From positions 62,001 to 126,000 of the forward strand of contig CAKTBG010000002.1 of the NCBI GenBank assembly GCA_934533135.1: DNA of 64,000 bases, written 5' to 3'. Shown piece by piece: positions 1 through 64,000 of the stretch; position 1 is the first letter of the stretch, and every line of letters starts with the position of its first letter. The DNA comes from an uncultured Faecalibacterium sp. GTDB taxonomy: Bacteria; Bacillota; Clostridia; Oscillospirales; Ruminococcaceae. Under the pieces are notes generated by a model. It saw only the letters and a list, made by a program, of their open reading frames with translations. It did no database searches and was not told where the DNA came from. A program made the position numbers and the translations under genes.

Positions 1-364
1 CCGTCAGCCCCGGAAACTGGTCGGCTTCGCCAAAGATGACCCGGCAGGCGGAGAGGTCGGCAGGCTCGAGCACGGTCTTGCGGTAAGCCCATGCGTACTC
101 GACCCGGCGACGCCAGAACGCCTCGTCAAAGACATCGTTGGCGTTGCGGGAGATCAGCCGCACCCGGATCTTGCTGTGGTGCGAGACAAAGCCGGTGCCA
201 AGGTAAGCACCCTTGGTGCTGACCACATCGGCCAGCGTGCCGTTCTCGGGTTCCGCCTCCGGGAAAGCGAGGATGTCGTTCTCATAGACCCACGGGTGTC
301 CGTTCACAAGGGCGGCCTCTGCCTTTTTGTTGACCTGATAGAGGGGATAGCTGCGTTCTTTCAT
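1..364 (-). CDS. Class I SAM-dependent rRNA methyltransferase, RlmI-like (N-terminal part, cut by window edge)
   Basis: The first 121 residues are visible and the gene runs off the left edge. The N-terminus has the PUA-domain signature of the RlmI/YccW family (a GHPWVYEND stretch near residues 22-30, where the family has a conserved GHPWV/I), and residues 110-121 read VIFGEADQFPGLT, the junction into the family's methyltransferase half. Family members methylate a cytosine of 23S rRNA with SAM; the exact target here is inferred only from family. The ATG at 364 follows an AGGAG ribosome binding site with normal spacing. It is divergent from the RhuM-like gene. The catalytic domain is outside the window, so a related PUA-methyltransferase is possible. 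Confidence 0.75.
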   Translation of the reverse strand, partial: MKERSYPLYQVNKKAEAALVNGHPWVYENDILAFPEAEPENGTLADVVSTKGAYLGTGFVSHHSKIRVRLISRNANDVFDEAFWRRRVEYAWAYRKTVLEPADLSACRVIFGEADQFPGLT

Positions 365-456
365 AGTCTGCTCCTGATTTTGTGTACAAAAAACTTCCCA
401 TTTATAATAACATAAGTTCATCCATTTGTATACACCATGTGGAATGGGAAAAAGGC

Positions 457-485
457 TTGCACTTTTGCAGATTTTCGTGTATGCT
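457..485 (+). promoter_or_regulatory. Promoter of the RhuM-like gene
   Basis: TTGCAC (457-462) and TATGCT (480-485) are separated by exactly 17 bp, upstream of the gene starting at 560. Confidence 0.55.
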
Positions 486-559
486 TTTTTCAATAAAGTG
501 GGCTCCGACGGCTTATGGAGGATGTCTTGGCAGAGAACGGGTGTAAGGGAGGAAACGAG

Positions 560-1201
560 ATGGAGAATAACTTTCAATTTTTGATGTACCATTCTGCGGA
601 AGAGGACATCTCCGTGAATGCGTTTATCAAAGATGAAACGATCTGGCTGACGCAGCGAGGAATGGCAAAACTGTTTGACTGCTCCACCGACAACATTTCG
701 CTTCATCTAAAAAACATTTATGTGGAAGGGGAATTGTTGGAATCGACAACTGCCGAGGAATCCTCGGTGGTTCAAACGGAGGGAGCGCGGCAGGTTCGGC
801 GCAAAGCAAAACTCTACAACCTTGATGCCATTATTTCGGTCGGCTACAGGGTCAATTCCCGGCGGGCGACGCAGTTCCGGATTTGGGCGACAGGAATTCT
901 GAAGGAATATATGACGAAGGGCTTTGTGCTGGACGACGAACGGCTCAAGCAGGGCAAGGACGCTTTCGGCAGGGATTATTTCCGGGAACTGCTCGAGCGG
1001 GAAAACACCTTTACGATGGAACAGTTTGCTGCCAGTATCAATGAATTCTTGTCCTTCCGACGGTATGATATCCTTCCGGATCGGGGCAAGATCTCGGCGC
1101 GGCAGGCCAGAGAAAAGGCCGAAGCGGAATACAATCTGTTCAACCCGACACAGAAAATCGTGTCGGACTTTGACCGGATCGTAAAAGAGATGAATCCATA
1201 A
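560..1201 (+). CDS. RhuM-like (virulence RhuM family) protein, short form
   Basis: 213 residues. The N-terminal half matches the RhuM family: an IWLTQRGMAKLFDCS helix-turn-helix-like segment, then YNLDAIISVGYRVNS and ATQFRIWATGILKEYM, the family's strongest signature. RhuM proteins are common in genomic islands and their biochemical role is unknown. The ATG at 560 is preferred over an upstream start at 515 because GGGAGG lies just before it. Most homologues are about 330 residues. Here the segment that normally follows the GRDYFRELLER stretch (about 110 residues) is absent, and the chain continues directly into the family's C-terminal EYD-containing segment, so it looks like an in-frame internal deletion. 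A natural short subfamily is the alternative. Confidence 0.72.
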   Translation: MENNFQFLMYHSAEEDISVNAFIKDETIWLTQRGMAKLFDCSTDNISLHLKNIYVEGELLESTTAEESSVVQTEGARQVRRKAKLYNLDAIISVGYRVNSRRATQFRIWATGILKEYMTKGFVLDDERLKQGKDAFGRDYFRELLERENTFTMEQFAASINEFLSFRRYDILPDRGKISARQAREKAEAEYNLFNPTQKIVSDFDRIVKEMNP

Positions 1202-1255
1202 ATTGCATAAAAACGGCTAGAATAAAGGAAAACCGAAAGGAAACGAGGAAAAGCC

Positions 1256-1759
1256 ATGGAGATCGAACGCAAATGGATGGTGAACGGCTGGCCGGAAGGG
1301 GAAGATCTGCCCCTGCTACCGTTGAAAGAAGAATTTGCCATGCGGCAGGGCTACATCAGTGTGCGCCCCACAGTCCGCATCCGGGAAGAGGCATTGAAGG
1401 GCGGGCGCACCGCCTATATCCTTTGCTTTAAGTCGGGGGGCGGGCTGGCCCGGGAGGAGATCGAGCGGGAGATCGACGCAGAGCTGTTCCGCGACCTTGC
1501 CCAAAAGATCATCGGTAAACCCCTGATCCCGAAGATCCGGCGGAGCTACCAGCTGCCGGATGGCTTTGTGCTGGAAGTGAACCATGTGGACGAGGGGCAG
1601 CCCACGGAATTCTGGTACGCGGAGGTCGAGTACCCGACCGTGGAACAGGCGAGAGCGTGGCAGCCGGCCGCGGCGGGTCTTGCAGCGTACCTGAACGACG
1701 AAGTGACCGATCAGCCCGGCCAGAGCATGGGGGCATACTGGGAGCAGACGCGCGGCTGA
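1256..1759 (+). CDS. CYTH domain protein (triphosphate tunnel metalloenzyme)
   Basis: 167 residues with the CYTH signature EIERKWMV at the N-terminus (residues 2-9), alternating charged residues along the chain (VRIREE, CFKSG, EIEREI) and a closing WYAEVEYPT strand, as expected of the eight-stranded tunnel that binds triphosphates and divalent metals. Family activities include inorganic triphosphatase, thiamine triphosphatase and class IV adenylate cyclase; the sequence does not say which applies. Length is normal for a stand-alone CYTH protein. The ATG at 1256 has GAGGAAAAGCC before it. It follows the RhuM-like gene by 54 bp and could share its transcript. Confidence 0.85.
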   Translation: MEIERKWMVNGWPEGEDLPLLPLKEEFAMRQGYISVRPTVRIREEALKGGRTAYILCFKSGGGLAREEIEREIDAELFRDLAQKIIGKPLIPKIRRSYQLPDGFVLEVNHVDEGQPTEFWYAEVEYPTVEQARAWQPAAAGLAAYLNDEVTDQPGQSMGAYWEQTRG

Positions 1760-1833
1760 CGGACTGCTGAAAACCCGGGCACCGATGCGATCAACACAAA
1801 TACGGCCGCTCTGCCCGGCTGCGAAAGGATGAA

Positions 1834-2481
1834 CTGCCTACGAAACGGTCAAAACTCAAGCTTCAACTGCAATACAATGCGCCCGTCACCCTGACCTTTT
1901 TTTTGCTCTGCCTGCTGGTGCTCTTTCTGGGGCAGTGGAGCAAGGGCTGGACGACCATGCACCTGTTCTGCGTCTACCGCTCGTCGTGGAAAGACCCGCT
2001 GTTCTACATCCGGCTCTTCGGCCATGTGCTGGGTCATGCCAGCTGGGATCATTTCCTGAACAACATGATGCTACTGCTCGTCATCGGCCCACCGATGGAG
2101 GAGAAATACGGCAGCATCCTGCTGCTGAAGGGGATGGTGCTCACGGCTCTCATTTCGGGCGTGCTCCAATGCCTGCTGTTTCCGCATACGGCTCTGCTGG
2201 GGGCATCGGGCATCGTGTTCATGCTCATCATGCTGGCGTCGCTGTCGGGGTTCTCGGGCGGCATCCCGGTGACCATGCTGCTGGTCGCCGCCCTGTATCT
2301 GGGGCAGCAGGTCCACGATATCCTGTTTGCACACGACAATGTGGCAAATTTTATGCACATCGTGGGCGGCGTCTGCGGCACGGGCTTTGGCTACCTGAAC
2401 CTGAACCCGCGCCGCCGCAGGAAAAAGACCGCGGAAAAAACCAAGACAAGATCCCTGCACACAAAAACAGGCTCCAAATAA
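1834..2481 (+). CDS. Rhomboid family intramembrane serine protease
   Basis: A polytopic membrane protein with rhomboid hallmarks: a HASWDHFLNNMML segment (the H-x4-H-x3-N motif), GASG containing the nucleophile serine, and a histidine in a later helix (FMHIVGGVCG) completing the Ser-His dyad. It should cleave transmembrane substrates within the bilayer; the substrate is unknown. The start is uncertain. Conserved N-terminal sequence (KLQLQYNAPVTL) is encoded upstream of the first standard in-frame start codon (TTG at 1903), and no in-frame ATG, GTG or TTG exists between the stop at 1768 and 1903. The position given is a CTG behind GAAAGGAT, chosen to include the conserved part; 1903 is the conservative start. 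The C-terminus is a lysine/arginine-rich tail. Confidence 0.8.
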   Translation: MPTKRSKLKLQLQYNAPVTLTFFLLCLLVLFLGQWSKGWTTMHLFCVYRSSWKDPLFYIRLFGHVLGHASWDHFLNNMMLLLVIGPPMEEKYGSILLLKGMVLTALISGVLQCLLFPHTALLGASGIVFMLIMLASLSGFSGGIPVTMLLVAALYLGQQVHDILFAHDNVANFMHIVGGVCGTGFGYLNLNPRRRRKKTAEKTKTRSLHTKTGSK

Positions 2482-2484
2482 ACA

Positions 2485-2528
2485 AAAACGGTCGGATGCT
2501 CCCGGGAAAGGACGCATCCGGCCGTTTT
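2485..2528 (+). terminator. Intrinsic terminator after the rhomboid gene
   Basis: AAAACGGTCGGATGC pairs with GCATCCGGCCGTTTT around a short loop, giving a long stem ending in a T run. Confidence 0.75.
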
Positions 2529-2580
2529 CTGCACCCTTTCGGCTGCCGGTGCATACATCGGCGGAAAGGGGGAATGCAGA

Positions 2581-3339
2581 TTGGAATCGTTGTTTGTGTG
2601 GATCGTGTTGCTGCTCCCGGCGGCGTGTACTGCGCTGGGGGCAGCGGGGGTGTTCCTGCTGCGGAGACCGCAGGAGCCAAAGACCCAGCGGATGCTGAAC
2701 GGTCTGGCGGCGGGCATCATGCTGGCGGCCAGTGTCTGGAGCCTGCTTCTGCCGGCCATCGAACGCGCCGCCACCGGGCCGCTGCCCGTATGGATGCCGC
2801 CTTCATGGGGGCTGCTTCTTGGTGCGGTCGGCCTGCTCCGGCTGGAACAGGTGTCCGGCCAGCTTCTGACCTCCGGCACGGGCAGGGCGGAAAGATGCCG
2901 CCGGATGGTGCTGGCCGTCACCCTCCACAATCTGCCGGAAGGGATGACGGTTGGTCTCGCAGCCGCACTTGCCCTCCGGGGCGAACCCGATGCATTCAGC
3001 GGGGCACTGGCGTTGGCTCTCGGCATCGGGCTGCAGAATATCCCGGAAGGCGCGGCGGTCAGCCTGCCGCTGCTGCAATCCGGCAAAAGCCGGAAGCACG
3101 CCTTTGCAGTCGGTGTGGTATCCGGCCTCATTGAGCCGGTGGGTGCATTGGCTGCTCTGCTGCTGGCCGGGTGGGTCGGTGCGATCCTGCCGTGGCTTAT
3201 GAGTGCGGCAGCGGGGTGCATGGTCTGCGTGACCGCGGCAGAGATGATCCCGGAGGCGGTGGAGCCGGATGAATCCGCCGGTGTCATCAGCATCGTGGCG
3301 GGATTTGCCCTGATGATGGCATTGGACGTGGCACTTTGA
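2581..3339 (+). CDS. ZIP family divalent metal transporter
   Basis: 252 residues, about eight hydrophobic segments. Two metal-binding signatures of the ZIP family are visible: HNLPEGM near residue 118 and QNIPEGA near residue 150, the paired motifs of helices 4 and 5 that form the binuclear metal site. It should import zinc, iron or manganese across the cytoplasmic membrane; metal preference cannot be read from sequence. It starts at TTG (2581) with AAAGGGGG at good spacing; an ATG eight bases upstream is in another frame. It stands alone between the rhomboid terminator and a convergent channel gene. Confidence 0.85.
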   Translation: MESLFVWIVLLLPAACTALGAAGVFLLRRPQEPKTQRMLNGLAAGIMLAASVWSLLLPAIERAATGPLPVWMPPSWGLLLGAVGLLRLEQVSGQLLTSGTGRAERCRRMVLAVTLHNLPEGMTVGLAAALALRGEPDAFSGALALALGIGLQNIPEGAAVSLPLLQSGKSRKHAFAVGVVSGLIEPVGALAALLLAGWVGAILPWLMSAAAGCMVCVTAAEMIPEAVEPDESAGVISIVAGFALMMALDVAL

Positions 3340-3369
3340 AAAGCATCGGATCTTTTTGTGCGGAAAAGC

Positions 3370-3434
3370 TGCCCTCTTTGCGCAGGGCTCTCCCTTCGGG
3401 ACAGCGGGCGGGCAAAGCGAGACGGAGAGGGCTT
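3370..3434. repeat. Half-copy of the dispersed palindromic repeat family
   Basis: A segment with GCCCTCT, GGCTCTCCC and GACGGAGAGGGC blocks, as in fuller copies elsewhere in the window. It touches the stop codon of the convergent mscS-like gene and may act as a shared transcription end. Confidence 0.5.
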
Positions 3435-4521
3435 ACTTGGCCAGATAGACCGTCGTGGACGGGAAGGCAAACTCCACACCGTCGGCTTTCATGATGTCCA
3501 TGATGGAAAGGTTCAGGTCGTTCTGCATCTGCAGAAAGGTGTCGTAGGAGTTGGTGCGGACGTAGGCCGAGACCAGCAGGTTGATGCTGGAATCCCCGAA
3601 CCCGGTCAGCTTGACGAAGGCTGTCTCCGGGTGCGTGTAGGGACTGGCTTTCAACAGGCCGGTGAGGTCGGCCATCAGCTTTTCAAGCTGCGGGCGGGTG
3701 GTGTCGTAGGTGACGCCCAGCGTGAAGCGGTAGAGCCGACGATCCCGCAGGGTAACGTTGTTGATGGTGGCACTGCTGACGGTGCTGTTGGTCAGGATAT
3801 AAATGGATTTGTCCAGCGCACGGACCTTGGTGGAGCGGAAATTGATGTCCACCACTTCGCCCTCGACGTCGCCGACCTTGATCCAGTCGCCGATGGAAAA
3901 GGGGCGGTCAAGGATGATGACCATGCCGCTGAAGAAGTTCTTGGCGACATCCTGCGCGGCCAGCGAGATGGTCAGGCCGACAAGACCGGCACTGGCGACG
4001 ATGCTGCCGATGGGCAGGCCGCTTTCCTGCGCGATGGTCGCGCCGCCAAGCACAACGACCAGAACTTTGTACACCTTGTCCAGCAGGGCGTTCAGGGTGC
4101 GGTTGGTGCGCACCTCCTCGCCGCAGGAGGCCAGCAGCAGGCCGGGCAGATCCGAGGCGTGGTAGAAGCCCTGCGCGATGAGAAAGGTCAGCACGACCCG
4201 GTAGGCCATGGTGAGGAAGCCCGGCACCCCGGCCGCGAGGCCGGCCGACCACGGCAGGCTGTGGAGCGCGAGGTACAGGCCGGTGCCCCATGCCGCCCGC
4301 TCTGCAGGCCGCTCAAAGCTGCGCAGCAGAATCTGGGTGGTGGGCAGCCGCCAGCTGTGCGCCAGCAGCCGCGGAAAGAGCTTCCGGCGGAGACACCAGC
4401 GGACGGCAGAACCGGCGGCGAAAAGAAGCAGGGCATATACGCACCGGGCACCAAAGGCAGGCCAGCCTTCCAACAGCACCGGCCCAAGCGTGAACCCGAG
4501 GGTCTGGATCGAAAAAATCAT
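3433..4521 (-). CDS. Small-conductance mechanosensitive channel (MscS family)
   Basis: 362 residues. N-terminal hydrophobic helices are followed by the MscS pore helix and beta domain: GLTISLAAQDVAKNFFSG (the glycine/alanine-rich pore-lining helix), then IILDRPFSIGDWIKVGDVEG and VRALDKSIYILTNS, all diagnostic. It opens under membrane tension during hypo-osmotic shock. The ATG at 4521 is chosen over an upstream start at 4563 because AGGAGG lies six bases before it and sequence before it is not conserved-looking. It has no co-directional partner and is convergent with the ZIP transporter. Confidence 0.9.
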   Translation of the reverse strand: MIFSIQTLGFTLGPVLLEGWPAFGARCVYALLLFAAGSAVRWCLRRKLFPRLLAHSWRLPTTQILLRSFERPAERAAWGTGLYLALHSLPWSAGLAAGVPGFLTMAYRVVLTFLIAQGFYHASDLPGLLLASCGEEVRTNRTLNALLDKVYKVLVVVLGGATIAQESGLPIGSIVASAGLVGLTISLAAQDVAKNFFSGMVIILDRPFSIGDWIKVGDVEGEVVDINFRSTKVRALDKSIYILTNSTVSSATINNVTLRDRRLYRFTLGVTYDTTRPQLEKLMADLTGLLKASPYTHPETAFVKLTGFGDSSINLLVSAYVRTNSYDTFLQMQNDLNLSIMDIMKADGVEFAFPSTTVYLAK

Positions 4522-4606
4522 AGGTTCCTCCTGTGTTTTGACAGTGTTTTTATAGTAGCACAAAAGCCGCCGGAGGGCAAGAAAAACGAAAAATGAAAAA
4601 TACCTC

Positions 4607-4635
4607 TTGATTTTTCCGGTCGGGCAGGCTATACT
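4607..4635 (+). promoter_or_regulatory. Promoter of the FMN riboswitch/ribU unit
   Basis: TTGATT (4607-4612) and TATACT (4630-4635) spaced by 17 bp; transcription should start near 4642, just before the aptamer. Confidence 0.7.
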
Positions 4636-4644
4636 ATCCGCAGA

Positions 4645-4765
4645 AAGTTCGTTTCAGGGCGGGGTGCGATTCCCCACTGGCGGTACAGCCCGCGACCACT
4701 CCCACAAGGAGTGCTGACTCGGTGAAACTCCGGGGCCAACGGTATAGTCCGGATGCAAGAAACGG
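4645..4765 (+). ncRNA. FMN riboswitch aptamer (RFN element)
   Basis: The conserved RFN blocks appear in order: TTCAGGGCGGGGTGCGATTC, CCCACTGGCGGTACAGCCCG, TGACTCGGTGAAACTCCGGG, CCAACGGTATAGTCCGGATG. The outer stem closes with GTTTC at 4651 and GAAAC near 4763. FMN binding is expected to favour the terminator that follows and shut off the riboflavin transporter gene downstream. Confidence 0.97.
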
Positions 4766-4784
4766 CAGACAGATCCGATTGTTT

Positions 4785-4843
4785 GCGCGCCCTGTTGCAG
4801 CAGATCCTATTTTGGGGGATGCTGGCGGCAGGGCGCGTTTTTT
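4785..4843 (+). terminator. Riboswitch expression-platform terminator
   Basis: GCGCGCCCTG pairs with CAGGGCGCG followed by six T residues. It lies between the aptamer and ribU, so control is by premature termination. Confidence 0.85.
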
Positions 4844-4929
4844 GGTTGTCTTCCCGGTTCCCATCGGTTGCGAAAAGGGCTTTCCAATCTATTTTTGAAA
4901 TGGGGTCTTTTGCACCCCGGGAGGACTTT

Positions 4930-5529
4930 ATGAAAAAGAATACGACCCATAACCTGACGGTTGCCGCCATGCTGAGCGCGGTGGCGTTCATCCTGATGTT
5001 CATCGAATTCCCCATCCCGATGCTCATCCCGTCCTTCGTCAAGATGGACTTTTCCGATCTGCCGGCTCTGCTGGGTGCCTTTGCCCTCGGCCCGGTGTAC
5101 GGCGTAGTCATCAGCTTTATGAAGAACCTGCTCCACATCGTCATCAAGGGCACGTCCACGGCCTGTGTCGGTGAGCTGTGCAACTTCATGCTCGGTGCCG
5201 TGTTCAGCGCAGTGGCAGGCTGCGTTTACAAGCATCGCAAGAGCCGCAAGACGGCGATTCTGGGTGCAGTGGCAGGTGCGGCAGCTATGGCATTGTTCAG
5301 TGTGCCGTCCAACTACTTCATCACCTACCCGGCCTATGTGACCTTCTACCATATGCCGCTGGAGGCCATCCTCGGGATGTATCAGGCCATCCTGCCCTCG
5401 GCCGACAGCCTCATCAAGTGCCTCGTCATCTTCAATGCGCCCTTCACGCTGGTCAAGGGTCTGCTGGATGCGGTGCTCTGTCTGCTGATCTATAAGCCGC
5501 TGTCGCCCATCCTGCATGGCCGGAAGTGA
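4930..5529 (+). CDS. ribU: Riboflavin ECF transporter S component
   Basis: 199 residues, five to six membrane segments, with the RibU pattern: an IEFPIPMLIPSFVKMDFSDLP stretch near residues 26-46 and GPVYGVVISFMKNLLH. RibU binds riboflavin and delivers it when docked to the shared EcfAA'T energising module, which is not in this window. The ATG at 4930 has GGGAGGA upstream; the longer reading frame from 4753 runs through the riboswitch terminator and is not used. The FMN riboswitch directly upstream independently supports the flavin assignment. Confidence 0.95.
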   Translation: MKKNTTHNLTVAAMLSAVAFILMFIEFPIPMLIPSFVKMDFSDLPALLGAFALGPVYGVVISFMKNLLHIVIKGTSTACVGELCNFMLGAVFSAVAGCVYKHRKSRKTAILGAVAGAAAMALFSVPSNYFITYPAYVTFYHMPLEAILGMYQAILPSADSLIKCLVIFNAPFTLVKGLLDAVLCLLIYKPLSPILHGRK

Positions 5530-5560
5530 GCTATAATAATACATTATAAGTAAAGGGTCT

Positions 5561-5713
5561 AGCCCTCTCCGTCATTGCTTCGCAATGCCACCTCTCCTTT
5601 CGGGAGAGCCAAGGGCTTTTCCGCTGCGTTCTTGGCTCTCCCTTTGGGAGAGCTGTCGAGCGATAGCGAGACTGAGAGGACAAGCTGGACGCGAAGCGGC
5701 CTGAGAGGGCGAG
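5561..5713. repeat. Dispersed palindromic repeat, two-arm copy
   Basis: Two inverted arms: GCCCTCTCCGTC ... CTCTCCTTTCGGGAGAG and CTCTCCCTTTGGGAGAG ... GACTGAGAGG. It occupies most of the 320 bp gap between ribU and the MraY-like gene, which otherwise holds only a terminator and a promoter. Confidence 0.65.
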
Positions 5714-5720
5714 CAACGAA

Positions 5721-5758
5721 AAGACATTGCGCGAAACGATTTGCGCGATGTCTTTTTT
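5721..5758 (+). terminator. Intrinsic terminator downstream of ribU and the repeat
   Basis: AAGACATTGCGCGA pairs with TTGCGCGATGTCTT, followed by a T run. Confidence 0.65.
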
Positions 5759-5768
5759 CGTCTGCCGA

Positions 5769-5797
5769 TTGATTTTTCGCTCCGGGCGTGATACACT
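5769..5797 (+). promoter_or_regulatory. Promoter of the MraY-like gene
   Basis: TTGATT (5769-5774) and TACACT (5792-5797) with 17 bp between. Confidence 0.6.
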
Positions 5798-5849
5798 TTC
5801 TCCGTACCCTGCATAGAAAGGTAATACGATTGAAAGAGGAATTTGAAAT

Positions 5850-6800
5850 ATGATCCAGATGATCTCATCCGCCATCGGGCAGCAGGGCGTGGACGCCCTC
5901 GGCTTTCTGCTGGCTTTTGCGCTGACCGCTTTGATGGACTCGCTCTTCCACGACAGGCTGCCCCACGACCATGGCCGTGCCTTTGCTGTCAATGGAGAGC
6001 TCTCCAAGGGCAAGGCCCGCGGCTCCGGTCTGATCTTCGTGCTCTGCATCGCGCTGGTGACGCTGGCGGTGATGCCGTTCCGGGTGGAGTACCTGATCTA
6101 CACCATCCTGCTGATCGGGTCGATGTTCTCCGGCTACTTTGACGATGCGTCGGAAACGGCATGGAACGAATATAAAAAAGGTCTGATCGACTTTGTGATC
6201 GCGCTGGTGGCTGGTGTGACCTACCTGAACTTCAACAGCACGACGGTCTGCTTCCTGCACTGGAGCTTTGCGATCCCGTATCCGCTCTACCTGTTCCTGA
6301 TCATTGTCCTGATCTGGGCCAGCATCAATGTCGTCAACTGCACCGACGGCGTGGACGGCCTGTCTGCAAGTCTGGCCGTGGTCAGCATCGGCACCTTCCT
6401 GCTGGCTTACGGCGACGAGCTGGGCGAGTACGCCACGGCCGGCATCATCTTCATCGGTGCGCTGCTGGCCTACCTGTGGTCCAACGCCAAGCCCTCGACC
6501 CTGCTGATGGGCGACGCCGGCAGCCGCGCCATGGGCTTCTTCCTTGCCATCCTTGCCCTCAAAAGCCGCCACCCCTTTGCGTTCCTGCTGGCGGCACTGG
6601 TTTTTATCGTGGACGGCAGCCTCGGCATCCTGAAGATCAGCTTCAAGCGGTTTTTGCACATCAGCATCCTCAAAAACACCCTGACGCCGCTGCACGACCA
6701 TGTGCGCAAGCGGATGGGCTGGAGCGATGAACAGGTGGTGGCGCGCTGGCTGATCCTGCAGGCGGTGGCTTCGGCATGGCTGCTGCTGTTGGCGCGGTAA
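5850..6800 (+). CDS. MraY-family glycosyltransferase (phospho-N-acetylmuramoyl-pentapeptide transferase-like)
   Basis: 316 residues, about ten hydrophobic segments. It carries MraY family motifs: NCTDGVDGLS near residue 164, SNAKPSTLLMGDAGSRAMG near residue 210, and TPLHDHVRKRMGWSD near residue 280 in place of the usual TPLHHH. MraY transfers phospho-MurNAc-pentapeptide to undecaprenyl phosphate, making lipid I; related enzymes use other sugar phosphates. The aspartates DGVDG and MGDAG are intact. The first His-rich position reads HDH rather than HHH, so a diverged role is possible. It lies outside a mur/div cluster, alone between two terminators. AGAGGA precedes the ATG. Confidence 0.82.
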   Translation: MIQMISSAIGQQGVDALGFLLAFALTALMDSLFHDRLPHDHGRAFAVNGELSKGKARGSGLIFVLCIALVTLAVMPFRVEYLIYTILLIGSMFSGYFDDASETAWNEYKKGLIDFVIALVAGVTYLNFNSTTVCFLHWSFAIPYPLYLFLIIVLIWASINVVNCTDGVDGLSASLAVVSIGTFLLAYGDELGEYATAGIIFIGALLAYLWSNAKPSTLLMGDAGSRAMGFFLAILALKSRHPFAFLLAALVFIVDGSLGILKISFKRFLHISILKNTLTPLHDHVRKRMGWSDEQVVARWLILQAVASAWLLLLAR

Positions 6801-6890
6801 GGCTCTGTAATAAAGGATTTTAAGTATGATGTTTGTGCAGCTTTCCAAAACGCATAAATCAAGGCGCAAAAAATTGTTGCACTTTATGGA

Positions 6891-6919
6891 TTGAAAGTCG
6901 GACGGAAAAAGGCTATACT
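6891..6919 (+). promoter_or_regulatory. Promoter of the first amino acid ABC operon
   Basis: TTGAAA (6891-6896) and TATACT (6914-6919), 17 bp apart. Transcription from near 6926 would immediately meet the hairpin at 6935. Confidence 0.7.
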
Positions 6920-6934
6920 TTAACCAACGAAAGC

Positions 6935-6977
6935 AAAGACGCTTAGTGAACCCTTAGTTCACTGTGCGTCTTTTTTT
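6935..6977 (+). terminator. Leader terminator/attenuator ahead of the ABC operon
   Basis: A stem of GACGC/GCGTC with an inner GTGAAC/GTTCAC arm, then seven T residues. It lies between the promoter and the first gene, about 10 nt after the predicted transcription start, so it must be read through or controlled. Confidence 0.7.
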
Positions 6978-7066
6978 CGTATCCGGGCTTTTTTGACAAG
7001 AAAAACCGGCGCAGCTCCGCAGCGAGAGAGGCGGAGAATTGAGGATAGGGAAAGGCGGAATTACTC

Positions 7067-7792
7067 GTGATCAAACTGGAACACATAGAGAAGTACTTCG
7101 GGGATCTGCACGTTCTGAAGGACGTGAACCTCGAAGTTGCCGAAGGCGAAAAGCTGGTCATCATCGGGCCGTCCGGCAGCGGCAAATCAACGACCGTCCG
7201 CTGCATGAACTTCTTGGAAGAACCCACCAGCGGCCATGTCTACATTGATGGTCAGGAGCTGACCAACAAGAACAAGACCAAGATCATCCGCGAAAACATC
7301 AGCATGGTCTTCCAGCAGTTCAACCTTTACCCGCACATGACCGTGCTCAAAAATCTGACGCTGGCTCCCATGAAGCTCCACCACAAGACCAAGGAGGAGG
7401 CTGAGGAGCTGGCTTACCATTATCTTGAGGTGGTCGGCCTGCGGGATAAGGCGGATGTTTATCCGACCCAGCTTTCCGGCGGCCAGCAGCAGCGCATCGC
7501 CATTGCGCGTGCCCTGTGCGCACAGACGAAGATCATCCTGTTCGATGAGCCGACCAGTGCGCTGGATCCGGAGACCATTCAGGAAGTGTTGGACGTCATG
7601 GTGCGGCTGGCACACGAAAAGAACATCACTATGGTGGTGGTCACCCACGAGATGGGCTTCGCCCGTCAGGTGGCCGACCGGGTCGTCTTTATGGCCGACG
7701 GCCAGATCATTGAGGAGGGAACCCCGGAGCACTTCTTCACCAATCCGAAGAGTGAGCGTGTCCGCCAGTTCCTGAGCAAGATCGTCCGTTGA
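7067..7792 (+). CDS. Polar amino acid ABC transporter, ATP-binding protein
   Basis: 241 residues with all ABC ATPase motifs: Walker [10 protein letters not shown] (residues 34-42), Q-loop FQQFNLYPH, signature LSGGQQQR, Walker [13 protein letters not shown], and H-loop VVTHEMGF. The HEMGFAR ending is typical of the GlnQ/polar amino acid subfamily. It energises uptake by the two permeases encoded downstream. It begins with GTG at 7067. First gene of an operon: ATPase, binding protein, permease, permease. The substrate (glutamine, glutamate, cystine or other) cannot be settled from sequence. Confidence 0.93.
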
Positions 7793-7918
7793 CACACAAA
7801 TTTGGTTGACGCGGCAACGCACCGGGAAGAGCCGGGATGCCGCTGTTGATAGCAGCTGGTTCGGGGCAGGAGGGAAAGCTGCCCGGGCTGCACAAAGAAC
7901 AAAGAGGAGTGGTTTATT

Positions 7919-8833
7919 ATGAAAAAGATCTCGCGTCGTAGTTTTGTTAAGGCCGCTGGCGTGGCCGCTGTTCTGGGTGCTCTGACCGCTTGCGGCGGTT
8001 CTTCCAGCAGCACGGCTGCATCCTCTACCGCATCTTCTGCGGCAGGTTCCGCAGCAGGATCTGCCGCAGCAAGCGCAGCCTTTGGCACCGATACGCAGGC
8101 CATCGTGGATCGCGGTGTGCTGAAGGTCGGCGTCAAGAACGCCGTGCAGGGCTTCAGTTTTCAGGATACGCTGACCGGCGAGTACAAGGGTCTCGAGGAT
8201 AGTCTGGCCGAGATGGTCGCCGAGTATCTGGGCGTGGACATCGAGTTTACCACCGTTACCGCTGCAACCCGCGGCGAGCTGCTGGATTCCGGCGACATCG
8301 ACGCAGTTCTGGCAACCTTCACCATCACCGACGAGCGCAAGAAGACTTGGGACTTCTCCACCCCGTACTACACCGATTACGTCTCGGTGCTGGTCGAGGA
8401 TTCCACCGGGATCAAGGAGCTGGCAGACCTGAAGGATAAGGTCGTGGGTGTTTCCTCCGGTTCCACCTCCGCCCGTGCCCTGACCAAGGCCATGATCGAT
8501 GCCGGTGTGATCGACGGTGCAGGCTTTGACGCCGATTCCTTCAACGCCGACACGTGGAAGGATGGCATCTCCTTCCGTCAGTACGACGATTATCCCGCCA
8601 TCAGCACCGCACTGAGTGCCGGCGAGATCGACGGCTTCTGCGTCGATAAGTCCATTCTGGCCATCTACAAGACCGACGGCCGCAGCTACATCGACGCAGA
8701 GTTTGCACCGCAGGAGTACGGCATTGCCACCAAGAAGGGCAGCGACTTCTCCACCGTGTGCGACGATCTGGTGCAGGGCTGGCTGGCAGACGGCACCATC
8801 GATCAGCTGATCAAGGACAACGGTCTGGATTAA
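7919..8833 (+). CDS. Amino acid ABC transporter substrate-binding lipoprotein
   Basis: 304 residues. The N-terminus combines a twin-arginine-like motif (SRRSFVK, residues 5-11) with a lipobox (LTAC, Cys25), so it is probably a lipoprotein, possibly Tat-exported. A serine/alanine-rich linker follows, then a type 3 solute-binding fold of the PBP family (RGVLKVGVKNAVQGFSF, then DAVLATFTITDERKKTWDFS, then a QEYGIATKKGSDF near the C-terminus). It captures a polar amino acid for the adjacent permeases. It lies 126 bp after the ATPase gene, with GAGGAG before the ATG. Confidence 0.93.
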   Translation: MKKISRRSFVKAAGVAAVLGALTACGGSSSSTAASSTASSAAGSAAGSAAASAAFGTDTQAIVDRGVLKVGVKNAVQGFSFQDTLTGEYKGLEDSLAEMVAEYLGVDIEFTTVTAATRGELLDSGDIDAVLATFTITDERKKTWDFSTPYYTDYVSVLVEDSTGIKELADLKDKVVGVSSGSTSARALTKAMIDAGVIDGAGFDADSFNADTWKDGISFRQYDDYPAISTALSAGEIDGFCVDKSILAIYKTDGRSYIDAEFAPQEYGIATKKGSDFSTVCDDLVQGWLADGTIDQLIKDNGLD

Positions 8834-8893
8834 ACGAGATACACTGGTTTCTGGGAGAGAAATAGGGGATAGAAAGGGAAAGGAGCGTTTGCC

Positions 8894-9634
8894 ATGTCTG
8901 GTTTATTTTCCATGGACGCTTGGATGACGGTTTGGACGCATCGTGATAGTTTTCTGCTTGGTCTGGGCAACACCCTGATGACCGCCGTGAGTGCGCTGGT
9001 GATGGCATTCATCATTGGTGCAACGCTGGGTCTGATGGCCACCAGCGGCAAAAAGCCGCTGCAGTTCATCGCCCGGGTGTACGTGGAGTTCATCCAGAAC
9101 ACCCCGCTGCTGCTCCAGCTCTGCTTCCTGTACTACGCACTGGCCTTTGCGGGTCTGAGCCTCGGCGTCATCCGCACCGGCATCATTGCATTGGGAGTGT
9201 ACACCGGAGCCTATATGGGCGAGGTCATCCGCGCTGCGATCGAATCGGTGCCGAAGGGTCAGTTTGAAGCGGCTCACGCGCAGGGATTCAACTATCTGCA
9301 GACGATGGGCTACATCATCCTGCCCCAGAGCATTCCGGTCATGCTTCCCCCGATGGTCAATCAGGTGGTCAACCTGTTCAAAAACACCTCCTGCCTGTAC
9401 ATCGTGGGCGGCGCAGACCTCATCAGCGTCACATACAGCTTTGTCACCGGTGCTTCCACCGGCGGCGCATACGCTCCCGCCTATGTCCTCTGCGGCCTGA
9501 TCTTCTTTGTGGTCTGCTTCCCGCTGTCCACGCTGGCGACCCGCTGGGAGGCTTCCCTCAAGAACCGCAAGGGCTGCGTCAATCCTGCCATCAAGACCGC
9601 CAACAAGAACGTTGAGCTGAAGGAGGCTGCATAA
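8894..9634 (+). CDS. Amino acid ABC transporter permease 1
   Basis: 246 residues, a HisM/GlnP-type permease with about five membrane helices. The cytoplasmic coupling (EAA) loop is clear: ESVPKGQFEAAHAQGF followed by ILPQSIPVMLPP, and FIQNTPLLLQL is the typical N-terminal helix signature. It pairs with the next gene product to form the translocation pore driven by the ATPase upstream. It ends two bases before the ATG of the second permease, which suggests translational coupling. Confidence 0.93.
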   Translation: MSGLFSMDAWMTVWTHRDSFLLGLGNTLMTAVSALVMAFIIGATLGLMATSGKKPLQFIARVYVEFIQNTPLLLQLCFLYYALAFAGLSLGVIRTGIIALGVYTGAYMGEVIRAAIESVPKGQFEAAHAQGFNYLQTMGYIILPQSIPVMLPPMVNQVVNLFKNTSCLYIVGGADLISVTYSFVTGASTGGAYAPAYVLCGLIFFVVCFPLSTLATRWEASLKNRKGCVNPAIKTANKNVELKEAA

Positions 9635-9635
9635 T

Positions 9636-10409
9636 ATGAATACACTGGCTGCAAGTCTCTCCATCCTGACCAAACAGGGTGTCATGCTCTACCTGCTGCG
9701 CGGCATCGCATTCACCTGCATCATCTCGGTGCTGGGCGTCATCCTTGGCCTGATCCTTGGCTCGCTGCTGGCATTGGCTCGTACCTACTGCAAGCACGGC
9801 CCGGCCAGGATCCTTGGCTGGCTGTCGGCGGCGTACATCGAGCTGTTCCGCAACACGCCGTATCTGCTCTGGATCTTCGTCTGCGTGGTCTTCTGCCCCT
9901 GCCCGGCATTCTTTGCCCGGAAAATGTTCGGCCTGACCAGCGTGGAGATGAAGCTGCTGTTCAAGGCAGCGACCGCACTGGTGCTGTTCAACTCCTCGGT
10001 CATCGCCGAGATCGTCCGCGGCGGTTTGAACGGCGTTGCCAAGGGGCAGTTTGAGGCTGGCTATGCACAGGGCTTCAACACCGCCGAGGTGCTGCTTTAC
10101 ATCGTTCTGCCGCAGGCATACCGCAACATCGTGCCGACGCTGCTCAGTCAGGTCATCACCACCATCAAGGATTCTTCCTATCTGGCAAACGTGGCGACCA
10201 TTGAGCTGATGTCCCGCATCCGCCAGCTGCTGAGTGCAGCCGGAACCTACAATGGTCTGGGCACTGTGAATGTCTCGGACGTCATGGTTCTGTTTGGCGC
10301 AGCCTGCGTCATCTACTTTGTCATCAACTTCACCCTCAGCTGCATCGTCCGTTCGATGCAGGCCCGCCGCAAGAAAGCTTTGGTGTTTGCACCGGCCAAA
10401 GCCGCTTGA
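9636..10409 (+). CDS. Amino acid ABC transporter permease 2
   Basis: 257 residues, second HisM/GlnP-type permease. Signatures: FRNTPYLLWIF early, then the coupling loop GGLNGVAKGQFEAGYAQGF and IVLPQAYRNIVPTL. A heterodimeric pore with the preceding permease is expected. It is the last gene of the operon; a strong terminator follows after about 60 bp and also serves the convergent folD. Confidence 0.93.
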   Translation: MNTLAASLSILTKQGVMLYLLRGIAFTCIISVLGVILGLILGSLLALARTYCKHGPARILGWLSAAYIELFRNTPYLLWIFVCVVFCPCPAFFARKMFGLTSVEMKLLFKAATALVLFNSSVIAEIVRGGLNGVAKGQFEAGYAQGFNTAEVLLYIVLPQAYRNIVPTLLSQVITTIKDSSYLANVATIELMSRIRQLLSAAGTYNGLGTVNVSDVMVLFGAACVIYFVINFTLSCIVRSMQARRKKALVFAPAKAA

Positions 10410-10467
10410 GGAACCGATTGCGTTAATACAATTTCATTTTCCCAATTACCTCCCACAATGTTCTGAA

Positions 10468-10514
10468 ACAGCAAAACGCGCCCGAGCGGGAAACCGCCGG
10501 GCGCGTTTTGCTGT
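10468..10514. terminator. Bidirectional terminator between the ABC operon and folD
   Basis: CAAAACGCGCCCG pairs perfectly with CGGGCGCGTTTTG. A-rich and T-rich flanks allow use from both strands. Confidence 0.85.
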
Positions 10515-10584
10515 TTGTTTATCTCGTCTGCCAGTCTGCTGGCGCAGACCGCTCTCCCGGAGGGAGAGCTAAGAGAAAAGAGGT

Positions 10585-11433
10585 TCAGAGCGTTTTTTCA
10601 GCCGCATCGACCACATGGCTGACCAGCACCGAGGTGGTGACGGTGCCGACGCCGCCGGGCACCGGCGTGATGGCACCGACCACGGGCTCAGCCTCGGCAA
10701 AGCGGACGTCGCCGCAGAGCTTGCCCTCTGCATTGACGTGGATGCCGACGTCCACCACGACCTGCCCTTCCCGCAGGCAGTCGCCGCCGATGAAGCCCAT
10801 CTTGCCCATGGCGACCACAAGGATGTCGGCCTCCCTGCAGAGAGCCGGAAGGTTCTGGGTGCGGGAGTTGCAGAGCGTTACGGTGGCATTCTGCCGGTCG
10901 AGCATCATGGCAGCCGGTTTGCCGACCACAAGGCTCCGCCCCACCACCACAGCCCGCTTGCCGGAGAGCGGAAGATCGTAGTGGCGCAGGATCTCCAGAC
11001 AAGCCTGTGCCGTGCAGGGAGGATAGCCGATGGCGGTGTTGGTGAACACACCGGCCAGCGAACCGTCGGTGATGCCGTCGATATCTTTTTCGGGCGAAAG
11101 GGCGGCGCGGATGGTGCGGTCATCAAACTGCTTGGGCAGCGGGCGGAAGAGCAGGCAGCCGTGGATGGCGGGGTCGGCGTTGATCCCGTGGATCACGTCG
11201 AGCAGCTGTTCTTGCGCAGCGTCGGCGGGCAGCAGATACTGCCGAACCGCTACGCCGACTTTGCCGCAGCGAGTCATCACGCCCCGCTCGTAGGACAGGT
11301 CGTCCTCCCGTGCGCCCACCCGGACGACCGCCAGCGTGGGGGTGATGCCCTTCGCTTTCAGTGCCTCACAGCGGGCAGCATTTGCTTCGTTCATGGCGGC
11401 GACCACCGGTGCGCCTTTCAAAATCATTGCCAT
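10585..11433 (-). CDS. folD: FolD-like methylenetetrahydrofolate dehydrogenase lacking cyclohydrolase residues
   Basis: 282 residues. FolD fold is clear: the VVVGRSLVVGKPAAMML nucleotide-binding segment, KDIDGIT, and the closing PVPGGVGTVTTSVL. The enzyme oxidises 5,10-methylene-THF to methenyl-THF. In bifunctional FolD a YxxxK lysine and a glutamine in VQLPLP support the cyclohydrolase step. Here Y48 is followed by V52 instead of lysine, and the glutamine is replaced by Phe96 (LFRPLP), so the second activity is probably lost. The gene overlaps the stop of fchA by one base, and FchA is a stand-alone cyclohydrolase that would supply that step. Confidence 0.93.
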   Translation of the reverse strand: MAMILKGAPVVAAMNEANAARCEALKAKGITPTLAVVRVGAREDDLSYERGVMTRCGKVGVAVRQYLLPADAAQEQLLDVIHGINADPAIHGCLLFRPLPKQFDDRTIRAALSPEKDIDGITDGSLAGVFTNTAIGYPPCTAQACLEILRHYDLPLSGKRAVVVGRSLVVGKPAAMMLDRQNATVTLCNSRTQNLPALCREADILVVAMGKMGFIGGDCLREGQVVVDVGIHVNAEGKLCGDVRFAEAEPVVGAITPVPGGVGTVTTSVLVSHVVDAAEKTL

Positions 11434-12071
11434 CAGGATTCCCCTCTCAATTGATGCGATAGTTTGTCGTAAACCGTGTCGGCGATCGGCACAAATTCGG
11501 CCAGCATTGCGTCGGCTTTGGCGTTCAGCGCGTCGGCATGGGCTTTGTCGGCCATCAGCCGGGTGTTGATGGAGACATTCAGGGCGGCGGCCTGCAGTGC
11601 GGCCTTGCAGAACAGCACGGCACAGCCGGCGTCCGAGACCGCCAGCACGCTGCCCTTTGCGGCGTATTCCTGCGCGAGGGCGATGCCCTCACAGCAGGCC
11701 GACATGATCTCCAGCGGCACGGCACAGGCACCGTCCAGAGCCTGTGCCAGCACTTCAGCCTTGTGCGCGGCCTGCTCCGGGGTGTCTTTCGGCAGGCGGT
11801 ACGCCGCCGCCAGCGGGGTAAAGGCGTCTGCATCGGCCTGCACCAGCTGCTCGAGATGCCGACGCAGGGCTTCCGCACGCGCGTTCAGAAGTTGGATCTG
11901 CGGCTCCACATCGGCATATTTTTTCTTGCCGACGGTCAGGCTGCCGACCATATTCCCCAGCGCGACGCCCACCGCCCCTACAAGGGCTGCGGCACCGCCG
12001 CCGCCGGGGGCAGGGGAGCTGCCTGCAAGGTCGGCCAAGAAGACTTCACAGCGTTGTTGGATCAGTTCCAT
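11433..12071 (-). CDS. fchA: Methenyltetrahydrofolate cyclohydrolase (cyclodeaminase/cyclohydrolase family)
   Basis: 212 residues, nearly all helical, with the family signature SPAPGGGGAAALVGAVG near residue 18 and VGKKKYADVE near residue 43. Family members are formiminotetrahydrofolate cyclodeaminase (FtcD C-terminal domain) and the clostridial methenyl-THF cyclohydrolase FchA. The context of folD and the 5-formyl-THF ligase favours FchA, converting methenyl-THF to 10-formyl-THF. AAAGGAG precedes the ATG at 12071. Its start lies inside the end of the ligase gene (26 bp overlap) and its stop overlaps folD, so the three genes are translationally linked. Confidence 0.88.
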   Translation of the reverse strand: MELIQQRCEVFLADLAGSSPAPGGGGAAALVGAVGVALGNMVGSLTVGKKKYADVEPQIQLLNARAEALRRHLEQLVQADADAFTPLAAAYRLPKDTPEQAAHKAEVLAQALDGACAVPLEIMSACCEGIALAQEYAAKGSVLAVSDAGCAVLFCKAALQAAALNVSINTRLMADKAHADALNAKADAMLAEFVPIADTVYDKLSHQLRGES

Positions 12072-12636
12072 GGCAGTAGACTCCTTTCTCGGTTGCAAAT
12101 GCGTCCAGCACGGCGTCCAGCGTGCCGCTGGCGGCGTGTTCCACCCGCTGGCAATCGAAGGCGACGCCGATCGTGACGGCGTTCTGGCAGCGGGGCAGAT
12201 AGCGGTCGTAGTAGCCTTTCCCCATCCCGACCCGGCGGCAGGCGGCATCAAAGGCGGTGCAGGGCACCAAGACCAGATCCAGCTCTTCCGGCCGGAGGAT
12301 GCGGGCGCGGCTTGCGATCGGCGTCCGGATGCCGTAGGCACCGATCTCCCAGCCGTCGGACCCCGGCACGGCGGCGGTCAGGGCAAAGCCATCGCCGCAG
12401 ATCGGGTAGGCAACGGTTTTTCCGGCCTGTTCTGCCTGCCGGATCAGTGCGGCAAGGTCGACTTCGCCGCCAAAAGCCGCATAAACCAGCAGGGTCTTTG
12501 CCCGGGCAAACGCCGGCAGTGCCGCAAGATGGGCGCAGAGGGCGGCGTTTGCCGCGCCTCGTGCCGCGTCCGGCAGAGCACGCCGGGCGGCGATCCCGGC
12601 CTTGCGCTGGAGGCTTTTTTCTTCGGAGAGCGTCAT
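12046..12636 (-). CDS. 5-formyltetrahydrofolate cyclo-ligase
   Basis: 196 residues. It holds the MTHFS/YgfA signature GMGKGYYDRYL near residue 137, the ATP/phosphate-binding glycine-rich loop, and the N-terminal RKAGIAARRAL helix. It converts 5-formyl-THF to methenyl-THF with ATP, the substrate for the next gene product FchA. The ATG at 12636 is chosen because family members begin just before SEEKSLQRK; an upstream start at 12672 is not supported by a binding site. First gene of a tight ligase-fchA-folD operon, divergent from glyA, so all one-carbon steps around THF are grouped. Confidence 0.92.
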   Translation of the reverse strand: MTLSEEKSLQRKAGIAARRALPDAARGAANAALCAHLAALPAFARAKTLLVYAAFGGEVDLAALIRQAEQAGKTVAYPICGDGFALTAAVPGSDGWEIGAYGIRTPIASRARILRPEELDLVLVPCTAFDAACRRVGMGKGYYDRYLPRCQNAVTIGVAFDCQRVEHAASGTLDAVLDAFATEKGVYCHGTDPTTL

Positions 12637-12749
12637 ATTGGGTCTCACCGCCAATCTTCTGCAAGATTGCACAAAATATGTGCGGAAAAATTATACAAAT
12701 ATAATAAGCTCTGCGGCGCGAAAATGCAAGGGTTTTGGCGAAAACACCG

Positions 12750-12778
12750 TTGCAGATTTGCCCCATTTCTGCTATGAT
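12750..12778 (+). promoter_or_regulatory. Promoter of glyA
   Basis: TTGCAG (12750-12755) and TATGAT (12773-12778) with 17 bp between; start near 12785. Confidence 0.65.
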
Positions 12779-12783
12779 AAAGG

Positions 12784-12821
12784 AAAAGCAGAAGGGCTCG
12801 ATGCGGAGCGTCTGCTTTTTT
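12784..12821 (+). terminator. Leader terminator/attenuator ahead of glyA
   Basis: AAAGCAGA pairs with TCTGCTTT and a run of T residues follows. It starts at the predicted transcription start and sits about 40 bp before glyA, so expression needs read-through. Confidence 0.6.
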
Positions 12822-12858
12822 GTGTATCTGTGATCCACACAAGAGAGGGGTAGTAACA

Positions 12859-14112
12859 ATGTACAACGAAATGATGGACACCATCGGTCTGGTCGAGAAG
12901 GCGGATCCGGAGCTGGCTGCCGCCATGGAGCGGGAGCTGCACCGCCAGCGGGAGAACATTGAGCTGATCGCCAGCGAGAACATCGTCTCGCCCGCGGTCA
13001 TGGCTGCCATGGGCAGCGTGCTGACCAACAAGTATGCCGAGGGTCTGCCGGGCAAACGGTACTACGGCGGCTGTGCTTACGTGGATGAGGTGGAGAACAT
13101 CGCCATTCAGCGGGCCTGCAAGCTGTTTGGGGCAAAGTACGCCAACGTCCAGCCGCACTCCGGCGCACAGGCAAATCTGGCCGTCTATTTCGCACTGCTG
13201 GATCTGGGCGATACCGTCATGGGCATGGATCTGTCGCAGGGCGGCCACCTGACCCACGGCTCGCCGGTGAATATGTCGGGCAAGAACTACCACTTCGTTT
13301 CTTACGGTGTGGGTGAGGACGGCACCATTGATTATGCTGCACTGGAAAAGCAGGTCAAGAAAGTCCGCCCCAAGATGCTGGTGGCCGGTGCCTCGGCGTA
13401 TCCGCGTGCCATTGATTTTGAGAAACTGGCCGAGATCGCCCACGGCTATGGGGCTTACCTGATGGTCGATATGGCACACATCGCCGGTCTGGTGGCGGGC
13501 GGTTATCACCAGAGCCCGGTGCCCTATGCCGACGTGGTGACCACCACCACCCACAAGACCCTGCGCGGACCCCGCGGCGGCCTGATCCTGACCAACAACG
13601 CCGTCCTCGCCAAGCGGATCAACTCTGCGGTCTTCCCCGGAACGCAGGGCGGCCCGCTGGAGCACGTCATTGCGGCAAAGGCCGTCTGCTTCGGGGAGGC
13701 TCTCAAGCCGGAATTCAAAGAGTATGCGCGGAAGATCGTCGAAAATGCGCAGGCCATGGCCGCTGAGCTGCAGGCACGGGGCGTCAAGCTGGTGTCCGGC
13801 GGCACCGACAACCACCTGATGCTGGTCGATCTGCGGGAAGAGGAGTGTACCGGCAAGGAGCTGGAAGCCCGCCTCGACAGTGTCCACATCACGGCAAACA
13901 AGAACACCGTTCCCGGCGAGACCCGCAGCCCCTTCGTGACCAGCGGCGTCCGTCTGGGCACCCCGGCCGTGACCACCCGCGGCATGGGCGTGGCGGAGAT
14001 GAAGGTGATCGCGGACTGCATCGCCGACTGCATCTGGCATTACGATGAAAAGCGGGATGAGATCTCTGACCGCGTCCTTGCCCTGACCAAGGCGTTCCCC
14101 CTGTATGAATAA
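12859..14112 (+). CDS. glyA: Serine hydroxymethyltransferase
   Basis: 417 residues, standard length. PLP enzyme signatures: [13 protein letters not shown] near residue 36, [13 protein letters not shown], and the PLP-lysine motif [16 protein letters not shown] near residue 230. It converts serine and THF to glycine and 5,10-methylene-THF, feeding FolD encoded divergently next door. The ATG at 12859 follows GAGAGGGG; an upstream start at 12820 lies inside the leader terminator region. The family's THF-binding GTDNHL motif is present near residue 315. Confidence 0.97.
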
Positions 14113-14234
14113 GTAAACTTGTAAAAAAATTCTGCTTCCGTCGTGGTGCATGGCACTGCGGCGGAATCTTTTGTTCTGGAAAAAACGGCCGGTCTGTTTT
14201 ATAATAAGGAATGAGAAAAAAGGAGGCCGGTGAA

Positions 14235-14744
14235 ATGAACGGATTGCTGCACCTCTATTGGGGCGACGGAAAAGGAAAGACCACGGCGGCCATGGGGCTG
14301 GCACTGCGGGCGTTGGGAAGCGGAAAGCGGGTCGTCATCGTCCAATTCCTGAAGGGCGGCACCAGCGGGGAGATCCCCCTGCTGGAGCAGCTGGGGGCGA
14401 AGATCTATCGGGGGAAGGCCGGACAGAAGTTTGTGTTCCAGATGGACGCAGCGGAAAAGGCCGCGACCCGGGCACTGCAGAACGAAAACCTGCAAAAGGC
14501 TCTGGCCGAACCCGCCGATCTGCTGGTTTTGGACGAGGCTGGCTCGGCGTGGGAGCTGGATATGGTGGACCCGGATCTGCTTCGCCGGGCCGTGCTGGAA
14601 CGTCCCGCCGCTCAGGAGTGCGTGCTCACGGCACATCAGCCGCCGGATTGGATGGCAGAAGCGGCGGATTATGTGACTGAGATGAAATGCCGCCGCCATC
14701 CCTACCAGAAGGGGATCAAGGCCCGCAAGGGAATTGAGTATTGA
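14235..14744 (+). CDS. Cob(I)alamin/corrinoid adenosyltransferase (CobA/BtuR type)
   Basis: 169 residues. The P-loop GDGKGKTTAAMG near residue 9 is the characteristic CobA/BtuR variant, followed by IVQFLKGG, LLVLDEAG (Walker B-like) and the C-terminal RRHPYQKGIKARKGIEY tail of the family. It transfers the adenosyl group of ATP to cobalt(I) corrinoids. AGGAGG is 8-13 bases before the ATG at 14235. No other cobalamin genes lie nearby, so it may support salvage. It is monocistronic, ending at a bidirectional terminator. Confidence 0.93.
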   Translation: MNGLLHLYWGDGKGKTTAAMGLALRALGSGKRVVIVQFLKGGTSGEIPLLEQLGAKIYRGKAGQKFVFQMDAAEKAATRALQNENLQKALAEPADLLVLDEAGSAWELDMVDPDLLRRAVLERPAAQECVLTAHQPPDWMAEAADYVTEMKCRRHPYQKGIKARKGIEY

Positions 14745-14783
14745 AAAAAAGCAGGCTGCGGCATCCGCTGCACGCAGGCACAA

Positions 14784-14832
14784 CAAAAAAGACTGGAAAG
14801 GAACCCGCTTGGGCACACCTTTCCAGTCTTTT
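14784..14832. terminator. Bidirectional terminator between the adenosyltransferase and galU
   Basis: AAAAGACTGGAAAGG pairs with CCTTTCCAGTCTTTT; A and T tracts on the two sides serve the convergent genes. Confidence 0.85.
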
Positions 14833-14881
14833 GTCGTTTGATTCGTTGTTCAACGGGATCCGGGCGCAAACATCGCAGGGA

Positions 14882-15757
14882 TCACAGCGTTTTGCAGAAC
14901 TCCTTCAGATATGCGCGGAACGCCTCGCCGATCTCGGGATGCTGCAGAGCCAGCTCCACCTGCGCCTCAACGACGCAGAGCTTGTTGCCCATGTCGTAGT
15001 GCTTGCCGGTAAACTCCACGGCCGTCATACCGCCATGGCTGCGGGCAAACTCGGCCATCGCGTCGGTCAGCTGGATCTCGCCGCCGGCACCGGGTTTGGT
15101 GTGGGCGAGGATGTCGTAGATCTCCGGGGTCAGCAGGACGCGGCCCAGAATGGAGTAGTTGCTGAACTCCTGCCCTTTCTTGGGCTTTTCGATCATGTCG
15201 TCCACGAAGAAGTAGTTGTCGTGGATGGGGGTTGTCTTGAGGCTGCAGTAGCGGCTGACATCGGCCCAAGGCACCGCGCTGACGCCGGCAGCCGGACGGC
15301 CGAACTCCTCATAGGCACGGATCAGCTGCGCACAGACCGGATCCTCGCCCCAGATCACATCGTCGCCATAGATGACGACGAACGGATCGTCACCGGTAAA
15401 GGCCTTGGCAACGCTGACGGCGTGCCCCAGACCGAGGGTCTGCTTCTGGCGGACAAAATAGATGTTGGCCATGTTGGAGATGCCAAGGCACTCTTCCAGC
15501 ATTTTTTCCTTGCCGGGCGCAGCCAGTTTCTCTTCCAGCTCGGGGCAGCGGTCAAAGTGGTCCTCGATGATGCTCTGGTTCCGACCCAGAATGATGAGGA
15601 TGTCGGTGATGCCGGAGCGGACGGCTTCTTCCACCAGATACTGGATGGCGGGCTTATCGACGATGGGGAGCATTCCCTTGGGCATGGCCTTGGTCGCGGG
15701 CAGAACGCGGGTGCCAAGACCCGCCGCAGGGATGACCGCTTTCGTAACCTTTTTCAT
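14882..15757 (-). CDS. galU: UTP-glucose-1-phosphate uridylyltransferase
   Basis: 291 residues, standard length. The nucleotidyltransferase motif IPAAGLGTRVLPATKAMPKGMLP (two adjoining parts near residues 9-31) is diagnostic, with VDKPAIQYLVEEA and VVIYGDDVIWG following. It makes UDP-glucose from UTP and glucose-1-phosphate for glycolipids and surface polysaccharides. The ATG at 15757 gives the expected N-terminus. It is downstream of and co-directional with the zinc-ribbon membrane protein gene, with a 60 bp gap. Confidence 0.96.
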   Translation of the reverse strand: MKKVTKAVIPAAGLGTRVLPATKAMPKGMLPIVDKPAIQYLVEEAVRSGITDILIILGRNQSIIEDHFDRCPELEEKLAAPGKEKMLEECLGISNMANIYFVRQKQTLGLGHAVSVAKAFTGDDPFVVIYGDDVIWGEDPVCAQLIRAYEEFGRPAAGVSAVPWADVSRYCSLKTTPIHDNYFFVDDMIEKPKKGQEFSNYSILGRVLLTPEIYDILAHTKPGAGGEIQLTDAMAEFARSHGGMTAVEFTGKHYDMGNKLCVVEAQVELALQHPEIGEAFRAYLKEFCKTL

Positions 15758-15817
15758 AGTGATGAATCTCCTTCAACAGTACACAATACTTATTACACAA
15801 CCGCCGCGTGCAGGGCG

Positions 15818-16792
15818 TCAGTTGTATAAGGCATCAAACAGAGCCTGCAGGTTGGGGCCGAGCAGCAGGGTGAACGCGCTGCCGACGACGAGCAGCAGGG
15901 CAAAGGCACCGATGACGGCGGCAAAGCTGACGCCGCCCTGTGCGCTGAGCACCGCCCGACGCTGCTCCGGGTCGGGGAACTCGGCCTGAATGCGGCGGAT
16001 CTTGGCGGCGGCACTCTTGCGGTAGAACCACTTGCCGTACATCCCGCGGAAGATCATGAGCAGAAAGCTCAGAGCCGAGCAGACCCGCGCGAACAAGACC
16101 AGAGACGAATCGCTCAGCCCGGGGGCAAAGCTGCTGCCGCTGATCTGCAGCATATCAATGAAGGTCGGAGCCGTCAACAGCAGTTCCGCCGCGAGGAAGG
16201 CAAAGGCCGGTTTCCACGCTTTGCGGTAGAAGAAATAGAAGGGGCCGAACAGCAGCGCGGAAAAGCTGATCGAGGCCTTGTTGTGCCGCAGCTGCATCTG
16301 GCCGTAGGAGGCAAGATAGGCGGGCGCGGCCGGGCCGATGTAGGCCGACCAATCCTTGCAGGAGATGCCGTCCAGCATCTCCTCTTTGCCAAAGGCCGCC
16401 TGATACATCTGCTTGGCGGGGTCGGCGGCAGAACCGGACTCCTGATACTGGCGGTAGAGGCTGGAATAATCGAATGTGCCCTCTTCTTCGGCGCGGTCGC
16501 CCGGCTCCGGGGTGGAACCCTCGGGCGGCAGCTTGGCACCGCAGCAGCGGCAGTTCTCCTCGGAGCGCAGGGTGCGCTCGCCGCAGGACGGGCAGGTGCG
16601 CAGCTCGGACTCCGGATAGGGGAATTCCCACTCGTAGCCCGCACCATGCGCCGGGGCGTGGATGCAGAGACCCAGCTTTTCGTAGCAGGTGCGGTGATAG
16701 GGGGCACCGCAGTCCGGGCAGACCACGATGTCGTCCTTCAACGTCAGCGGCTTGCCGCAGCCTTCACAGGGGCAGCCATAGTATTTTGGCAT
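15818..16792 (-). CDS. Zinc-ribbon/RING-like domain membrane protein (DUF2628-like)
   Basis: 324 residues. The N-terminal 100 residues hold three cysteine clusters: CPCEGC, CPDCGAPYHRTCYEKLGLC with an embedded His (RING/PHD-like treble clef), and CPSCGE ... CRCCGA (zinc ribbon). A linker follows, then about four hydrophobic segments, the first with FSALLFGPFYFFYRKAW, a motif seen in DUF2628 membrane proteins. Function is not known; the domain order is typical of Clostridia envelope proteins of this type. GGAGG precedes the ATG at 16792; an upstream TTG at 16804 overlaps that binding site and is rejected. Confidence 0.75.
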   Translation of the reverse strand: MPKYYGCPCEGCGKPLTLKDDIVVCPDCGAPYHRTCYEKLGLCIHAPAHGAGYEWEFPYPESELRTCPSCGERTLRSEENCRCCGAKLPPEGSTPEPGDRAEEEGTFDYSSLYRQYQESGSAADPAKQMYQAAFGKEEMLDGISCKDWSAYIGPAAPAYLASYGQMQLRHNKASISFSALLFGPFYFFYRKAWKPAFAFLAAELLLTAPTFIDMLQISGSSFAPGLSDSSLVLFARVCSALSFLLMIFRGMYGKWFYRKSAAAKIRRIQAEFPDPEQRRAVLSAQGGVSFAAVIGAFALLLVVGSAFTLLLGPNLQALFDALYN

Positions 16793-16896
16793 AAGATCCT
16801 CCAATAAAAATGGTACTTACCGATATTATACTCCCGAAAAAGGGAAAAGAAAAGGTGAAAATCTTCAAATTTCCAGCCGGATGGTGTTTTTTCCTC

Positions 16897-16925
16897 TTTA
16901 CTTTATCATGAATTGTCGGTATACT
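16897..16925 (+). promoter_or_regulatory. Putative promoter of prfB
   Basis: TTTACT (16897-16902) and TATACT (16920-16925), 17 bp apart, giving a leader of about 150 nt that contains a palindromic repeat half-copy. Confidence 0.5.
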
Positions 16926-16970
16926 AATGAAGTATCTGTGTATAAACTGTATCTTTTCGGGCTGCGTCCT

Positions 16971-17032
16971 TGCCCTCTCAGGCCGTTTTGCGGCCAGCTT
17001 TCCCGAGCGGCGAGCCAAGACGCGGAGAGGGA
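16971..17032. repeat. Half-copy of the dispersed palindromic repeat in the prfB leader
   Basis: TGCCCTCTCAGGCCG ... GAGCCAAGACGCGGAGAGGG matches the arm pattern of the fuller copies. Confidence 0.5.
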
Positions 17033-17079
17033 ACGCCTGTTGAAGAGATGCGATAAAATGTTTCGGAGAGGAACTTAGA

Positions 17080-18201
17080 ATGATTACCACTGACGAACTG
17101 AAAGTGCAGCTGGCCGATTACGGCACGGCCGTAAAAGATCTGGAGGAGGCACTGGCCATCGAAGCCAGCCGCAAGCGTGTGCAGGAGCTGGAGCACACCA
17201 TGTCCCGCCCCGGCTTTTACGATGATGCAGAGCTGAGCAAGAAGGTCTTTGACGAGGTCGGCGACCTGAAAGGCAAGCTGAACCGCTTTGAGAAACTGCA
17301 GGGCCTGTATGAGGATGCTGAGACCATGCTGGAAATGCTGGACGAAGAGTACGATCCGGCCATGGTGTCCGAAGCAGAGGAGGCCGTCAATGCCGTCGGC
17401 AAGGCCGTCGATGAGCTGCAGCTGATGACCATGCTGAACGGCGAGTACGACCACAGCAACGCCATCCTGACCTTCCACGCCGGTACCGGCGGCACTGAGG
17501 CGCAGGATTGGGCCGAGATGCTGTACCGGATGTACAACAAGTGGGCGCAGGCGCACGGCATGACCGTGGAAGTGCTGGACTATCAGGACGGCGATGAGGC
17601 CGGCATGAAGAGCGCGTCCATGATGGTCAAGGGTGCCAATGCCTACGGCCTGCTCAAGAGCGAGAACGGCGTCCACCGTCTGGTCCGCGTTTCGCCCTTT
17701 GACGCCAATGCCCGCCGCCAGACCAGCTTTGCTTCGCTGGAAGTCATGCCGGAGCTGGACAACACCATTCAGGTGGACATCCGCCCCGAGGACATTGAGA
17801 TGCAGGTCTACCGCTCCTCCGGTGCCGGCGGCCAGCACATCAACAAGACTTCTTCGGCGGTTCGTCTGATCCACAAGCCCACCGGCATCGTGGTCAGCTG
17901 CCAGACCCAGCGCAGCCAGTTCCAGAACCGTGACTACGCCATGGAAATGCTGAAAGCCAAGCTGTATCAGATCGCAAAGCAGCAGCACATGGACAAGATC
18001 GACGACATCAAGGGCGTGCAGAACGAGATCGCATGGGGTCACCAGATCCGCAGCTACGTCTTCATGCCCTACACCATGGTCAAGGATCACCGCACCAACT
18101 ATGAGACCGGCAACGTGGATGCTGTCATGGACGGCGACCTCGACGGTTTCATCTTCGCTTACCTGAAGGCAGCCAGCCGCGGCGAACTGCAGGATACCTG
18201 A
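17080..18201 (+). CDS. prfB: Peptide chain release factor 2, no programmed frameshift
   Basis: 373 residues in one uninterrupted frame. It has the GGQ peptidyl-tRNA hydrolysis motif (SSGAGGQHINKTSSAVRL) and SPF in RVSPFDANARR, the tripeptide that reads UGA/UAA stop codons. Most bacterial prfB genes contain an in-frame UGA near codon 25 and need +1 frameshifting; here the region reads through without a stop (AIEASRKRVQELEH), so the autoregulatory frameshift is absent. GAGAGGAAC precedes the ATG. Monocistronic, ended by a strong terminator. Confidence 0.97.
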   Translation: MITTDELKVQLADYGTAVKDLEEALAIEASRKRVQELEHTMSRPGFYDDAELSKKVFDEVGDLKGKLNRFEKLQGLYEDAETMLEMLDEEYDPAMVSEAEEAVNAVGKAVDELQLMTMLNGEYDHSNAILTFHAGTGGTEAQDWAEMLYRMYNKWAQAHGMTVEVLDYQDGDEAGMKSASMMVKGANAYGLLKSENGVHRLVRVSPFDANARRQTSFASLEVMPELDNTIQVDIRPEDIEMQVYRSSGAGGQHINKTSSAVRLIHKPTGIVVSCQTQRSQFQNRDYAMEMLKAKLYQIAKQQHMDKIDDIKGVQNEIAWGHQIRSYVFMPYTMVKDHRTNYETGNVDAVMDGDLDGFIFAYLKAASRGELQDT

Positions 18202-18217
18202 TCTTCGATCCAACAAC

Positions 18218-18266
18218 AAAAGCATCTGCACCCGTTTTCAAAAAGAACGGGGCGCAGATGCTTTTT
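18218..18266 (+). terminator. Terminator after prfB
   Basis: AAAAGCATCTGC pairs with GCAGATGCTTTTT, with an inner CCCGTT/AACGGG stem. Confidence 0.85.
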
Positions 18267-18349
18267 CTTTTGCGTTCTTCTGCAATTGCGTTTGTTGAGC
18301 GGCCAAGGGCTCACCTCAGGCGGAATGACGCTCTCCGGCCGGAGGGGGG

Positions 18350-18898
18350 CTAGGTCAGATCGTTTAAGATCCCCGGCCAGAGGGCTTCTTCCTGACGGCT
18401 GGCAGCAAAGAAGCAGTCGAGGTACATCTTGTTGGCGGCCGAGAGGATGGTGCTGCGCAGCAAAAGCCGCTCGTCATCCAGATCGTCCTCCCGGTTGACC
18501 ACCGCGTCCGAAAGGCCGAACACATACCCGAGGCAGCCTTCCAGCTCCGTGCAGAAGGTGTTGTACGCCTGCGCCGCAGAGCAGTGCTCCCGCTGCATCT
18601 GGAAGAGGACCTCAATATTTTCCAGAGAGAGGACGGTTTTGGAAACGGCGATATACATGAGACCGGCCAGCTGGTCGCGGGTATACTTCTTTTTGATGGG
18701 GTGAGCGATCACGCCTTTCTTCACATAATTGCTCACCATGGAGGGCGTCAGCTCCACGCCCGGAAAGGATCGGAAGTACCCGTTGACGAACTGGACCGTC
18801 TGATCCAGATAAAGCCCGACGGAGGGGAGATCGTTGTACCGGGGCAGGGCAAACCCGGCGGCACAGGCCGCAACGCGGCGTTTCAATTCTTGTTTCAT
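18350..18898 (-). CDS. DUF1836 domain protein
   Basis: 182 residues. The DUF1836 pattern is recognisable: LPSVGLYLDQTVQFVN, LTPSMVSNYVKKGVI and KKKYTRDQLAGLMYI, a helical arrangement reminiscent of MerR-type DNA-binding domains. Function is not established; the family is common in Firmicutes and a transcriptional role is only inferred from the winged-helix-like N-terminal half. The ATG at 18898 is chosen because MKQELKRR fits the family start, and the extension to 19012 overlaps the divergent degV promoter. Confidence 0.8.
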   Translation of the reverse strand: MKQELKRRVAACAAGFALPRYNDLPSVGLYLDQTVQFVNGYFRSFPGVELTPSMVSNYVKKGVIAHPIKKKYTRDQLAGLMYIAVSKTVLSLENIEVLFQMQREHCSAAQAYNTFCTELEGCLGYVFGLSDAVVNREDDLDDERLLLRSTILSAANKMYLDCFFAASRQEEALWPGILNDLT

Positions 18899-18973
18899 GG
18901 TACAGAGTATAGCGTATTTTGAATTCCGGGTCAAGAAGAAATTGAAAACTTTGGAGCATTTTGCAGAAAACGG

Positions 18974-19002
18974 TTGACAGGGTTTTGAAAAACTGCTATA
19001 GT
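18974..19002 (+). promoter_or_regulatory. Promoter of degV
   Basis: TTGACA (18974-18979) and TATAGT (18997-19002), 17 bp spacing; one of the best consensus promoters in the window. Confidence 0.75.
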
Positions 19003-19070
19003 GGTTCTGCAATCACGAACAATACGCAGCCTGCACCCTGTGCGGACGGCTGCCGGAATGGAGATAGACT

Positions 19071-19913
19071 ATGATGAAAACCCGTATCGTTGTGGATTCG
19101 TCCGCCAACCTCTACGCGCTGGACGGCGTGGACTTTGCCTGCGTGCCGCTGAAGATCATTACGGACACCGAAGAATATCACGATGATGGTACCCTGAATG
19201 CTGTCGAGATGGCGCAGACCCTGCGCACCTACAAGGGCAAGACGTCCACTTCCTGCCCGAATGTCGGCGATTGGCTGGCGGCGTATGGCGACGCCGAGCA
19301 GGTTTTTGCGGTGACCATCACCGGCACGCTGTCGGGCAGCTACAACGCGGCGCAGCTGGCGGCCGAAGAGTATATGCAGGAGAATCCGGGCCGCCGGGTG
19401 TTCGTGCTGGACAGCCTGTCCACCGGCCCGGAGCAGTGCCTGCTGGCCGAGCATATCCGGGATGAAGTGCTGGCGGACAAAGAGTTTGATGCCATCTGCG
19501 AAGAAATGCTGCGCTACCACAAACACACCCACCTGCTGTTCTCGCTGGAGTCGCTGGCAAATCTGGCACGCAATGGCCGGGTCAAGCCGGCGGTGGCAGC
19601 GGTGGCACGGATGCTGGGCATCCGGGTCATCGGGCAGGCCAGTGAAGCAGGTGAGCTGGATGTCCTCTGCAAGACCCGCGGGGAGCACGGCGCATTGGAG
19701 CGCATCGTGCTGGAGCTGAAAGAGCACGGTTACGCCGGCGGGCAGCTGCTGATCGCCCACTGCGGCAATCCGGCGGCCGCCGAACGTCTGATGCACATGG
19801 TGCAGGCCATTTTTGACGGCGCACAGGTTCGGGTGACCGCGTGCGGCGGGCTGTGCAGCTATTACGCAGAGCTGGGCGGCCTGCTGGTCGGCTACGAGGA
19901 CAGCGAGGCATAA
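19071..19913 (+). CDS. DegV family fatty acid-binding protein
   Basis: 280 residues, normal length. It begins with RIVVDSSANL, followed by KTSTSCPNVGDW (the T-S-x-P type motif that contacts the fatty acid carboxylate) and ITGTLSGSYNAAQLA, all diagnostic of DegV/FakB proteins. Members bind fatty acids and, with FakA kinase, present them for phosphorylation to acyl-phosphate. No fakA is adjacent, so the partner would be elsewhere. The start at 19071 gives MMKTR; the second ATG three bases later is equally possible. Monocistronic with its own promoter and terminator. Confidence 0.9.
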   Translation: MMKTRIVVDSSANLYALDGVDFACVPLKIITDTEEYHDDGTLNAVEMAQTLRTYKGKTSTSCPNVGDWLAAYGDAEQVFAVTITGTLSGSYNAAQLAAEEYMQENPGRRVFVLDSLSTGPEQCLLAEHIRDEVLADKEFDAICEEMLRYHKHTHLLFSLESLANLARNGRVKPAVAAVARMLGIRVIGQASEAGELDVLCKTRGEHGALERIVLELKEHGYAGGQLLIAHCGNPAAAERLMHMVQAIFDGAQVRVTACGGLCSYYAELGGLLVGYEDSEA

Positions 19914-19935
19914 ACCGTTTCCATCAGGATTCACA

Positions 19936-19975
19936 GACCCCGCACCGGTGCAAAACGACCGGTGCGGGGTCTTTT
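19936..19975 (+). terminator. Terminator after degV
   Basis: GACCCCGCACCGGT pairs with ACCGGTGCGGGGTC, followed by TTTT. Confidence 0.8.
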
Positions 19976-19998
19976 GGGGTTCGGGAACGACGGAACCC

Positions 19999-20027
19999 TT
20001 GCAAAATCGGGCAGACTGCGTTATACT
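19999..20027 (+). promoter_or_regulatory. Promoter of the cardiolipin synthase gene
   Basis: TTGCAA (19999-20004) and TATACT (20022-20027), 17 bp apart. Confidence 0.65.
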
Positions 20028-20081
20028 ACGTTCCATCGAAACAAACGTTTGGCGCAATGACGTCTTGCAGGGAGGAAAGCT

Positions 20082-21620
20082 ATGTTTTTTCGTCTGCCGA
20101 TCGTCCGATTCTTCAATAAGATCCTCAACCGTGCGGTCATCACGGCCGTTCTGGTGGCGTTGCAGGTGGCGTGGCTGCTGTGGGCGTTTTTCTCGCTGAC
20201 CACGGGCCGCATCTGGGTCAACGCCGGTCTGCAGCTGCTCAGCGTCATCATCGTGCTCTATCTGGTGCGCAAGGACGAGAACAGTGCCTACAAGATCATC
20301 TGGATCGTGCTGATCGGGCTGCTGCCGCTGCTGGGCGGCGCATTGTATCTGCTGTTTGGCAACAAGGCACCCGCCAAGCGGATGCGCCAGCGGATGCAGC
20401 AGGTGGAAAAAGAACACGCCGGAGACCTTGTGCAGCCGGAGGGACAGATCGAGACGCTGGATGCGCGCTGCCGGAGCCTGAGCCGCTATCTCGCCGATTA
20501 CGGCCCCTATCCGGCATGGAAGAACACCGCCGCCGAATACTTCCCCTGCGGCGAGGCAATGTATCCGAAGCTGCTGGCCGATCTGGAACGTGCGGAAAGG
20601 TTCATCTTTCTGGAATTTTTCATCGTCAGCGAGGGGGAAATGTGGGGCAGCATCGAAAAGATCCTGATCCGCAAGGCCGCGCAGGGCGTCGATGTCCGGC
20701 TGATCTACGATGATTTCGGGAGCCTGCTGGGGCTGCCGAGCGATTTTGTGGTGCGGATGGAGCGGCATCACATCCGGTGCATCCCGTTCAACCCGGTGGT
20801 GCCGCTGGTCTCTCTGGTGATGAACCACCGCGACCACCGGAAGATCGTGGTGGTGGACGGCATCATCGGCTATACAGGCGGTGTGAACCTTGCCGATGAA
20901 TATATCAACGCAAAAGAGCGGTTCGGCTACTGGAAGGACACCGCTCTCCGGCTGGAAGGGGCAGCGGTCTGGAACTTTACGGTGATGTTCCTGAATTTCT
21001 GGAACGCGTTCCGCCCCAGTGAACAGGAGTATGCTGCCTTTGCGCCCGATCCGGCCAAGTTTCCGGAAACGCCGGACGGTGTGGTGCAGCCCTATGCGGA
21101 CAGCCCGCTGGACGAGGAATCGCTGGCGGAAACGGTCTATATGGACATCCTTGCGCAGGCGCAGGACTACGTTTATATTTACACGCCTTATCTGGCGGTT
21201 GGCGAAGAGATGCTGGATATGCTCAAGATCGCAGCCAAGCGGGGGGTGGATGTCCGGCTGGTGGTGCCGGGCATCCCGGACAAAAAGCTGGTCTACCGGC
21301 TGACCCGTTCCTACTATGTGCCGCTGATCCGGGCGGGGGTGAAGATCTACGAGTATACGCCGGGGTTCCTCCATGCAAAGTGCTACGTCAGCGATGACAA
21401 GATCGCTGTGGTCGGCAGCATCAACATGGATTACCGGAGCCTGTTCCTCCATTTTGAGTGCGGTGCGCTGCTGCTGTACAACAGTCAGGTCGGTGTACTC
21501 CGGGATGATGTGCGCCGCACCCTGCTGCAGTGCCGGGAAGTCCGGCTGGCCGACTGCCGCACCAGCCTGCCCGGAACGCTCCTGGACAGTGTGCTGCGGC
21601 TGCTGAGTCCGCTGATGTGA
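20082..21620 (+). CDS. cls: Cardiolipin synthase (phospholipase D superfamily)
   Basis: 512 residues. Two N-terminal membrane helices precede two HKD catalytic motifs: NHRDHRKIVVVDG near residue 247 and LHAKCYVSDDKIAVVGSINMD near residue 430. The N-terminal PLDc_N segment (IWIVLIGLLPLLGGALYLLFGN) is typical. It condenses two phosphatidylglycerols into cardiolipin and glycerol at the membrane. Both HKD sets are intact. Monocistronic. GGGAGG precedes the ATG at 20082. Confidence 0.94.
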   Translation: MFFRLPIVRFFNKILNRAVITAVLVALQVAWLLWAFFSLTTGRIWVNAGLQLLSVIIVLYLVRKDENSAYKIIWIVLIGLLPLLGGALYLLFGNKAPAKRMRQRMQQVEKEHAGDLVQPEGQIETLDARCRSLSRYLADYGPYPAWKNTAAEYFPCGEAMYPKLLADLERAERFIFLEFFIVSEGEMWGSIEKILIRKAAQGVDVRLIYDDFGSLLGLPSDFVVRMERHHIRCIPFNPVVPLVSLVMNHRDHRKIVVVDGIIGYTGGVNLADEYINAKERFGYWKDTALRLEGAAVWNFTVMFLNFWNAFRPSEQEYAAFAPDPAKFPETPDGVVQPYADSPLDEESLAETVYMDILAQAQDYVYIYTPYLAVGEEMLDMLKIAAKRGVDVRLVVPGIPDKKLVYRLTRSYYVPLIRAGVKIYEYTPGFLHAKCYVSDDKIAVVGSINMDYRSLFLHFECGALLLYNSQVGVLRDDVRRTLLQCREVRLADCRTSLPGTLLDSVLRLLSPLM

Positions 21621-21631
21621 GCTGTGGGCGT

Positions 21632-21831
21632 TGCCTCTTTGCCAAGGCCTCTCCTACTAGGAGAGGTGGCAAAGCCGTCAGGCTTTGACGGAGAGGTTGT
21701 ACAGAGAAGCCGTTGCGTGGATACTTGTCCAACCTCTCAGTCTGCTTCGCAGACAGCCATTCCCCTTCTGGCACGAATGTGCCACCTCCCCCGGCCGGGG
21801 GAGTCTTTCCTTGTAGGGGAGCCTTTGGCAA
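21632..21831. repeat. Dispersed palindromic repeat, two-arm copy
   Basis: Contains GCCAAGGCCTCTCCT-AGGAGAGGTGGCA and TGACGGAGAGGTTG, then an inverted set CAACCTCTCAGTCTGC ... GGGGAGCCTTTGGCA. It fills nearly all of the 290 bp between cls and the lipoprotein gene. Confidence 0.7.
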
Positions 21832-21909
21832 AAACGAAAAATAGAATTATAATTTGCAAAGCGATTGGATATACTACTCCCAAAGCCATTGGAAAGGGAG
21901 CGTAGATCC

Positions 21910-22953
21910 ATGAAAAAAACACAGCGGGCGGTGCTCGGTGCAGCGGTGATTGCCGTCCTGATCGTATCGGCCTGTGCGCAAAAACCGGATGCTTCGGGCA
22001 GTCTGTCCGGCAGCATGAGTCCTTCCGGAAGCACCGACAGTTCCGGCAGTGCGGGCAGCGGCCCGACGGCGGCGTGGCGCACCGGTCTGGGGATCCTGAC
22101 CGAAGCCACCGATCAGGATCGGACGGGGAAGATCAACACCATCGCGGCGGCCGTCCTGCTGGATGGGGAGGGGAAGATCGTAGACGTCCGGCTGGATGAG
22201 CTGGAAGCAAACCTCTCCGCCGATGGCAAAGGCGTTGTGACCATGCCCACCGACTACCGCACCAAGCGGCAGCGGGGCAGCGATTACCCGCTGGCAGAAG
22301 CTTCCTCCCTGAAAAAAGGCTGGGCGGAGCAGGCGGATGCCTTTGCCGACTACCTGAAAGGGATGACGCCGGAACAGGTGGAAAAACTGGAGACCGACAA
22401 GGATGGCAAACCCAAGGATGCAGATCTCTTGTCCGGCTGCACCATCGCCGTTGACCGCTATCGGGATGCCATCGAAAAAGCCTGCGCCGACGCCGCGGCT
22501 TTGGGCGCAGCGAAGGGTGACGCCCTGACCCTTGGCGTGGAGGCCGCCAACGGCTCGTCCAGCCTGACTGCCACCGACGATCAGGATGTGAACGCCCAAC
22601 TGGACGTGACGGCCGTTGCGCTGACACGGGATGCCGACGGCCATGTGACCAGTGCTGTGGGCGACATGACCGAACCGGCTTTGACGGTTTCCGCCGACGG
22701 CGGGGTGAGCGCGCCGAAGACCGTCCGCTCCAAGCGGGAACAGGGCGATGAATACGGGATGCGGCAGGCCTCCAAGCTCGGCAAGGAGTGGTACGAGCAC
22801 AGCGAGGGCTTCTGCGATTACCTCAAGGGCAAGACCGCAGCGGAAATTGCCGCCATCCCCACCGACGGCTCCGACGCCGACCTTGCCGCCCTCTGCACCA
22901 TCTCGGTGGACGACCTGCAAAAGGCCGCCGCAAAAGCACTGGCCGAACGATAA
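21910..22953 (+). CDS. Lipoprotein with two FMN-binding-like domains
   Basis: 347 residues. Signal peptide with lipobox VSAC (Cys22), a serine/glycine linker, then two similar domains (about residues 55-195 and 210-345). Each begins with a strand like IAAAVLLDGEGKIVDVRLDELE, resembling FMN-binding (NqrC/RnfG/PplA-type) domains, and each contains a shared TKRQRGSDYPL/SKREQGDEYGM segment and a GWAEQ/EWYEH ... FADYLKG/FCDYLKG helix. Domain 1 has DADLLSGCT, close to the D-x-x-(S/T)-G-A-T site where ApbE attaches FMN; domain 2 has the degenerate DADLAALCT. A role in extracellular electron transfer is inference only. The ATG at 21910 sits after AAAGGGAG. Confidence 0.65.
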   Translation: MKKTQRAVLGAAVIAVLIVSACAQKPDASGSLSGSMSPSGSTDSSGSAGSGPTAAWRTGLGILTEATDQDRTGKINTIAAAVLLDGEGKIVDVRLDELEANLSADGKGVVTMPTDYRTKRQRGSDYPLAEASSLKKGWAEQADAFADYLKGMTPEQVEKLETDKDGKPKDADLLSGCTIAVDRYRDAIEKACADAAALGAAKGDALTLGVEAANGSSSLTATDDQDVNAQLDVTAVALTRDADGHVTSAVGDMTEPALTVSADGGVSAPKTVRSKREQGDEYGMRQASKLGKEWYEHSEGFCDYLKGKTAAEIAAIPTDGSDADLAALCTISVDDLQKAAAKALAER

Positions 22954-22967
22954 ACCAAAGAAAAACG

Positions 22968-23017
22968 AAAAAGTTCCATGTCCAAACACCCAAACGGTGC
23001 GGACATGGAACTTTTTG
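22968..23017. terminator. Bidirectional terminator
   Basis: AAAAAGTTCCATGTCC pairs with GGACATGGAACTTTTT. It separates the lipoprotein gene from the convergent exporter operon. Confidence 0.85.
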
Positions 23018-23019
23018 CG

Positions 23020-23265
23020 TTATAGCGTATGAAGGATATGCAGAGCCATTTCAGCATTTTGCCTGTCTACGAAAATTTCCGTAACATACTGGGGTCTGAT
23101 GCCCAGTGTGCCAAACCGCCGTTGGTCGAAAGCGTTCCGCTGGTTGACATCCTTCGTCTTGCAATAGCATGGGATCCCGGCGGCAGACAGGGCTTCGGTG
23201 ATGCGATTGCGGCGGTCGATCTCCGAAACCGTGGCAACCTGTGTTTTCAAAAGACGCTCAAACAT
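23020..23265 (-). CDS. Small hypothetical protein (DUF2007-like at best)
   Basis: 81 residues, no membrane segment or signal peptide. The layout (a short N-terminal strand/helix ALSAAGIPCYCKTKD, ending VTEIFVDRQNAEMALHIL) resembles small DUF2007-type domains, but similarity is weak and I do not assign it. It is the last gene of a four-gene minus-strand operon (25662 to 23020) containing an ABC exporter and two small membrane proteins, starting three bases after the upstream gene ends, which supports its being real and co-translated. Confidence 0.6.
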   Translation of the reverse strand: MFERLLKTQVATVSEIDRRNRITEALSAAGIPCYCKTKDVNQRNAFDQRRFGTLGIRPQYVTEIFVDRQNAEMALHILHTL

Positions 23266-23268
23266 GGT

Positions 23269-23661
23269 TTAATCCTCCGGATGCTGTTTCTGTAAAAGGA
23301 TTCCGGCAAGGATGAAAAGAAGGATCATCCCCAGCCAAATCAAAAATCCCGGATGGGTACGCAGCTGCTGAGCCTGCCCGGGTGCCATCTCCGGCGTGAT
23401 CTTTGCAAGATTGATCCGGACGATGAAATCCCCCATGACCTGCCCGAAGATCACACCGGCGAGATTTCCGAGGGAGATGCTGACCGACACCCAGTGAAGA
23501 TCCAACAGATCAAGGACAATGGGCGCGACCCATAGATACAGATAATGGTTTTGCGCTGTCCAGTCCGGGAGATAGATATCCTGAAGAAAAAACGTCGAGA
23601 TCAAATACAAAATCAAAAAGCTTCCCGCGTTGGCAAGGAGAAAAAGAGATCGTTTTTTCAT
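23269..23661 (-). CDS. Small membrane protein of the exporter operon
   Basis: 130 residues with four likely membrane segments: LFLLANAGSFLILYLISTFF, LWVAPIVLDLLDL, SISLGNLAGVIFGQVMG and FLIWLGMILLFILAGILL. No family was recognised. The ATG at 23661 follows GGGAGGTG; the start at 23676 would overlap that site. It lies between the ABC exporter gene (34 bp upstream) and the 81-residue protein, so it may be an accessory or immunity-like membrane component, which is inference from position only. Confidence 0.65.
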   Translation of the reverse strand: MKKRSLFLLANAGSFLILYLISTFFLQDIYLPDWTAQNHYLYLWVAPIVLDLLDLHWVSVSISLGNLAGVIFGQVMGDFIVRINLAKITPEMAPGQAQQLRTHPGFLIWLGMILLFILAGILLQKQHPED

Positions 23662-23694
23662 GCGGACACCTCCCAAAGATGGATTTTTAGATGT

Positions 23695-25317
23695 TTACGC
23701 AGCAGTGACTACGCCGGAACGGACATGATACACCTTATCAAACCCCTGCATGAATGCACCGGCGACATCGTGGGTGATGGCGACCACCATGCAGGGCATG
23801 GAGAGCAGGTTCTCCATCACTTGCTGGGAAGTCTCTGGGTCTAGGCTGGCGGTGATCTCATCGGCGATGATGAGGTCGTATTTCCGCAGAGCCAGCCGCG
23901 CAATGCCGATCCGCTGCCGCTGGCCGCCCGAAAGATTCTTGCCGTTTTCGCTGAGGACGGTGTCCAATCCATCGGGCAGGGAAGCGACCCACTCCGACAA
24001 CCCGGCGGAGGCCACGGCGCGTTCCACCTGCTCTTCCGGGAAATCCTCCCGCAGGCAGATGTTGTTCCGGATGGTGTCGTTGAACAGATAGGCGGTCTGC
24101 GCGATGTAGCCGACGTGCCGGTAAAATTCCGCCCGGTCGAGGTCGCGCACCTGCTGGCCGTTGAAGAGGATGCGGCCGGTGTAATCGGGGTAATACTGGA
24201 ACAGCAGCTTGGCCAGCGTCGATTTGCCGCAGCCGCTCTCGCCCACAAGAGCGGCTTTCTGGGTGCCCTCGAGGGTGAGGGCTGCACCGTTCAGGACGGG
24301 TTTGGCCGCACCGGGATAGGTGAAACAGACGTCCTCGCAGGCCAGATGGTCGATCTTTGCAAGCGATGCACCGTGAGAAGTTTCGGCTTCGCCGGACATG
24401 GCGGTTTCCAGCCGGGTGCGAATGCCGCGGGAGGATTTGATCTTGGCATAGCACTGGGCGATCTGGTGGCAGGGCGTAATGACAAAGTTTGCCATACTTG
24501 CGGCGGTGGACATGGTGCCGACGGTGATCTTTCCGCGGAACACCAGCAGCAAGCCGATCAGCAGCACCACCGGGAAGATCAGGTTGCTGATGAGGGAGGT
24601 GTTCACCACCACGGCATTCAGGCTTTGCTGATAGGACAGCTCACTTTCCTCAGCCTTGCGGGAGGCGGCGCGGTGCTGGGCACTGTACGCATCCTCCCGC
24701 AGGAAAGCGCGGATCAGCTCAAACCCGCCCAGCAGCTCTTTCAGCTGGCCGGTGTACTCCGCCATCTGCGCCGAAAATGCGTCGCGGGCGTGGGTCAGCC
24801 GGGCATTCATCATCCGGGGCAGCACCAGCGGCGGGATGGTCACAACCAAAATCGACACCAGCAGCACGGGGCTGATAAAAAGGTACAGCCCCAGCGCACA
24901 GAGCATGATGCCGCCCCAGAACACGAGGTTGAAGAGTGATAGATAATAATCGTCGTACAAGGTGCGCAGGTCGGTGGTCAGCAGGGAAAGGTAAGCCGCA
25001 TCGCCCTCCTGATTGTACTGTGCTACCGACCGGCGGAGCACCCGATCCATGACCTGATTCCGAACCTGCTCCACTGCGCCGCAGGCCAGTTTGGTAAAGG
25101 AGCGGCGGCTCAACCGTTCGCAAAGCCAGCTCGCAAAGGTAATGGCGAACACCAGCCCGAGATACCCGAAGGCTTCTTCTTTGGATTTCGAGTCGATCAG
25201 CCACTTGAGCTGGAAGCTTTTCAACGGAGCCAGAAAGGACACCCCCGCTGTGAAAAGCCCGAACAGCAGGAGCCGGAGCTTGTTCTTTTTAAAAGAGTCG
25301 TTGACCGATACTTTCAT
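23695..25317 (-). CDS. ABC exporter, fused permease and ATP-binding domains
   Basis: 540 residues. The N-terminal half is a type I exporter transmembrane domain (about six helices) and the C-terminal half an ATPase: Walker A GESGCGKST, Q-loop near YIAQTAYLF, signature LSGGQRQRIGIARLAL, Walker B LIIADEITASLD, H-loop AITHD. It should export a lipid, drug or peptide. Homodimer or pairing with another half-transporter is possible. Walker B has DE with preceding LIIA and looks active. Flanked in the same operon by two small membrane proteins and an 81-residue protein. No peptide precursor or peptidase domain was seen. Confidence 0.9.
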   Translation of the reverse strand: MKVSVNDSFKKNKLRLLLFGLFTAGVSFLAPLKSFQLKWLIDSKSKEEAFGYLGLVFAITFASWLCERLSRRSFTKLACGAVEQVRNQVMDRVLRRSVAQYNQEGDAAYLSLLTTDLRTLYDDYYLSLFNLVFWGGIMLCALGLYLFISPVLLVSILVVTIPPLVLPRMMNARLTHARDAFSAQMAEYTGQLKELLGGFELIRAFLREDAYSAQHRAASRKAEESELSYQQSLNAVVVNTSLISNLIFPVVLLIGLLLVFRGKITVGTMSTAASMANFVITPCHQIAQCYAKIKSSRGIRTRLETAMSGEAETSHGASLAKIDHLACEDVCFTYPGAAKPVLNGAALTLEGTQKAALVGESGCGKSTLAKLLFQYYPDYTGRILFNGQQVRDLDRAEFYRHVGYIAQTAYLFNDTIRNNICLREDFPEEQVERAVASAGLSEWVASLPDGLDTVLSENGKNLSGGQRQRIGIARLALRKYDLIIADEITASLDPETSQQVMENLLSMPCMVVAITHDVAGAFMQGFDKVYHVRSGVVTAA

Positions 25318-25344
25318 AGGATTCCCCTCTACATGGAACAGATT

Positions 25345-25662
25345 TTATTTTTTATCCTTGCGGTTCCTCCACCCATCCACAGCGAACAAGATCACATTCT
25401 GCACGATTACCGCAAGGAAGCAGTAACCGAAATAGGAGGGCAGCGTCTGCAGGGCGTGTTCCAGCAGTTTCAGCTCACCGTGGTCGAGCCACTGGGCGCA
25501 CATCCGCAGCTCTTCCAGCAGGGCGACGCAGAAGAACCCCACACTGAACAGCGCAATCTTGTAGCTGTAACGCCGCTTCTGGAACAGCACGGCGACGAGA
25601 TTCCAGCCGGTCAGAAACGCAGCAAAAAACATCCACAGAGTGTACCCGATATTCCAGTCCAT
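25345..25662 (-). CDS. Small membrane protein, first gene of the exporter operon
   Basis: 105 residues with three hydrophobic stretches: TLWMFFAAFLTGWNLVAVLF, KIALFSVGFFCVALLEEL and YFGYCFLAVIVQNVILFAV. No family recognised. AGGGAGGAAGC precedes the ATG at 25662. The exporter gene starts 27 bp downstream, so the two are co-transcribed. A partner or regulator of the exporter is the natural guess from position. Confidence 0.65.
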   Translation of the reverse strand: MDWNIGYTLWMFFAAFLTGWNLVAVLFQKRRYSYKIALFSVGFFCVALLEELRMCAQWLDHGELKLLEHALQTLPSYFGYCFLAVIVQNVILFAVDGWRNRKDKK

Positions 25663-25916
25663 AACAGCTTCCTCCCTTCGGAATTGGACAAAGACGGCTT
25701 TCTATCGCAAGTCAAGAAATTAGTGCAACATCAAAACAGCATCTCTGCGATATGCAATTCAACGATGTTGCTGTTGCATTAAAAAGTTGAATTGCTATGG
25801 TTTCAGTATACCATACCGAACCGCCCAATCGGAAGAGTAAATTGCACAAAATCCACAAAAAAACGATACAAAAACTGTTGCGAATACACTTTTTGCAAAA
25901 ACTTTGTGCTTTCCTC

Positions 25917-25945
25917 TTGCAAAAGGGCGGCAAACGCGGTATTCT
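25917..25945 (+). promoter_or_regulatory. Promoter of the second amino acid ABC operon
   Basis: TTGCAA (25917-25922) and TATTCT (25940-25945), 17 bp apart. A small hairpin AAAGCGGT/ACCGCTTT follows at about 25975-26000, just before the ribosome binding site. Confidence 0.65.
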
Positions 25946-26016
25946 ATGGATGCGATTTAACAATTTAGCATGGTAAAGCGGTAAAACGAAACCGCTTTTG
26001 CAGGAGGGAAAGAATT

Positions 26017-26862
26017 ATGAAACGATTTGTATCCATGTTTTTGGCAGGTGCCATGGCTCTGAGCCTTGCGGCCTGCGGCGGCGCAGCATCCAGCACGGCA
26101 GCTTCGTCCACGGCGTCCAGCGCAGCGGCTTCTGCTTCGGCTGTGTCCGAGAGTGCGGACAGCGACCTCGCCTACATCAAGAGCAAGGGCAAGATGACCA
26201 TCGGCTACACCGTCTATGAGCCGATGAACTACACCGACGCCGACGGCAATTTCACCGGTTTTGATACCGAGCTGGCCACCGCCGTCTGCGAGAAGCTGGG
26301 CGTGGAGCCGGAGTTCGTCGAGATCAACTGGGATACCAAGATCGTGGAACTGGACGCCAAGAGCATCGACTGCATCTGGAACGGCATGACCATCACCGAT
26401 GACATCCAGCAGAACGCCGCCTGCACCAAGGCTTACGCCAAGAACGCACAGGTCGTGGTCGTGAAGGACGGCACCGAGTATGCCTCCACCGCCGATCTGG
26501 TCGGCAAGACCGTGGTGGCCGAGGCTGGCTCCGCCGGTGAGGGTGCCATCGCAGACGACGAGAATCTGGCGCAGGCCGATTATATTTCCAAGAGCGTCCA
26601 GACCGACTGCCTGATGGAAGTGGCTGCCGGCACTGCCGATGCCGCTGTGCTGGACCTGACGCTGGCCAACGCCATGATCGGCGAGGGCACCGATTACGCC
26701 AACCTGAAGATCGTGGATGAGCTGAACGCCGAGGAGTACGGCGTGGCCTTCCGCAAGGGCAGCGATGCCGCCGCCGCAGTGGATGCCGCCTTCGATGAGC
26801 TGAAGGCCGACGGCACCATGCAGGCTTTGGCCGATAAATACGATCTGGCTCTGGCCGACTGA
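26017..26862 (+). CDS. Amino acid ABC transporter substrate-binding lipoprotein 2
   Basis: 281 residues. Signal peptide with lipobox LAAC (Cys20), a low-complexity Ala/Ser linker, then a family 3 solute-binding domain: KSKGKMTIGYTVYEPMNYTDADG, FTGFDTELATAVCEKLG, DCIWNGMTITDDIQQ, and the late EYGVAFRKGSDAAAAVD. This set of motifs is typical of polar amino acid or cystine binding proteins. First gene of a binding protein-permease-ATPase operon. AGGAGGGAAAG precedes the ATG. Unlike the first SBP in the window it has no twin-arginine pair. Confidence 0.94.
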   Translation: MKRFVSMFLAGAMALSLAACGGAASSTAASSTASSAAASASAVSESADSDLAYIKSKGKMTIGYTVYEPMNYTDADGNFTGFDTELATAVCEKLGVEPEFVEINWDTKIVELDAKSIDCIWNGMTITDDIQQNAACTKAYAKNAQVVVVKDGTEYASTADLVGKTVVAEAGSAGEGAIADDENLAQADYISKSVQTDCLMEVAAGTADAAVLDLTLANAMIGEGTDYANLKIVDELNAEEYGVAFRKGSDAAAAVDAAFDELKADGTMQALADKYDLALAD

Positions 26863-26908
26863 GGTTTGGCCGGGAACATCAAACAACAGAAGTAACGGGT
26901 GTGTTTTT

Positions 26909-27562
26909 GTGGGTGTAATTGTAGGGCGTCTGTCCGGCGCGTTTCTGCTCAACTGTGAATTATTTGCTCTGACGCTGCTGTTCGCGCTGCCGCTGGGTCT
27001 GGTGGTGGCGTTCGGCTCCATGAGCCGGTGCAAGCCGCTGAGCGGCGTGGTCAAGACCTTTGTCTGGATCATCCGCGGCACACCGCTGATGCTGCAGATC
27101 ATCGTCATTTATCTGGGCCCCGGCCTGCTGGGGATGACCAATCCGTGGCCGTCAGGCTCCAGCGGCCGGATGGTCGCGGCGGTGGTGGCCTTTGCCATCA
27201 ATTACGCCTGCTATTTCTCCGAGATCTACCGCGGCGGCATCGAGGCGGTGCCGAAAGGTCAGACCGAGGCCGGTCAGGTGCTGGGCATGACCAAGAGCCA
27301 GATCTTCTTCAAAGTGACCCTGCTGCAGGTGGTCAAGCGCATTCTGCCCCCGATGGGCAATGAGATCATCACCCTTGTCAAGGATACCTCGCTGGCCAAC
27401 ACCATCGCCAACAAGGAAATCATCATGATGGCGAAGGAATACAGCGCGAAGGGTCTGATCTGGCCGCTGTTTTCCACCGCGCTGTTCTTCCTCGTGTTCG
27501 TCGGTGTACTGACGATCCTGTTCAACTGGGCCGAGAAGAAGATGGATTATTTCCGCTGCTGA
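26909..27562 (+). CDS. Amino acid ABC transporter permease
   Basis: 217 residues, HisM/GlnP type with about five helices. Signatures: IIRGTPLMLQIIVIYLG, then coupling loop GIEAVPKGQTEAGQVLGM and KRILPPMGNEIITLVKDTSLA. A single permease gene in this operon implies a homodimeric pore, in contrast to the two-permease operon at 7-10 kb. The start is a GTG at 26909 without a strong binding site; the exact N-terminus is uncertain by a few codons. Confidence 0.92.
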   Translation: MGVIVGRLSGAFLLNCELFALTLLFALPLGLVVAFGSMSRCKPLSGVVKTFVWIIRGTPLMLQIIVIYLGPGLLGMTNPWPSGSSGRMVAAVVAFAINYACYFSEIYRGGIEAVPKGQTEAGQVLGMTKSQIFFKVTLLQVVKRILPPMGNEIITLVKDTSLANTIANKEIIMMAKEYSAKGLIWPLFSTALFFLVFVGVLTILFNWAEKKMDYFRC

Positions 27563-27577
27563 GAGGAGAAACGAATT

Positions 27578-28360
27578 ATGGCATTGTTGGAAGCCTCCGG
27601 CATCGGCAAGAATTTCGGAGACACGCACGTTTTAAAAGACATTTCCCTTACCCTCGAGCAGGGCGAGGCATTGGCGATCATTGGCTCGTCCGGCTCGGGC
27701 AAGACCACCCTGCTGCGCTGCCTGAACTTCTTGGAGCGGCCGGACACCGGTGTGATCAAGGTGGGCGGTGAGGTGATGTGGGATGCCGCTGACCCTGCCA
27801 CCCAAAAAGAGAGCGAGATCCGCAAAAAGCGGCTCCACTTCGGGCTGGTGTTCCAGAATTTCAACCTGTTCCCGCAGTATACCGCCCTGCAGAATGTCAT
27901 GCTGGCGGGGGAGCTGCTGGCAAAGGAACGCCCGGACTATAAGGCGAACAAAAAGCAGATCCATGCCGAGCTGGAAGCGCAGGCGCGGGAGCTGCTGACG
28001 CAGATGGGGCTGTCGGAGCGTGCCGGCCACTACCCGCACCAGCTGTCGGGCGGGCAGCAGCAGCGCGTCGCCATCGCCCGTGCGCTGGCTCTCCACCCGG
28101 ACATCCTCTGCTTCGACGAGCCGACCAGCGCACTCGACCCGGAGCTGACCGGTGAGGTCCTCCGCGTTCTGCGGGATCTCGCCGACCGCAAGACCACCAT
28201 GATCATCGTCACCCACGAGATGCACTTTGCCCGCGACGTGGCTGACCGCATCCTCTTCATGGACGGCGGCGTGGTGGTGGAGGAAGGCCCGGCAAAACAG
28301 CTCATCGACCACCCGCAGGAGGAGCGCACCAAACAGTTCCTCGCACATTATTCGGAATAA
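27578..28360 (+). CDS. Amino acid ABC transporter ATP-binding protein
   Basis: 260 residues. Walker A GSSGSGKTT (residues 35-43), Q-loop FQNFNLFPQ, signature [15 protein letters not shown], Walker [13 protein letters not shown] and H-loop VTHEMHFARDVADR, all intact. It carries an insertion (ELLAKERPDYKANKKQIHAE) after the Q-loop common in polar amino acid ATPases of Clostridia. Last gene of the operon, 15 bp after the permease stop, with GAGAGGAG before the ATG. Confidence 0.94.
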   Translation: MALLEASGIGKNFGDTHVLKDISLTLEQGEALAIIGSSGSGKTTLLRCLNFLERPDTGVIKVGGEVMWDAADPATQKESEIRKKRLHFGLVFQNFNLFPQYTALQNVMLAGELLAKERPDYKANKKQIHAELEAQARELLTQMGLSERAGHYPHQLSGGQQQRVAIARALALHPDILCFDEPTSALDPELTGEVLRVLRDLADRKTTMIIVTHEMHFARDVADRILFMDGGVVVEEGPAKQLIDHPQEERTKQFLAHYSE

Positions 28361-28380
28361 CAGAGTTGCTGTACGATGGC

Positions 28381-28514
28381 AACCTCTCAGTCGAGCTAAC
28401 GCTCGCCAGCTCCCCTAGTAGGGGAGCCTTTGGCAAATAGAGAAGCTTTAATCGACTGCCAAGGCCTCTCCTCAGTAGGAGAGGTGGCATCCCGAAGGGA
28501 TGACGGAGAGGTTG
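28381..28514. repeat. Dispersed palindromic repeat, full two-arm copy
   Basis: AACCTCTCAGTC ... GCTCCCCTAGTAGGGGAGC CTTTGGCA, a short centre, then TGCCAAGGCCTCTCC ... GATGACGGAGAGGTT. Ends are inverted with respect to each other and inner stems are also self-complementary. Confidence 0.8.
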
Positions 28515-28547
28515 AACGCCGCGTGCAGCTTTTTTATTTTATATCGT

Positions 28548-28595
28548 CCATTCTACCACCAGTCGGTTGCGCCTGCCGCCCAAATCTACTATACT
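28548..28595 (+). promoter_or_regulatory. Promoter of the XRE membrane regulator with shared upstream box
   Basis: TTGCGC (28567-28572) and TATACT (28590-28595), 17 bp apart. The 25 bases reaching into the -35 box (CGTCCATTCTACCACCAGTC followed by GGTTG) recur almost exactly before the D,D-carboxypeptidase gene at about 30066. Confidence 0.65.
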
Positions 28596-28626
28596 GGAAC
28601 CAGAAAACCGGACAGGAGGATGCACA

Positions 28627-29424
28627 ATGGAACGACAAAGCTATGAACTGGACAAACAGGCTCTCGGCAGTTTTTTGGCGCAGCTGCGGAAAGAAAAAGG
28701 CTGGACCCAGAAAGACCTCGCCGAACGGCTGTACATCTCGGATAAGGCCGTGAGCAAATGGGAGCGTGGCCTGAGTGCCCCGGATGTTTCCATGCTGATG
28801 CCGCTGGCTGAGCTGCTGGGGGTGTCGGTGACGGAACTTCTGGAAGGTCGGCGGCTGGAAGAACCGGCCATTCCGGTGGGGGAAGTGGATGAGCTGATCC
28901 GGAAAGCACTGATGTTCCCCGTCGAGCCGCCCGAAATCCAGCAGGAGAGGATCCGGAAGTATCTTCCGGCCTACCTGATCTGCGGCATTCTGGGAGCAGC
29001 CGAAGCGATGCTGGTCTGGAAGATGGGCTGGGCGGTTCCGGTGATGGAGAGCTTTCTGATCCTCGGGAGTGTGTTGGGATTGGTATTCGGCGCGTATTTC
29101 TGTTTCTGGTTCGAGGAGACCCTGCCACGCTACTACGACGAAAACAAGATCAGCAACTTTGCCCACGGCGGAATGCGGCTCAATATCCCGGGTGTGTACT
29201 ACAATAACCGGAATTGGAAGCCGATTCTGAAGGTACTGCGCATCTGGTCGATGGCGGCTGAGCTGCTGATGCCGCCGGTCTGTGTGCTGATGTCGTGGCT
29301 GCGGAACGCAACTGGAATTCAGACGGAGATGTTGGTGCTGGCTCTGTATCTTGGCGGGCTGTTTGTGCCGGTCGTAGTCACCGCAAAGCGGTACGAATAT
29401 GGCCAACCGATGAAAAAGAATTGA
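28627..29424 (+). CDS. XRE-family HTH regulator with membrane domain
   Basis: 265 residues. Residues 8-70 form a canonical Cro/C1-type helix-turn-helix: LGSFLAQLRKEKGWTQKDLAERLY followed by DKAVSKWERGLSAPDVS. The rest contains about four hydrophobic segments (LICGILGAAEAMLVW, FLILGSVLGLVFGAYFCFW, AAELLMPPVCVLM, LALYLGGLFVPVVV), so the DNA-binding head is membrane tethered. Proteins of this layout are frequent in Clostridia; signals are unknown. The ATG at 28627 follows AGGAGG. Its promoter shares a box with that of the carboxypeptidase gene downstream, so common control is possible. Confidence 0.87.
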   Translation: MERQSYELDKQALGSFLAQLRKEKGWTQKDLAERLYISDKAVSKWERGLSAPDVSMLMPLAELLGVSVTELLEGRRLEEPAIPVGEVDELIRKALMFPVEPPEIQQERIRKYLPAYLICGILGAAEAMLVWKMGWAVPVMESFLILGSVLGLVFGAYFCFWFEETLPRYYDENKISNFAHGGMRLNIPGVYYNNRNWKPILKVLRIWSMAAELLMPPVCVLMSWLRNATGIQTEMLVLALYLGGLFVPVVVTAKRYEYGQPMKKN

Positions 29425-29534
29425 GAAGGGCAGTGCAAGTCTGTTTTGTGCAACGGCGTTTGCTTCTGAAGAACAACGTCTGAAAATTTTTCACGTTTGT
29501 CCAAAAACAACGTAAACGCCGAAAATTCCAGACG

Positions 29535-29556
29535 ACAACGGAAACCGTTGTGCTAT
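29535..29556 (+). promoter_or_regulatory. -10 box with overlapping inverted repeat
   Basis: ACAACGG-AAA-CCGTTGT (29535-29551) is a perfect 7 bp inverted repeat ending two bases before... the TATAAT at 29555 region (GTTGTGCTATAATG). No consensus -35 is visible at 17 bp, so the repeat may be an activator or repressor site. Confidence 0.5.
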
Positions 29557-29603
29557 AATGAAGACATTGAAAATCCCCATATTCGGAGTAGGAGGTCTGA
29601 ACA

Positions 29604-29900
29604 ATGAAGGAAATGAAACAGCAAATCGCAGCAGCACTCCTTGCAGGAGTGGTGCTCACATCCGGTGTTCCGGCACTGGCAGCGGGTGTGCCCGCTGGTG
29701 CGGCCCCGCAGAATGCGGCGGCAGTCCAGATGGCGGAAGACGGGATCATGCTGAGCGATGTGGACGAGGAAGTGCCCCTGTCCGTCGATGAAGAAGTGCC
29801 GCTGTCCGTCGATGAAGAAGTGCCTCTGAGCATCCTGCCCGACACGCCGTTCTTCCATGCCCTGCAAAAGCTGCTCAAGCTGTTTGGCTGGAAATCCTAA
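29604..29900 (+). CDS. Small secreted protein with tandem DEEVPLSV repeats
   Basis: 98 residues. A signal peptide (KQQIAAALLAGVVLTSGVPALA, likely cleaved near residue 27) precedes an alanine-rich stretch and three tandem copies of an acidic octapeptide DEEVPLSV (about residues 54-77, encoded by 24 bp direct repeats), then a short amphipathic tail FHALQKLLKLFGWKS. No family recognised. The cationic amphipathic C-terminus after an acidic region would fit a secreted peptide precursor, but that is speculation. AGTAGGAGGT precedes the ATG. It sits between the XRE regulator and a carboxypeptidase gene. Confidence 0.7.
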   Translation: MKEMKQQIAAALLAGVVLTSGVPALAAGVPAGAAPQNAAAVQMAEDGIMLSDVDEEVPLSVDEEVPLSVDEEVPLSILPDTPFFHALQKLLKLFGWKS

Positions 29901-29927
29901 GAGCGGGCAAAAGTTTGCAAAAAACTC

Positions 29928-30010
29928 TTGCAAAACCGCGGAGTCCTGAGTATAATACCACTCGTGAAACAAAACGTCCTGCCGCTTACCGGCAGGGCGT
30001 TTTTGTCGGA
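29928..30010 (+). ncRNA. Promoter-hairpin leader module, copy A
   Basis: TTGCAA (29928-29933), 17 bp, TATAAT (29951-29956), then a short transcript containing GTGAAAC and the hairpin CGTCCTGCCG-CTTAC-CGGCAGGGCG ending in TTTTT. The predicted RNA is about 45 nt. Copy B at 31143 is nearly identical from the -10 box to ten bases past the terminator. Either a terminated leader or a small RNA. Confidence 0.6.
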
Positions 30011-30065
30011 AAAAGGGAAGCCTTTGGTACGAATGTAGGGGGGAAACTCTTTTTTCATGCTTTAC

Positions 30066-30116
30066 CGTCCATTCTACCATCAGTCGGTTGCGGTTTTGAG
30101 GCAGATACGCTACACT
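30066..30116 (+). promoter_or_regulatory. Promoter of the D,D-carboxypeptidase gene with shared upstream box
   Basis: TTGCGG (30088-30093) and TACACT (30111-30116), 17 bp apart, preceded by the CGTCCATTCTACCAT/CAGTCGG box found also at 28548. CTGGAAC follows both -10 boxes. Confidence 0.6.
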
Positions 30117-30198
30117 GGAACTGTCAAAGAAAAATGATGCAGGAAACACTTCCTCTCGTTCGTTTTAGTGAGTGGAAACGAAAGGGGAAGTGAAAGCG

Positions 30199-31077
30199 AT
30201 GAAAAACAGACGGCACAGAAAAAAACGGTGTCGGGTCCGGCTGATTTTACTTATCCTGCTGTTGCTGGCGATACTGGTTTTGTGGCCGAAGAGGGTGCAT
30301 CTGGACGGCCTGATCAGCCCGAACGCGATTTTGCTGGAAGCGGACAGCGGCGAAGTTCTGGCTGAGAAAAATGCGGACTCGCAAATTTATCCGGCCTCCA
30401 TGACGAAGATGATGACCGTTCTGCTCGCCATCGAAGCGGAACCCGACCTCGACCGGCAGGTGACGATACCCGAGGATGTCTTTCCGGCGTTGGAGCAGGA
30501 GGGAGCATCAATGGCCGGATTCAAGCCCGGCGAAGTCGTCACCATACGGGATTTGCTGTATGGTGCGCTCCTGCCGTCCGGTGCAGAGTGCTGTGAAACG
30601 CTGGCACGGCTGGTATCCGGAACAAAAGCAGATTTTGTCGCCTTGATGAACCAGAAAGCGGCAGAGCTGGGGATGACCTCCACCCACTTCTGCAACCCGA
30701 CTGGCCTGCACGACCCGGAACACGTCTCAACGGTACGGGATATCTCCACACTTCTCCGGGAGGCTGTCCGGAACGAAACGTTTCGGAAAATCCTGACAAC
30801 GGAACGCTATACCATCCAGCCGACCAACCTGCACCCGAAGGGCTTTACCGTGACAAACACCCTGCTCAGGGAACTGAACGGGGATGAGATCCGCACCGGG
30901 AAGATTCTGGGCGGCAAGACCGGCTACACCAGCGAGGCCGGACTGTGTCTTGCCAGCATCGCTGAGGTGAAGGAAAAGGAGTATCTGCTCGTCACAGCCG
31001 GTGCGCTGGGGAACCACGAAACAGAGCAATATCACATCGAAGATGCGGTAAAAGCGTACCGCCAGCTGGCACGCTGA
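30199..31077 (+). CDS. D-alanyl-D-alanine carboxypeptidase (peptidase S11)
   Basis: 292 residues. A basic N-terminus and one membrane helix (LILLILLLLAILVLW) anchor the protein outside the cell. The penicillin-binding motifs are SMTK (PASMTKMMT, nucleophile serine), SGA in LPSGAECCE at the SxN position, and KTG in GGKTGYT. It trims the terminal D-Ala from peptidoglycan stem peptides. The second motif has Ala where most S11 enzymes have Asn, which could alter activity. The ATG at 30199 is chosen by hydrophobic N-terminus; a GTG at 30172 is an alternative. Own promoter at 30088. Confidence 0.87.
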   Translation: MKNRRHRKKRCRVRLILLILLLLAILVLWPKRVHLDGLISPNAILLEADSGEVLAEKNADSQIYPASMTKMMTVLLAIEAEPDLDRQVTIPEDVFPALEQEGASMAGFKPGEVVTIRDLLYGALLPSGAECCETLARLVSGTKADFVALMNQKAAELGMTSTHFCNPTGLHDPEHVSTVRDISTLLREAVRNETFRKILTTERYTIQPTNLHPKGFTVTNTLLRELNGDEIRTGKILGGKTGYTSEAGLCLASIAEVKEKEYLLVTAGALGNHETEQYHIEDAVKAYRQLAR

Positions 31078-31142
31078 AGCCTTTGCGCAGAATTACTAAT
31101 TTTTGCGGCAAAATACGGGATATCCTTATAAAAAGAACTATC

Positions 31143-31225
31143 TTGCAAAATGACTGTAAGGCGATTATAATACCATTCATGAAACAAAAACGTCCTGCCG
31201 TTTATCGGCAGGGCGTTTTTGTCGG
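31143..31225 (+). ncRNA. Promoter-hairpin leader module, copy B
   Basis: TTGCAA (31143-31148), 17 bp, TATAAT (31166-31171), then ATGAAAC and CGTCCTGCCG-TTTAT-CGGCAGGGCG with TTTTT. Stem sequence is identical to copy A while the loop and linker differ by transitions, which suggests a maintained RNA structure. It precedes the MATE gene by about 60 bp. Confidence 0.6.
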
Positions 31226-31284
31226 AAAACATGAGAAAATTCTGAGGAAAACACTTGCAGCCACCCTTGGGAGGGGGTTCCGAT

Positions 31285-32640
31285 ATGACAAAAGATATGA
31301 CGCAGGGCAGCCCGCTCAAGCTGCTGCTGGCATTTGCGGTGCCGCTGATGCTGGGAAGTCTGTTCCAGCAGTTCTACAATCTGGCGGATACCATCATTGT
31401 GGGTCGGTTCGTCGGTGTGGAGGCATTGGCGGCGGTCGGCAGCGTCGGCGGCCTGAACTATCTGGTGCTGGGGTTCGTCAACGGCATTGCCTGCGGCTTC
31501 TCCATCCCCATCTCATGGACCTTCGGCGCGAAGGATTACCGCGAGATGCGCCGGTACACGGCCAACGCCGTCTGGCTGTCCATTTTCTTTGCCGTGGTGC
31601 TGACCATCGTGACGGTGGCACTGACCCGCTCGATCCTCGTCTGGACCAACACCCCGGCCAACATCATTGATCTGGCCGATATCTACATCCGCACCATCTT
31701 CTGGGGCATCCCGTTCACCCTGCTGTACAATATGACCAGTGCGTTGATGCGCGCTCTGGGCGACAGCAAGCGTCCGCTCTATTTTCTGCTGGTGGCCAGC
31801 GTGCTGAACATCGGCCTCGACCTTGTCTGCATCATTGTCTTTAAGATGGGTGCCTTCGGCGCGGCCTTTGCCACGGTGTTCAGTCAGGCGGTGGCCGGGA
31901 TCGGCAGCCTGATCTATCTCTTCCGCCACTACGAAGAGCTGCACTGGTCGAAAGAAGAGGGGCGGCTCAGCACCACCCACTGCCTCAAGCTCTGCAACAT
32001 GGGCATCCCGATGGGTCTGCAGTGCAGCATCACAGCCATTGGCTCCGTCGTCCTGCAGGGTGCGGTCAATGGTCTGGGCAGCGACATCGTGGCCGCACAG
32101 ACCGCAGGCAGCAAGGCCGCCCAGTTCCTCTCCGTTCCGCTGGAAAGCATCGGCACGGCCATGACCACCTACGCCAGCCAGAACATCGGCGCACACGACC
32201 TCAAGCGGGTGGATCGCGGTGTGTATACGGCCCTTGGCATCGGCTGTGTTTACAGTGTGGCGTCGTTCCTGATCCTCCGCGTGCTGGATAAGCCGCTGAT
32301 CGGCCTCTTCCTCAGCGGCGATCAGGGGGAGATCATGGCCAACGCCCAGAGCTTCATCTTCTGGAACAGTGTGTTCTACATCCCGCTGGCGGTGCTCATC
32401 ATCTACCGGTACACCATTCAGGGCTTGGGCTACTCGGGGCTGGCCATGTTTGCCGGTGTTGCCGAGATGATCGCCCGTGCGCTGGTCGGTTTCCTGTTTG
32501 TGCCGCTGTGGAATTATTTTGCAGCCTGCATCGCAAACCCTGTGGCATGGATCTTCGCCTGTGCCTTCCTGATCCCGGCATATCTGGCGGTACACCGCCG
32601 CCTGCTGAAGGAAAAGGATATGGGGCACGCAACAATTTAA
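31285..32640 (+). CDS. MATE family efflux transporter
   Basis: 451 residues, about twelve helices in two similar halves. MATE/DinF hallmarks: GSPLKLLLAFAVPLMLGSLFQQFYNLADTI at the N-terminus (in two parts) and VGRFVGVEALAAVGSVG, with the internal repeat half starting near CLKLCNMGIPMGLQ. It should export cationic compounds using a Na+ or H+ gradient. The ATG at 31285 follows GGGAGGGGG. Downstream lies a palindromic repeat copy that may end transcription. Confidence 0.93.
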   Translation: MTKDMTQGSPLKLLLAFAVPLMLGSLFQQFYNLADTIIVGRFVGVEALAAVGSVGGLNYLVLGFVNGIACGFSIPISWTFGAKDYREMRRYTANAVWLSIFFAVVLTIVTVALTRSILVWTNTPANIIDLADIYIRTIFWGIPFTLLYNMTSALMRALGDSKRPLYFLLVASVLNIGLDLVCIIVFKMGAFGAAFATVFSQAVAGIGSLIYLFRHYEELHWSKEEGRLSTTHCLKLCNMGIPMGLQCSITAIGSVVLQGAVNGLGSDIVAAQTAGSKAAQFLSVPLESIGTAMTTYASQNIGAHDLKRVDRGVYTALGIGCVYSVASFLILRVLDKPLIGLFLSGDQGEIMANAQSFIFWNSVFYIPLAVLIIYRYTIQGLGYSGLAMFAGVAEMIARALVGFLFVPLWNYFAACIANPVAWIFACAFLIPAYLAVHRRLLKEKDMGHATI

Positions 32641-32646
32641 AATGGT

Positions 32647-32780
32647 AAACCTCTCCGTCTCGCTGCGCTCGCCAGCTCTCCTAATAGGAGAGCCTTTGGC
32701 AAAAAGGCAGAGCTTTGCGATATGCCAAGGCCTCCCCTCCGTAGGGGAGGTGGCATCGCGGCAGCGATGACGGAGAGGTT
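32647..32780. repeat. Dispersed palindromic repeat, full two-arm copy
   Basis: AACCTCTCCGTC ... CTCTCCTAATAGGAGAGCCTTTGGCA, then TGCCAAGGCCTCCCC ... GATGACGGAGAGGTT plus T run. The layout equals that at 28381; the ending T run would allow termination of the MATE transcript. Confidence 0.8.
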
Positions 32781-32801
32781 TTTTTATTCTGCCACGACCT
32801 A

Positions 32802-32830
32802 TTGTTTTTGTTTGAAGAAACGATTATACT
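32802..32830 (+). promoter_or_regulatory. Promoter of recD2
   Basis: TTGTTT (32802-32807) and TATACT (32825-32830), 17 bp apart. Confidence 0.6.
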
Positions 32831-32864
32831 AATACTGATTCTGTCGGGAAAAGGCGGTGAGGAA

Positions 32865-35087
32865 ATGGAGCAGGAGCTGGAACAGATCGAGGGCACGGTG
32901 GAGGATATCATCTACGAGAACCCGGACAACGGCTATGTGGTGTTCGAGGTGTCGGGCGGCGGTGTCATCACCGTGGTCTGCGGCATCGTGGGCGAGCTGC
33001 ACGCAGGTGTCAGCGTCGTCTGCCGCGGCAAGTATGAGAACCATGCCACCTATGGCCGACAGTTCCACGCACAGGAGTGCGAGACCGATATGCCGAAGGA
33101 TCTCGAGGCGGTGTATGCCTTCCTCGCCAGCAAATCGCTGCCCTATATCGGGGCCAAGACCGCCGAGAAGATCCTCAACAAATTCGGCGCACAGTCGCTT
33201 GAGATCATCGCCAACGACCCGGCTCAGCTGACCGCCATCCCGGGTATCTCGGCGGACAAGGCCGACCGCATTCAACAGGAGTTCAAGCGGATGTTCGGGA
33301 TGCGGGAGCTGATCGCCTATCTATCCCAGTTCGAGATCAGCCCGCGCCGCGCCATGGAGGTGTTTCGCACCTTCGGCCCCGGGGCGATGCAGGCCATTTC
33401 CAACAATCCATATCTGCTCTGCGGCGAACCGCTCCAGCTGGATTTCCGGCACGCGGACAGCATCGCCCAGTATTACCACATGGAGGGCGATTGCGCCCAG
33501 CGGCTCGAGGCCGCCCTGCTGCGCACCCTGCGGCACAACGCCAACAACGGCCACACCTGCCTGCCCCGGAACCAGCTGATCGACACGGCGTCAAATTTCA
33601 TCCACCAGCCGCCCGAAAAGCTGGGCGAGGCTCTGAACCGGTGTCTGGAGGAGGAAGAGCTGGGAGCCAAGGTGTTTGACGGCACGCAGTACGTCTATCT
33701 GCCGGATCTGCTGTCGGCCGAGCAGGACATTGCGCACCGGCTGGCGATCCTGACCCGGAGGGGGAAGCAGACCGCCCGCGACCTCGACCAAAACATCCAG
33801 ATCCTCGAGCTGACGCAGGGCTTTGCCTATGCGCCGCTGCAGCGGGAAGCCATCCGGAAGGCCATGACCGAAAACTGTCTGGTGCTGACCGGCGGCCCGG
33901 GCACCGGCAAGACCACCACGGTCAATGCGATCCTGCAATTGCTGGAACAGCAGGCCGAGCGGGTGGCACTCTGTGCGCCGACCGGCCGTGCCGCCAAGCG
34001 GCTGAGCGAGCTGACCGGCCGGAAAGCCAGCACCATCCACCGCCTGTTGGAGGTGGACTACACCGGCGGCGTGGTCAGCTTCATCCACAACGACAAAAAC
34101 CTGCTCAAATGCGATGTGGTCATCCTTGACGAAATGAGCATGGTGGACGTCCGGCTGTTTCAGGCTCTCATCACGGCTCTGCGGTACAGCTGCCGGATCA
34201 TTATGGTCGGCGATGCCGACCAGCTGCCCAGCGTGGGGCCGGGCAACATTCTGGGCGAGGTCATCCGCTCCGGGCTGGTGCCGACGGTCTGCCTGAACGA
34301 GATCTTCCGGCAGGCAAAACGAAGCCTCATCGTCGAGAACGCCCACCACATCATCTCCAACGAACCGCTTCAGAAGGGCGGGCGGGCAGACGACTTTTTC
34401 TTTCTGGAAGCGGACGGCGACGCCGCGCAGCAATTGGTCTGCGATCTGGTCACGACCCGTCTGCCGCGCAGCTATGGCTTTGACCCGATCAAGGACATTC
34501 AGGTGCTCTGCCCGACCAAGCTCGGCCCCACGGGAACACAGGCGTTGAATGCCGCGCTGCAAAACCTGCTCAACCCGCCCCAAAAGGGCAAACCGCAGCT
34601 GCAAAGCGCATCCCGGGTGTTCCGGGTCGGCGACAAGGTGATGCAGGTGCGGAACAATTACGAGATCCTCTGGCAGCGGATCGGCGGGGAGCAGGGGGTA
34701 GGAGCCTACAACGGCGACATCGGCATTGTGGAATCCATCAATCCACGGGATCGCTCGATGGTGGTCCGGATGGACGACCGGCGGATGCTTTACCCGGCAG
34801 AAAACCTGAACGAACTGGAGATCGCCTACGCCATCACGGTCCACAAGAGTCAGGGCAGCGAATTCCCGGCGGTGATCCTGCCGGTGGCGCAGGTCCCGCC
34901 GAGGCTCTGCTACCGCAATCTGTTCTACACCGGCGTGACCCGCGCCCGGAAGCTCTGCGTCGTGGCGGGTCGGCGGGATGTGGTGAACCGGATGATGTCC
35001 AACATCCGCCAGAACCTCCGGTACAGCGGCCTGTGTGAGCTGCTCCGCGAGGAATTGCCGCCGGAACAGCAGGCTCTCCCGGAATAA
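32865..35087 (+). CDS. recD2: RecD2-type 5'-3' DNA helicase
   Basis: 740 residues. The long N-terminal domain with helix-hairpin-helix elements (YIGAKTAEKILNKFG and IPGISADKADRIQ) is typical of RecD2, followed by SF1B motifs: Walker A LTGGPGTGKTTT near residue 341, VILDEMSMVD (motif II), GDADQLPSVGPG (motif III) and the UvrD-like C-terminal motif YAITVHKSQGSEFPAVILP. It unwinds DNA in repair and replication stress without RecBC. The ATG at 32865 fits the family N-terminus (IEGTVEDIIYENPDNGYVV) and follows GGTGAGG. Confidence 0.95.
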   Translation: MEQELEQIEGTVEDIIYENPDNGYVVFEVSGGGVITVVCGIVGELHAGVSVVCRGKYENHATYGRQFHAQECETDMPKDLEAVYAFLASKSLPYIGAKTAEKILNKFGAQSLEIIANDPAQLTAIPGISADKADRIQQEFKRMFGMRELIAYLSQFEISPRRAMEVFRTFGPGAMQAISNNPYLLCGEPLQLDFRHADSIAQYYHMEGDCAQRLEAALLRTLRHNANNGHTCLPRNQLIDTASNFIHQPPEKLGEALNRCLEEEELGAKVFDGTQYVYLPDLLSAEQDIAHRLAILTRRGKQTARDLDQNIQILELTQGFAYAPLQREAIRKAMTENCLVLTGGPGTGKTTTVNAILQLLEQQAERVALCAPTGRAAKRLSELTGRKASTIHRLLEVDYTGGVVSFIHNDKNLLKCDVVILDEMSMVDVRLFQALITALRYSCRIIMVGDADQLPSVGPGNILGEVIRSGLVPTVCLNEIFRQAKRSLIVENAHHIISNEPLQKGGRADDFFFLEADGDAAQQLVCDLVTTRLPRSYGFDPIKDIQVLCPTKLGPTGTQALNAALQNLLNPPQKGKPQLQSASRVFRVGDKVMQVRNNYEILWQRIGGEQGVGAYNGDIGIVESINPRDRSMVVRMDDRRMLYPAENLNELEIAYAITVHKSQGSEFPAVILPVAQVPPRLCYRNLFYTGVTRARKLCVVAGRRDVVNRMMSNIRQNLRYSGLCELLREELPPEQQALPE

Positions 35088-35109
35088 ACGAGGCCCGGTT
35101 GCTTGCGTT

Positions 35110-35160
35110 TGCCCTCTCAGTCACTTCGTGACAGCTCCCCCAAAGGGGGAGCCCTTGGCA
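35110..35160. repeat. Half-copy of the dispersed palindromic repeat
   Basis: TGCCCTCTCAGTCACTTCGT ... GCTCCCCCAAAGGGGGAGCCCTTGGCA, a single arm of the family, between recD2 and mreB. Confidence 0.6.
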
Positions 35161-35208
35161 AACCGGGCAACGCATACGATAAAACGTAAAAGGGCGGGCT
35201 TCGGTTGC

Positions 35209-35237
35209 TTGTCAGCACCGGCAATCTATGCTATACT
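35209..35237 (+). promoter_or_regulatory. Promoter of mreB
   Basis: TTGTCA (35209-35214) and TATACT (35232-35237), 17 bp apart. Confidence 0.65.
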
Positions 35238-35345
35238 ATAAAATTGAACTTATGTGTTTTCCCCGCCCGTGCAGAGAGATCCTGCCGGGGCTATCATGAT
35301 AGAAAACAGGAAAAATTTGGGTTGGAGAGAAAGGAACAGGAGATT

Positions 35346-36371
35346 ATGGCACAGAACGATATCGGCATTGATCTGGGTACGACCACCATCATCATCGCAC
35401 AGGAGGGGCAGGGCGTTGTCCTGAACCAGCCCAGCGTCGTGGCTGTGGACACCCGCAAGAACTCGGTCTTGGAGGTGGGCGACAAGGCACTGGCCATGGT
35501 GGGGCGCACCCCGAACTATATCTCGGCCATCTTCCCGCTGAAGGACGGCGTCATCAGTGACCACACCATGACCCGTGAGCTGATCTGCCGGTTCGTCAAT
35601 CAGGTGTACAGCTCCCACATGGTCAAACCCCGGGTGGCCGTCTGCGTGCCTGCCGCCATCACCGGCATTGAGAGCGACGCCGTGGTGGAAGCGGTCATGG
35701 CGGCCGGTGCCCGTCAGGTCTATCTGATCGACGAGCCGATCGCGGCAGCCCTCGGCTCCGGCATCGACATTACCGTGCCGGACGGCCGGATGATCATCGA
35801 CATCGGCGGCGGCACCACCGACATTGCGGTGCTGTCGCTGGGCGGCAAGGTCAAGGCCACCAGCGTCCGGGTCGCAGGCAACCACTACGACGACGAGATC
35901 CTGAAGCACGTCCGCACCAAATTCAGCATCGCCATCGGCCAGCGCACCGCCGAAGAACTGAAAAAGAATGTGGCCTGCTGCCCGCAGAAGGCCGATTTCA
36001 ATGAGACGATGGAGGTCAAGGGCCGCAGCCTGCTGACCGGCCTGCCGGTCCGGGTCAATGTGTCCACCAGCGATCTGTACGAGCCGGTCATGATGCTGAG
36101 CGAGCAGATCGGCACCGCAGCCCATCAGGTGCTGGAGAAGACCCCGCCGGAGCTGGCCGGCGACATCTACCGCAACGGCGTGGTGCTGACCGGCGGCGGT
36201 GCGCAGCTCCATGGCCTGACCGACTACCTCAGCCAGGAACTCAAGGTGGAAGTGACGGTCTCGCCGGATCCCGTCAACTGTGTGGCTCTGGGTACGGCCA
36301 TGAGCCTTGGCCTCGGCGACAAACTGGAGACCGGCTTCACCGACGCGACCCCCCGGATCGGCCGCCGGTAA
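35346..36371 (+). CDS. mreB: Rod shape-determining protein MreB/Mbl
   Basis: 341 residues, standard length. Actin-fold nucleotide motifs: IGIDLGTTTIIIA (phosphate 1), IIDIGGGTTDIAVLSLGG (phosphate 2) and GVVLTGGGAQLHGL (adenosine). MreB filaments direct lateral wall synthesis under the membrane. No mreC/mreD follow, so this is a stand-alone copy, perhaps an Mbl/MreBH paralogue. The ATG at 35346 follows AGGAGA; the frame extends 47 codons upstream through the promoter and is not used. Confidence 0.93.
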   Translation: MAQNDIGIDLGTTTIIIAQEGQGVVLNQPSVVAVDTRKNSVLEVGDKALAMVGRTPNYISAIFPLKDGVISDHTMTRELICRFVNQVYSSHMVKPRVAVCVPAAITGIESDAVVEAVMAAGARQVYLIDEPIAAALGSGIDITVPDGRMIIDIGGGTTDIAVLSLGGKVKATSVRVAGNHYDDEILKHVRTKFSIAIGQRTAEELKKNVACCPQKADFNETMEVKGRSLLTGLPVRVNVSTSDLYEPVMMLSEQIGTAAHQVLEKTPPELAGDIYRNGVVLTGGGAQLHGLTDYLSQELKVEVTVSPDPVNCVALGTAMSLGLGDKLETGFTDATPRIGRR

Positions 36372-36428
36372 GCGGAGCGAGGGCTTCCGGCTTCTTTCCT
36401 CATTCAGCATGATTTTTGTTCATACTTG

Positions 36429-36457
36429 TTGAATCGTGCCGGAAAATAATGTATAAT
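36429..36457 (+). promoter_or_regulatory. Promoter of oadG-oadB
   Basis: TTGAAT (36429-36434) and TATAAT (36452-36457), 17 bp apart. Confidence 0.7.
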
Positions 36458-36522
36458 ATTTTCAAATCGCTTTTTGCTTTCCGGGCCGTCCGGAGGCGAA
36501 ATAAAGTTATAGGAGGAAGACC

Positions 36523-36885
36523 ATGAATTTAGGTTATGATGTGATCGTTACCATAACCGGTATCGTGCTGGTGTTTATGATCCTCGTGCTGTTGATGGCA
36601 ATTATCACGCTGGAGGGTAAGATTTTCGACAGCATGAACGCAAAGAAGGCCGCTGCAAAGGCTGCCCCGAAAGCGGCTGCAAAGCCCGCTGCACCGGCAA
36701 AGCCTGCTGCCGCCGCTGCGCCTGCCGCACCGCAGGTCGAAGCTGGCATCCCGGGAGACGTTGTGGCTGCGATCATGGCCGCCATCACCGCCATGGGCAA
36801 CGGCAAGTACGTCCTCAAGGCTGTGCGCCGTGGCAACAACAACTGGGGCAAGGCTGGCGTCAACGACACCACCGCACCTTTTTAA
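36523..36885 (+). CDS. oadG: Sodium-pumping decarboxylase gamma subunit (OadG family)
   Basis: 120 residues: one N-terminal membrane helix (VIVTITGIVLVFMILVLLMAII), an Ala/Pro/Lys-rich flexible linker (about residues 42-72), and a short C-terminal domain (GDVVAAIMAAITAMGNGKY ... VRRGNNNWGKAG). OadG assembles the alpha and beta subunits of oxaloacetate/methylmalonyl-CoA/glutaconyl-CoA decarboxylase. AGGAGG precedes the ATG. The beta subunit gene follows 15 bp later; no alpha subunit or biotin carrier is in the window, so the substrate is unknown. Confidence 0.82.
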   Translation: MNLGYDVIVTITGIVLVFMILVLLMAIITLEGKIFDSMNAKKAAAKAAPKAAAKPAAPAKPAAAAAPAAPQVEAGIPGDVVAAIMAAITAMGNGKYVLKAVRRGNNNWGKAGVNDTTAPF

Positions 36886-36900
36886 CACGGGAGGAAGAAT

Positions 36901-38109
36901 ATGTCACAGTTTATTGAGACCTTAGTCGGTATTTTTACCAGCTCCGGTTTTGCGCGGTTCGGCGAGCCGGACGGCTGGCTGTACGCGGTGATGATCTGCG
37001 TCGGCTGCTTCCTGCTCTACCTTGCCATCGTCAAGGAGTTTGAGCCTCTGATCCTGCTGCCCATGGCATTCGGCATGATCCTTGCCAACCTGCCCGGCAG
37101 CGGCATCATCCATATGCAGTATTTCGTCGGCGACGGCCTTGAGCACCCGATGTGGATCGAGATCCTGAACAACGGCGGTCTGGCGGATATGCTTTACATG
37201 GGCGTCAAGCTCGGCATCTATCCTCCGCTGATCTTCCTCGGCATCGGCACCATGACCGATTTTGCCCCGCTGATCTCCAACCCCAAGAGCCTGCTGCTGG
37301 GTGCTGCGGCACAGTTCGGCATCTTTGGCACTTACATGGGTGCCCGTCTGCTGGCCGCTACCGGTCTGGTGGACTTTACCCAGAAGCAGTCGGCTGCCAT
37401 CGCCATCATCGGCGGTGCAGACGGCCCGACGGCCATCTTCGTCACCTCTCGTCTGGCTCCGGAGCTGCTGGGCAGCATCGCGGTCGCCGCATACAGCTAC
37501 ATGGCACTGGTGCCCGTCATCCAGCCGCCCATCATGAAGGCTCTGACCTCCAAGAAAGAGCGTACCGTCGTGATGAAGCAGCTGCGCACGGTTTCCAAGA
37601 CCGAGAGGATCATCTTCCCGATCATGGTCACCATCATTGTTTCCCTGATCGTTCCCGATGCAGCGGTTCTGGTGGGTATGCTGATGCTCGGCAACCTGAT
37701 GAAGGAATCCGGCGTCGTGGATCGTATCCAGAAGACCGCGGGCAATGAGCTGATGAACATCATCACCATCTTCCTTGCACTGTCGGTCGGCTGCACCACC
37801 TCGGCCAACACCTTCCTGAACTTCCGCACCCTGTTCATCATCGTGCTGGGTCTGATCGCCTTCTCCTTCGGCACCGCTGCCGGTGTTCTGTGCGGCAAGG
37901 TCATGTATGTCCTGACCGGTGGTCAGGTCAACCCGCTGATCGGTTCTGCAGGCGTTTCGGCGGTTCCTATGGCAGCCCGCGTCTCTCAGAAGGTCGGCCA
38001 GAGCGAGAACCCCCAGAACTTCCTGCTGATGCACGCCATGGGCCCCAACGTGGCCGGCGTCATTGGCTCTGCCGTTGCTGCTGGTATCCTGATCAACATC
38101 TTCGGCTAA
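36901..38109 (+). CDS. oadB: Sodium-pumping decarboxylase beta subunit
   Basis: 402 residues, highly hydrophobic. OadB signatures: MLYMGVKLGIYPPLIFLGIG, IIGGADGPTAIFVTSRLAPELLG (Na+-binding aspartate in GGADGPT), YSYMALVPVIQPPIMK and the late GVSAVPMAARVSQ. It couples decarboxylation of carboxybiotin to export of two Na+ ions. Together with OadG it forms the membrane part of a decarboxylase whose soluble alpha subunit is coded elsewhere. GGGAGGAAG precedes the ATG. Confidence 0.95.
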   Translation: MSQFIETLVGIFTSSGFARFGEPDGWLYAVMICVGCFLLYLAIVKEFEPLILLPMAFGMILANLPGSGIIHMQYFVGDGLEHPMWIEILNNGGLADMLYMGVKLGIYPPLIFLGIGTMTDFAPLISNPKSLLLGAAAQFGIFGTYMGARLLAATGLVDFTQKQSAAIAIIGGADGPTAIFVTSRLAPELLGSIAVAAYSYMALVPVIQPPIMKALTSKKERTVVMKQLRTVSKTERIIFPIMVTIIVSLIVPDAAVLVGMLMLGNLMKESGVVDRIQKTAGNELMNIITIFLALSVGCTTSANTFLNFRTLFIIVLGLIAFSFGTAAGVLCGKVMYVLTGGQVNPLIGSAGVSAVPMAARVSQKVGQSENPQNFLLMHAMGPNVAGVIGSAVAAGILINIFG

Positions 38110-38134
38110 GCGTTTCTGAAAAATTGGATTTTTT

Positions 38135-38178
38135 CCGCCCATTCTGTTGGCAGTGCTGCCGCGGATGGGCGGTTTTTT
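38135..38178 (+). terminator. Terminator after oadB
   Basis: CCGCCCATT pairs with GATGGGCGG followed by six T residues. Confidence 0.8.
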
Positions 38179-38190
38179 GTGGGAGAAGTC

Positions 38191-38219
38191 TGTGCAAGGT
38201 GCGGGAAATGTGTTATACT
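38191..38219 (+). promoter_or_regulatory. Putative promoter of the pcrA operon
   Basis: TATACT (38214-38219) with a weak TGTGCA (38191-38196) at 17 bp. Confidence 0.45.
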
Positions 38220-38268
38220 ATACCCGAGTGAATCTGCACAAAAAAGAATCGAGTGAATAGGTGAAACA

Positions 38269-40920
38269 ATGGCAACAAATCTCCAACAGGAATTTTGCGC
38301 GCTGCGCGATACCTATATTGAAAAACAGTTTGGCCGGTTGAACGAGATGCAGCGGGAGGCGGTGTTTACCACCAATGGCCCGCTGCTGATCCTTGCCGGT
38401 GCGGGCAGCGGCAAGACCACCGTGCTGGTCAACCGGATCGCCAATCTGATCCGGTTTGGCTCCGCCCACGGCTCAAAATGGACGCTCCGGGATGTGACCG
38501 AGGACGACGTGAAAACTCTGCGCACCGCCATCATGACCGGTACGGATGCTCCGGTAGGACTGGATGGAATGCTGCGGCAGAATGCCGTTCGCAGCTGGAA
38601 CGTGATGGCAATCACCTTTACCAACAAGGCGGCCGGAGAGCTGAAAGAGCGTCTGCGGAAGATGCTGGGCGGCGAAGAAGGCGACGAGGTGTTTGCCTCG
38701 ACCTTCCACTCGGCCTGTGTCCGCATCCTGCGCCGCTGGGCCGAGGAGATCGGCTACCCCCGCAGCTTTACCATCTATGACACCGACGACGCCCAGCGCG
38801 TGATGAAGAATGTCTACAAAGAGCTGAGCGTGGACGAGAAGTTCTTCCCCATAAAAAGTGCCATCAACCAGATGAGCCGCTGGAAGGATCAGCTGGTCAG
38901 CCCGGCCGAAGCCCTGCGTACCCCGGCCAAGGATACCAAGGGGGCTTTGGCAGCAAAAATCTATGCAGCCTACGAAAAAAAGCTGCGGGATGCCGGTGCG
39001 TTCGATTTCGATGACCTGATCTACCAGACTGTGCAGCTGTTGGCCGAACACCCGGAGGTGCGGGAGTTCTACCAGAACAAATACCGCTATCTGCTGGTGG
39101 ACGAATATCAGGATACCAGTGTGGCGCAGTTCCGTCTGGTCAGCCTGCTGACCGGCCCGGAGCAGAACATCTGCGTCGTCGGCGACGACGACCAGAGCAT
39201 CTACCGCTTCCGCGGTGCGACCATCGAGAACATCCTCAATTTCGAGCGGATCTACCCGGGCACCAAAACCATCCGGCTGGAACAGAACTACCGCTCCACG
39301 TCGAATATTCTGAACGCCGCCAACTGCGTCATCCAGCACAACACCGAGCGGAAGGGCAAGACCCTCTGGACCAAAAACGGCGAGGGCGACAAGGTGCAGG
39401 TCTACACCGCCGAAAACGAGCAGGACGAGGCCAGCCACATCGCCGACATCATCGGCCAGCATCTGAAAGAGGGCGGGCATCTGTCCGACCATGCGGTGCT
39501 CTACCGGATGAACGCGCAGTCGGCCCCCATCGAAAGTTACTTCACCCGCGCAGGCATCCCGCACAAGATCGTGGGCGGCCAGCGGTTCAATGACCGCAAG
39601 GAGATCAAGGATATCCATTCCTATATGTCCATCGTGGCCAACCCGCGGGATGATGTGCGCCTGCGCCGGATCATCAACGAGCCAGCCCGGAAGATCGGCG
39701 CAACCACCCTTGACGTCATCGCGGATCTTGCCGCACAGGAGGGCGTCGGGATGCTGGAGATCCTCAGCCACGCCGACCAGTACGCCAAGCTTTCCCGCGC
39801 GGTGATGCCGCTGCTCAAGTTCTGGCAGATCTATCAGCGGCTGCAGGAGTCGCTGGAGACCCGCACCCTCGATGAATTTGCCGCGGACGTCATCGAGGTG
39901 ACCGGCTATAAAGCCATGCTGGAAGCCGATGCCGCCAAGGGGCACGAGGATGCGGCCGACCGCCTGCAAAACCTCGGGCAGCTGGTCAACAATGTCAAGA
40001 ACTACTGCGACCAGCACGGCGAAGAGGCCAGCTTGGAAGGCTATCTCGAGGACATTGCCCTCATCAGCGACATCGACAGCTACAACGAGAGCGCGGATCA
40101 GGTGGTGCTGATGACCATCCATTCGGCAAAGGGGCTGGAATTTCCCTATGTATTCCTGATCGGCATGGAAGAGGGCGTATTCCCCAGTGAGATGAGCAAA
40201 TATTCCGAGGCCGATCTCGAGGAAGAGCGGCGGCTGGCCTACGTCGGCATCACCCGCGCCAAGAAGGAGCTGTACATCTCCAACAGCGTCACCCGGATGC
40301 TTTATGGCCGCACCCAGCGCAACGAGCCGAGCCGCTTCCTTCGGGAAATTGAGCCGGAGTACCTTGAAGAGACCCGCAGCCCGGTGCTGGAACAGCGTTC
40401 CCGTCTGGGCGGCTGGGGCTCCGGCTACAGCGATACGGTGCCGGGCGGAGCTTCCGGCTATTCGGGTGCCTCCGGCTGGGGGCGGTCGGCGCAGAGCTAC
40501 GGCGGCGGATATGGTTCGGGCTACAGCAGCAACCGCAGCGGCTACCTGAACCGGGAGTACAATGCCGGGGAGCGGAGCGGCAGCTTTGGTTCCGGCTATG
40601 GCCGCAGCAGCAATTCTGACAATCGTGGTGCAGGCAGTTTCAGCGGTTTCGGCAGCGGCTACAGCCGCCCGGCAGCCCCCCAAGCACCGACGAAAAAAGT
40701 CGAGTTCGGCAGCGTGCAGGCGACGCGTCCGGCAGCTCCGCAGACCAGACATTATGAGCCGGGGGATATCGTGGAACACAAAGTTTTCGGGCGCGGCGAG
40801 GTGCTCCACGTCAAGCCTGCTGCCGGAGATCAGATCGTGGAGATCCGCTTTGAAAAGGTCGGCGTAAAAAAGACCATGGCCAATTTTGCGCCGCTGACGA
40901 AAATTACGACGGAGGAATGA
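38269..40920 (+). CDS. pcrA: UvrD/PcrA-type 3'-5' DNA helicase with Gly/Ser/Tyr-rich linker
   Basis: 883 residues. SF1A helicase motifs: Q-motif LNEMQREAV, Walker A LAGAGSGKTTVLVNR near residue 42, motif II LLVDEYQDT, motif III VVGDDDQSIYRFRGA, and motif V/VI TIHSAKGLEFPYVFLIG and AYVGITRAKKEL. There is a roughly 40-residue insertion between motifs I and Ia (TLRDVTEDDVKTLRTA region), probably lineage specific. Residues about 710-805 are a low-complexity Gly/Ser/Tyr tract, then the PcrA C-terminal domain (VEHKVFGRGEVLHV) known to bind RNA polymerase or partners. It overlaps thyX at its stop. Acts in nucleotide excision repair and fork rescue. Confidence 0.94.
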   Translation: MATNLQQEFCALRDTYIEKQFGRLNEMQREAVFTTNGPLLILAGAGSGKTTVLVNRIANLIRFGSAHGSKWTLRDVTEDDVKTLRTAIMTGTDAPVGLDGMLRQNAVRSWNVMAITFTNKAAGELKERLRKMLGGEEGDEVFASTFHSACVRILRRWAEEIGYPRSFTIYDTDDAQRVMKNVYKELSVDEKFFPIKSAINQMSRWKDQLVSPAEALRTPAKDTKGALAAKIYAAYEKKLRDAGAFDFDDLIYQTVQLLAEHPEVREFYQNKYRYLLVDEYQDTSVAQFRLVSLLTGPEQNICVVGDDDQSIYRFRGATIENILNFERIYPGTKTIRLEQNYRSTSNILNAANCVIQHNTERKGKTLWTKNGEGDKVQVYTAENEQDEASHIADIIGQHLKEGGHLSDHAVLYRMNAQSAPIESYFTRAGIPHKIVGGQRFNDRKEIKDIHSYMSIVANPRDDVRLRRIINEPARKIGATTLDVIADLAAQEGVGMLEILSHADQYAKLSRAVMPLLKFWQIYQRLQESLETRTLDEFAADVIEVTGYKAMLEADAAKGHEDAADRLQNLGQLVNNVKNYCDQHGEEASLEGYLEDIALISDIDSYNESADQVVLMTIHSAKGLEFPYVFLIGMEEGVFPSEMSKYSEADLEEERRLAYVGITRAKKELYISNSVTRMLYGRTQRNEPSRFLREIEPEYLEETRSPVLEQRSRLGGWGSGYSDTVPGGASGYSGASGWGRSAQSYGGGYGSGYSSNRSGYLNREYNAGERSGSFGSGYGRSSNSDNRGAGSFSGFGSGYSRPAAPQAPTKKVEFGSVQATRPAAPQTRHYEPGDIVEHKVFGRGEVLHVKPAAGDQIVEIRFEKVGVKKTMANFAPLTKITTEE

Positions 40921-40925
40921 CAGAA

Positions 40926-41708
40926 ATGATGACCGTTCGATTGATCGCCCATACCCCGGAACCGGAAAAGGTGGTGGCAGCAGCGGCCAAGCTCTGCTAT
41001 TCCGATGCGCACATCACCGATCTGCTGGATGGATTGGACGAGGAAAAGACTGCCCGGTTCCTGAATATGCTCAGCGATCTGGGTCATGCCAGCCCCATCG
41101 AGCACGCCAGCTTCACCTTTGGCATCGAGGGCGTCAGCCGCACCCTACTGGCGCAGATCACCCGGCACCGGATCGCGTCTTTCAGCGTCCAGAGCCAGCG
41201 GTATGTTCGGCTGGACGACTTCCGCTATGTGATCCCGCCCGAGATCGAGGCCATCCCCGAGGCAAAGGCTGCTTTTATCGAGAGCATGAACGAGGACGCA
41301 AAACGCTATCTCGATCTTGCCCGGAAGTTGGAGGAGGGGCACACCGCCCGCCTGATGGCCGAGGGAATGCCCGAAAAACAGGCGCGTGCCAAGGCCTCCA
41401 AGCAGGCCAATGAGGACGCCCGCTTCGTCCTGCCGAACGCCTGCGAGACGAAGATGGTCGTGACCATGAATGCCCGCAGCCTGCAGAACTTTTTCCACCT
41501 GCGGTGCTGCAGCCGCGCACAGTGGGAGATCCGGGAACTGGCCGAGAAGATGTTTGCGCTGGTCTACCCGGTGGCACCCCATATTTTCCGGACGGCTGGT
41601 CCGGCCTGCGTGTCCGGCCCCTGCCCGGAGGGGAAGATGTGCTGCGGCAAAACGGCCGAAGTCCGTGCGAAGTACGCGGCACTGAAAGGGGAAGCCGACC
41701 ATGCGTGA
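40926..41708 (+). CDS. thyX: Flavin-dependent thymidylate synthase
   Basis: 260 residues. The ThyX motif RHRIASFSVQSQRY near residue 77 (RHRxxSxxxxSxRY) binds FAD/dUMP; HASPIEHASFTFGI and the C-terminal region NARSLQNFFHLRCCSRAQWEIR are also typical. It makes dTMP from dUMP using methylene-THF and NADPH. The GGAGG at the end of pcrA points to the ATG at 40926; an ATG at 40917 overlaps the pcrA stop but is too close to that site. Thymidylate kinase follows with an 8 bp overlap, so consecutive steps are coupled. Confidence 0.96.
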   Translation: MMTVRLIAHTPEPEKVVAAAAKLCYSDAHITDLLDGLDEEKTARFLNMLSDLGHASPIEHASFTFGIEGVSRTLLAQITRHRIASFSVQSQRYVRLDDFRYVIPPEIEAIPEAKAAFIESMNEDAKRYLDLARKLEEGHTARLMAEGMPEKQARAKASKQANEDARFVLPNACETKMVVTMNARSLQNFFHLRCCSRAQWEIRELAEKMFALVYPVAPHIFRTAGPACVSGPCPEGKMCCGKTAEVRAKYAALKGEADHA

Positions 41709-42399
41709 GCAGCAGGAGAAAGGCACCCTGATCGTTCTGGAAGGGCTGGATGGCAGCGGCAAGGCGACACAGGCCAAGCTCTTGGCCGCGAATCTGCAGG
41801 CAGAGGGGAAGCAGGTGCGGGAAATCACCTTCCCGGATTATGCCAGCGACTCCAGCACACTGGTCAAGATGTATCTGGCCGGGCAGTTTGGCGACAAGCC
41901 CGACGATGTAAACGCCTACGCCGCGTCCAGCTTTTATGCGGTGGATCGGTATGCCAGCTATAAAAAGGATTGGGGCAGCTTTTACCACGCAGGCGGCGTG
42001 ATCATTGCAGACCGCTATACCACCTCAAACGCCGTCCATCAGTGCTCCAAACTCCCGCCGGAGCAGTGGGAGAGCTTTTTGCACTGGCTGTTTGACTATG
42101 AGTTCCGGCTGCTGGGTCTGCCTGCGCCGGATCGGGTGATCTACCTGCAGGTAGACCCGGCCGTGAGCCAGAAACTGATGACCGGCCGCTACCACGGCGA
42201 TGAGAGCAAAAAGGACGTCCACGAAAAGGATCTGGAATATCTGGCTCGCAGCCGGAAGGCGGCTGAGTTCTGCGCGGCGCATCTGGGCTGGAAGACGGTT
42301 TCCTGCACAGAGGGCGACGCCATGCGCTCCATCGAGGATATTCAGGCCGAAGTGCGGGTGCTTGCGGCAGAGGTCCTGCACGGAAGGGCGTTTGTATAA
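41701..42399 (+). CDS. tmk: Thymidylate kinase
   Basis: 232 residues. P-loop LEGLDGSGKATQAKLL (residues 13-28; Ala in place of the second Thr/Ser of GKT/S), DRY motif IIADRYTTSNAVHQ near residue 100, and LPAPDRVIYLQVDP. It phosphorylates dTMP to dTDP, directly after ThyX. The GKAT variant and the longer lid segment (GRYHGDESKKDVHEKD) are seen in a Clostridia subgroup. It overlaps thyX, confirming operon structure. Confidence 0.93.
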   Translation: MREQQEKGTLIVLEGLDGSGKATQAKLLAANLQAEGKQVREITFPDYASDSSTLVKMYLAGQFGDKPDDVNAYAASSFYAVDRYASYKKDWGSFYHAGGVIIADRYTTSNAVHQCSKLPPEQWESFLHWLFDYEFRLLGLPAPDRVIYLQVDPAVSQKLMTGRYHGDESKKDVHEKDLEYLARSRKAAEFCAAHLGWKTVSCTEGDAMRSIEDIQAEVRVLAAEVLHGRAFV

Positions 42400-42427
42400 C
42401 AAAAACAAAAAGGAGGCATCCTATCTG

Positions 42428-43240
42428 ATGTACCGTTTGATGCAGCCGTCGGATCTGGCGGCAGTGCTCTCGCTCTGGAAGCGGGAGCGGGGAGACACGG
42501 AAGAATTTGCAAAAACTGCCATCGAGCGTTTTGCCGGTGTGCAGAATGTGTACATTGCGGAAGAAAACGACCGGATCGTGGCCTTTGCGCTGGCGGTGCC
42601 GGTGACGCTGCAGGGGAGACCGGGCAGCTACCTGTACGCACTTTGCGGACAGGGCAGCCTGCTTCTGGCCGGTCTGGTGGATCATCTTTGCGCCCAGCAG
42701 AAACTGCGGGGGATGGGATTCACCGTGACTGTGCCGACCAACGCTGAACAGAAGACGCTGCTGGAAGACAAAGGGTTCCAGCAGGCATTCCCGCTTCGCT
42801 GCCTGCCGCGGGAGGTGGATCGGAATCTGTGGAGTCAGGCCGAGTTTGACACGGTGACGGCCAAAAAACTCTGTGAACTGCGGGAGCGGTTCTGGCCGAA
42901 TACGGTGCAGTTTACCCCCGAGCGGATGGCGGTCGTGCTGGGTGATCTGTATTCCCGCGGAGCCACGCTGGTTTCCAGCGAGAAGGGCTATGGCGTCTAC
43001 TTCCGGAAGGAAGATACCCTCTACTTCGTGGAATTGATGGCGGACGACGACCGGTCGGCGGAAAAACTGATGGAGGCCGCCCGGGAGAAGGAAGTCATCG
43101 TGGAAAAGGCGGTCATCACCGTGGGGGCGATGCAGAACCTCTTTCTCGGCGAGGGCACCCGGCAGGATTACGGGATGATCCGGTTCGAGGGGGAAGCCTT
43201 CGATGTGTCCGAAAGCTATATGCGGCTGATGATGGATTAA
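42428..43240 (+). CDS. GNAT-like acetyltransferase domain protein
   Basis: 270 residues. The N-terminal half reads as a GNAT fold (MYRLMQPSDLAAVLSLWKR opening, VYIAEENDRIVAFALAVP central strands, LLAGLVDHLCAQQKLRGMGF acetyl-CoA-side region, EQKTLLEDKGF), and the second half looks like a second, diverged copy. The acetyl-CoA binding Q/RxxGxG/A signature is not clear, so activity is uncertain. Substrate unknown. GGAGG lies 11 bases before the ATG at 42428; the long frame from 42200 overlaps tmk and is not used. Fourth gene of the pcrA run. Confidence 0.7.
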   Translation: MYRLMQPSDLAAVLSLWKRERGDTEEFAKTAIERFAGVQNVYIAEENDRIVAFALAVPVTLQGRPGSYLYALCGQGSLLLAGLVDHLCAQQKLRGMGFTVTVPTNAEQKTLLEDKGFQQAFPLRCLPREVDRNLWSQAEFDTVTAKKLCELRERFWPNTVQFTPERMAVVLGDLYSRGATLVSSEKGYGVYFRKEDTLYFVELMADDDRSAEKLMEAAREKEVIVEKAVITVGAMQNLFLGEGTRQDYGMIRFEGEAFDVSESYMRLMMD

Positions 43241-43255
43241 AAAAGGAAGGTGCGT

Positions 43256-44383
43256 ATGGCACAAAAAGCGACCCACTCGCGCAAAAAAGGCGGGATCGGC
43301 AAGGTTCTGCTGGTACTGGTTCTGCTGCTGATTCTGGCGGCAGGCGGCGCATTTCTGCTGGCCAGACAGGAGATCGACGGCAAGGCGGGCGGAAAAACCG
43401 TCACCGTGACCATCCAGCAGGGCAGCGGCGTGGCGACCATCGCCAAAGAGCTGAAAAACGCGGGTGTCATCCGGTTTCCGCAGTTGTTCCGCTGGTACGT
43501 CGGCAAACAGGGCGCAGCGGCCAAGCTGCAATACGGCGAATTTGAATTGACCGTGGGAGAGTCTTATCCGGATCTCATCGGCGCATTGTCTGCCTATGCC
43601 AAGGCGGAGTCGGTGCGGTTGACCTTCCCGGAGGGCACCACCGCCATTGCGATGGCGCAAAAGATGGAAGAGGCCGGGCTGTGTACGGCCGAGGAATTTC
43701 TCGCAGAGGCCAACACCGGCGATTTCAGTGCGTACAAGTTCTGGCAGGATGTTCCAGAGGACAGGGATGCCCCCGACCGCTTCCTGAAGTGCGAGGGATA
43801 CCTCTTCCCGGATACCTACGAATTCCGGAAGGACGACACGGTCCACAATTACGTTGCAACGTTCTATGCGCACTTTGATAAACAGATCACCGACGCGATG
43901 TACCAGAAGATGGACGAGCAGGGGATGACCCTGCCCGAGCTGATCACGCTGGCGTCCTTCGTGCAGGAGGAAGCGGGAAACGATCAGGACGCGAACGTAG
44001 CGCAGGTGTTCCGCAACCGCCTGTCGGAAGGTTCACCCTACCCGAAACTTCAGAGCAATGTGTCCAGCTATGTCCAAAGCGATGCGGACAACAACTACCT
44101 CTGGAACTGGGTGGCTCCCTATTACGGCGGCTGGGAAAAGATCCCGCAGAACATCGTGGATGCGTACGATACCTACACGCACGCCGGTCTGCCCGCCGGT
44201 CCCATTTCCAACCCGGGGCTTGCGGCCATCGAAGCCGCCTTGGATCCGCAGTGTGATGCAGAAGTGCAGGATTGCTATTTCTTTGTCACAGACCGGACCG
44301 GCCGTTACTACTATGCCAAAACCTATGCGGAGCATACCGTCAACTGCGAAACGGCAGCGGCGGTCAACGCAAAATTGAACTAA
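43256..44383 (+). CDS. mltG: Endolytic murein transglycosylase MltG
   Basis: 375 residues. One N-terminal membrane helix (VLLVLVLLLILAAGGAFLL), a LysM-like subdomain, then the YceG/MltG domain: CEGYLFPDTYEF, LASFVQEEAG (catalytic glutamate), VFRNRLSEGSPYPKLQSN and the substrate-binding THAGLPAGPISNPGLAAIEAAL. It cuts nascent glycan strands and may terminate their elongation. The ATG at 43256 follows AAGGAAGG. It is followed by a U32 peptidase gene, the same order as yrrL-yrrN/yrrO in Bacillus. Confidence 0.95.
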   Translation: MAQKATHSRKKGGIGKVLLVLVLLLILAAGGAFLLARQEIDGKAGGKTVTVTIQQGSGVATIAKELKNAGVIRFPQLFRWYVGKQGAAAKLQYGEFELTVGESYPDLIGALSAYAKAESVRLTFPEGTTAIAMAQKMEEAGLCTAEEFLAEANTGDFSAYKFWQDVPEDRDAPDRFLKCEGYLFPDTYEFRKDDTVHNYVATFYAHFDKQITDAMYQKMDEQGMTLPELITLASFVQEEAGNDQDANVAQVFRNRLSEGSPYPKLQSNVSSYVQSDADNNYLWNWVAPYYGGWEKIPQNIVDAYDTYTHAGLPAGPISNPGLAAIEAALDPQCDAEVQDCYFFVTDRTGRYYYAKTYAEHTVNCETAAAVNAKLN

Positions 44384-44400
44384 AAGGAATGTGAAATCTC

Positions 44401-45621
44401 ATGCTTCAGATCCCAGAGCTTCTGTCTCCTGCAGGCGACCTCGAACGCCTGCGCTATGCCATCAACTACGGCGCAGACGCCGTTTATTGCAGTCTGCCGG
44501 AATTTGGAATGCGGTCGGCTCCGGCCAATTTCACCCCGGAGCAGCTGTCGGAAGGGGTCATCTATGCCCACGCCCGCGGCCGCAAGGTCTATCTGACCAT
44601 GAACACCCTGCCCACCAACGAGGAAGCCGACCGCCTGCCGCAGGCCATCAAGGATGCGGCGGCTGCCGGTGTGGATGCCTTTATCGTGGCCGATCTGGGG
44701 GTGTTGGATGCCTGCAAGACCTTTGCCCCTGAGATCGAAGTGCATCTGTCTACCCAGACCGGCATCACCAACTGGGCGGCGGCGCGTGCCGCCTACCACA
44801 TGGGTGCAAAGCGTGTGGTTCTGGCGCGGGAGCTGACGCTGCAGGACATCGCCACCATCCGCGACAAAACGCCGCCAGAGCTGGAAATCGAAGCCTTCGT
44901 CCACGGGGCAATGTGCATGAGCGTGTCGGGCCGCTGCCTGCTGTCCAATTACATGACCGGCCGTGACTCAAACCGGGGACAGTGCGCCCAGCCCTGCCGC
45001 TGGAAGTATTACCTCAGCGAAGAGACCCGTCCGGGTCAGCTCTATGAGATCGGCGAGAACGAGAACGGCAGCTATATCCTGAACGCCAACGATCTGTGTA
45101 CCGCACCGTTCCTGGATCTGATCTGCAAGGCGGGCGTGGACAGCCTGAAGATCGAGGGACGCGCCAAAACGTTTTATTATGTAGCCAGCGTCACGGCAGC
45201 GTACCGCAAGGCACTGGATCAGTATCTCGCGGACCCGATGAACGAGGAATTTGAGCTGCCTGAGGCGGTTCTGGAAGAACTGACTCGCACCAGTCATCGC
45301 CACTATTCGCCCGGCTTCTATTTTGGCCGCGAGCAGGCACGGCAGGCTACCGACAGTGCGACCTATATCCGCGAGTGGGAGTTTGTCGGCACGGTGGATC
45401 GCTGGGAGAACGGCGTGGCCTATTGCCAGCAGCGGGGCAAGTGGACCCTCGGCGACACGCTGGAAGTGCTCTGCCCGGATGGGCGCAGCATTCCGCTGAA
45501 CCCCGCATGGATCGAGAACGACGCCGGCGAGCGGGTGGAATCCACGCCCCACGCCATGGAAAAATACACCATCCCGACCCCGGAGCTGCCCCCCATGAGC
45601 CTGCTTCGCCGGAAGGTCTGA
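44401..45621 (+). CDS. U32 family peptidase-like protein (TrhP-type tRNA hydroxylation protein)
   Basis: 406 residues. U32 signatures: ELLSPAGDLERLRYAINYGADAVY at the N-terminus (in two parts), VHGAMCMSVSGRCLLSNYM with the family cysteines, and RGQCAQPCRWKY. The cysteine set (residues near 180, 187, 199, 203) fits the iron-sulfur site of TrhP/YegQ-like proteins that form 5-hydroxyuridine at tRNA position 34; the older peptidase name is not a proven function. DSLKIEGRAKTFYYVASVTAAYR is also conserved. Last gene of the run starting at pcrA, 17 bp after mltG. Confidence 0.9.
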   Translation: MLQIPELLSPAGDLERLRYAINYGADAVYCSLPEFGMRSAPANFTPEQLSEGVIYAHARGRKVYLTMNTLPTNEEADRLPQAIKDAAAAGVDAFIVADLGVLDACKTFAPEIEVHLSTQTGITNWAAARAAYHMGAKRVVLARELTLQDIATIRDKTPPELEIEAFVHGAMCMSVSGRCLLSNYMTGRDSNRGQCAQPCRWKYYLSEETRPGQLYEIGENENGSYILNANDLCTAPFLDLICKAGVDSLKIEGRAKTFYYVASVTAAYRKALDQYLADPMNEEFELPEAVLEELTRTSHRHYSPGFYFGREQARQATDSATYIREWEFVGTVDRWENGVAYCQQRGKWTLGDTLEVLCPDGRSIPLNPAWIENDAGERVESTPHAMEKYTIPTPELPPMSLLRRKV

Positions 45622-45658
45622 AACCGAAAACAGCACGGGCAAACAGCATGGATAGAGC

Positions 45659-45688
45659 AAAAAGGACTGCCAATGGCAGTCCTTTTCT
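45659..45688 (+). terminator. Terminator ending the pcrA-U32 run
   Basis: AAAAGGACTGCC-AAT-GGCAGTCCTTTT, a near-perfect hairpin. Confidence 0.8.
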
Positions 45689-45744
45689 GTTGGGAAAGGG
45701 GGCGGTTTCTGACGAGCGTTGCCTCTGCGCAGGATCATGTCGTC

Positions 45745-45775
45745 ACTTTTGTCCACGCTCCCCCGAGGGGTCAAA
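45745..45775 (-). repeat. Isolated degenerate CRISPR repeat
   Basis: The plus strand contains GTCCACGCTCCCC followed by CGAGGGG, matching 18 of the central bases of the array repeat with one deletion, but both ends have diverged (ACTTTT and TCAAAG). It is about 700 bp beyond the array and in the same orientation, so probably a relic. Confidence 0.5.
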
Positions 45776-45837
45776 GTGCTCATTTTGGAACACGAAAAAT
45801 CTTAGGAATGATGCGAGTTTGCAGCTGATCTTAACTT

Positions 45838-45867
45838 AAAAAGAGTTATAATACAGAAAAAGAGTTA
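45838..45867 (+). promoter_or_regulatory. Direct repeats around a -10 box
   Basis: AAAAAGAGTTA occurs at 45838-45848 and 45857-45867, about two helical turns apart, flanking TATAAT (45847-45852). It could be an operator for the gene at 45885. Confidence 0.4.
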
Positions 45868-45884
45868 AGAGTGGAGGCGAACAC

Positions 45885-46202
45885 ATGGAGTATCTCAATA
45901 AAGTCCTCGGAATTGAAGTTGTCTATAGGAATGGTAAGTTTGAGCATTTGCCCAATTTTATAGCCGCAAGGTATCGCTTGCAGAGGGTGTCTATGAATGG
46001 ACAAGGGGTGATTTTCCTTTATCCGAAGACAGAATTAGAGCAGGTCGAAGTGCTGAAAGAGCAGATTGCTCGGATACAAAAAAATGAGAACTTGCCTGTT
46101 GTGCTGGTGCTAAATGAACTTAGATTTCATCCGAAAAGATTTGTATATAGCACAGTGATCATAGAGCCATTTCAGTTGCCATGCAGAGATGCAGTGGCCT
46201 GA
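45885..46202 (+). CDS. Small protein, possibly a truncated MarR-type regulator N-terminus
   Basis: 105 residues, AT-richer than its neighbours. The layout (YLNKVLGIEVVYRNGKFEHLP, then FLYPKTELEQVEVLKEQIARIQ and LPVVLVLNEL) resembles the N-terminal 90-100 residues of a roughly 300-residue Clostridia family with a C-terminal MarR-like winged helix. If so, the DNA-binding part is missing here and the gene is a remnant; I have low certainty because the last 25 residues do not fit well. GTGGAGG precedes the ATG. It lies between the U32 gene and the old end of the CRISPR array. Confidence 0.5.
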   Translation: MEYLNKVLGIEVVYRNGKFEHLPNFIAARYRLQRVSMNGQGVIFLYPKTELEQVEVLKEQIARIQKNENLPVVLVLNELRFHPKRFVYSTVIIEPFQLPCRDAVA

Positions 46203-46420
46203 GATGGCTTTTTCAGATAAAGGCTCATTGAAGCCAAGGCGGATTGAAAACTGCTTTGGCTTTGATGAGCCTATTTTTGTGCTTTTTATAGCAGTTTGCG
46301 TTTTGAATGCACAAGCAACATCCGCAAACTGCATATCGCAAATATGCCGTTTCGATCGGCACTATTTTTGAAAATTGCGATAAATTCATTTGTGAAAAAA
46401 GTTGTCCAAGACTTGACATC
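46203..46420. other. AT-rich gap with no recognised gene
   Basis: No convincing coding region. An inverted pair CTTTGGCTT/AAGCCAAGG (46216-46262) could form a hairpin after the small gene. The stretch ends in the fossil repeat described next. Confidence 0.5.
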
Positions 46421-46424
46421 GGGC

Positions 46425-46468
46425 GGGAGCGACCCTTGCATAGTCGTGATTGTTCACGACAAACATAG
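46425..46468 (-). repeat. Fossil half-repeat plus spacer-length segment beyond the array
   Basis: GGGAGCGAC (46425-46433) equals the end of the array repeat as written on the plus strand. Exactly 35 bp, a normal spacer length, separate it from the first recognisable repeat at 46469. The other 24 bases of the expected repeat have decayed. Confidence 0.5.
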
Positions 46469-49199
46469 ATTTCTATCCACGCTCCCCGCGAGGAGAGCGA
46501 CCTTCCGAATCCTGCTTGTAGCCGCCATTCACCCAGTCATTTCTATCCACGCTCCCCGCGAGGGGAGCGACGTAGATATGCCGCCCCTCCGCACGGGGCG
46601 TGGATAATTTCTATCCACGCTCCCCGCGAGGGGAGCGACAACACGCCCACACCGGCGTCATAGAGGTCAGACGCATTTCTATCCACGCTCCCCGCGAGGG
46701 GAGCGACTTTCACGGTGCCGATCCTCATGGTCGCGGTGATATTTCTATCCACGCTCCCCGCGAGGGGAGCGACAAAGCGCATCAACGCACTGGGGCAGAC
46801 CTATTCTATTTCTATCCACGCTCCCCGCGAGGGGAGCGACGTTTTGGCTCCGGGAAACGACGCCCGACCGCTGGAATTTCTATCCACGCTCCCCGCGAGG
46901 GGAGCGACCTGTTCCGTCGACTGTGCTATAACAGAGGCATCAAATTTCTATCCACGCTCCCCGCGAGGGGAGCGACGTGTGGCCCCAGCGTGGCCCCGGA
47001 GCCACACAAAAATTTCTATCCACGCTCCCCGCGAGGGGAGCGACATGAGCACGGTGGCGCGGCCAGCCGGACGGTCAATTTCTATCCACGCTCCCCGCGA
47101 GGGGAGCGACCTGATTGTGATTTCCGGTACTTCTTTCATCAGCATTTCTATCCACGCTCCCCGCGAGGGGAGCGACATCAAGGGCAGCGACATTGCGCCG
47201 CTGCCCCGATATTTCTATCCACGCTCCCCGCGAGGGGAGCGACCAAGATCGATCCAACGGATGTTTTCTATCTTGCAAAATTTCTATCCACGCTCCCCGC
47301 GAGGGGAGCGACAATGGCTGGCTGAACACATGGACATTGCCACAGAGATTTCTATCCACGCTCCCCGCGAGGGGAGCGACACAGTCACAATATTCTACGC
47401 AATATATTGGAATCATTTCTATCCACGCTCCCCGCGAGGGGAGCGACTCCGGGCATGGGATAAGGTGCGCAGTGAGTTTTTATTTCTATCCACGCTCCCC
47501 GCGAGGGGAGCGACTATAGGTCTGTTCATCAATGCTTGAAGTATATTCATTTCTATCCACGCTCCCCGCGAGGGGAGCGACAGTGCAGGTTGTGCATGAT
47601 TGTTTTTTGCTGTATATTTCTATCCACGCTCCCCGCGAGGGGAGCGACTAGCATAGATCTGTATTGTGGGATATTGGCTCATTATTTCTATCCACGCTCC
47701 CCGCGAGGGGAGCGACTCTGCTCTCTGGGCTATGACCAGCTTGCCCAAATATTTCTATCCACGCTCCCCGCGAGGGGAGCGACCGCAGTTGCCGTTTCCG
47801 CAGCAGTGGCAGCATCCGAATTTCTATCCACGCTCCCCGCGAGGGGAGCGACCTCCCCGCAGAGGTGATCTCACCCGTGCCGGGAAGATTTCTATCCACG
47901 CTCCCCGCGAGGGGAGCGACCGGTATTTGTGCTATACTATAATCACAGCAAGGGATTTCTATCCACGCTCCCCGCGAGGGGAGCGACAGACATCCCGGCG
48001 GGAAGCATAGCACGGCATTTTGATTTCTATCCACGCTCCCCGCGAGGGGAGCGACGGATATCAGACGTACCAATTCTTTTCGCAATACATTTCTATCCAC
48101 GCTCCCCGCGAGGGGAGCGACAGGGCAAGGCGTGGTTTTTGGCGGTAGCGGTATCTATTTCTATCCACGCTCCCCGCGAGGGGAGCGACCGTACCTACGA
48201 TATTTATTTTAACGTAAATACGATATTTCTATCCACGCTCCCCGCGAGGGGAGCGACAAGGATGGTATCTGGTTCAGTTTGAGCCAGAAGATATTTCTAT
48301 CCACGCTCCCCGCGAGGGGAGCGACTCGTTATAATGAGGTGGGCAAACCGGCTCAGAAATTTCTATCCACGCTCCCCGCGAGGGGAGCGACACATGACTG
48401 GCAAGAGTCATACTGACGCTGAGGCATTTCTATCCACGCTCCCCGCGAGGGGAGCGACGCAGAAATCAACGCATTACCCGTAAGAGCCTATGTATTTCTA
48501 TCCACGCTCCCCGCGAGGGGAGCGACGTTGAAAGTGTCTCCGGGCAACACTTCGTCAACGTATTTCTATCCACGCTCCCCGCGAGGGGAGCGACTGACCC
48601 GTCTTTGCACCGAAATTCGCTTGCTTTAATTTCTATCCACGCTCCCCGCGAGGGGAGCGACCCTGTCTGCCATATCCGCAGAGAGGACCAGAAGTATTTC
48701 TATCCACGCTCCCCGCGAGGGGAGCGACGCAACAGCACAAGCAAACGCAATCCAGCTAGCACATTTCTATCCACGCTCCCCGCGAGGGGAGCGACCACTT
48801 CAGAACAGGATTCCCGCCGATCACATTCCATTTCTATCCACGCTCCCCGCGAGGGGAGCGACCTGTACTGGCGGCTGTTCCGTGGATATCGAATGATTTC
48901 TATCCACGCTCCCCGCGAGGGGAGCGACCGCCGGGAGATCATCCCGAACACCCACCACAACACATTTCTATCCACGCTCCCCGCGAGGGGAGCGACGACA
49001 AGAAAAGAATAACGAACGACCGCTATTTATCATTTCTATCCACGCTCCCCGCGAGGGGAGCGACCGCCGTACTGACAATATGTAACGGTGTAACGCGGTA
49101 TTTCTATCCACGCTCCCCGCGAGGGGAGCGACAACGCGCCGGACGTTCCCGCCGTAAGGCAGAGGAATTTCTATCCACGCTCCCCGCGAGGGGAGCGAC
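46469..49199 (-). CRISPR. Type I-C CRISPR array, 41 repeats and 40 spacers
   Basis: I counted 41 repeats of 33 bp beginning at 46469, 46539, 46607 and then about every 67 bp to 49167. On the transcribed (minus) strand the repeat starts GTCGCTCCCC, forms a GCTCCCC-TCGC-GGGGAGC hairpin and ends GTGGATAGAAAT, a type I-C repeat. Spacers are 33-37 bp. Repeats are essentially identical except the one at 46469, which has AGGAGAG for AGGGGAG; this marks the old, leader-distal end, while new spacers enter at the right next to cas2. Reading frames through the array with recurring SIHAPREGSD-like peptides are artefacts. Confidence 0.99.
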
Positions 49200-49386
49200 A
49201 GCAAAAACAGAGAGGAAAATCCCTGCTTTTGTTTCATTATACAACACTCTGCACGAATTTGGAAGAATTGTTTTTACAAAAAGGAAAAAACTGGGAAAAT
49301 TCATGCAAAGGGGACCTGCCATACTGGTGCGAAGGGAACGAGAAAACGATGGGTACTTCACCTTCGCACGGGCTGGCAGGCGAGGG
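49200..49386 (-). promoter_or_regulatory. CRISPR leader with pre-crRNA promoter
   Basis: AT-rich stretch between cas2 and the first repeat. On the minus strand TATAAT lies at 49236-49241 with a weak TTCCAA-type -35 at 17 bp, so transcription would begin near 49229, about 30 nt before the first repeat. Integration signals for Cas1-Cas2 should lie in 49200-49260. Confidence 0.75.
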
Positions 49387-49677
49387 TTAAAAGAGCAGGA
49401 GACCATCCTGCGCAAAGGGCGGGTGAACGCCGACGTGTTCGACCTTGCTTTGGTAGTGGTTGCCCAGCTGATAGAAGCGCAGACTGTCCAGAGCGGGGTC
49501 GATGATCTCCGTCAGCTCAGCCTTAAGCAGAACAAACTGCGCGGCATCCAGCAGGCACTCGAAGACGGAGTTCTGGACACGCTGCCCATAGCTGACGCAT
49601 TTCTTGGCAACTTTCCGGAGCCGTTTGCGTCCGGCGGGGGTCTCAGTGTTGACATCGTAAGTGATCAGTACCAGCAT
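49387..49677 (-). CDS. cas2: CRISPR-associated endonuclease Cas2
   Basis: 96 residues, standard size. It begins MLVLITYDVNTETPAGRKRL with the beta-strand aspartate (YDV) of the Cas2 ferredoxin-like fold and the RRLRKVAKKC-type basic helix; VQNSVFEC is also conserved. Cas2 dimer bridges two Cas1 dimers to capture and insert new spacers at the leader end. Last gene of the operon, 9 bp after cas1 and directly before the leader. Confidence 0.97.
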   Translation of the reverse strand: MLVLITYDVNTETPAGRKRLRKVAKKCVSYGQRVQNSVFECLLDAAQFVLLKAELTEIIDPALDSLRFYQLGNHYQSKVEHVGVHPPFAQDGLLLF

Positions 49678-49686
49678 AGGCAGCCC

Positions 49687-50718
49687 TCATTTCCAGAAAA
49701 ACGGCGGATAAACGTCCATATCACCGCGCAATGTCCGCGCCAGAAGCAGTGCTTGCACATGAGGCACCAGCCCCCATTCGATCTTTTCTTTCAGGAATGG
49801 ATGGGTGATCTGCTCACGCTTTTTGTCCTGCCATGCACCGAGAAACGCTTTGCGCCCGGCATCCGTCAGGAGCACGGCTCCATTTTCCTGCTTCTCGAAG
49901 TGTTTGGGGGTGAGGATCTTCTGGTTGATGCAGGAGAGCACGAATCGGTCGGCAAAAACGGCACGCAATTCCTCCATCAAGTCGAGCGCGAGACTTCGTC
50001 GTCCGGGGCGGGCGCGGTGCAGAAAGCCAACATAGGGATCCAGCCCGACGCCGTTCAGCGCGGCAGCACAGTCGCTGGCAAGCAGGGAGTAGGCGAACGA
50101 CAACAACGCGTTCACGTTGTCCATGGGTGGGCGGCGGTTTCGCACCGTAAACGGAAAATCGTCGTGCTGCTGTAAGATCAGGTGATCGAAACAGTCGAAG
50201 TACCGTTGCGCAGCCTCACCCTCCAAGCCGCGCAGCTGATCCAGATCCTCGCAGCTCTCAAGCAGCGGCAGAGCTGCAGCCAGCTGCGCGCTGGTTCGCT
50301 TCAACTGCTCCACGGGCACCCGCTGTGGGTGATCCCGGGTGGCTCGCTCGAGTACCCACCGGGCATTGTAGACTTTTCCCAGCAGAAAGGACCGGGCATA
50401 CAGGCAGCTCTGCGCTTCGTTGTCGGCGATGCGGTACTGCGCCTGCCGGAGCAGAACATTTCCGCAGGGATCGCCGACGGTTCGGGCGAGAAATCGACCC
50501 TGCGGCGAATAAAATGCAAGGTCAATGCCGCGCGCAGCGCAGGCACCCATCAGAGCCGGACTTGCCCCGGCATAGGTGAAGCAGAGGATCCCTTGCAGAA
50601 GGTGAAGCGGTTTGCGGTTGATCTCCTGCTTCTGGCAGGAGATGACGACGTTTTCGTTGTCCAGCGAAAGATAGTAGGTTTCGGTGGTGACATAGAGGGT
50701 GTTCAGCAGCTGTTTCAT
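49687..50718 (-). CDS. cas1: CRISPR-associated integrase Cas1 (type I-C)
   Basis: 343 residues. It starts MKQLLNTLYVTTETYYLSLD, a typical I-C opening, followed by an N-terminal beta domain and helical catalytic domain with ALNGVGLDPYVGFLHRARPGR (catalytic histidine) and LALDLMEELRAVFADR (acidic residues). The upstream extension of the frame is out of the real gene: the ATG at 50718 overlaps the cas4 stop by four bases. Works with Cas2 in spacer integration. Confidence 0.97.
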   Translation of the reverse strand: MKQLLNTLYVTTETYYLSLDNENVVISCQKQEINRKPLHLLQGILCFTYAGASPALMGACAARGIDLAFYSPQGRFLARTVGDPCGNVLLRQAQYRIADNEAQSCLYARSFLLGKVYNARWVLERATRDHPQRVPVEQLKRTSAQLAAALPLLESCEDLDQLRGLEGEAAQRYFDCFDHLILQQHDDFPFTVRNRRPPMDNVNALLSFAYSLLASDCAAALNGVGLDPYVGFLHRARPGRRSLALDLMEELRAVFADRFVLSCINQKILTPKHFEKQENGAVLLTDAGRKAFLGAWQDKKREQITHPFLKEKIEWGLVPHVQALLLARTLRGDMDVYPPFFWK

Positions 50719-51392
50719 GGCGATTCCTCCGTCTGAGCCGCTTCGTCCAAGTAGGCACGGAGATAGGCTTTCGGGTCGGCGCGGCGGCAAAGCACCGGGA
50801 GACAAAGCTCTTTCATCGAACAGGCATTGCAATGTGCCCCGGGTTTGACTTTTGGGGTGTAGCCGCGGGCAAAGTATTGGTTCATCTCGTCGGCCATGGC
50901 CTGTGTTTTCTGCCGCAGCTCTGTCGTCAGGGGCACCAACTCGCGCCGCCGGGTTGCCTCGTAGAAAAGTGCGCCCTGCGGAATGTCGCACACCAGCATT
51001 TCTTCCAACGCCATGGCCTGCGCACAGAGCTGCAGCCGGTCGGCATCGTTGGCTTTGGTGCGTCCATGCTTGTACTCTACGGGCAGAGGCTTCCAACGTC
51101 CTTCAACGTTCTGCAGCGGGATCCCCTCCGGGTCGATCCGGAACTCCACCACGTCGCAGTCACCGCTCAGCCGCAGCCGATGGCTGACCACCTTCATCCC
51201 CCGTGTGAGGAGCAGATCGCCGCGCCGCTCGCTTTGCGTGGTATCGTGGCAGCGTTTGTGGTCAAGCCGCCCCGCGGCCGTGAGATGGTTCTCGACCCAT
51301 TGCTGCTCAAGATAATTCAAAGCCCACTGCCGTCGGCAAAAGCAGAAATGCTGGATGCCGGACATTTGCAGGTAGTCATCAGAATTCATCAT
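50715..51392 (-). CDS. cas4: CRISPR-associated exonuclease Cas4
   Basis: 225 residues. RecB-like nuclease with the Fe-S cysteines: one near the N-terminus (HFCFCRRQWAL, residues 16-20) and a C-terminal cluster HCNACSMKELCLPVLC near residue 195. The nuclease core shows GMKVVSHRLRLSGDCDVVEF and PVEYKHGRTKANDADRLQLCAQA (catalytic D/E-K). Cas4 trims prespacers and checks the PAM so spacers integrate in the right direction. Two adjacent ATGs (51392, 51389) overlap the cas7 stop. Confidence 0.96.
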   Translation of the reverse strand: MMNSDDYLQMSGIQHFCFCRRQWALNYLEQQWVENHLTAAGRLDHKRCHDTTQSERRGDLLLTRGMKVVSHRLRLSGDCDVVEFRIDPEGIPLQNVEGRWKPLPVEYKHGRTKANDADRLQLCAQAMALEEMLVCDIPQGALFYEATRRRELVPLTTELRQKTQAMADEMNQYFARGYTPKVKPGAHCNACSMKELCLPVLCRRADPKAYLRAYLDEAAQTEESP

Positions 51393-52215
51393 AGACTTCC
51401 GGCTTCAGGCCGTTCAATTCATCGCAGGAGATGTCGTAATCTTCAATAGAGTGGGGCGCATCGACTTTGGAGGCGATGTGCAGGCTGCGGTGAACTTTAG
51501 CCGAGGAATACTGCCCGGTTTTGCAGTTGTGCTCCCACCAGTACAGGCGCACTACTTCCATGCTGCCGTCAGGCCGCGCCGAAGAGCTGTCATTCTCAAA
51601 CAGTGTCAGGAGAGCCTGTTTGATGAGGTCTGCATCCTCCGCTGAAAAACCGGTCTTTTCGGCAAGTTGGCAGTTGATGCTGCCATAGGTGGAGTAAACG
51701 CCGAAATCGACCCGATGCTTCATGCCCATAGTGTCGCTGGACTTTTTGGAACCGGTCACACTGTTGACGCTTTTGGTGATCTGGATGCTGCTGGTCTCGA
51801 TGGGATCCACACTGAATGCCGGATGGATGGAGACCGGGCCGCGCACACCGATGGAAACATCATCGCCCTTGAACGCAAACACCTGACCGAAGCCGCGAAC
51901 GTCCAGCCATTTCTCGCAGGCAATCTGTGCATAAACAGAAGCGTTTTTCTCTTTTTTCAACGCAGGAACGGCGTCGGCACGGTCTTTCAGACTCTTGTAT
52001 CCGTCGTTGCAGCGGTCATCCGACTGCACAAAGATAGGAGCTCCCAGATCCATCAGCCGATTGCGGATCTTCCGCTTGAGGCAGACATCCGAGATCTCGC
52101 CGTAGCCCTCATACGTTTCGCGGGGACGGTTGCCGTTCAGAGGGTCGCCGTTGGGGTTGGCATGGGTGACGGTAAAGATCAGGGCAAAGTCGATTTTGTG
52201 ATTCAGAGCAGCCAT
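51379..52215 (-). CDS. cas7c: Type I-C Cascade backbone protein Cas7c (Csd2)
   Basis: 278 residues. Csd2/Csh2-type opening KIDFALIFTVTHANPNGDPLNGNRPR and FGQVFAFKGDDVSIGVRGPVS are diagnostic (quoted in parts), as is the KSVNSVTGSKKSSDTMGMKHRVDFGVY thumb segment. About seven copies coat the crRNA spacer in the effector complex. AGGAGG precedes the ATG at 52215. Overlaps cas4 by up to 14 bp. Confidence 0.96.
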   Translation of the reverse strand: MAALNHKIDFALIFTVTHANPNGDPLNGNRPRETYEGYGEISDVCLKRKIRNRLMDLGAPIFVQSDDRCNDGYKSLKDRADAVPALKKEKNASVYAQIACEKWLDVRGFGQVFAFKGDDVSIGVRGPVSIHPAFSVDPIETSSIQITKSVNSVTGSKKSSDTMGMKHRVDFGVYSTYGSINCQLAEKTGFSAEDADLIKQALLTLFENDSSSARPDGSMEVVRLYWWEHNCKTGQYSSAKVHRSLHIASKVDAPHSIEDYDISCDELNGLKPEVYDEF

Positions 52216-52230
52216 TGTAAATTCCTCCTG

Positions 52231-54195
52231 TTATACATTGCTTTTCGTTGTGGTTTCGGGATTCTTGTAGGCCTCATTTTCGCGGCGGAACTCCCGCAGC
52301 TGGGTGGCGTAGCCCAGCAGATACAACTCGTTCAAGGGCTTATTCGTGAACTCCGACCCGAGTTCGGCAATCAGATCCAGCATCTGGTCGTATCGTTTGG
52401 TGCTGCCGGCTTTGGCTCGGATGCGGTTCAGATAGGGGGCAAGCTTTTCCTGTAGAAGAAGGGTCGTTTTAGCCGGATGCTGGACGAAAACGACCTGCAG
52501 CCGTTCGGCGTTGGTGGTGCGTTTGTCATCCATGGTAAGGTTTTGTGCATAGCGTTCGGTCTGCTCTGCACAGGCAAGGATCTGACCGAACACAAAGTCA
52601 CGTCCGCGCGGAAGATTTTTGTCGTTGCTGCTGTAGTCCATCTTATAAGTAACTCCTTTCGAGCGTGAATGGTATCCGCGGATCAGCGCACAGGCGATGC
52701 TGCGGGTCTTGCGGGCTTCCCACGGTTCCAAGGCGACCGCGTTTGTGGCGCGGCGAACGGTGTTCAGCACCAGATCATAGGGCAGGGGCTTGCGTTCAAC
52801 GATGCAGGGAACGAGGCGTTCCAAAGTCTGCTGCTTGAGTTTCTGATCGACCTTTTCCCCATAGGCAGCTTTGGCAATATCCTCCGGGCTGGGGGCACCG
52901 ACAAACGAAATGTGGATCATTTTCGGCTTTTTGTCTGGTGGTGGATCCTTTTCAGCGATAACACGGTAATCCAGCTGCCACGCGAAAGTTTCGTGCCAGT
53001 TCACCACGTTGCCCAGCAGCCGGGAACCGCTCAGCTCCTGATAATACCGAACCGAAAGCCGCCCTGCGGTGGCGGAATCAAGGATCATGACGGAAAGCTG
53101 AGAAGTGTCGGTCAACTTCGCCCGATATCCCTGAATGGCGTGATTGAATTGCTTGGCAACGGCTTCTCGGGTGGACGCGCCCAGCACCGGTGCAAACTGG
53201 GAACTGTCAATGTCGTCCTCGTCGTCTACCGGAGCGGATTGTGCCATGTCGTAGCTGTCGTCGCCGAGTTTTGGAACCGGTTCATTCCGGGTGCCCCAGA
53301 CAAGGATGGTTTCGTCGCCGCACTGCGTGCCCTGTTTGCTGATAAGCCAGCGGAGTGCATTGTGGGTTTCCTGCGTGGTGCGATATCCGATGGACAACGC
53401 CTGCTCTGCATTGGAAAAACGTCCACGGAATGTAAAACCGGTTTTATCGTTGCTCGAAATCAGCTTTGCGCCATCGCCGGGATTCCGGATCTTTTTCGGG
53501 CTGAGAGCCGAAAGCGGAACTTTCTGCCCCAGAACCGTGCAGTAATCCACATCGGTCAGCTGCGTTTCGTAGAAATCCAACCAACGGTTCCAGATGTTGG
53601 GGTCCGACCAGAGATCGTCGTTTCCGACTCGGAAACGGACGAAGGCCTCTGTTTGGTCACCGTTCATGATGGAGGAAACAATGAGTGGTTCGGTGCCTTT
53701 TACACCGATGTATTTTGTTGGAAGTTTTCCGGATTCATCTGTGAAGAGAATGCCTTTCTGGATCAAATCGGGGATTAAAGTGCCTTTTTCCAAATAGGTC
53801 AAAACATTACAGACCAGTGGATGGGAGAAGGGAGAATGACACCATGCAGAGAGTTGCTCATGATAAATATCCCAGCCAGAATCTTTGGAACCGCCATATT
53901 CCTTGTAGTTGGAAGCGATATACTGAAGCTTATCGGCCAGAGCATGAGGATTGACATGAGTGCGGGATGCGGATTCCTCTGTGCAAGGAACAATTGTGGT
54001 AGATTCATTTTTGCGAAGAATAAACGCCGTCACAAAATTGCCTTGTTCATCAAGCTCGACTTGAATGTTTGCCTGCTGGGTCGTATGCCCGACCGGGAAC
54101 AGGGGAACCTGCCGGGCAACTTGTTTTCCAATCAGATCCGGCTCGGTTTGGCGGATGTATTCATAGGTTTGGTAGCAGCGTTCCAGCCAGCTCAT
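52231..54195 (-). CDS. cas8c: Type I-C Cascade large subunit Cas8c (Csd1)
   Basis: 654 residues, normal for Csd1. N-terminal LERCYQTYEYIRQTEPDLIG and VELDEQGNFVTAFILRK strands, FSNAEQALSIGYRTTQETHNALRWLISKQG in the middle (quoted as parts), and a helical C-terminal half that in I-C systems also yields an internal Cas11c small subunit by internal translation. Cas8c recognises the PAM and recruits Cas3. The C-terminal region from about residue 500 (SIACALIRGYHSRSKGVTYK onward) could carry such an internal start, not verified. Four-base ATGA overlap with cas5c. Confidence 0.95.
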   Translation of the reverse strand: MSWLERCYQTYEYIRQTEPDLIGKQVARQVPLFPVGHTTQQANIQVELDEQGNFVTAFILRKNESTTIVPCTEESASRTHVNPHALADKLQYIASNYKEYGGSKDSGWDIYHEQLSAWCHSPFSHPLVCNVLTYLEKGTLIPDLIQKGILFTDESGKLPTKYIGVKGTEPLIVSSIMNGDQTEAFVRFRVGNDDLWSDPNIWNRWLDFYETQLTDVDYCTVLGQKVPLSALSPKKIRNPGDGAKLISSNDKTGFTFRGRFSNAEQALSIGYRTTQETHNALRWLISKQGTQCGDETILVWGTRNEPVPKLGDDSYDMAQSAPVDDEDDIDSSQFAPVLGASTREAVAKQFNHAIQGYRAKLTDTSQLSVMILDSATAGRLSVRYYQELSGSRLLGNVVNWHETFAWQLDYRVIAEKDPPPDKKPKMIHISFVGAPSPEDIAKAAYGEKVDQKLKQQTLERLVPCIVERKPLPYDLVLNTVRRATNAVALEPWEARKTRSIACALIRGYHSRSKGVTYKMDYSSNDKNLPRGRDFVFGQILACAEQTERYAQNLTMDDKRTTNAERLQVVFVQHPAKTTLLLQEKLAPYLNRIRAKAGSTKRYDQMLDLIAELGSEFTNKPLNELYLLGYATQLREFRRENEAYKNPETTTKSNV

Positions 54196-54914
54196 TCACC
54201 ACTCACCTCCCGGTACAGTGCGTCGCAGCTCTGCAGATTTTGGTTCAGAACAAAGGATCTGGACTTCTGTTTTTTGATATCACGGATAACAGGGCAATTT
54301 TCCGGGCGGCAGAAGTCGATGACGCCGTTCTGCAGGACCGGATACCAGAACCGTTCCTGCATCGTGTCGGTACCGTTTTCGTCGGCATAGGTCAGGCCAT
54401 GAAGCATCAATCCAAGCGGAATCGAAGGTGTGGCATCGTAAGCACCGGTTCCTCCGCCGAATTCACACGGCTCAATGTAGCCCTGACACTCCCGGGTGCC
54501 GAGGAAAATATCCCGGCGGCCGCCGCGTTCCAGCATCCGCTTGGCAATCTGGTAATGTTTGTCCTCGTTTCGATCTTGCTCGAGGTCGGGTCGGTGCTCG
54601 TTCCATTCAAAGTGGGCTTCCACCTGATAGGAAACATTGGTCAGATAGGTGTAGATGGATAAGTCGTTTTTTCCATTGTTGTAGCAGATGGGGCGCACAC
54701 CCTTGGATTGCGTTTCAATGGGATTCAAAATGCGGATTCGGTCGATCACCCAAATGAAGGTTGGCTTCCAGTAACAGCTTTCCAGAATTCCCTTCAAAGC
54801 CTGATAGGTTGGGACTGGATAGCTGCACTTCTCGCCGCCGACACGGGTGATCGGGTCGCTGAACAGTGCGTGGCGGCCGAAAAGGTGCAGCGTGAGGGTG
54901 TTTCGGTAACGCAA
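54192..54914 (-). CDS. cas5c: Type I-C Cas5c (Cas5d), crRNA-processing endonuclease
   Basis: 240 residues. It opens RNTLTLHLFGRHALFSDPITRVGGEKCSYPVPTYQA (in parts), the Cas5 RAMP pattern, with YKGI-type ALKGILESCYWKP. In type I-C there is no Cas6, and Cas5c itself cuts pre-crRNA at the repeat hairpin base, leaving an 11 nt 5' handle. The start is TTG at 54914 behind AGGAGG with seven bases spacing. Because Cas5c reads hairpin base and 3' tail, it should also process the divergent repeat at 57471. Confidence 0.95.
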   Translation of the reverse strand: MRYRNTLTLHLFGRHALFSDPITRVGGEKCSYPVPTYQALKGILESCYWKPTFIWVIDRIRILNPIETQSKGVRPICYNNGKNDLSIYTYLTNVSYQVEAHFEWNEHRPDLEQDRNEDKHYQIAKRMLERGGRRDIFLGTRECQGYIEPCEFGGGTGAYDATPSIPLGLMLHGLTYADENGTDTMQERFWYPVLQNGVIDFCRPENCPVIRDIKKQKSRSFVLNQNLQSCDALYREVSGE

Positions 54915-54935
54915 ATCAATTCCTCCTTTGTAAGG

Positions 54936-57341
54936 TTAGTAGATCATGAGCTCCGGCGGATGTGGATCCAATTGAAAGCCCTTGATATCGTCATAATAGC
55001 GGGGATCCAGAACAAAAACAGCACCTCCGACAGCTGTGGAAAGCGCACCATCCCGGGAAAGTGCAAGAAACTCGTTGTGATATAGGCCAATGGTGTAATG
55101 CTGCGCCTCACGGAGCAATGCCGCGGTGGGTCGATCGGTCGAGAGCAGCTGTGTAACCAGCTCTTGGCCGTTTTTGCCGTAGGGAACAACAGCCGGTGTG
55201 GTGTCAGAGTCCAGTGCGCGAAAAGCGGCTTCTGCCGTACCGAATGCCTGCCGGAGTTCCACTTTGGCAAACGGTGCGCTGTGCAGATCAATGTAGGCGG
55301 TGACGCCGGGCTTGTTTTCACTGAACAGATCCAGCAAAGTCCAGCCGTTTTTTAGCGGAGCCTGCATGGTGGTCTGCTGGTGAGACTCGGCGTAGAAAAG
55401 CGCATAATAGGCTTGGATGGACGCAGGATCCAGCAGGTCGGCGTCTGGAGAAAGTTGGTGCAGCAGACGTTGGGTGGCACGGCGACCCTCGTCGAGGTCG
55501 GCCAGCTGCTCCAGATGCTCTTCGGTAGGAGCACAGGGCACCAGATAGACGGATCGGCAGTCCGTTTCGCCGTGACGGTTGCATCGGCCGGCCGCCTGTG
55601 CTACACTGGGGAGGCCAGCCATGCTCCGGATCACGCAGTCGAAGCTCAGATCCACACCGGCCTCGATCAGCTGAGTGCTGACGCAGACCAGCTTTTGAGT
55701 GGAATGCGGATCGTCCAGCCGTTTTTTGATTTGGTCAAGGACGTCCAGCCGGTGCTGCGGGCAAAGATGGGTCGTCAGGCAGTAGAGCAGGACATCCGGT
55801 TCTAGCTGCTCACGGAGAAGATCGTAGACGCGCTCTACAACGGCGCGGGTGTTAAAGATCAGCAGGATCGTGTCGTTGTTCCGCAGTTTCTCCTGCGTCA
55901 ACGCAGCAAAATCGGCGGAAGAGTAGCCACCCTCAGAGGAAAGCGGTACGATTCGAGTCCGCTTGAACTGCTCGAATCGCTGCGCGTAGTCGGGCACAAG
56001 GTCTTTCGGCTCCGAAAAGTGCAGCGGATAGGCCAGCTGTTCCAAAGCAGGCTGGGTGGCGGTGCAGAGAATGACTGTGCAGCCCATCCCGTAGGCCAGC
56101 AAGTTGACGGCAAGGTTGAACAGATAAGTGTGACAGGTGGGGAGAGACTGCACCTCATCGAAGAAGAGCACCGAGTTGGCAAGGGCAGGGAACCGCCGGG
56201 CATTCCGCCGTGGAGCCGAAAATAAGGTGTTCAGAAATTGTACCATTGTGGTCGCAATGAACGGCACACCCTGCCAACGCTGTGTGAAGGGGAGAAGAGC
56301 TTCGTGCTCTTCTTCGTCCTGAAGTACATCTGAGTGGTGCTCCAACACATAGCTCTTATCGCCGAGGGCAGCACGGAAGCACTCTGTGTTCTGCCCGATG
56401 ATGGAACGGTAAGGTGCAAAGTAGAAAATGTGGGCCGCATGGGTCTGCTCGGCGGCGTGGATACAGTAGCGCAGGCCAGAGTAGGTTTTGCCGCCGCCGG
56501 TTGGAACATAGAGGCGGTAAATGCCGGGTCTGGCCGTTTGCCCGGCGGCTTTGCATTGTTCGGAAATCTCACTGCGCAGGATGTCAATGGACCGCAGGGC
56601 CGGAAGATTTTGAAGATAACGTTCCACATTCTCCCGCAGGGTCGTCCACGAAGGAAGTTCCGGTTCCGGCTGCGGGCCGTTTTCAAAGCTGGCCGTGTCC
56701 GACCAGTCGGCATCGACCAATGCACCGAAAAGGAATCGTTGGACAAGACCCAGCATGAACTGCATCGTGCGGGCGGCTTCCGGACTTCCCGGCGGACTGA
56801 GCTGGTCGGACAAAGCACCCAGCTTGCGGTAGAGGGTCAGAACCTCTTTTGCAGCAAGTTCCATCTCGGCAGCGACTTCCTCTTCGGAAACGCATTGGGA
56901 AAAGAACTGTTCGCAGCTCTCTCGATAGAGCGGGTCGGCCTTTTCGGAGTACAATTTGTCCAACCATGGCTGACCTCCATCTTCGGGGGAATAGAGGTCG
57001 CACCGTGTTCCATGGTGGCACTCGATGGCAACGGCGGCAAATTGCGCGGCCAACCGGTAGGAGGATTTCTTGGCGTTTTTTCCGAAGGTTTCCCACAGAT
57101 ACCGTGCACCTGCACTGGAATGGTTCAGCTTTTCGCCAGTCCATTTACCTTTAAGATAAAGCTGAGGAAGATGGTGTGACTTGCCGGTGTCATGACACTG
57201 GCCGGTCACCCGCCCTAAATGTTCCAGACCGATCGTTCGGCAGAGATCACCGCAGAGCTGGGCAACGTTGCAAGAATGTTCTTTCAATGACTGAGTATGG
57301 GAATCATCGGTTTGGCTGCTATGGCCGATCAATGGCTCCAT
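54936..57341 (-). CDS. cas3: CRISPR-associated helicase-nuclease Cas3
   Basis: 801 residues. N-terminal HD nuclease domain (SLKEHSCNVAQLCGDLC, GQCHDTGKSHHLPQLY, then IECHHG) followed by SF2 helicase: VPTGGGKTYSGLRY (Walker A), VLFFDEVQSLP (motif II), CTATQPALEQL (motif III), VSTQLIEAGVDLSFD (V) and QAAGRCNRHGE (VI). Degrades target DNA after Cascade binding. The ATG at 57341 is chosen because GAGGTGG lies just upstream; the frame extends 25 codons further, into the promoter, and is not used. First gene of the cas operon. Confidence 0.97.
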   Translation of the reverse strand: MEPLIGHSSQTDDSHTQSLKEHSCNVAQLCGDLCRTIGLEHLGRVTGQCHDTGKSHHLPQLYLKGKWTGEKLNHSSAGARYLWETFGKNAKKSSYRLAAQFAAVAIECHHGTRCDLYSPEDGGQPWLDKLYSEKADPLYRESCEQFFSQCVSEEEVAAEMELAAKEVLTLYRKLGALSDQLSPPGSPEAARTMQFMLGLVQRFLFGALVDADWSDTASFENGPQPEPELPSWTTLRENVERYLQNLPALRSIDILRSEISEQCKAAGQTARPGIYRLYVPTGGGKTYSGLRYCIHAAEQTHAAHIFYFAPYRSIIGQNTECFRAALGDKSYVLEHHSDVLQDEEEHEALLPFTQRWQGVPFIATTMVQFLNTLFSAPRRNARRFPALANSVLFFDEVQSLPTCHTYLFNLAVNLLAYGMGCTVILCTATQPALEQLAYPLHFSEPKDLVPDYAQRFEQFKRTRIVPLSSEGGYSSADFAALTQEKLRNNDTILLIFNTRAVVERVYDLLREQLEPDVLLYCLTTHLCPQHRLDVLDQIKKRLDDPHSTQKLVCVSTQLIEAGVDLSFDCVIRSMAGLPSVAQAAGRCNRHGETDCRSVYLVPCAPTEEHLEQLADLDEGRRATQRLLHQLSPDADLLDPASIQAYYALFYAESHQQTTMQAPLKNGWTLLDLFSENKPGVTAYIDLHSAPFAKVELRQAFGTAEAAFRALDSDTTPAVVPYGKNGQELVTQLLSTDRPTAALLREAQHYTIGLYHNEFLALSRDGALSTAVGGAVFVLDPRYYDDIKGFQLDPHPPELMIY

Positions 57342-57360
57342 GAAATCCACCTCTACTTTT

Positions 57361-57395
57361 ACTTTTAATGCTTTAACTACTGACGTAAGAATATC
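57361..57395 (+). promoter_or_regulatory. Predicted Cascade target site in the cas promoter
   Basis: Starting at 57361, 14 of 15 bases equal the pseudo-spacer starting at 57510, with TTT just 5' (57358-57360) in the PAM position; type I-C canonical PAM is TTC. A full 35 bp footprint would cover the predicted cas transcription start and the -10 box (57388-57393). Confidence 0.7.
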
Positions 57396-57416
57396 ACCGA
57401 GGATGTGAAATGTCAA
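57388..57416 (-). promoter_or_regulatory. cas operon promoter
   Basis: On the minus strand TTGACA (57411-57416, perfect) and TATTCT (57388-57393) are 17 bp apart. Transcription should begin near 57380, about 40 nt before the cas3 ATG. Confidence 0.8.
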
Positions 57417-57435
57417 TGGAAAAAGCGAAGTTTTC

Positions 57436-57464
57436 TTGATTTTTTTGGAAGAACCGCCTATACT
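57436..57464 (+). promoter_or_regulatory. Promoter of the crRNA-like regulatory RNA
   Basis: TTGATT (57436-57441) and TATACT (57459-57464), 17 bp apart. The expected start is 57471, which is the first base of the divergent repeat. It is divergent from the cas promoter, 19 bp separating the two -35 boxes. Confidence 0.75.
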
Positions 57465-57470
57465 GATACT

Positions 57471-57576
57471 GTCGCTTTCGGGAATGCCCCTAAAAGCGTG
57501 GATAGAAATACTTTTAATGCCTTATTTGGCAGAGAAGAAGCGGTGGAGTGAAAGCTCTGCCGCTTTTCTTCTGCCA
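57471..57576 (+). ncRNA. Putative CreR-type Cas-regulating crRNA-like RNA
   Basis: A 39 nt divergent repeat (57471-57509) keeps GTCGCT at its start and AGCGTGGATAGAAAT at its end, exactly as in the array, but the hairpin centre is replaced (TTCGGGAATGCCCC with GCTTT/AAAGC stem) and is six bases longer. The pseudo-spacer begins ACTTTTAATGCCTTA at 57510 and matches the cas promoter region. From 57528 GGCAGAGAAGAAGCGG pairs with CCGCTTTTCTTCTGCC (57560-57575), closing the RNA in a stable hairpin. Expected role: guide Cascade to repress the cas operon. Not a protein gene; no second repeat follows. Confidence 0.75.
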
Positions 57577-57690
57577 CCCTCTTCCTCTCCTATCATACAC
57601 ATGAAATGTCCGATAAGATGTACTTTGGACTTTGCACCCAGAAAAAAGGCGGAAATGGAAACAAAAATTGGATAAAATTTCAAAATCTGC

Positions 57691-57719
57691 TTGAAGCAGG
57701 CAGAGCAATCCGGTATAAT
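57691..57719 (+). promoter_or_regulatory. Promoter of the alanine symporter gene
   Basis: TTGAAG (57691-57696) and TATAAT (57714-57719), 17 bp apart. Confidence 0.7.
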
Positions 57720-57774
57720 GAAAAAAGCTTCCGGATCTGGAAGCAGATGCAAAGCGGATAGAGGAGGAATTCTG

Positions 57775-59334
57775 ATGCAGACGCTGTTTGATGCTGTCAA
57801 CGCGATTTGCGGCAAGATCCAGATCGTCTCCAACTGGTTCTGGGATTTTCCCTGCAATCTGGATTGGTACGCGGCGATCCCGGTGCTGGGCAATTTCAGT
57901 CTGGCCATCATCCTGTTGGTGGGAACCGGGATCGTGTTCACCTTCAGGCTTCACTTTGTGCAGGTGAAGCGATTCAAGTACAGCCTCCATGTGCTGATGC
58001 GCCGCAAAAAGACCGCGACCGGCATTTCGTCGCTGACGGCCTTTCTGCTGTCCACGGCCATGCGCGTTGGCCCGGGCAACATTCTGGGCGTGACGGGTGC
58101 CATCTCCATTGGCGGCCCGGGTGCGCTGTTCTGGATGTGGATCTCGGCCTTTTTTGGGATGGCGACCTCCTTTGCAGAGTCCACCCTGTCTCAGATCTTC
58201 AAGGAAAAGCGGGATGACGAATACGTCGGCGGTATGCCGTTTTATGGCCGCAAGCTGCTGAAAGACGCGGCTTGGGTCGGCGTGGCACTGAGCCTGCTTT
58301 ACATTGTATATGCGCTGCTTTGCTTCCCGGCGCAGGGCTTCAACACCGTTTCGGCGGTGGGTGCCATCGCGCAGACCGTGACCGGCAAGACCATCCCGAC
58401 CAACTCGGCTTTGTATTGGATCTCGTTTGCGATCCTGCTGGTCATCACGGCTCTGGTCAGCTTTGGCGGCATCAAAAAGGTCACCAAGGTCACGGATCGC
58501 GTGGTGCCCGTTATGGCGGTCATCTATATGGTCACGGTTCTTGCCTTGATCGTCGGCAACTTTACCCGCATTCCGTGGTTCTTTGCGGCTGTGTTCGGGC
58601 AGGCGTTCCAGCCGGATGCCGTCTTCGGGGGCGCGTTTGGTCTGGCTCTCAGTCAGGGCATCAAGCGCGGCCTGATGTCCAATGAGGCCGGTCAGGGCAC
58701 CATCACCATGCCGGCCGCGGCTGCGGAGGTCGAGCACCCCTGCGAGCAGGGCTGTGTGCAGGCTTTGGGCGTGTTCCTCGATACCATCGTCATCTGCACC
58801 CTGACCGGTTTTGTGGTCATTATGGGGCGTGTCTGGCTCACCGAAGACGCACAGGCTTGGTTTGCGCTGGGCAAGCTGGACAAATTCCTCGCTTCCTGCG
58901 GCGCGCTGACGGGCAGCCGGGGCGCATTGTATGCGCTGGTCACCCTGCTGGTCAGCGTTTGCTTCGGTCTGTTTGCGTTTACCTGTCTGCTGGGCTTCAT
59001 GTCTTTCACCGAGATGTGTGCAAACCGCATTTCCAGCAAACCGGCTTTCATCAACGCCATCCGCGTGCTCTGCTTGGTGGTCATCTCGTTTGGCGTCATC
59101 ACCAACATTGCCGGCATGGATCTCGGTGCGCTGTGGGATCTGAGCGACTTTGCCAACATCCTGATGGTTTATTGCAACCTGCCGCTCCAGTACATTGGCT
59201 TCCGGTATGTCCTGCGGGCCTATCGCCACTTTGAAAAGCAGGATGGCACGCCTTTTACGTCCAAGACGGTGGGTCTGGAGCTGCCGGTCTGGGATGAGCT
59301 GGCCAAAACGCATGGGACCCGCACGGGCAAGTGA
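57775..59334 (+). CDS. Sodium:alanine symporter (AGCS family)
   Basis: 519 residues, about eleven helices. AGCS signatures: STAMRVGPGNILGVTGAISIGGPGALFWMW (in parts; the family GxGNIxG motif), ESTLSQIFKEK, GGMPFYGRK and GIKRGLMSNEAGQGTITMPAAAA near residue 300. Imports alanine or glycine with Na+. The ATG at 57775 follows GAGGAGGAATT. Monocistronic. It lies immediately downstream of the crRNA-like element but has its own promoter. Confidence 0.93.
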   Translation: MQTLFDAVNAICGKIQIVSNWFWDFPCNLDWYAAIPVLGNFSLAIILLVGTGIVFTFRLHFVQVKRFKYSLHVLMRRKKTATGISSLTAFLLSTAMRVGPGNILGVTGAISIGGPGALFWMWISAFFGMATSFAESTLSQIFKEKRDDEYVGGMPFYGRKLLKDAAWVGVALSLLYIVYALLCFPAQGFNTVSAVGAIAQTVTGKTIPTNSALYWISFAILLVITALVSFGGIKKVTKVTDRVVPVMAVIYMVTVLALIVGNFTRIPWFFAAVFGQAFQPDAVFGGAFGLALSQGIKRGLMSNEAGQGTITMPAAAAEVEHPCEQGCVQALGVFLDTIVICTLTGFVVIMGRVWLTEDAQAWFALGKLDKFLASCGALTGSRGALYALVTLLVSVCFGLFAFTCLLGFMSFTEMCANRISSKPAFINAIRVLCLVVISFGVITNIAGMDLGALWDLSDFANILMVYCNLPLQYIGFRYVLRAYRHFEKQDGTPFTSKTVGLELPVWDELAKTHGTRTGK

Positions 59335-59454
59335 TGGCCGCAGCAAAAAAGCGGCGCACTGCTGCGCTTGCGTGGGAATGAAAAAATGATGCTGGTTTTT
59401 CCATCGGTGATATGCTACAATAAACAGTAAGAAGATCACAAGAGGGGGAGAACC

Positions 59455-61179
59455 ATGGAGTCGAAACGGCTGTGTCCATACTGTATGCAGGAGCTGACCG
59501 GACAGGCAGAGAGCTGCCCGCACTGTGGGCGGGCGTTTGCCGGGCGGAACCCGGCGGGCAGCCTGCCGGTGGCTACGGTGCTGGCAGGCCGCTATACCGT
59601 TGGAGACATTCAGGGTGTGGACGGCGAGGGGATCCTTTACCGGGGCGTCGAGAATCTGGGGCGTTTCCGGGTGACGATCAAAGAATATATGCCGCTGACA
59701 CTGGCCTCGGAGCGGAACCGCAGCCTGGAGCTCCGGCCAAAACCCGGCAGCGAAGTGCTGTTCAAGACCACGCGGATGGACTTTTCCGACCTGTATCGGT
59801 CGCTCCAGCGGATCACACCGGCCAATGGTCTGGAAGCGGTGCTGGATGTGTTCGAGGAAAACAACACGGTCTATGCCGTCATGGAAAACCCGGGCGGACG
59901 GCCGCTGGATCAATGGCTGGACGAGCACAACGGCGTCGTCACGCCCGAGGAAGCCCGGATCATGCTGCAGTCGGTCTTTGACGGCGTGTCGGCCATGCAT
60001 CAGGTGGGGCTGGTCCACCGGGGCATCTGCCCCGAGAACATCCGGGTGCTGGACAATGGCCGCGCCCGGCTGACTGGCTATGCGACCGTGGGTCTGCGCA
60101 CCGCAGGCAGCGGCCTGCACGAGCAGCTGTTTGAGGGATATTCGGCTCCGGAACAGTATTCCACCTCCGAGTTTGAGGGCCGCTACACCGACGAATACGG
60201 CCTTGCGGCGGTGTTCTACCGGATGGTCTGCGGCCAGAGCCCGGTTCCGGCGGCACAGCGGCTGGTAGCGGACTCGAACCCCAAAGCGCGGACGGTGAAC
60301 AGCAAAGTGCCCGCGTACGTCTCCGAGGTGCTCCAGATGGGTCTGCGGCTCAAGCCGTCCGAGCGCATCCAGACCGTGCCGCAGCTGTTTCAGGCTCTTT
60401 CCTCACAGGAGTACACCCAGACCCTGACCCGGACGCTGCGCCGGGCCGACCCCAAGCCCCAGAGACCCGACCCGGAACAAAAAGGCCATCTGCTCAGTAT
60501 GCGCAACCTGCTGGCGGCGATCCTGATCCTGCTGGCGGTGCTCATCGTGCTGACCCTATGGGGCGTGCTGCAGCAGAACAAAGGCAGCGAGACGCCGTCC
60601 TCCCAGCCCGATTCCGCACCCGAGAGCAGTGCTGTGACCGAGCCGGTGAATCTGACCCCGGATTTTGTCGGCCTGAACTATGATATGCAGGTGCGCAACG
60701 ACCGGGAGTATGCAGGCTCCTATCTCTTTTATGTCACGCTGGAATACAGCGACACGGTGGAAGAAGGCCGGGTCATCCGCCAAAGCCCCGAAGCCGGGGA
60801 AGTTCTGGAAAAGGGCGGAACGGTGAGCCTTGTGGTCAGCAAAGGCCCGGAGAAGGTCGAGATGCCGAACATCGTGGGCTTTACCCGGGATGCTGCCGAG
60901 CAGCAGCTGGCACAGGTCGGCTTGAACGCCAGCTTCTACCCCATCTACAACGATGGCTCGTATGTATCCGGCTGCGTGGCTTACTGCAGCGAGAATGCCG
61001 GAACGAGGGTCGATGTGGGATCGACGGTCGTGGTCTATCTGGCCGCGGAGGTCGAGGCCACGGTGCCGGTCACACCCGAGGAAGCACCGGCGGTCAGCAG
61101 CTCGTCCAGCGGGCAGGAAGAAGCGGCCAGCTCTTCCCAGCAGCCTGCACCGGACGAAGTGGAATACGACACCGATTAA
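59455..61179 (+). CDS. Zinc-ribbon, pseudokinase and PASTA-domain membrane protein
   Basis: 574 residues. Zinc ribbon at Cys7, Cys10, Cys21, Cys24; a Hanks-type kinase fold about residues 46-320; one membrane helix near 350-370; two extracellular PASTA domains (about 395-540) and a Ser/Glu-rich tail. Lys76 (VTIKEY) is kept, but the catalytic loop reads HRGICPEN (188-195), with Gly for the catalytic Asp, and the DFG position reads TGY (207-209). It is therefore probably a pseudokinase. PASTA domains bind muropeptides or beta-lactams, so it may sense cell wall state and act as a scaffold. GAGGGGGAG precedes the ATG. Confidence 0.88.
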   Translation: MESKRLCPYCMQELTGQAESCPHCGRAFAGRNPAGSLPVATVLAGRYTVGDIQGVDGEGILYRGVENLGRFRVTIKEYMPLTLASERNRSLELRPKPGSEVLFKTTRMDFSDLYRSLQRITPANGLEAVLDVFEENNTVYAVMENPGGRPLDQWLDEHNGVVTPEEARIMLQSVFDGVSAMHQVGLVHRGICPENIRVLDNGRARLTGYATVGLRTAGSGLHEQLFEGYSAPEQYSTSEFEGRYTDEYGLAAVFYRMVCGQSPVPAAQRLVADSNPKARTVNSKVPAYVSEVLQMGLRLKPSERIQTVPQLFQALSSQEYTQTLTRTLRRADPKPQRPDPEQKGHLLSMRNLLAAILILLAVLIVLTLWGVLQQNKGSETPSSQPDSAPESSAVTEPVNLTPDFVGLNYDMQVRNDREYAGSYLFYVTLEYSDTVEEGRVIRQSPEAGEVLEKGGTVSLVVSKGPEKVEMPNIVGFTRDAAEQQLAQVGLNASFYPIYNDGSYVSGCVAYCSENAGTRVDVGSTVVVYLAAEVEATVPVTPEEAPAVSSSSSGQEEAASSSQQPAPDEVEYDTD

Positions 61180-61205
61180 ACCAATTTCTTCATCAAACAA
61201 AAACG

Positions 61206-61248
61206 CCAGAAGCGGGAGCCTCGTGAGAGACTCCCGCTTCTGGTTGTT
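61206..61248. terminator. Bidirectional terminator
   Basis: CCAGAAGCGGGAG pairs with CTCCCGCTTCTGG, between the convergent pseudokinase gene and gltD. Confidence 0.85.
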
Positions 61249-61292
61249 TAGGATAGGAAAGAGAATGGCAATGGAAAAGGGGGAGAGGCCGC

Positions 61293-62771
61293 TTACAGGT
61301 TGGTGTAACCCATCAGGTAACGATCCACCTCGGCGGCGCAGTCGTGGCCTTCGCGCAGACCCCAGACCACAAGGCTCTGACCCCGGCGCATATCGCCGCA
61401 GGAGAAGACTTTCTCCACGTTGGTCTTGAAGTGGTCGGTGTCCACACAGCCGCGCTGGGTCAGCGCGACGCCGAAAGCATCGGCGACGTAGCTCTCACAG
61501 CCCACAAAACCGGCGGCAATAAAAGCCAGCTGGCAGTCATAAGTAAACTCTTCGCCGGTGGGCACCATGTTGGTGCGGCCGGTCTCCGGATCCCGCTCCG
61601 GCTTCAGATAGGAAATGACCGCACCGGTCAGGTTGCCGGCTTCGTCTTTCAGGAACTCCTTGACCGTGGTCTGGTAGACACGGGGATCCTTGTTGAACTT
61701 GGCAAGGCACTCGGTCTGGCCGTAATCCACCTTCAGCACCCGGGGATATTCCGGCCACGGGTTGGAGGCAGCGCGTTCCTTCGGGGGCTGGGGCATCATT
61801 TCCAAGGCCACCAGATCGGTGCAGCCCTGCCGAAGCGCGGTGCCCTGACAGTCGTTGCCGGTGTCGCCGCCGCCGATCACGAGGACGTTCTTGCCAGCGG
61901 CGTTGATGGCTCTGCCATCGGCAAAGCCGGAATCCAGCAGGCTCTTGGTGACGCTGGTGAGGTAATTGACCGCGAAGTGGACGCCGTTAGCATCCCGACC
62001 CGGAACGTTCAGGTCGCGTGCTTTCTTGGCACCGCAGCAGAGCACCACGGCGTCGTAGCCGTTCAGGATGCTTTCGGCATCCACCGCCCCGCCGATGTCC
62101 ATATTGGTGCGGAACTCCACACCCTCGGCCTGCATGATCTTGATGCGGCGGTCAATGACGGATTTCTCCAGCTTCATATTGGGGATGCCGTACATCAGCA
62201 GGCCGCCTACCCGGTCAGCCCGCTCAAAGACGGTGACGGCATGGCCGCGCTTGTTCAGGTATTCTGCCGCCGACAGACCCGACGGGCCGCTGCCGATGAC
62301 GGCCACGCTTTTGCCGGTGCGTGCCGGCGGCGGATCGGCATGGAGCCAGCCCTTGGCGTAGCCGGTCTCAATGATGGCGTGCTCGTTTTCCCGCACGGTC
62401 ACGCTGCTGCCGGTCACGTCGCCGCAGGTGCAGGCGGCTTCGCACAGGGCAGGGCAGACCCGGCTGGTGAACTCCGGGAAGCGGTTGGTGGCGCGCAGAC
62501 GATGCAGTGCCAGCTCCCACTTGCCCTGATAGACTAGCTCGTTCCACTCAGGGATCAGGTTGTTCAGCGGGCAGCCCGAGGCCATGCCGCCGATCATCAT
62601 GCCGGCCTGACAGAAGGGTACACCGCAGTCCATGCAGCGGGCAGCCTGTGTCTGCTGCTCCTCGCGGGAGAGCCAGACGTGAAACTCGTTGAAATTTTCG
62701 ATGCGCTCCAGCGGCGGAATATCCGAGCTGGTCTTGCGCGTGTAATCCATAAATCCGGTGATCTTACCCAT
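61293..62771 (-). CDS. gltD: Glutamate synthase small (beta) subunit
   Basis: 492 residues. N-terminal Fe-S cysteines (AARCMDCGVPFCQ, then GCPLNNLIPEWN, and CPALCEAACTCG), an FAD-binding VAVIGSGPSGLSAAEYLNKRGH and NADPH-binding VLVIGGGDTGNDCQGTA. It feeds electrons from NADPH to the large subunit. AGGGAGG precedes the ATG. It follows gltB by 12 bp; together they make glutamate from glutamine and 2-oxoglutarate. Confidence 0.96.
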   Translation of the reverse strand: MGKITGFMDYTRKTSSDIPPLERIENFNEFHVWLSREEQQTQAARCMDCGVPFCQAGMMIGGMASGCPLNNLIPEWNELVYQGKWELALHRLRATNRFPEFTSRVCPALCEAACTCGDVTGSSVTVRENEHAIIETGYAKGWLHADPPPARTGKSVAVIGSGPSGLSAAEYLNKRGHAVTVFERADRVGGLLMYGIPNMKLEKSVIDRRIKIMQAEGVEFRTNMDIGGAVDAESILNGYDAVVLCCGAKKARDLNVPGRDANGVHFAVNYLTSVTKSLLDSGFADGRAINAAGKNVLVIGGGDTGNDCQGTALRQGCTDLVALEMMPQPPKERAASNPWPEYPRVLKVDYGQTECLAKFNKDPRVYQTTVKEFLKDEAGNLTGAVISYLKPERDPETGRTNMVPTGEEFTYDCQLAFIAAGFVGCESYVADAFGVALTQRGCVDTDHFKTNVEKVFSCGDMRRGQSLVVWGLREGHDCAAEVDRYLMGYTNL

Positions 62772-62783
62772 GATATTCCCTCC

Positions 62784-64000
62784 TTACTTGTTTTTCTGCA
62801 CGGCGTAGAAGGCTTCGATCTGAGCCTGTTCACCGTCGAGACCGCGCTCTTCCATCGAGGCGATGACCCGGAGCATCCGGTCGTAATCGTAGGGAAGGAC
62901 TTTTTTGAACTTGGGCAGGAACTCACTGAAATTGTCGAGGATCTCTTTGCCGCGGGGAGAACCCGTCAGCTCGACGTGCTCCCGGATCAGCTCTTTCAGG
63001 GTGGCCACGTCATACTTGTGCTCCACAGGCTCGAGGCTGACGGTCTCTTTGTTGACCCGCTGGTAGAAATCCCAGTTTTCGTCCAGCACATAGGCGATGC
63101 CGCCGGTCATACCGGCCGCAAAGTTTTTGCCGGTCTGCCCCAGCACGACCACCGTACCGCCGGTCATATACTCGCAGCCATGGTCGCCCACGCCCTCGAC
63201 CACAGCGGTCGCACCCGAGTTTCGGACGCAGAACCGCTCGCCGGCCACGCCGGAGATGAAGGCCTTGCCGCTGGTGGCACCGTAGAGTGCCACGTTGCCG
63301 GTGATGATGTTTTCCTCCGGCTTATAGGTGATGTTTTCGGGCGGGCGGACGACGATCTTGCCGCCGGACAGACCCTTGCCCATGTAGTCGTTGCAGTCGC
63401 CGGTCAGCTTCAGGGTGAGTCCCTTGGGGATGAAAGCACCAAAGCTCTGGCCGCCTGCGCCGATGCAGTTGGCGGTGTACACATCATCGGGCAGGGAATT
63501 GCCGTACTTGCGGGTGATCTCGCTGCCGAAGATGGCACCAAAGGCGCGGTCTACGTTGGACACCTCGAGGGTGACGCTTTGGGGGTTCTTGCTGTTGAGC
63601 TTGAACTTCTTCATCAGCACCCTCATGTCGGGGGTGTTCTCGAGATGGAAGTCGTAGGTGTCCTCCTTGACGAAGTGGACGTTGCTGTTGGCAATGGCCG
63701 GGTTGTGGAGGATGCAGTCCAGATTCATCTTGGCGGCGCGGCTGCCCGGTGCGCTGGGCTTGACATGGAGCAGGTCGGTGCGGCCCACCAGCTCGTCGAT
63801 GGTGCGCACGCCCAGCTTTGCCATGTATTCCCGCAGCTCCTCGGCCACAAAGGTCAGGTAGTTGATGATGTACTCCGGCTTGCCGCGGAAATTCTTCCGC
63901 AGTTCGGGGTTCTGGGTGCAGATTCCCATGGGGCAGGTGTCGAGGTTGCAGACCCGCATCATGACGCAGCCCTCACACATCAGCAGGCTGGTGCCGAAGC
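62784..64000 (-). CDS. gltB: Glutamate synthase large (alpha) subunit, C-terminal part
   Basis: About 405 C-terminal residues are visible; the gene continues past the right edge. CVMMRVCNLDTCPMGICTQ (quoted in part) is the Fe-S cluster segment of the FMN-binding synthase domain, and the GXGXG beta-helix domain follows with repeats such as GAGGQSFGAFIPKGLTL, GKGLSGGKIVVRPP and GGTVVVLGQTGKNFAAGMTGG. The glutaminase domain would lie outside the window. Operon order gltB-gltD on the minus strand. Confidence 0.96.
   Translation of the reverse strand, partial: FGTSLLMCEGCVMMRVCNLDTCPMGICTQNPELRKNFRGKPEYIINYLTFVAEELREYMAKLGVRTIDELVGRTDLLHVKPSAPGSRAAKMNLDCILHNPAIANSNVHFVKEDTYDFHLENTPDMRVLMKKFKLNSKNPQSVTLEVSNVDRAFGAIFGSEITRKYGNSLPDDVYTANCIGAGGQSFGAFIPKGLTLKLTGDCNDYMGKGLSGGKIVVRPPENITYKPEENIITGNVALYGATSGKAFISGVAGERFCVRNSGATAVVEGVGDHGCEYMTGGTVVVLGQTGKNFAAGMTGGIAYVLDENWDFYQRVNKETVSLEPVEHKYDVATLKELIREHVELTGSPRGKEILDNFSEFLPKFKKVLPYDYDRMLRVIASMEERGLDGEQAQIEAFYAVQKNK

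Follow-up and report, generated by a model that had tools for sequence, protein, structure and literature searches.

Why does a single, degenerate CRISPR repeat stand by itself upstream of cas3, on the strand opposite to the cas genes and away from the array? The question arose from one locus in the window, which is the whole stretch of 64,000 nucleotides analysed here. The minus strand of the window was found to carry a type I-C operon in the order cas3-cas5c-cas8c-cas7c-cas4-cas1-cas2, followed by an array (subtype assigned using NCBIfam). The array repeat, read as the reverse complement of the array copies, was the 33-nt sequence GTCGCTCCCCTCGCGGGGAGCGTGGATAGAAAT. The solitary element was flanked by cas3 on one side and by an amino acid carrier gene on the other. 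The coordinates of the locus and of the parts of the element are given in Table 1.

Table 1. Features of the type I-C locus and of the solitary element, in window coordinates
Feature	Position	Strand	Remarks
CRISPR array	46469..49199	-	41 repeats, 33 nt each
cas2	49387..49677	-	TIGR01573
ORF containing cas1	49687..51096	-	TIGR03640; Cas1 match at residues 129-468
cas4	50715..51392	-	TIGR00372
cas7c	51379..52215	-	TIGR02589
cas8c	52231..54195	-	TIGR01863
cas5c	54192..54914	-	TIGR01876
cas3	54936..57341	-	801 aa; first gene of the operon proposed to be regulated
Target PAM position	57358..57360	+	TTT
Psi-spacer target	57361..57375	+	begins 20 nt before the cas3 start codon
Predicted cas promoter	57388..57416	-	TTGACA, 17 nt, TATTCT, with TG before the -10; start expected near 57381
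Predicted element promoter	57436..57464	+	TTGATT, 17 nt, TATACT; 9 of 12 consensus bases; start site expected near 57471
Psi-repeat stem-loop	57471..57498	+	stem CGCTTT/AAAGCG directly before the 11-nt handle
5' handle UGGAUAGAAAU, 11 nt	57499..57509	+	same as the end of the array repeat
Psi-spacer seed	57510..57526	+	agrees with the cas upstream site at positions 1-15, except 12
Strong terminator-like hairpin	57527..57576	+	inner stem, then TTTTCTTCT

The element begins 130 nt from the cas3 start codon with a single degenerate I-C repeat of 39 nt (psi-repeat; 57471-57509, plus strand, opposite to cas3), GTCGCTTTCGGGAATGCCCCTAAAAGCGTGGATAGAAAT. Its first 6 and last 15 bases were identical to those of the array repeat while its centre was different, and it was six bases longer. 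When the 64-kb window was searched for the repeat tail AGCGTGGATAGAAAT with at most one mismatch, 42 copies were found, 41 of them in the array (46469-49181) and one at the element. Since a sigma-70-like promoter ends 6 nt before the psi-repeat, a transcript would be expected to start at about the first base of the psi-repeat. The putative handle length of 11 nt was set from the stem base and from the known processing of repeats by Cas5c. The hairpin at 57527-57576 was absent from the output of the terminator scan; the 120-nt stretch that includes it had a folding z of -4.4. An Rfam scan returned two matches, both well short of the gathering scores. In the IMG/VR viral_contigs, a 24-nt stretch spanning the element repeat and guide had no exact copy.

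The bases following the psi-repeat (psi-spacer, 57510-57524, ACTTTTAATGCCTTA) were identical to 57361-57375 (ACTTTTAATGCTTTA) at 14 of 15 positions; the sole mismatch was at position 12 and the match stopped after position 15. When the cas upstream region (130 nt) was dinucleotide-shuffled 20,000 times and both strands were read, a match of at least 14 of 15 turned up in 1 shuffle. No second site with two or fewer mismatches to the psi-spacer 15-mer was found on either strand of the 64-kb window, and one minus-strand site had three mismatches. Scored against the 500-nt region upstream of cas3, the psi-spacer reached 12.5, compared with 9 for the best of the 41 post-repeat array stretches and 7.5 for the next; the stretch 47501-49300 alone (24 array spacers) gave a best score of 7.5. 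The predicted cas promoter in the window is near-ideal by consensus, and the 33-nt protospacer with its PAM, spanning 57358 to about 57394, includes the predicted -10 box and the expected start site. The first-pass annotation of this DNA had described a repeat with kept I-C ends and a new centre, a 14 of 15 match with its mismatch at 12, its end after 15 and TTT at the PAM position, and a Cascade footprint over the predicted cas start site and -10 box. Comparison with the array repeat bore out the description of the repeat, recomputation confirmed every part of the match, and the predicted promoter (TTGACA-17-TATTCT, 57416-57388) is consistent with the footprint.

Cas3 loci for comparison were taken from genome_contigs, nearest-genus genomes, four families, viral contigs and plasmids. 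At the protein level, Cas3 homologues with 82-98% identity (P0001-P0003) were also found. A close-relative scan of genome_contigs gave no matches, and an alignment-based scan of the same collection supplied 80 loci, these being the best 80 of 515 relatives. Sampling of the order to which one genome (G001) belongs led to the nearest genus (G237), in which the protein encoded at 61293-62771 had a counterpart with 91% identity. IMG/VR scans yielded 4 distant Cas3 loci, and plasmid records yielded 3 (L199, L200 and L201); no repeat-like core was found upstream of cas3 in L199 or L200, and L201 was array-like. Altogether 201 loci had a Cas3 match and 199 of these reached the 5' part. After 12 loci without a start codon by the rule used and 2 with less than 150 nt upstream had been dropped, 185 remained, which were de-duplicated to 180. 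One locus treated below, L004 (copy L180), was among the 12 dropped and stands outside all counts. Six loci were set aside as array-like (L012, L014, L058, L079, L196 and L201).

A comparable element with a guide matching its own locus was present in 20 of the 180 de-duplicated cas3 upstream regions, the window included. Repeat-like cores outside arrays numbered 25, and 18 of these had an own-locus guide match at a score of at least 8.5. The seven under 8.5 were the second core in the window, the second in L070, two in L073, and one each in L057, L152 and L065. The PAM of the 18 core-found targets was TTC in 14, TTT in 3 and CTC in 1 (TTC or TTT in 17 of 18). Of the 36 mismatches in the 18 matches, 32 stood at positions 6, 12 and 18 (15, 14 and 3, respectively). 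The match score did not favour these positions. With L003, a near-duplicate of L002, removed, the counts were 30 of 34 sixth-position mismatches and 16 of 17 PAMs.

As a control, the guides of the 25 cores were scored against the other loci. A score of 8.5 was reached in 230 of 4473 trials, with a TTC or TTT PAM in 16 of the 230 and sixth-position mismatches making up 41 of 377. Scores of at least 11 were reached by cross-locus guides in 12 of the 4473 trials, so that the score alone is not decisive. When the array spacers of 15 loci were scored against their own cas3 upstream regions, 15 of 348 reached 8.5 and 1 of these 15 had a TTC or TTT PAM. An unbiased search was also made, in which GAAAN before the guide, a TTC or TTT PAM and at least 13 matches over 15 non-sixth positions (6 and 12 ignored) were required; 18 of 180 loci were positive, and none of 900 after shuffling. 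The core search had already picked up thirteen of these 18, and two were new (L034 and L184). Three further positives (L156, L083 and L178) were put down to hairpins or chance.

Eighteen of the 20 elements were divergent from cas3, while L060 and L185 were on the cas strand; at 10 of the 20 loci the guide sequence was that of the coding strand. Upstream of 19 of 20 elements there was a -10-like box of at least 5 of 6 bases, versus 31% of control positions. At the handle, 16 of 20 elements could form a helix with 6 pairs or more, versus 17% of control positions, the stem sequences being widely different. Guides and targets likewise varied between loci, apart from the near-duplicates L002 and L003. 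Among the 21 element or orphan-repeat loci besides the window (L004 and L152 included), a cas7c relative was present in 18, and in 17 of these 18 cas5c and cas8c were present as well. The sequence was missing or gave no match at L003, L009 and L069, and L177 was a distant variant in which no cas8c was detected. In 13 of 20 loci the footprint overlapped a promoter predicted on the cas strand, and in 5 others it came as near as 5 nt or less; the exceptions were L009 and L024. These promoters were picked by consensus from the three best candidates at each locus, uncalibrated against shuffles.

Several loci had features of their own. TTT occupied the PAM position in the window, in L004, L082 and L090 (Cas3 45-50% identical), and also in L034; TTC was found in L002/L003 and most others. 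L004, a further case beyond the 20, had a 15 of 17 match with mismatches at 3 and 12. The psi-repeat of L082 had A where its own array has T, and its non-sixth mismatches were at 9 and 15. L034 (Mediterraneibacter) had an unusual I-C handle, TGAGTTGAAA, common to the element and its own array. Among the elements listed, none had a longer unbroken match than L135, in which guide and target agreed at 17 of 17 positions, with a TTC PAM. At L024 (Pullulanibacillus pueri; about 333 to 178 nt before cas3) the target was far upstream, ahead of a 51-aa ORF; it did not overlap the three best predicted promoters, and the match was weak by its own shuffles (p 0.117). At L050 (Enterococcus termitis; about 254 to 84 nt before cas3) guide and target matched at 17 of 20 positions with mismatches only at 6, 12 and 18 and a TTC PAM. 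Between the L050 target and cas3 was a hydrophobic ORF of 56 aa with AAGGAG ahead of it, and the target was just after a promoter predicted for this ORF; its product may be a small membrane protein under repression by Cascade, akin to those of CreTA/CrePA.

The remaining 160 of the 180 loci had no element by the core search or the unbiased search. The genus of the nearest genome contributed one strong Cas3 relative, L084/L120 (G423, 62% identity), in which no element was found, and neither search found one in L001 (52% Cas3 identity). L152 (53% Cas3 identity) carried an orphan I-C repeat with a TATAAT box, a stem and a terminator-like hairpin; no match to its guide was found within 500 nt upstream of cas3, and its target may be elsewhere in the genome. 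Because elements were absent from 160 of 180 loci, L084 and L001 among them, and L152 had an orphan without a found target, the element has probably been gained, lost or re-targeted often.

From the sequence, it is very probable that the window element encodes a CreR-type regulatory RNA of the type I-C system, by which the expression of its own cas genes would be lowered. Such an autorepressor had been proposed in the first-pass annotation, which in advance had staked its reading on co-conservation of pseudo-spacer and promoter. That co-conservation was found, as own-locus partial matches in 20 of 180 loci despite differing sequences, and the match, the PAM and the sixth-position mismatch pattern across loci argue for the proposal. 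The RNA would be short, starting near 57471 and ending at the hairpin (57527-57576). The preserved stem and handle suggest that Cas5c would recognise the psi-repeat stem and leave the 11-nt handle. Cascade loaded with this RNA would then find the TTT-flanked site at 57361 and pair at positions 1-15, except for the flipped-out position 12. Bound over the cas start site and the -10 box, it would reduce transcription of cas3-5-8-7-4-1-2. Judging by known type I behaviour, the pairing would be too short for cleavage by Cas3, and binding only would be expected.

In the excerpts of PMC11127173 and PMC5904413, every sixth crRNA base is described as flipped out in Class 1 effectors. Pairing kept at positions 1-5 and 7-11 with drift at 6 and 12 is the pattern expected from selection for Cascade binding. 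For the I-E system of E. coli, the excerpted text of PMC5904413 reports that short-seed Cascade binding is inert for transcription and that 6 PAM-distal mismatches greatly reduce promoter repression; CreA and CreR in other subtypes act with limited complementarity, according to parts of PMC8501985 and PMC13131331. If cas repression depends on Cascade, free Cascade would set its own level. By analogy with CreR in other subtypes, surplus array crRNA or an anti-CRISPR may draw Cascade off the RNA, and cas expression would be released.

Other explanations were weighed against the same observations. The window alone might suggest an ordinary antisense RNA acting without Cascade on the 5' UTR of the cas3 mRNA, beside the ribosome site, since there the 15 matching nucleotides would be complementary to the predicted 5' UTR, at a distance of 20-34 nt from the start codon. 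The guides with coding-strand sequence (10 of 20) cannot pair with mRNA, however, so that antisense RNA cannot explain the element family; at L155 and L177 an antisense-oriented target is upstream of the predicted -35, and the kept CRISPR handle, the TTC and TTT PAMs and the mismatches at multiples of six would have no role in such pairing. We regard this explanation as highly improbable. An antitoxin of the CreA type, with the RNA directing Cascade against a toxin gene and not against cas, would have the same RNA design, and the hydrophobic ORF of L050 is placed as such a gene might be. Yet the target in the window is 20 nt from the cas3 start codon, with no cas-strand ORF of at least 25 codons between, and for this locus an antitoxin is scarcely credible.

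An equally faint chance was assigned to a solitary-repeat decoy (Racr-like) or an old-array relic with a promoter match by chance. Phages use solitary repeat units as anti-CRISPR RNAs (excerpt of PMC10651486), the solitary repeat of L152 has no found match, and the array spacer of the window that scored 9 did so against the same cas3 upstream region. Against this stand the rarity of the window match among shuffles, the PAM and sixth-position pattern over many loci, and the position of the site beside the cas genes with promoter-like boxes.

If the element is indeed a CreR-type autorepressor, some I-C loci would hold a built-in sensor of free Cascade, responsive to anti-CRISPRs. The cas promoters and guides would co-evolve under a sixth-position rule and would supply natural data on the minimal pairing needed for repression. 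The combination of an own-locus match, a PAM and mismatches at 6, 12 and 18 would be a simple search pattern for such RNAs in other type I genomes.

CreR, as described in the excerpted parts of PMC13131331 and PMC12737573, is a crRNA-like RNA with a guide partly complementary to the cas promoter, and in this the window element is alike: it is a repeat-like unit outside the array, adjoining the cas operon, with a guide partly complementary to the predicted cas promoter region and a PAM (TTT here; TTC is commoner in this set). Effector-dependent autorepression is proposed for the window element as it is for CreR. The available part of PMC13131331, citing Liu et al. 2023, names CreR in types I-B, I-E and V-A; the window element is of subtype I-C and outside this list, which is a list of cases and not a definition. 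Type I-C repeats were observed to be processed by Cas5c (Cas5d) and not by Cas6 (PMC11127173, in part), in which they differ from the CreR systems, and unlike CreR the window element has TTT at the PAM position and a psi-repeat that exceeds the array repeat by six bases. The literature search, to which the original CreR paper (which may list I-C) was out of reach, returned no report of CreR or of guide-RNA cas feedback for I-C. As the CreR mode is known and no I-C report was found, the I-C occurrence was taken as new; type I-C is among the commonest CRISPR subtypes (PMC7684278, in part). With somewhat better than even confidence, we propose that a solitary crRNA-like gene, rewritten from locus to locus for Cascade-guided cas repression, is a recurrent and undescribed layer of I-C regulation in Clostridia and Bacilli. 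Cascade would bind in at least two ways, one covering the start site and -10 box and the other abutting the -35; at some loci the design would be aimed at a small gene before cas3, as in Enterococcus termitis.

Racr RNA anti-CRISPRs also consist of a solitary CRISPR repeat unit, as here, but in the excerpt of PMC10651486 they are inhibitors encoded in viral genomes. The scaRNA of Francisella novicida Cas9 (PMC9458426, in part) is similar in its degenerate repeat, its 15 bp of complementarity and the repression of transcription by an active effector; it differs in its Class 2 effector and in its target, which is outside the cas locus. CreA of CreTA in haloarchaeal I-B systems (portions of PMC8501985 and PMC9458426) has a psi-repeat and a psi-spacer pairing at positions 1-5 and 7-11, as does the window element. 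From the same partial sources, CreA of H. hubeiense uses a TTC PAM like elements found here, and the guide of CreA of H. hispanica ends in a terminator and not in a second repeat, like the predicted end of the window element. The target of CreA is the promoter of a toxin gene, whereas that of the window element would be the cas promoter itself.
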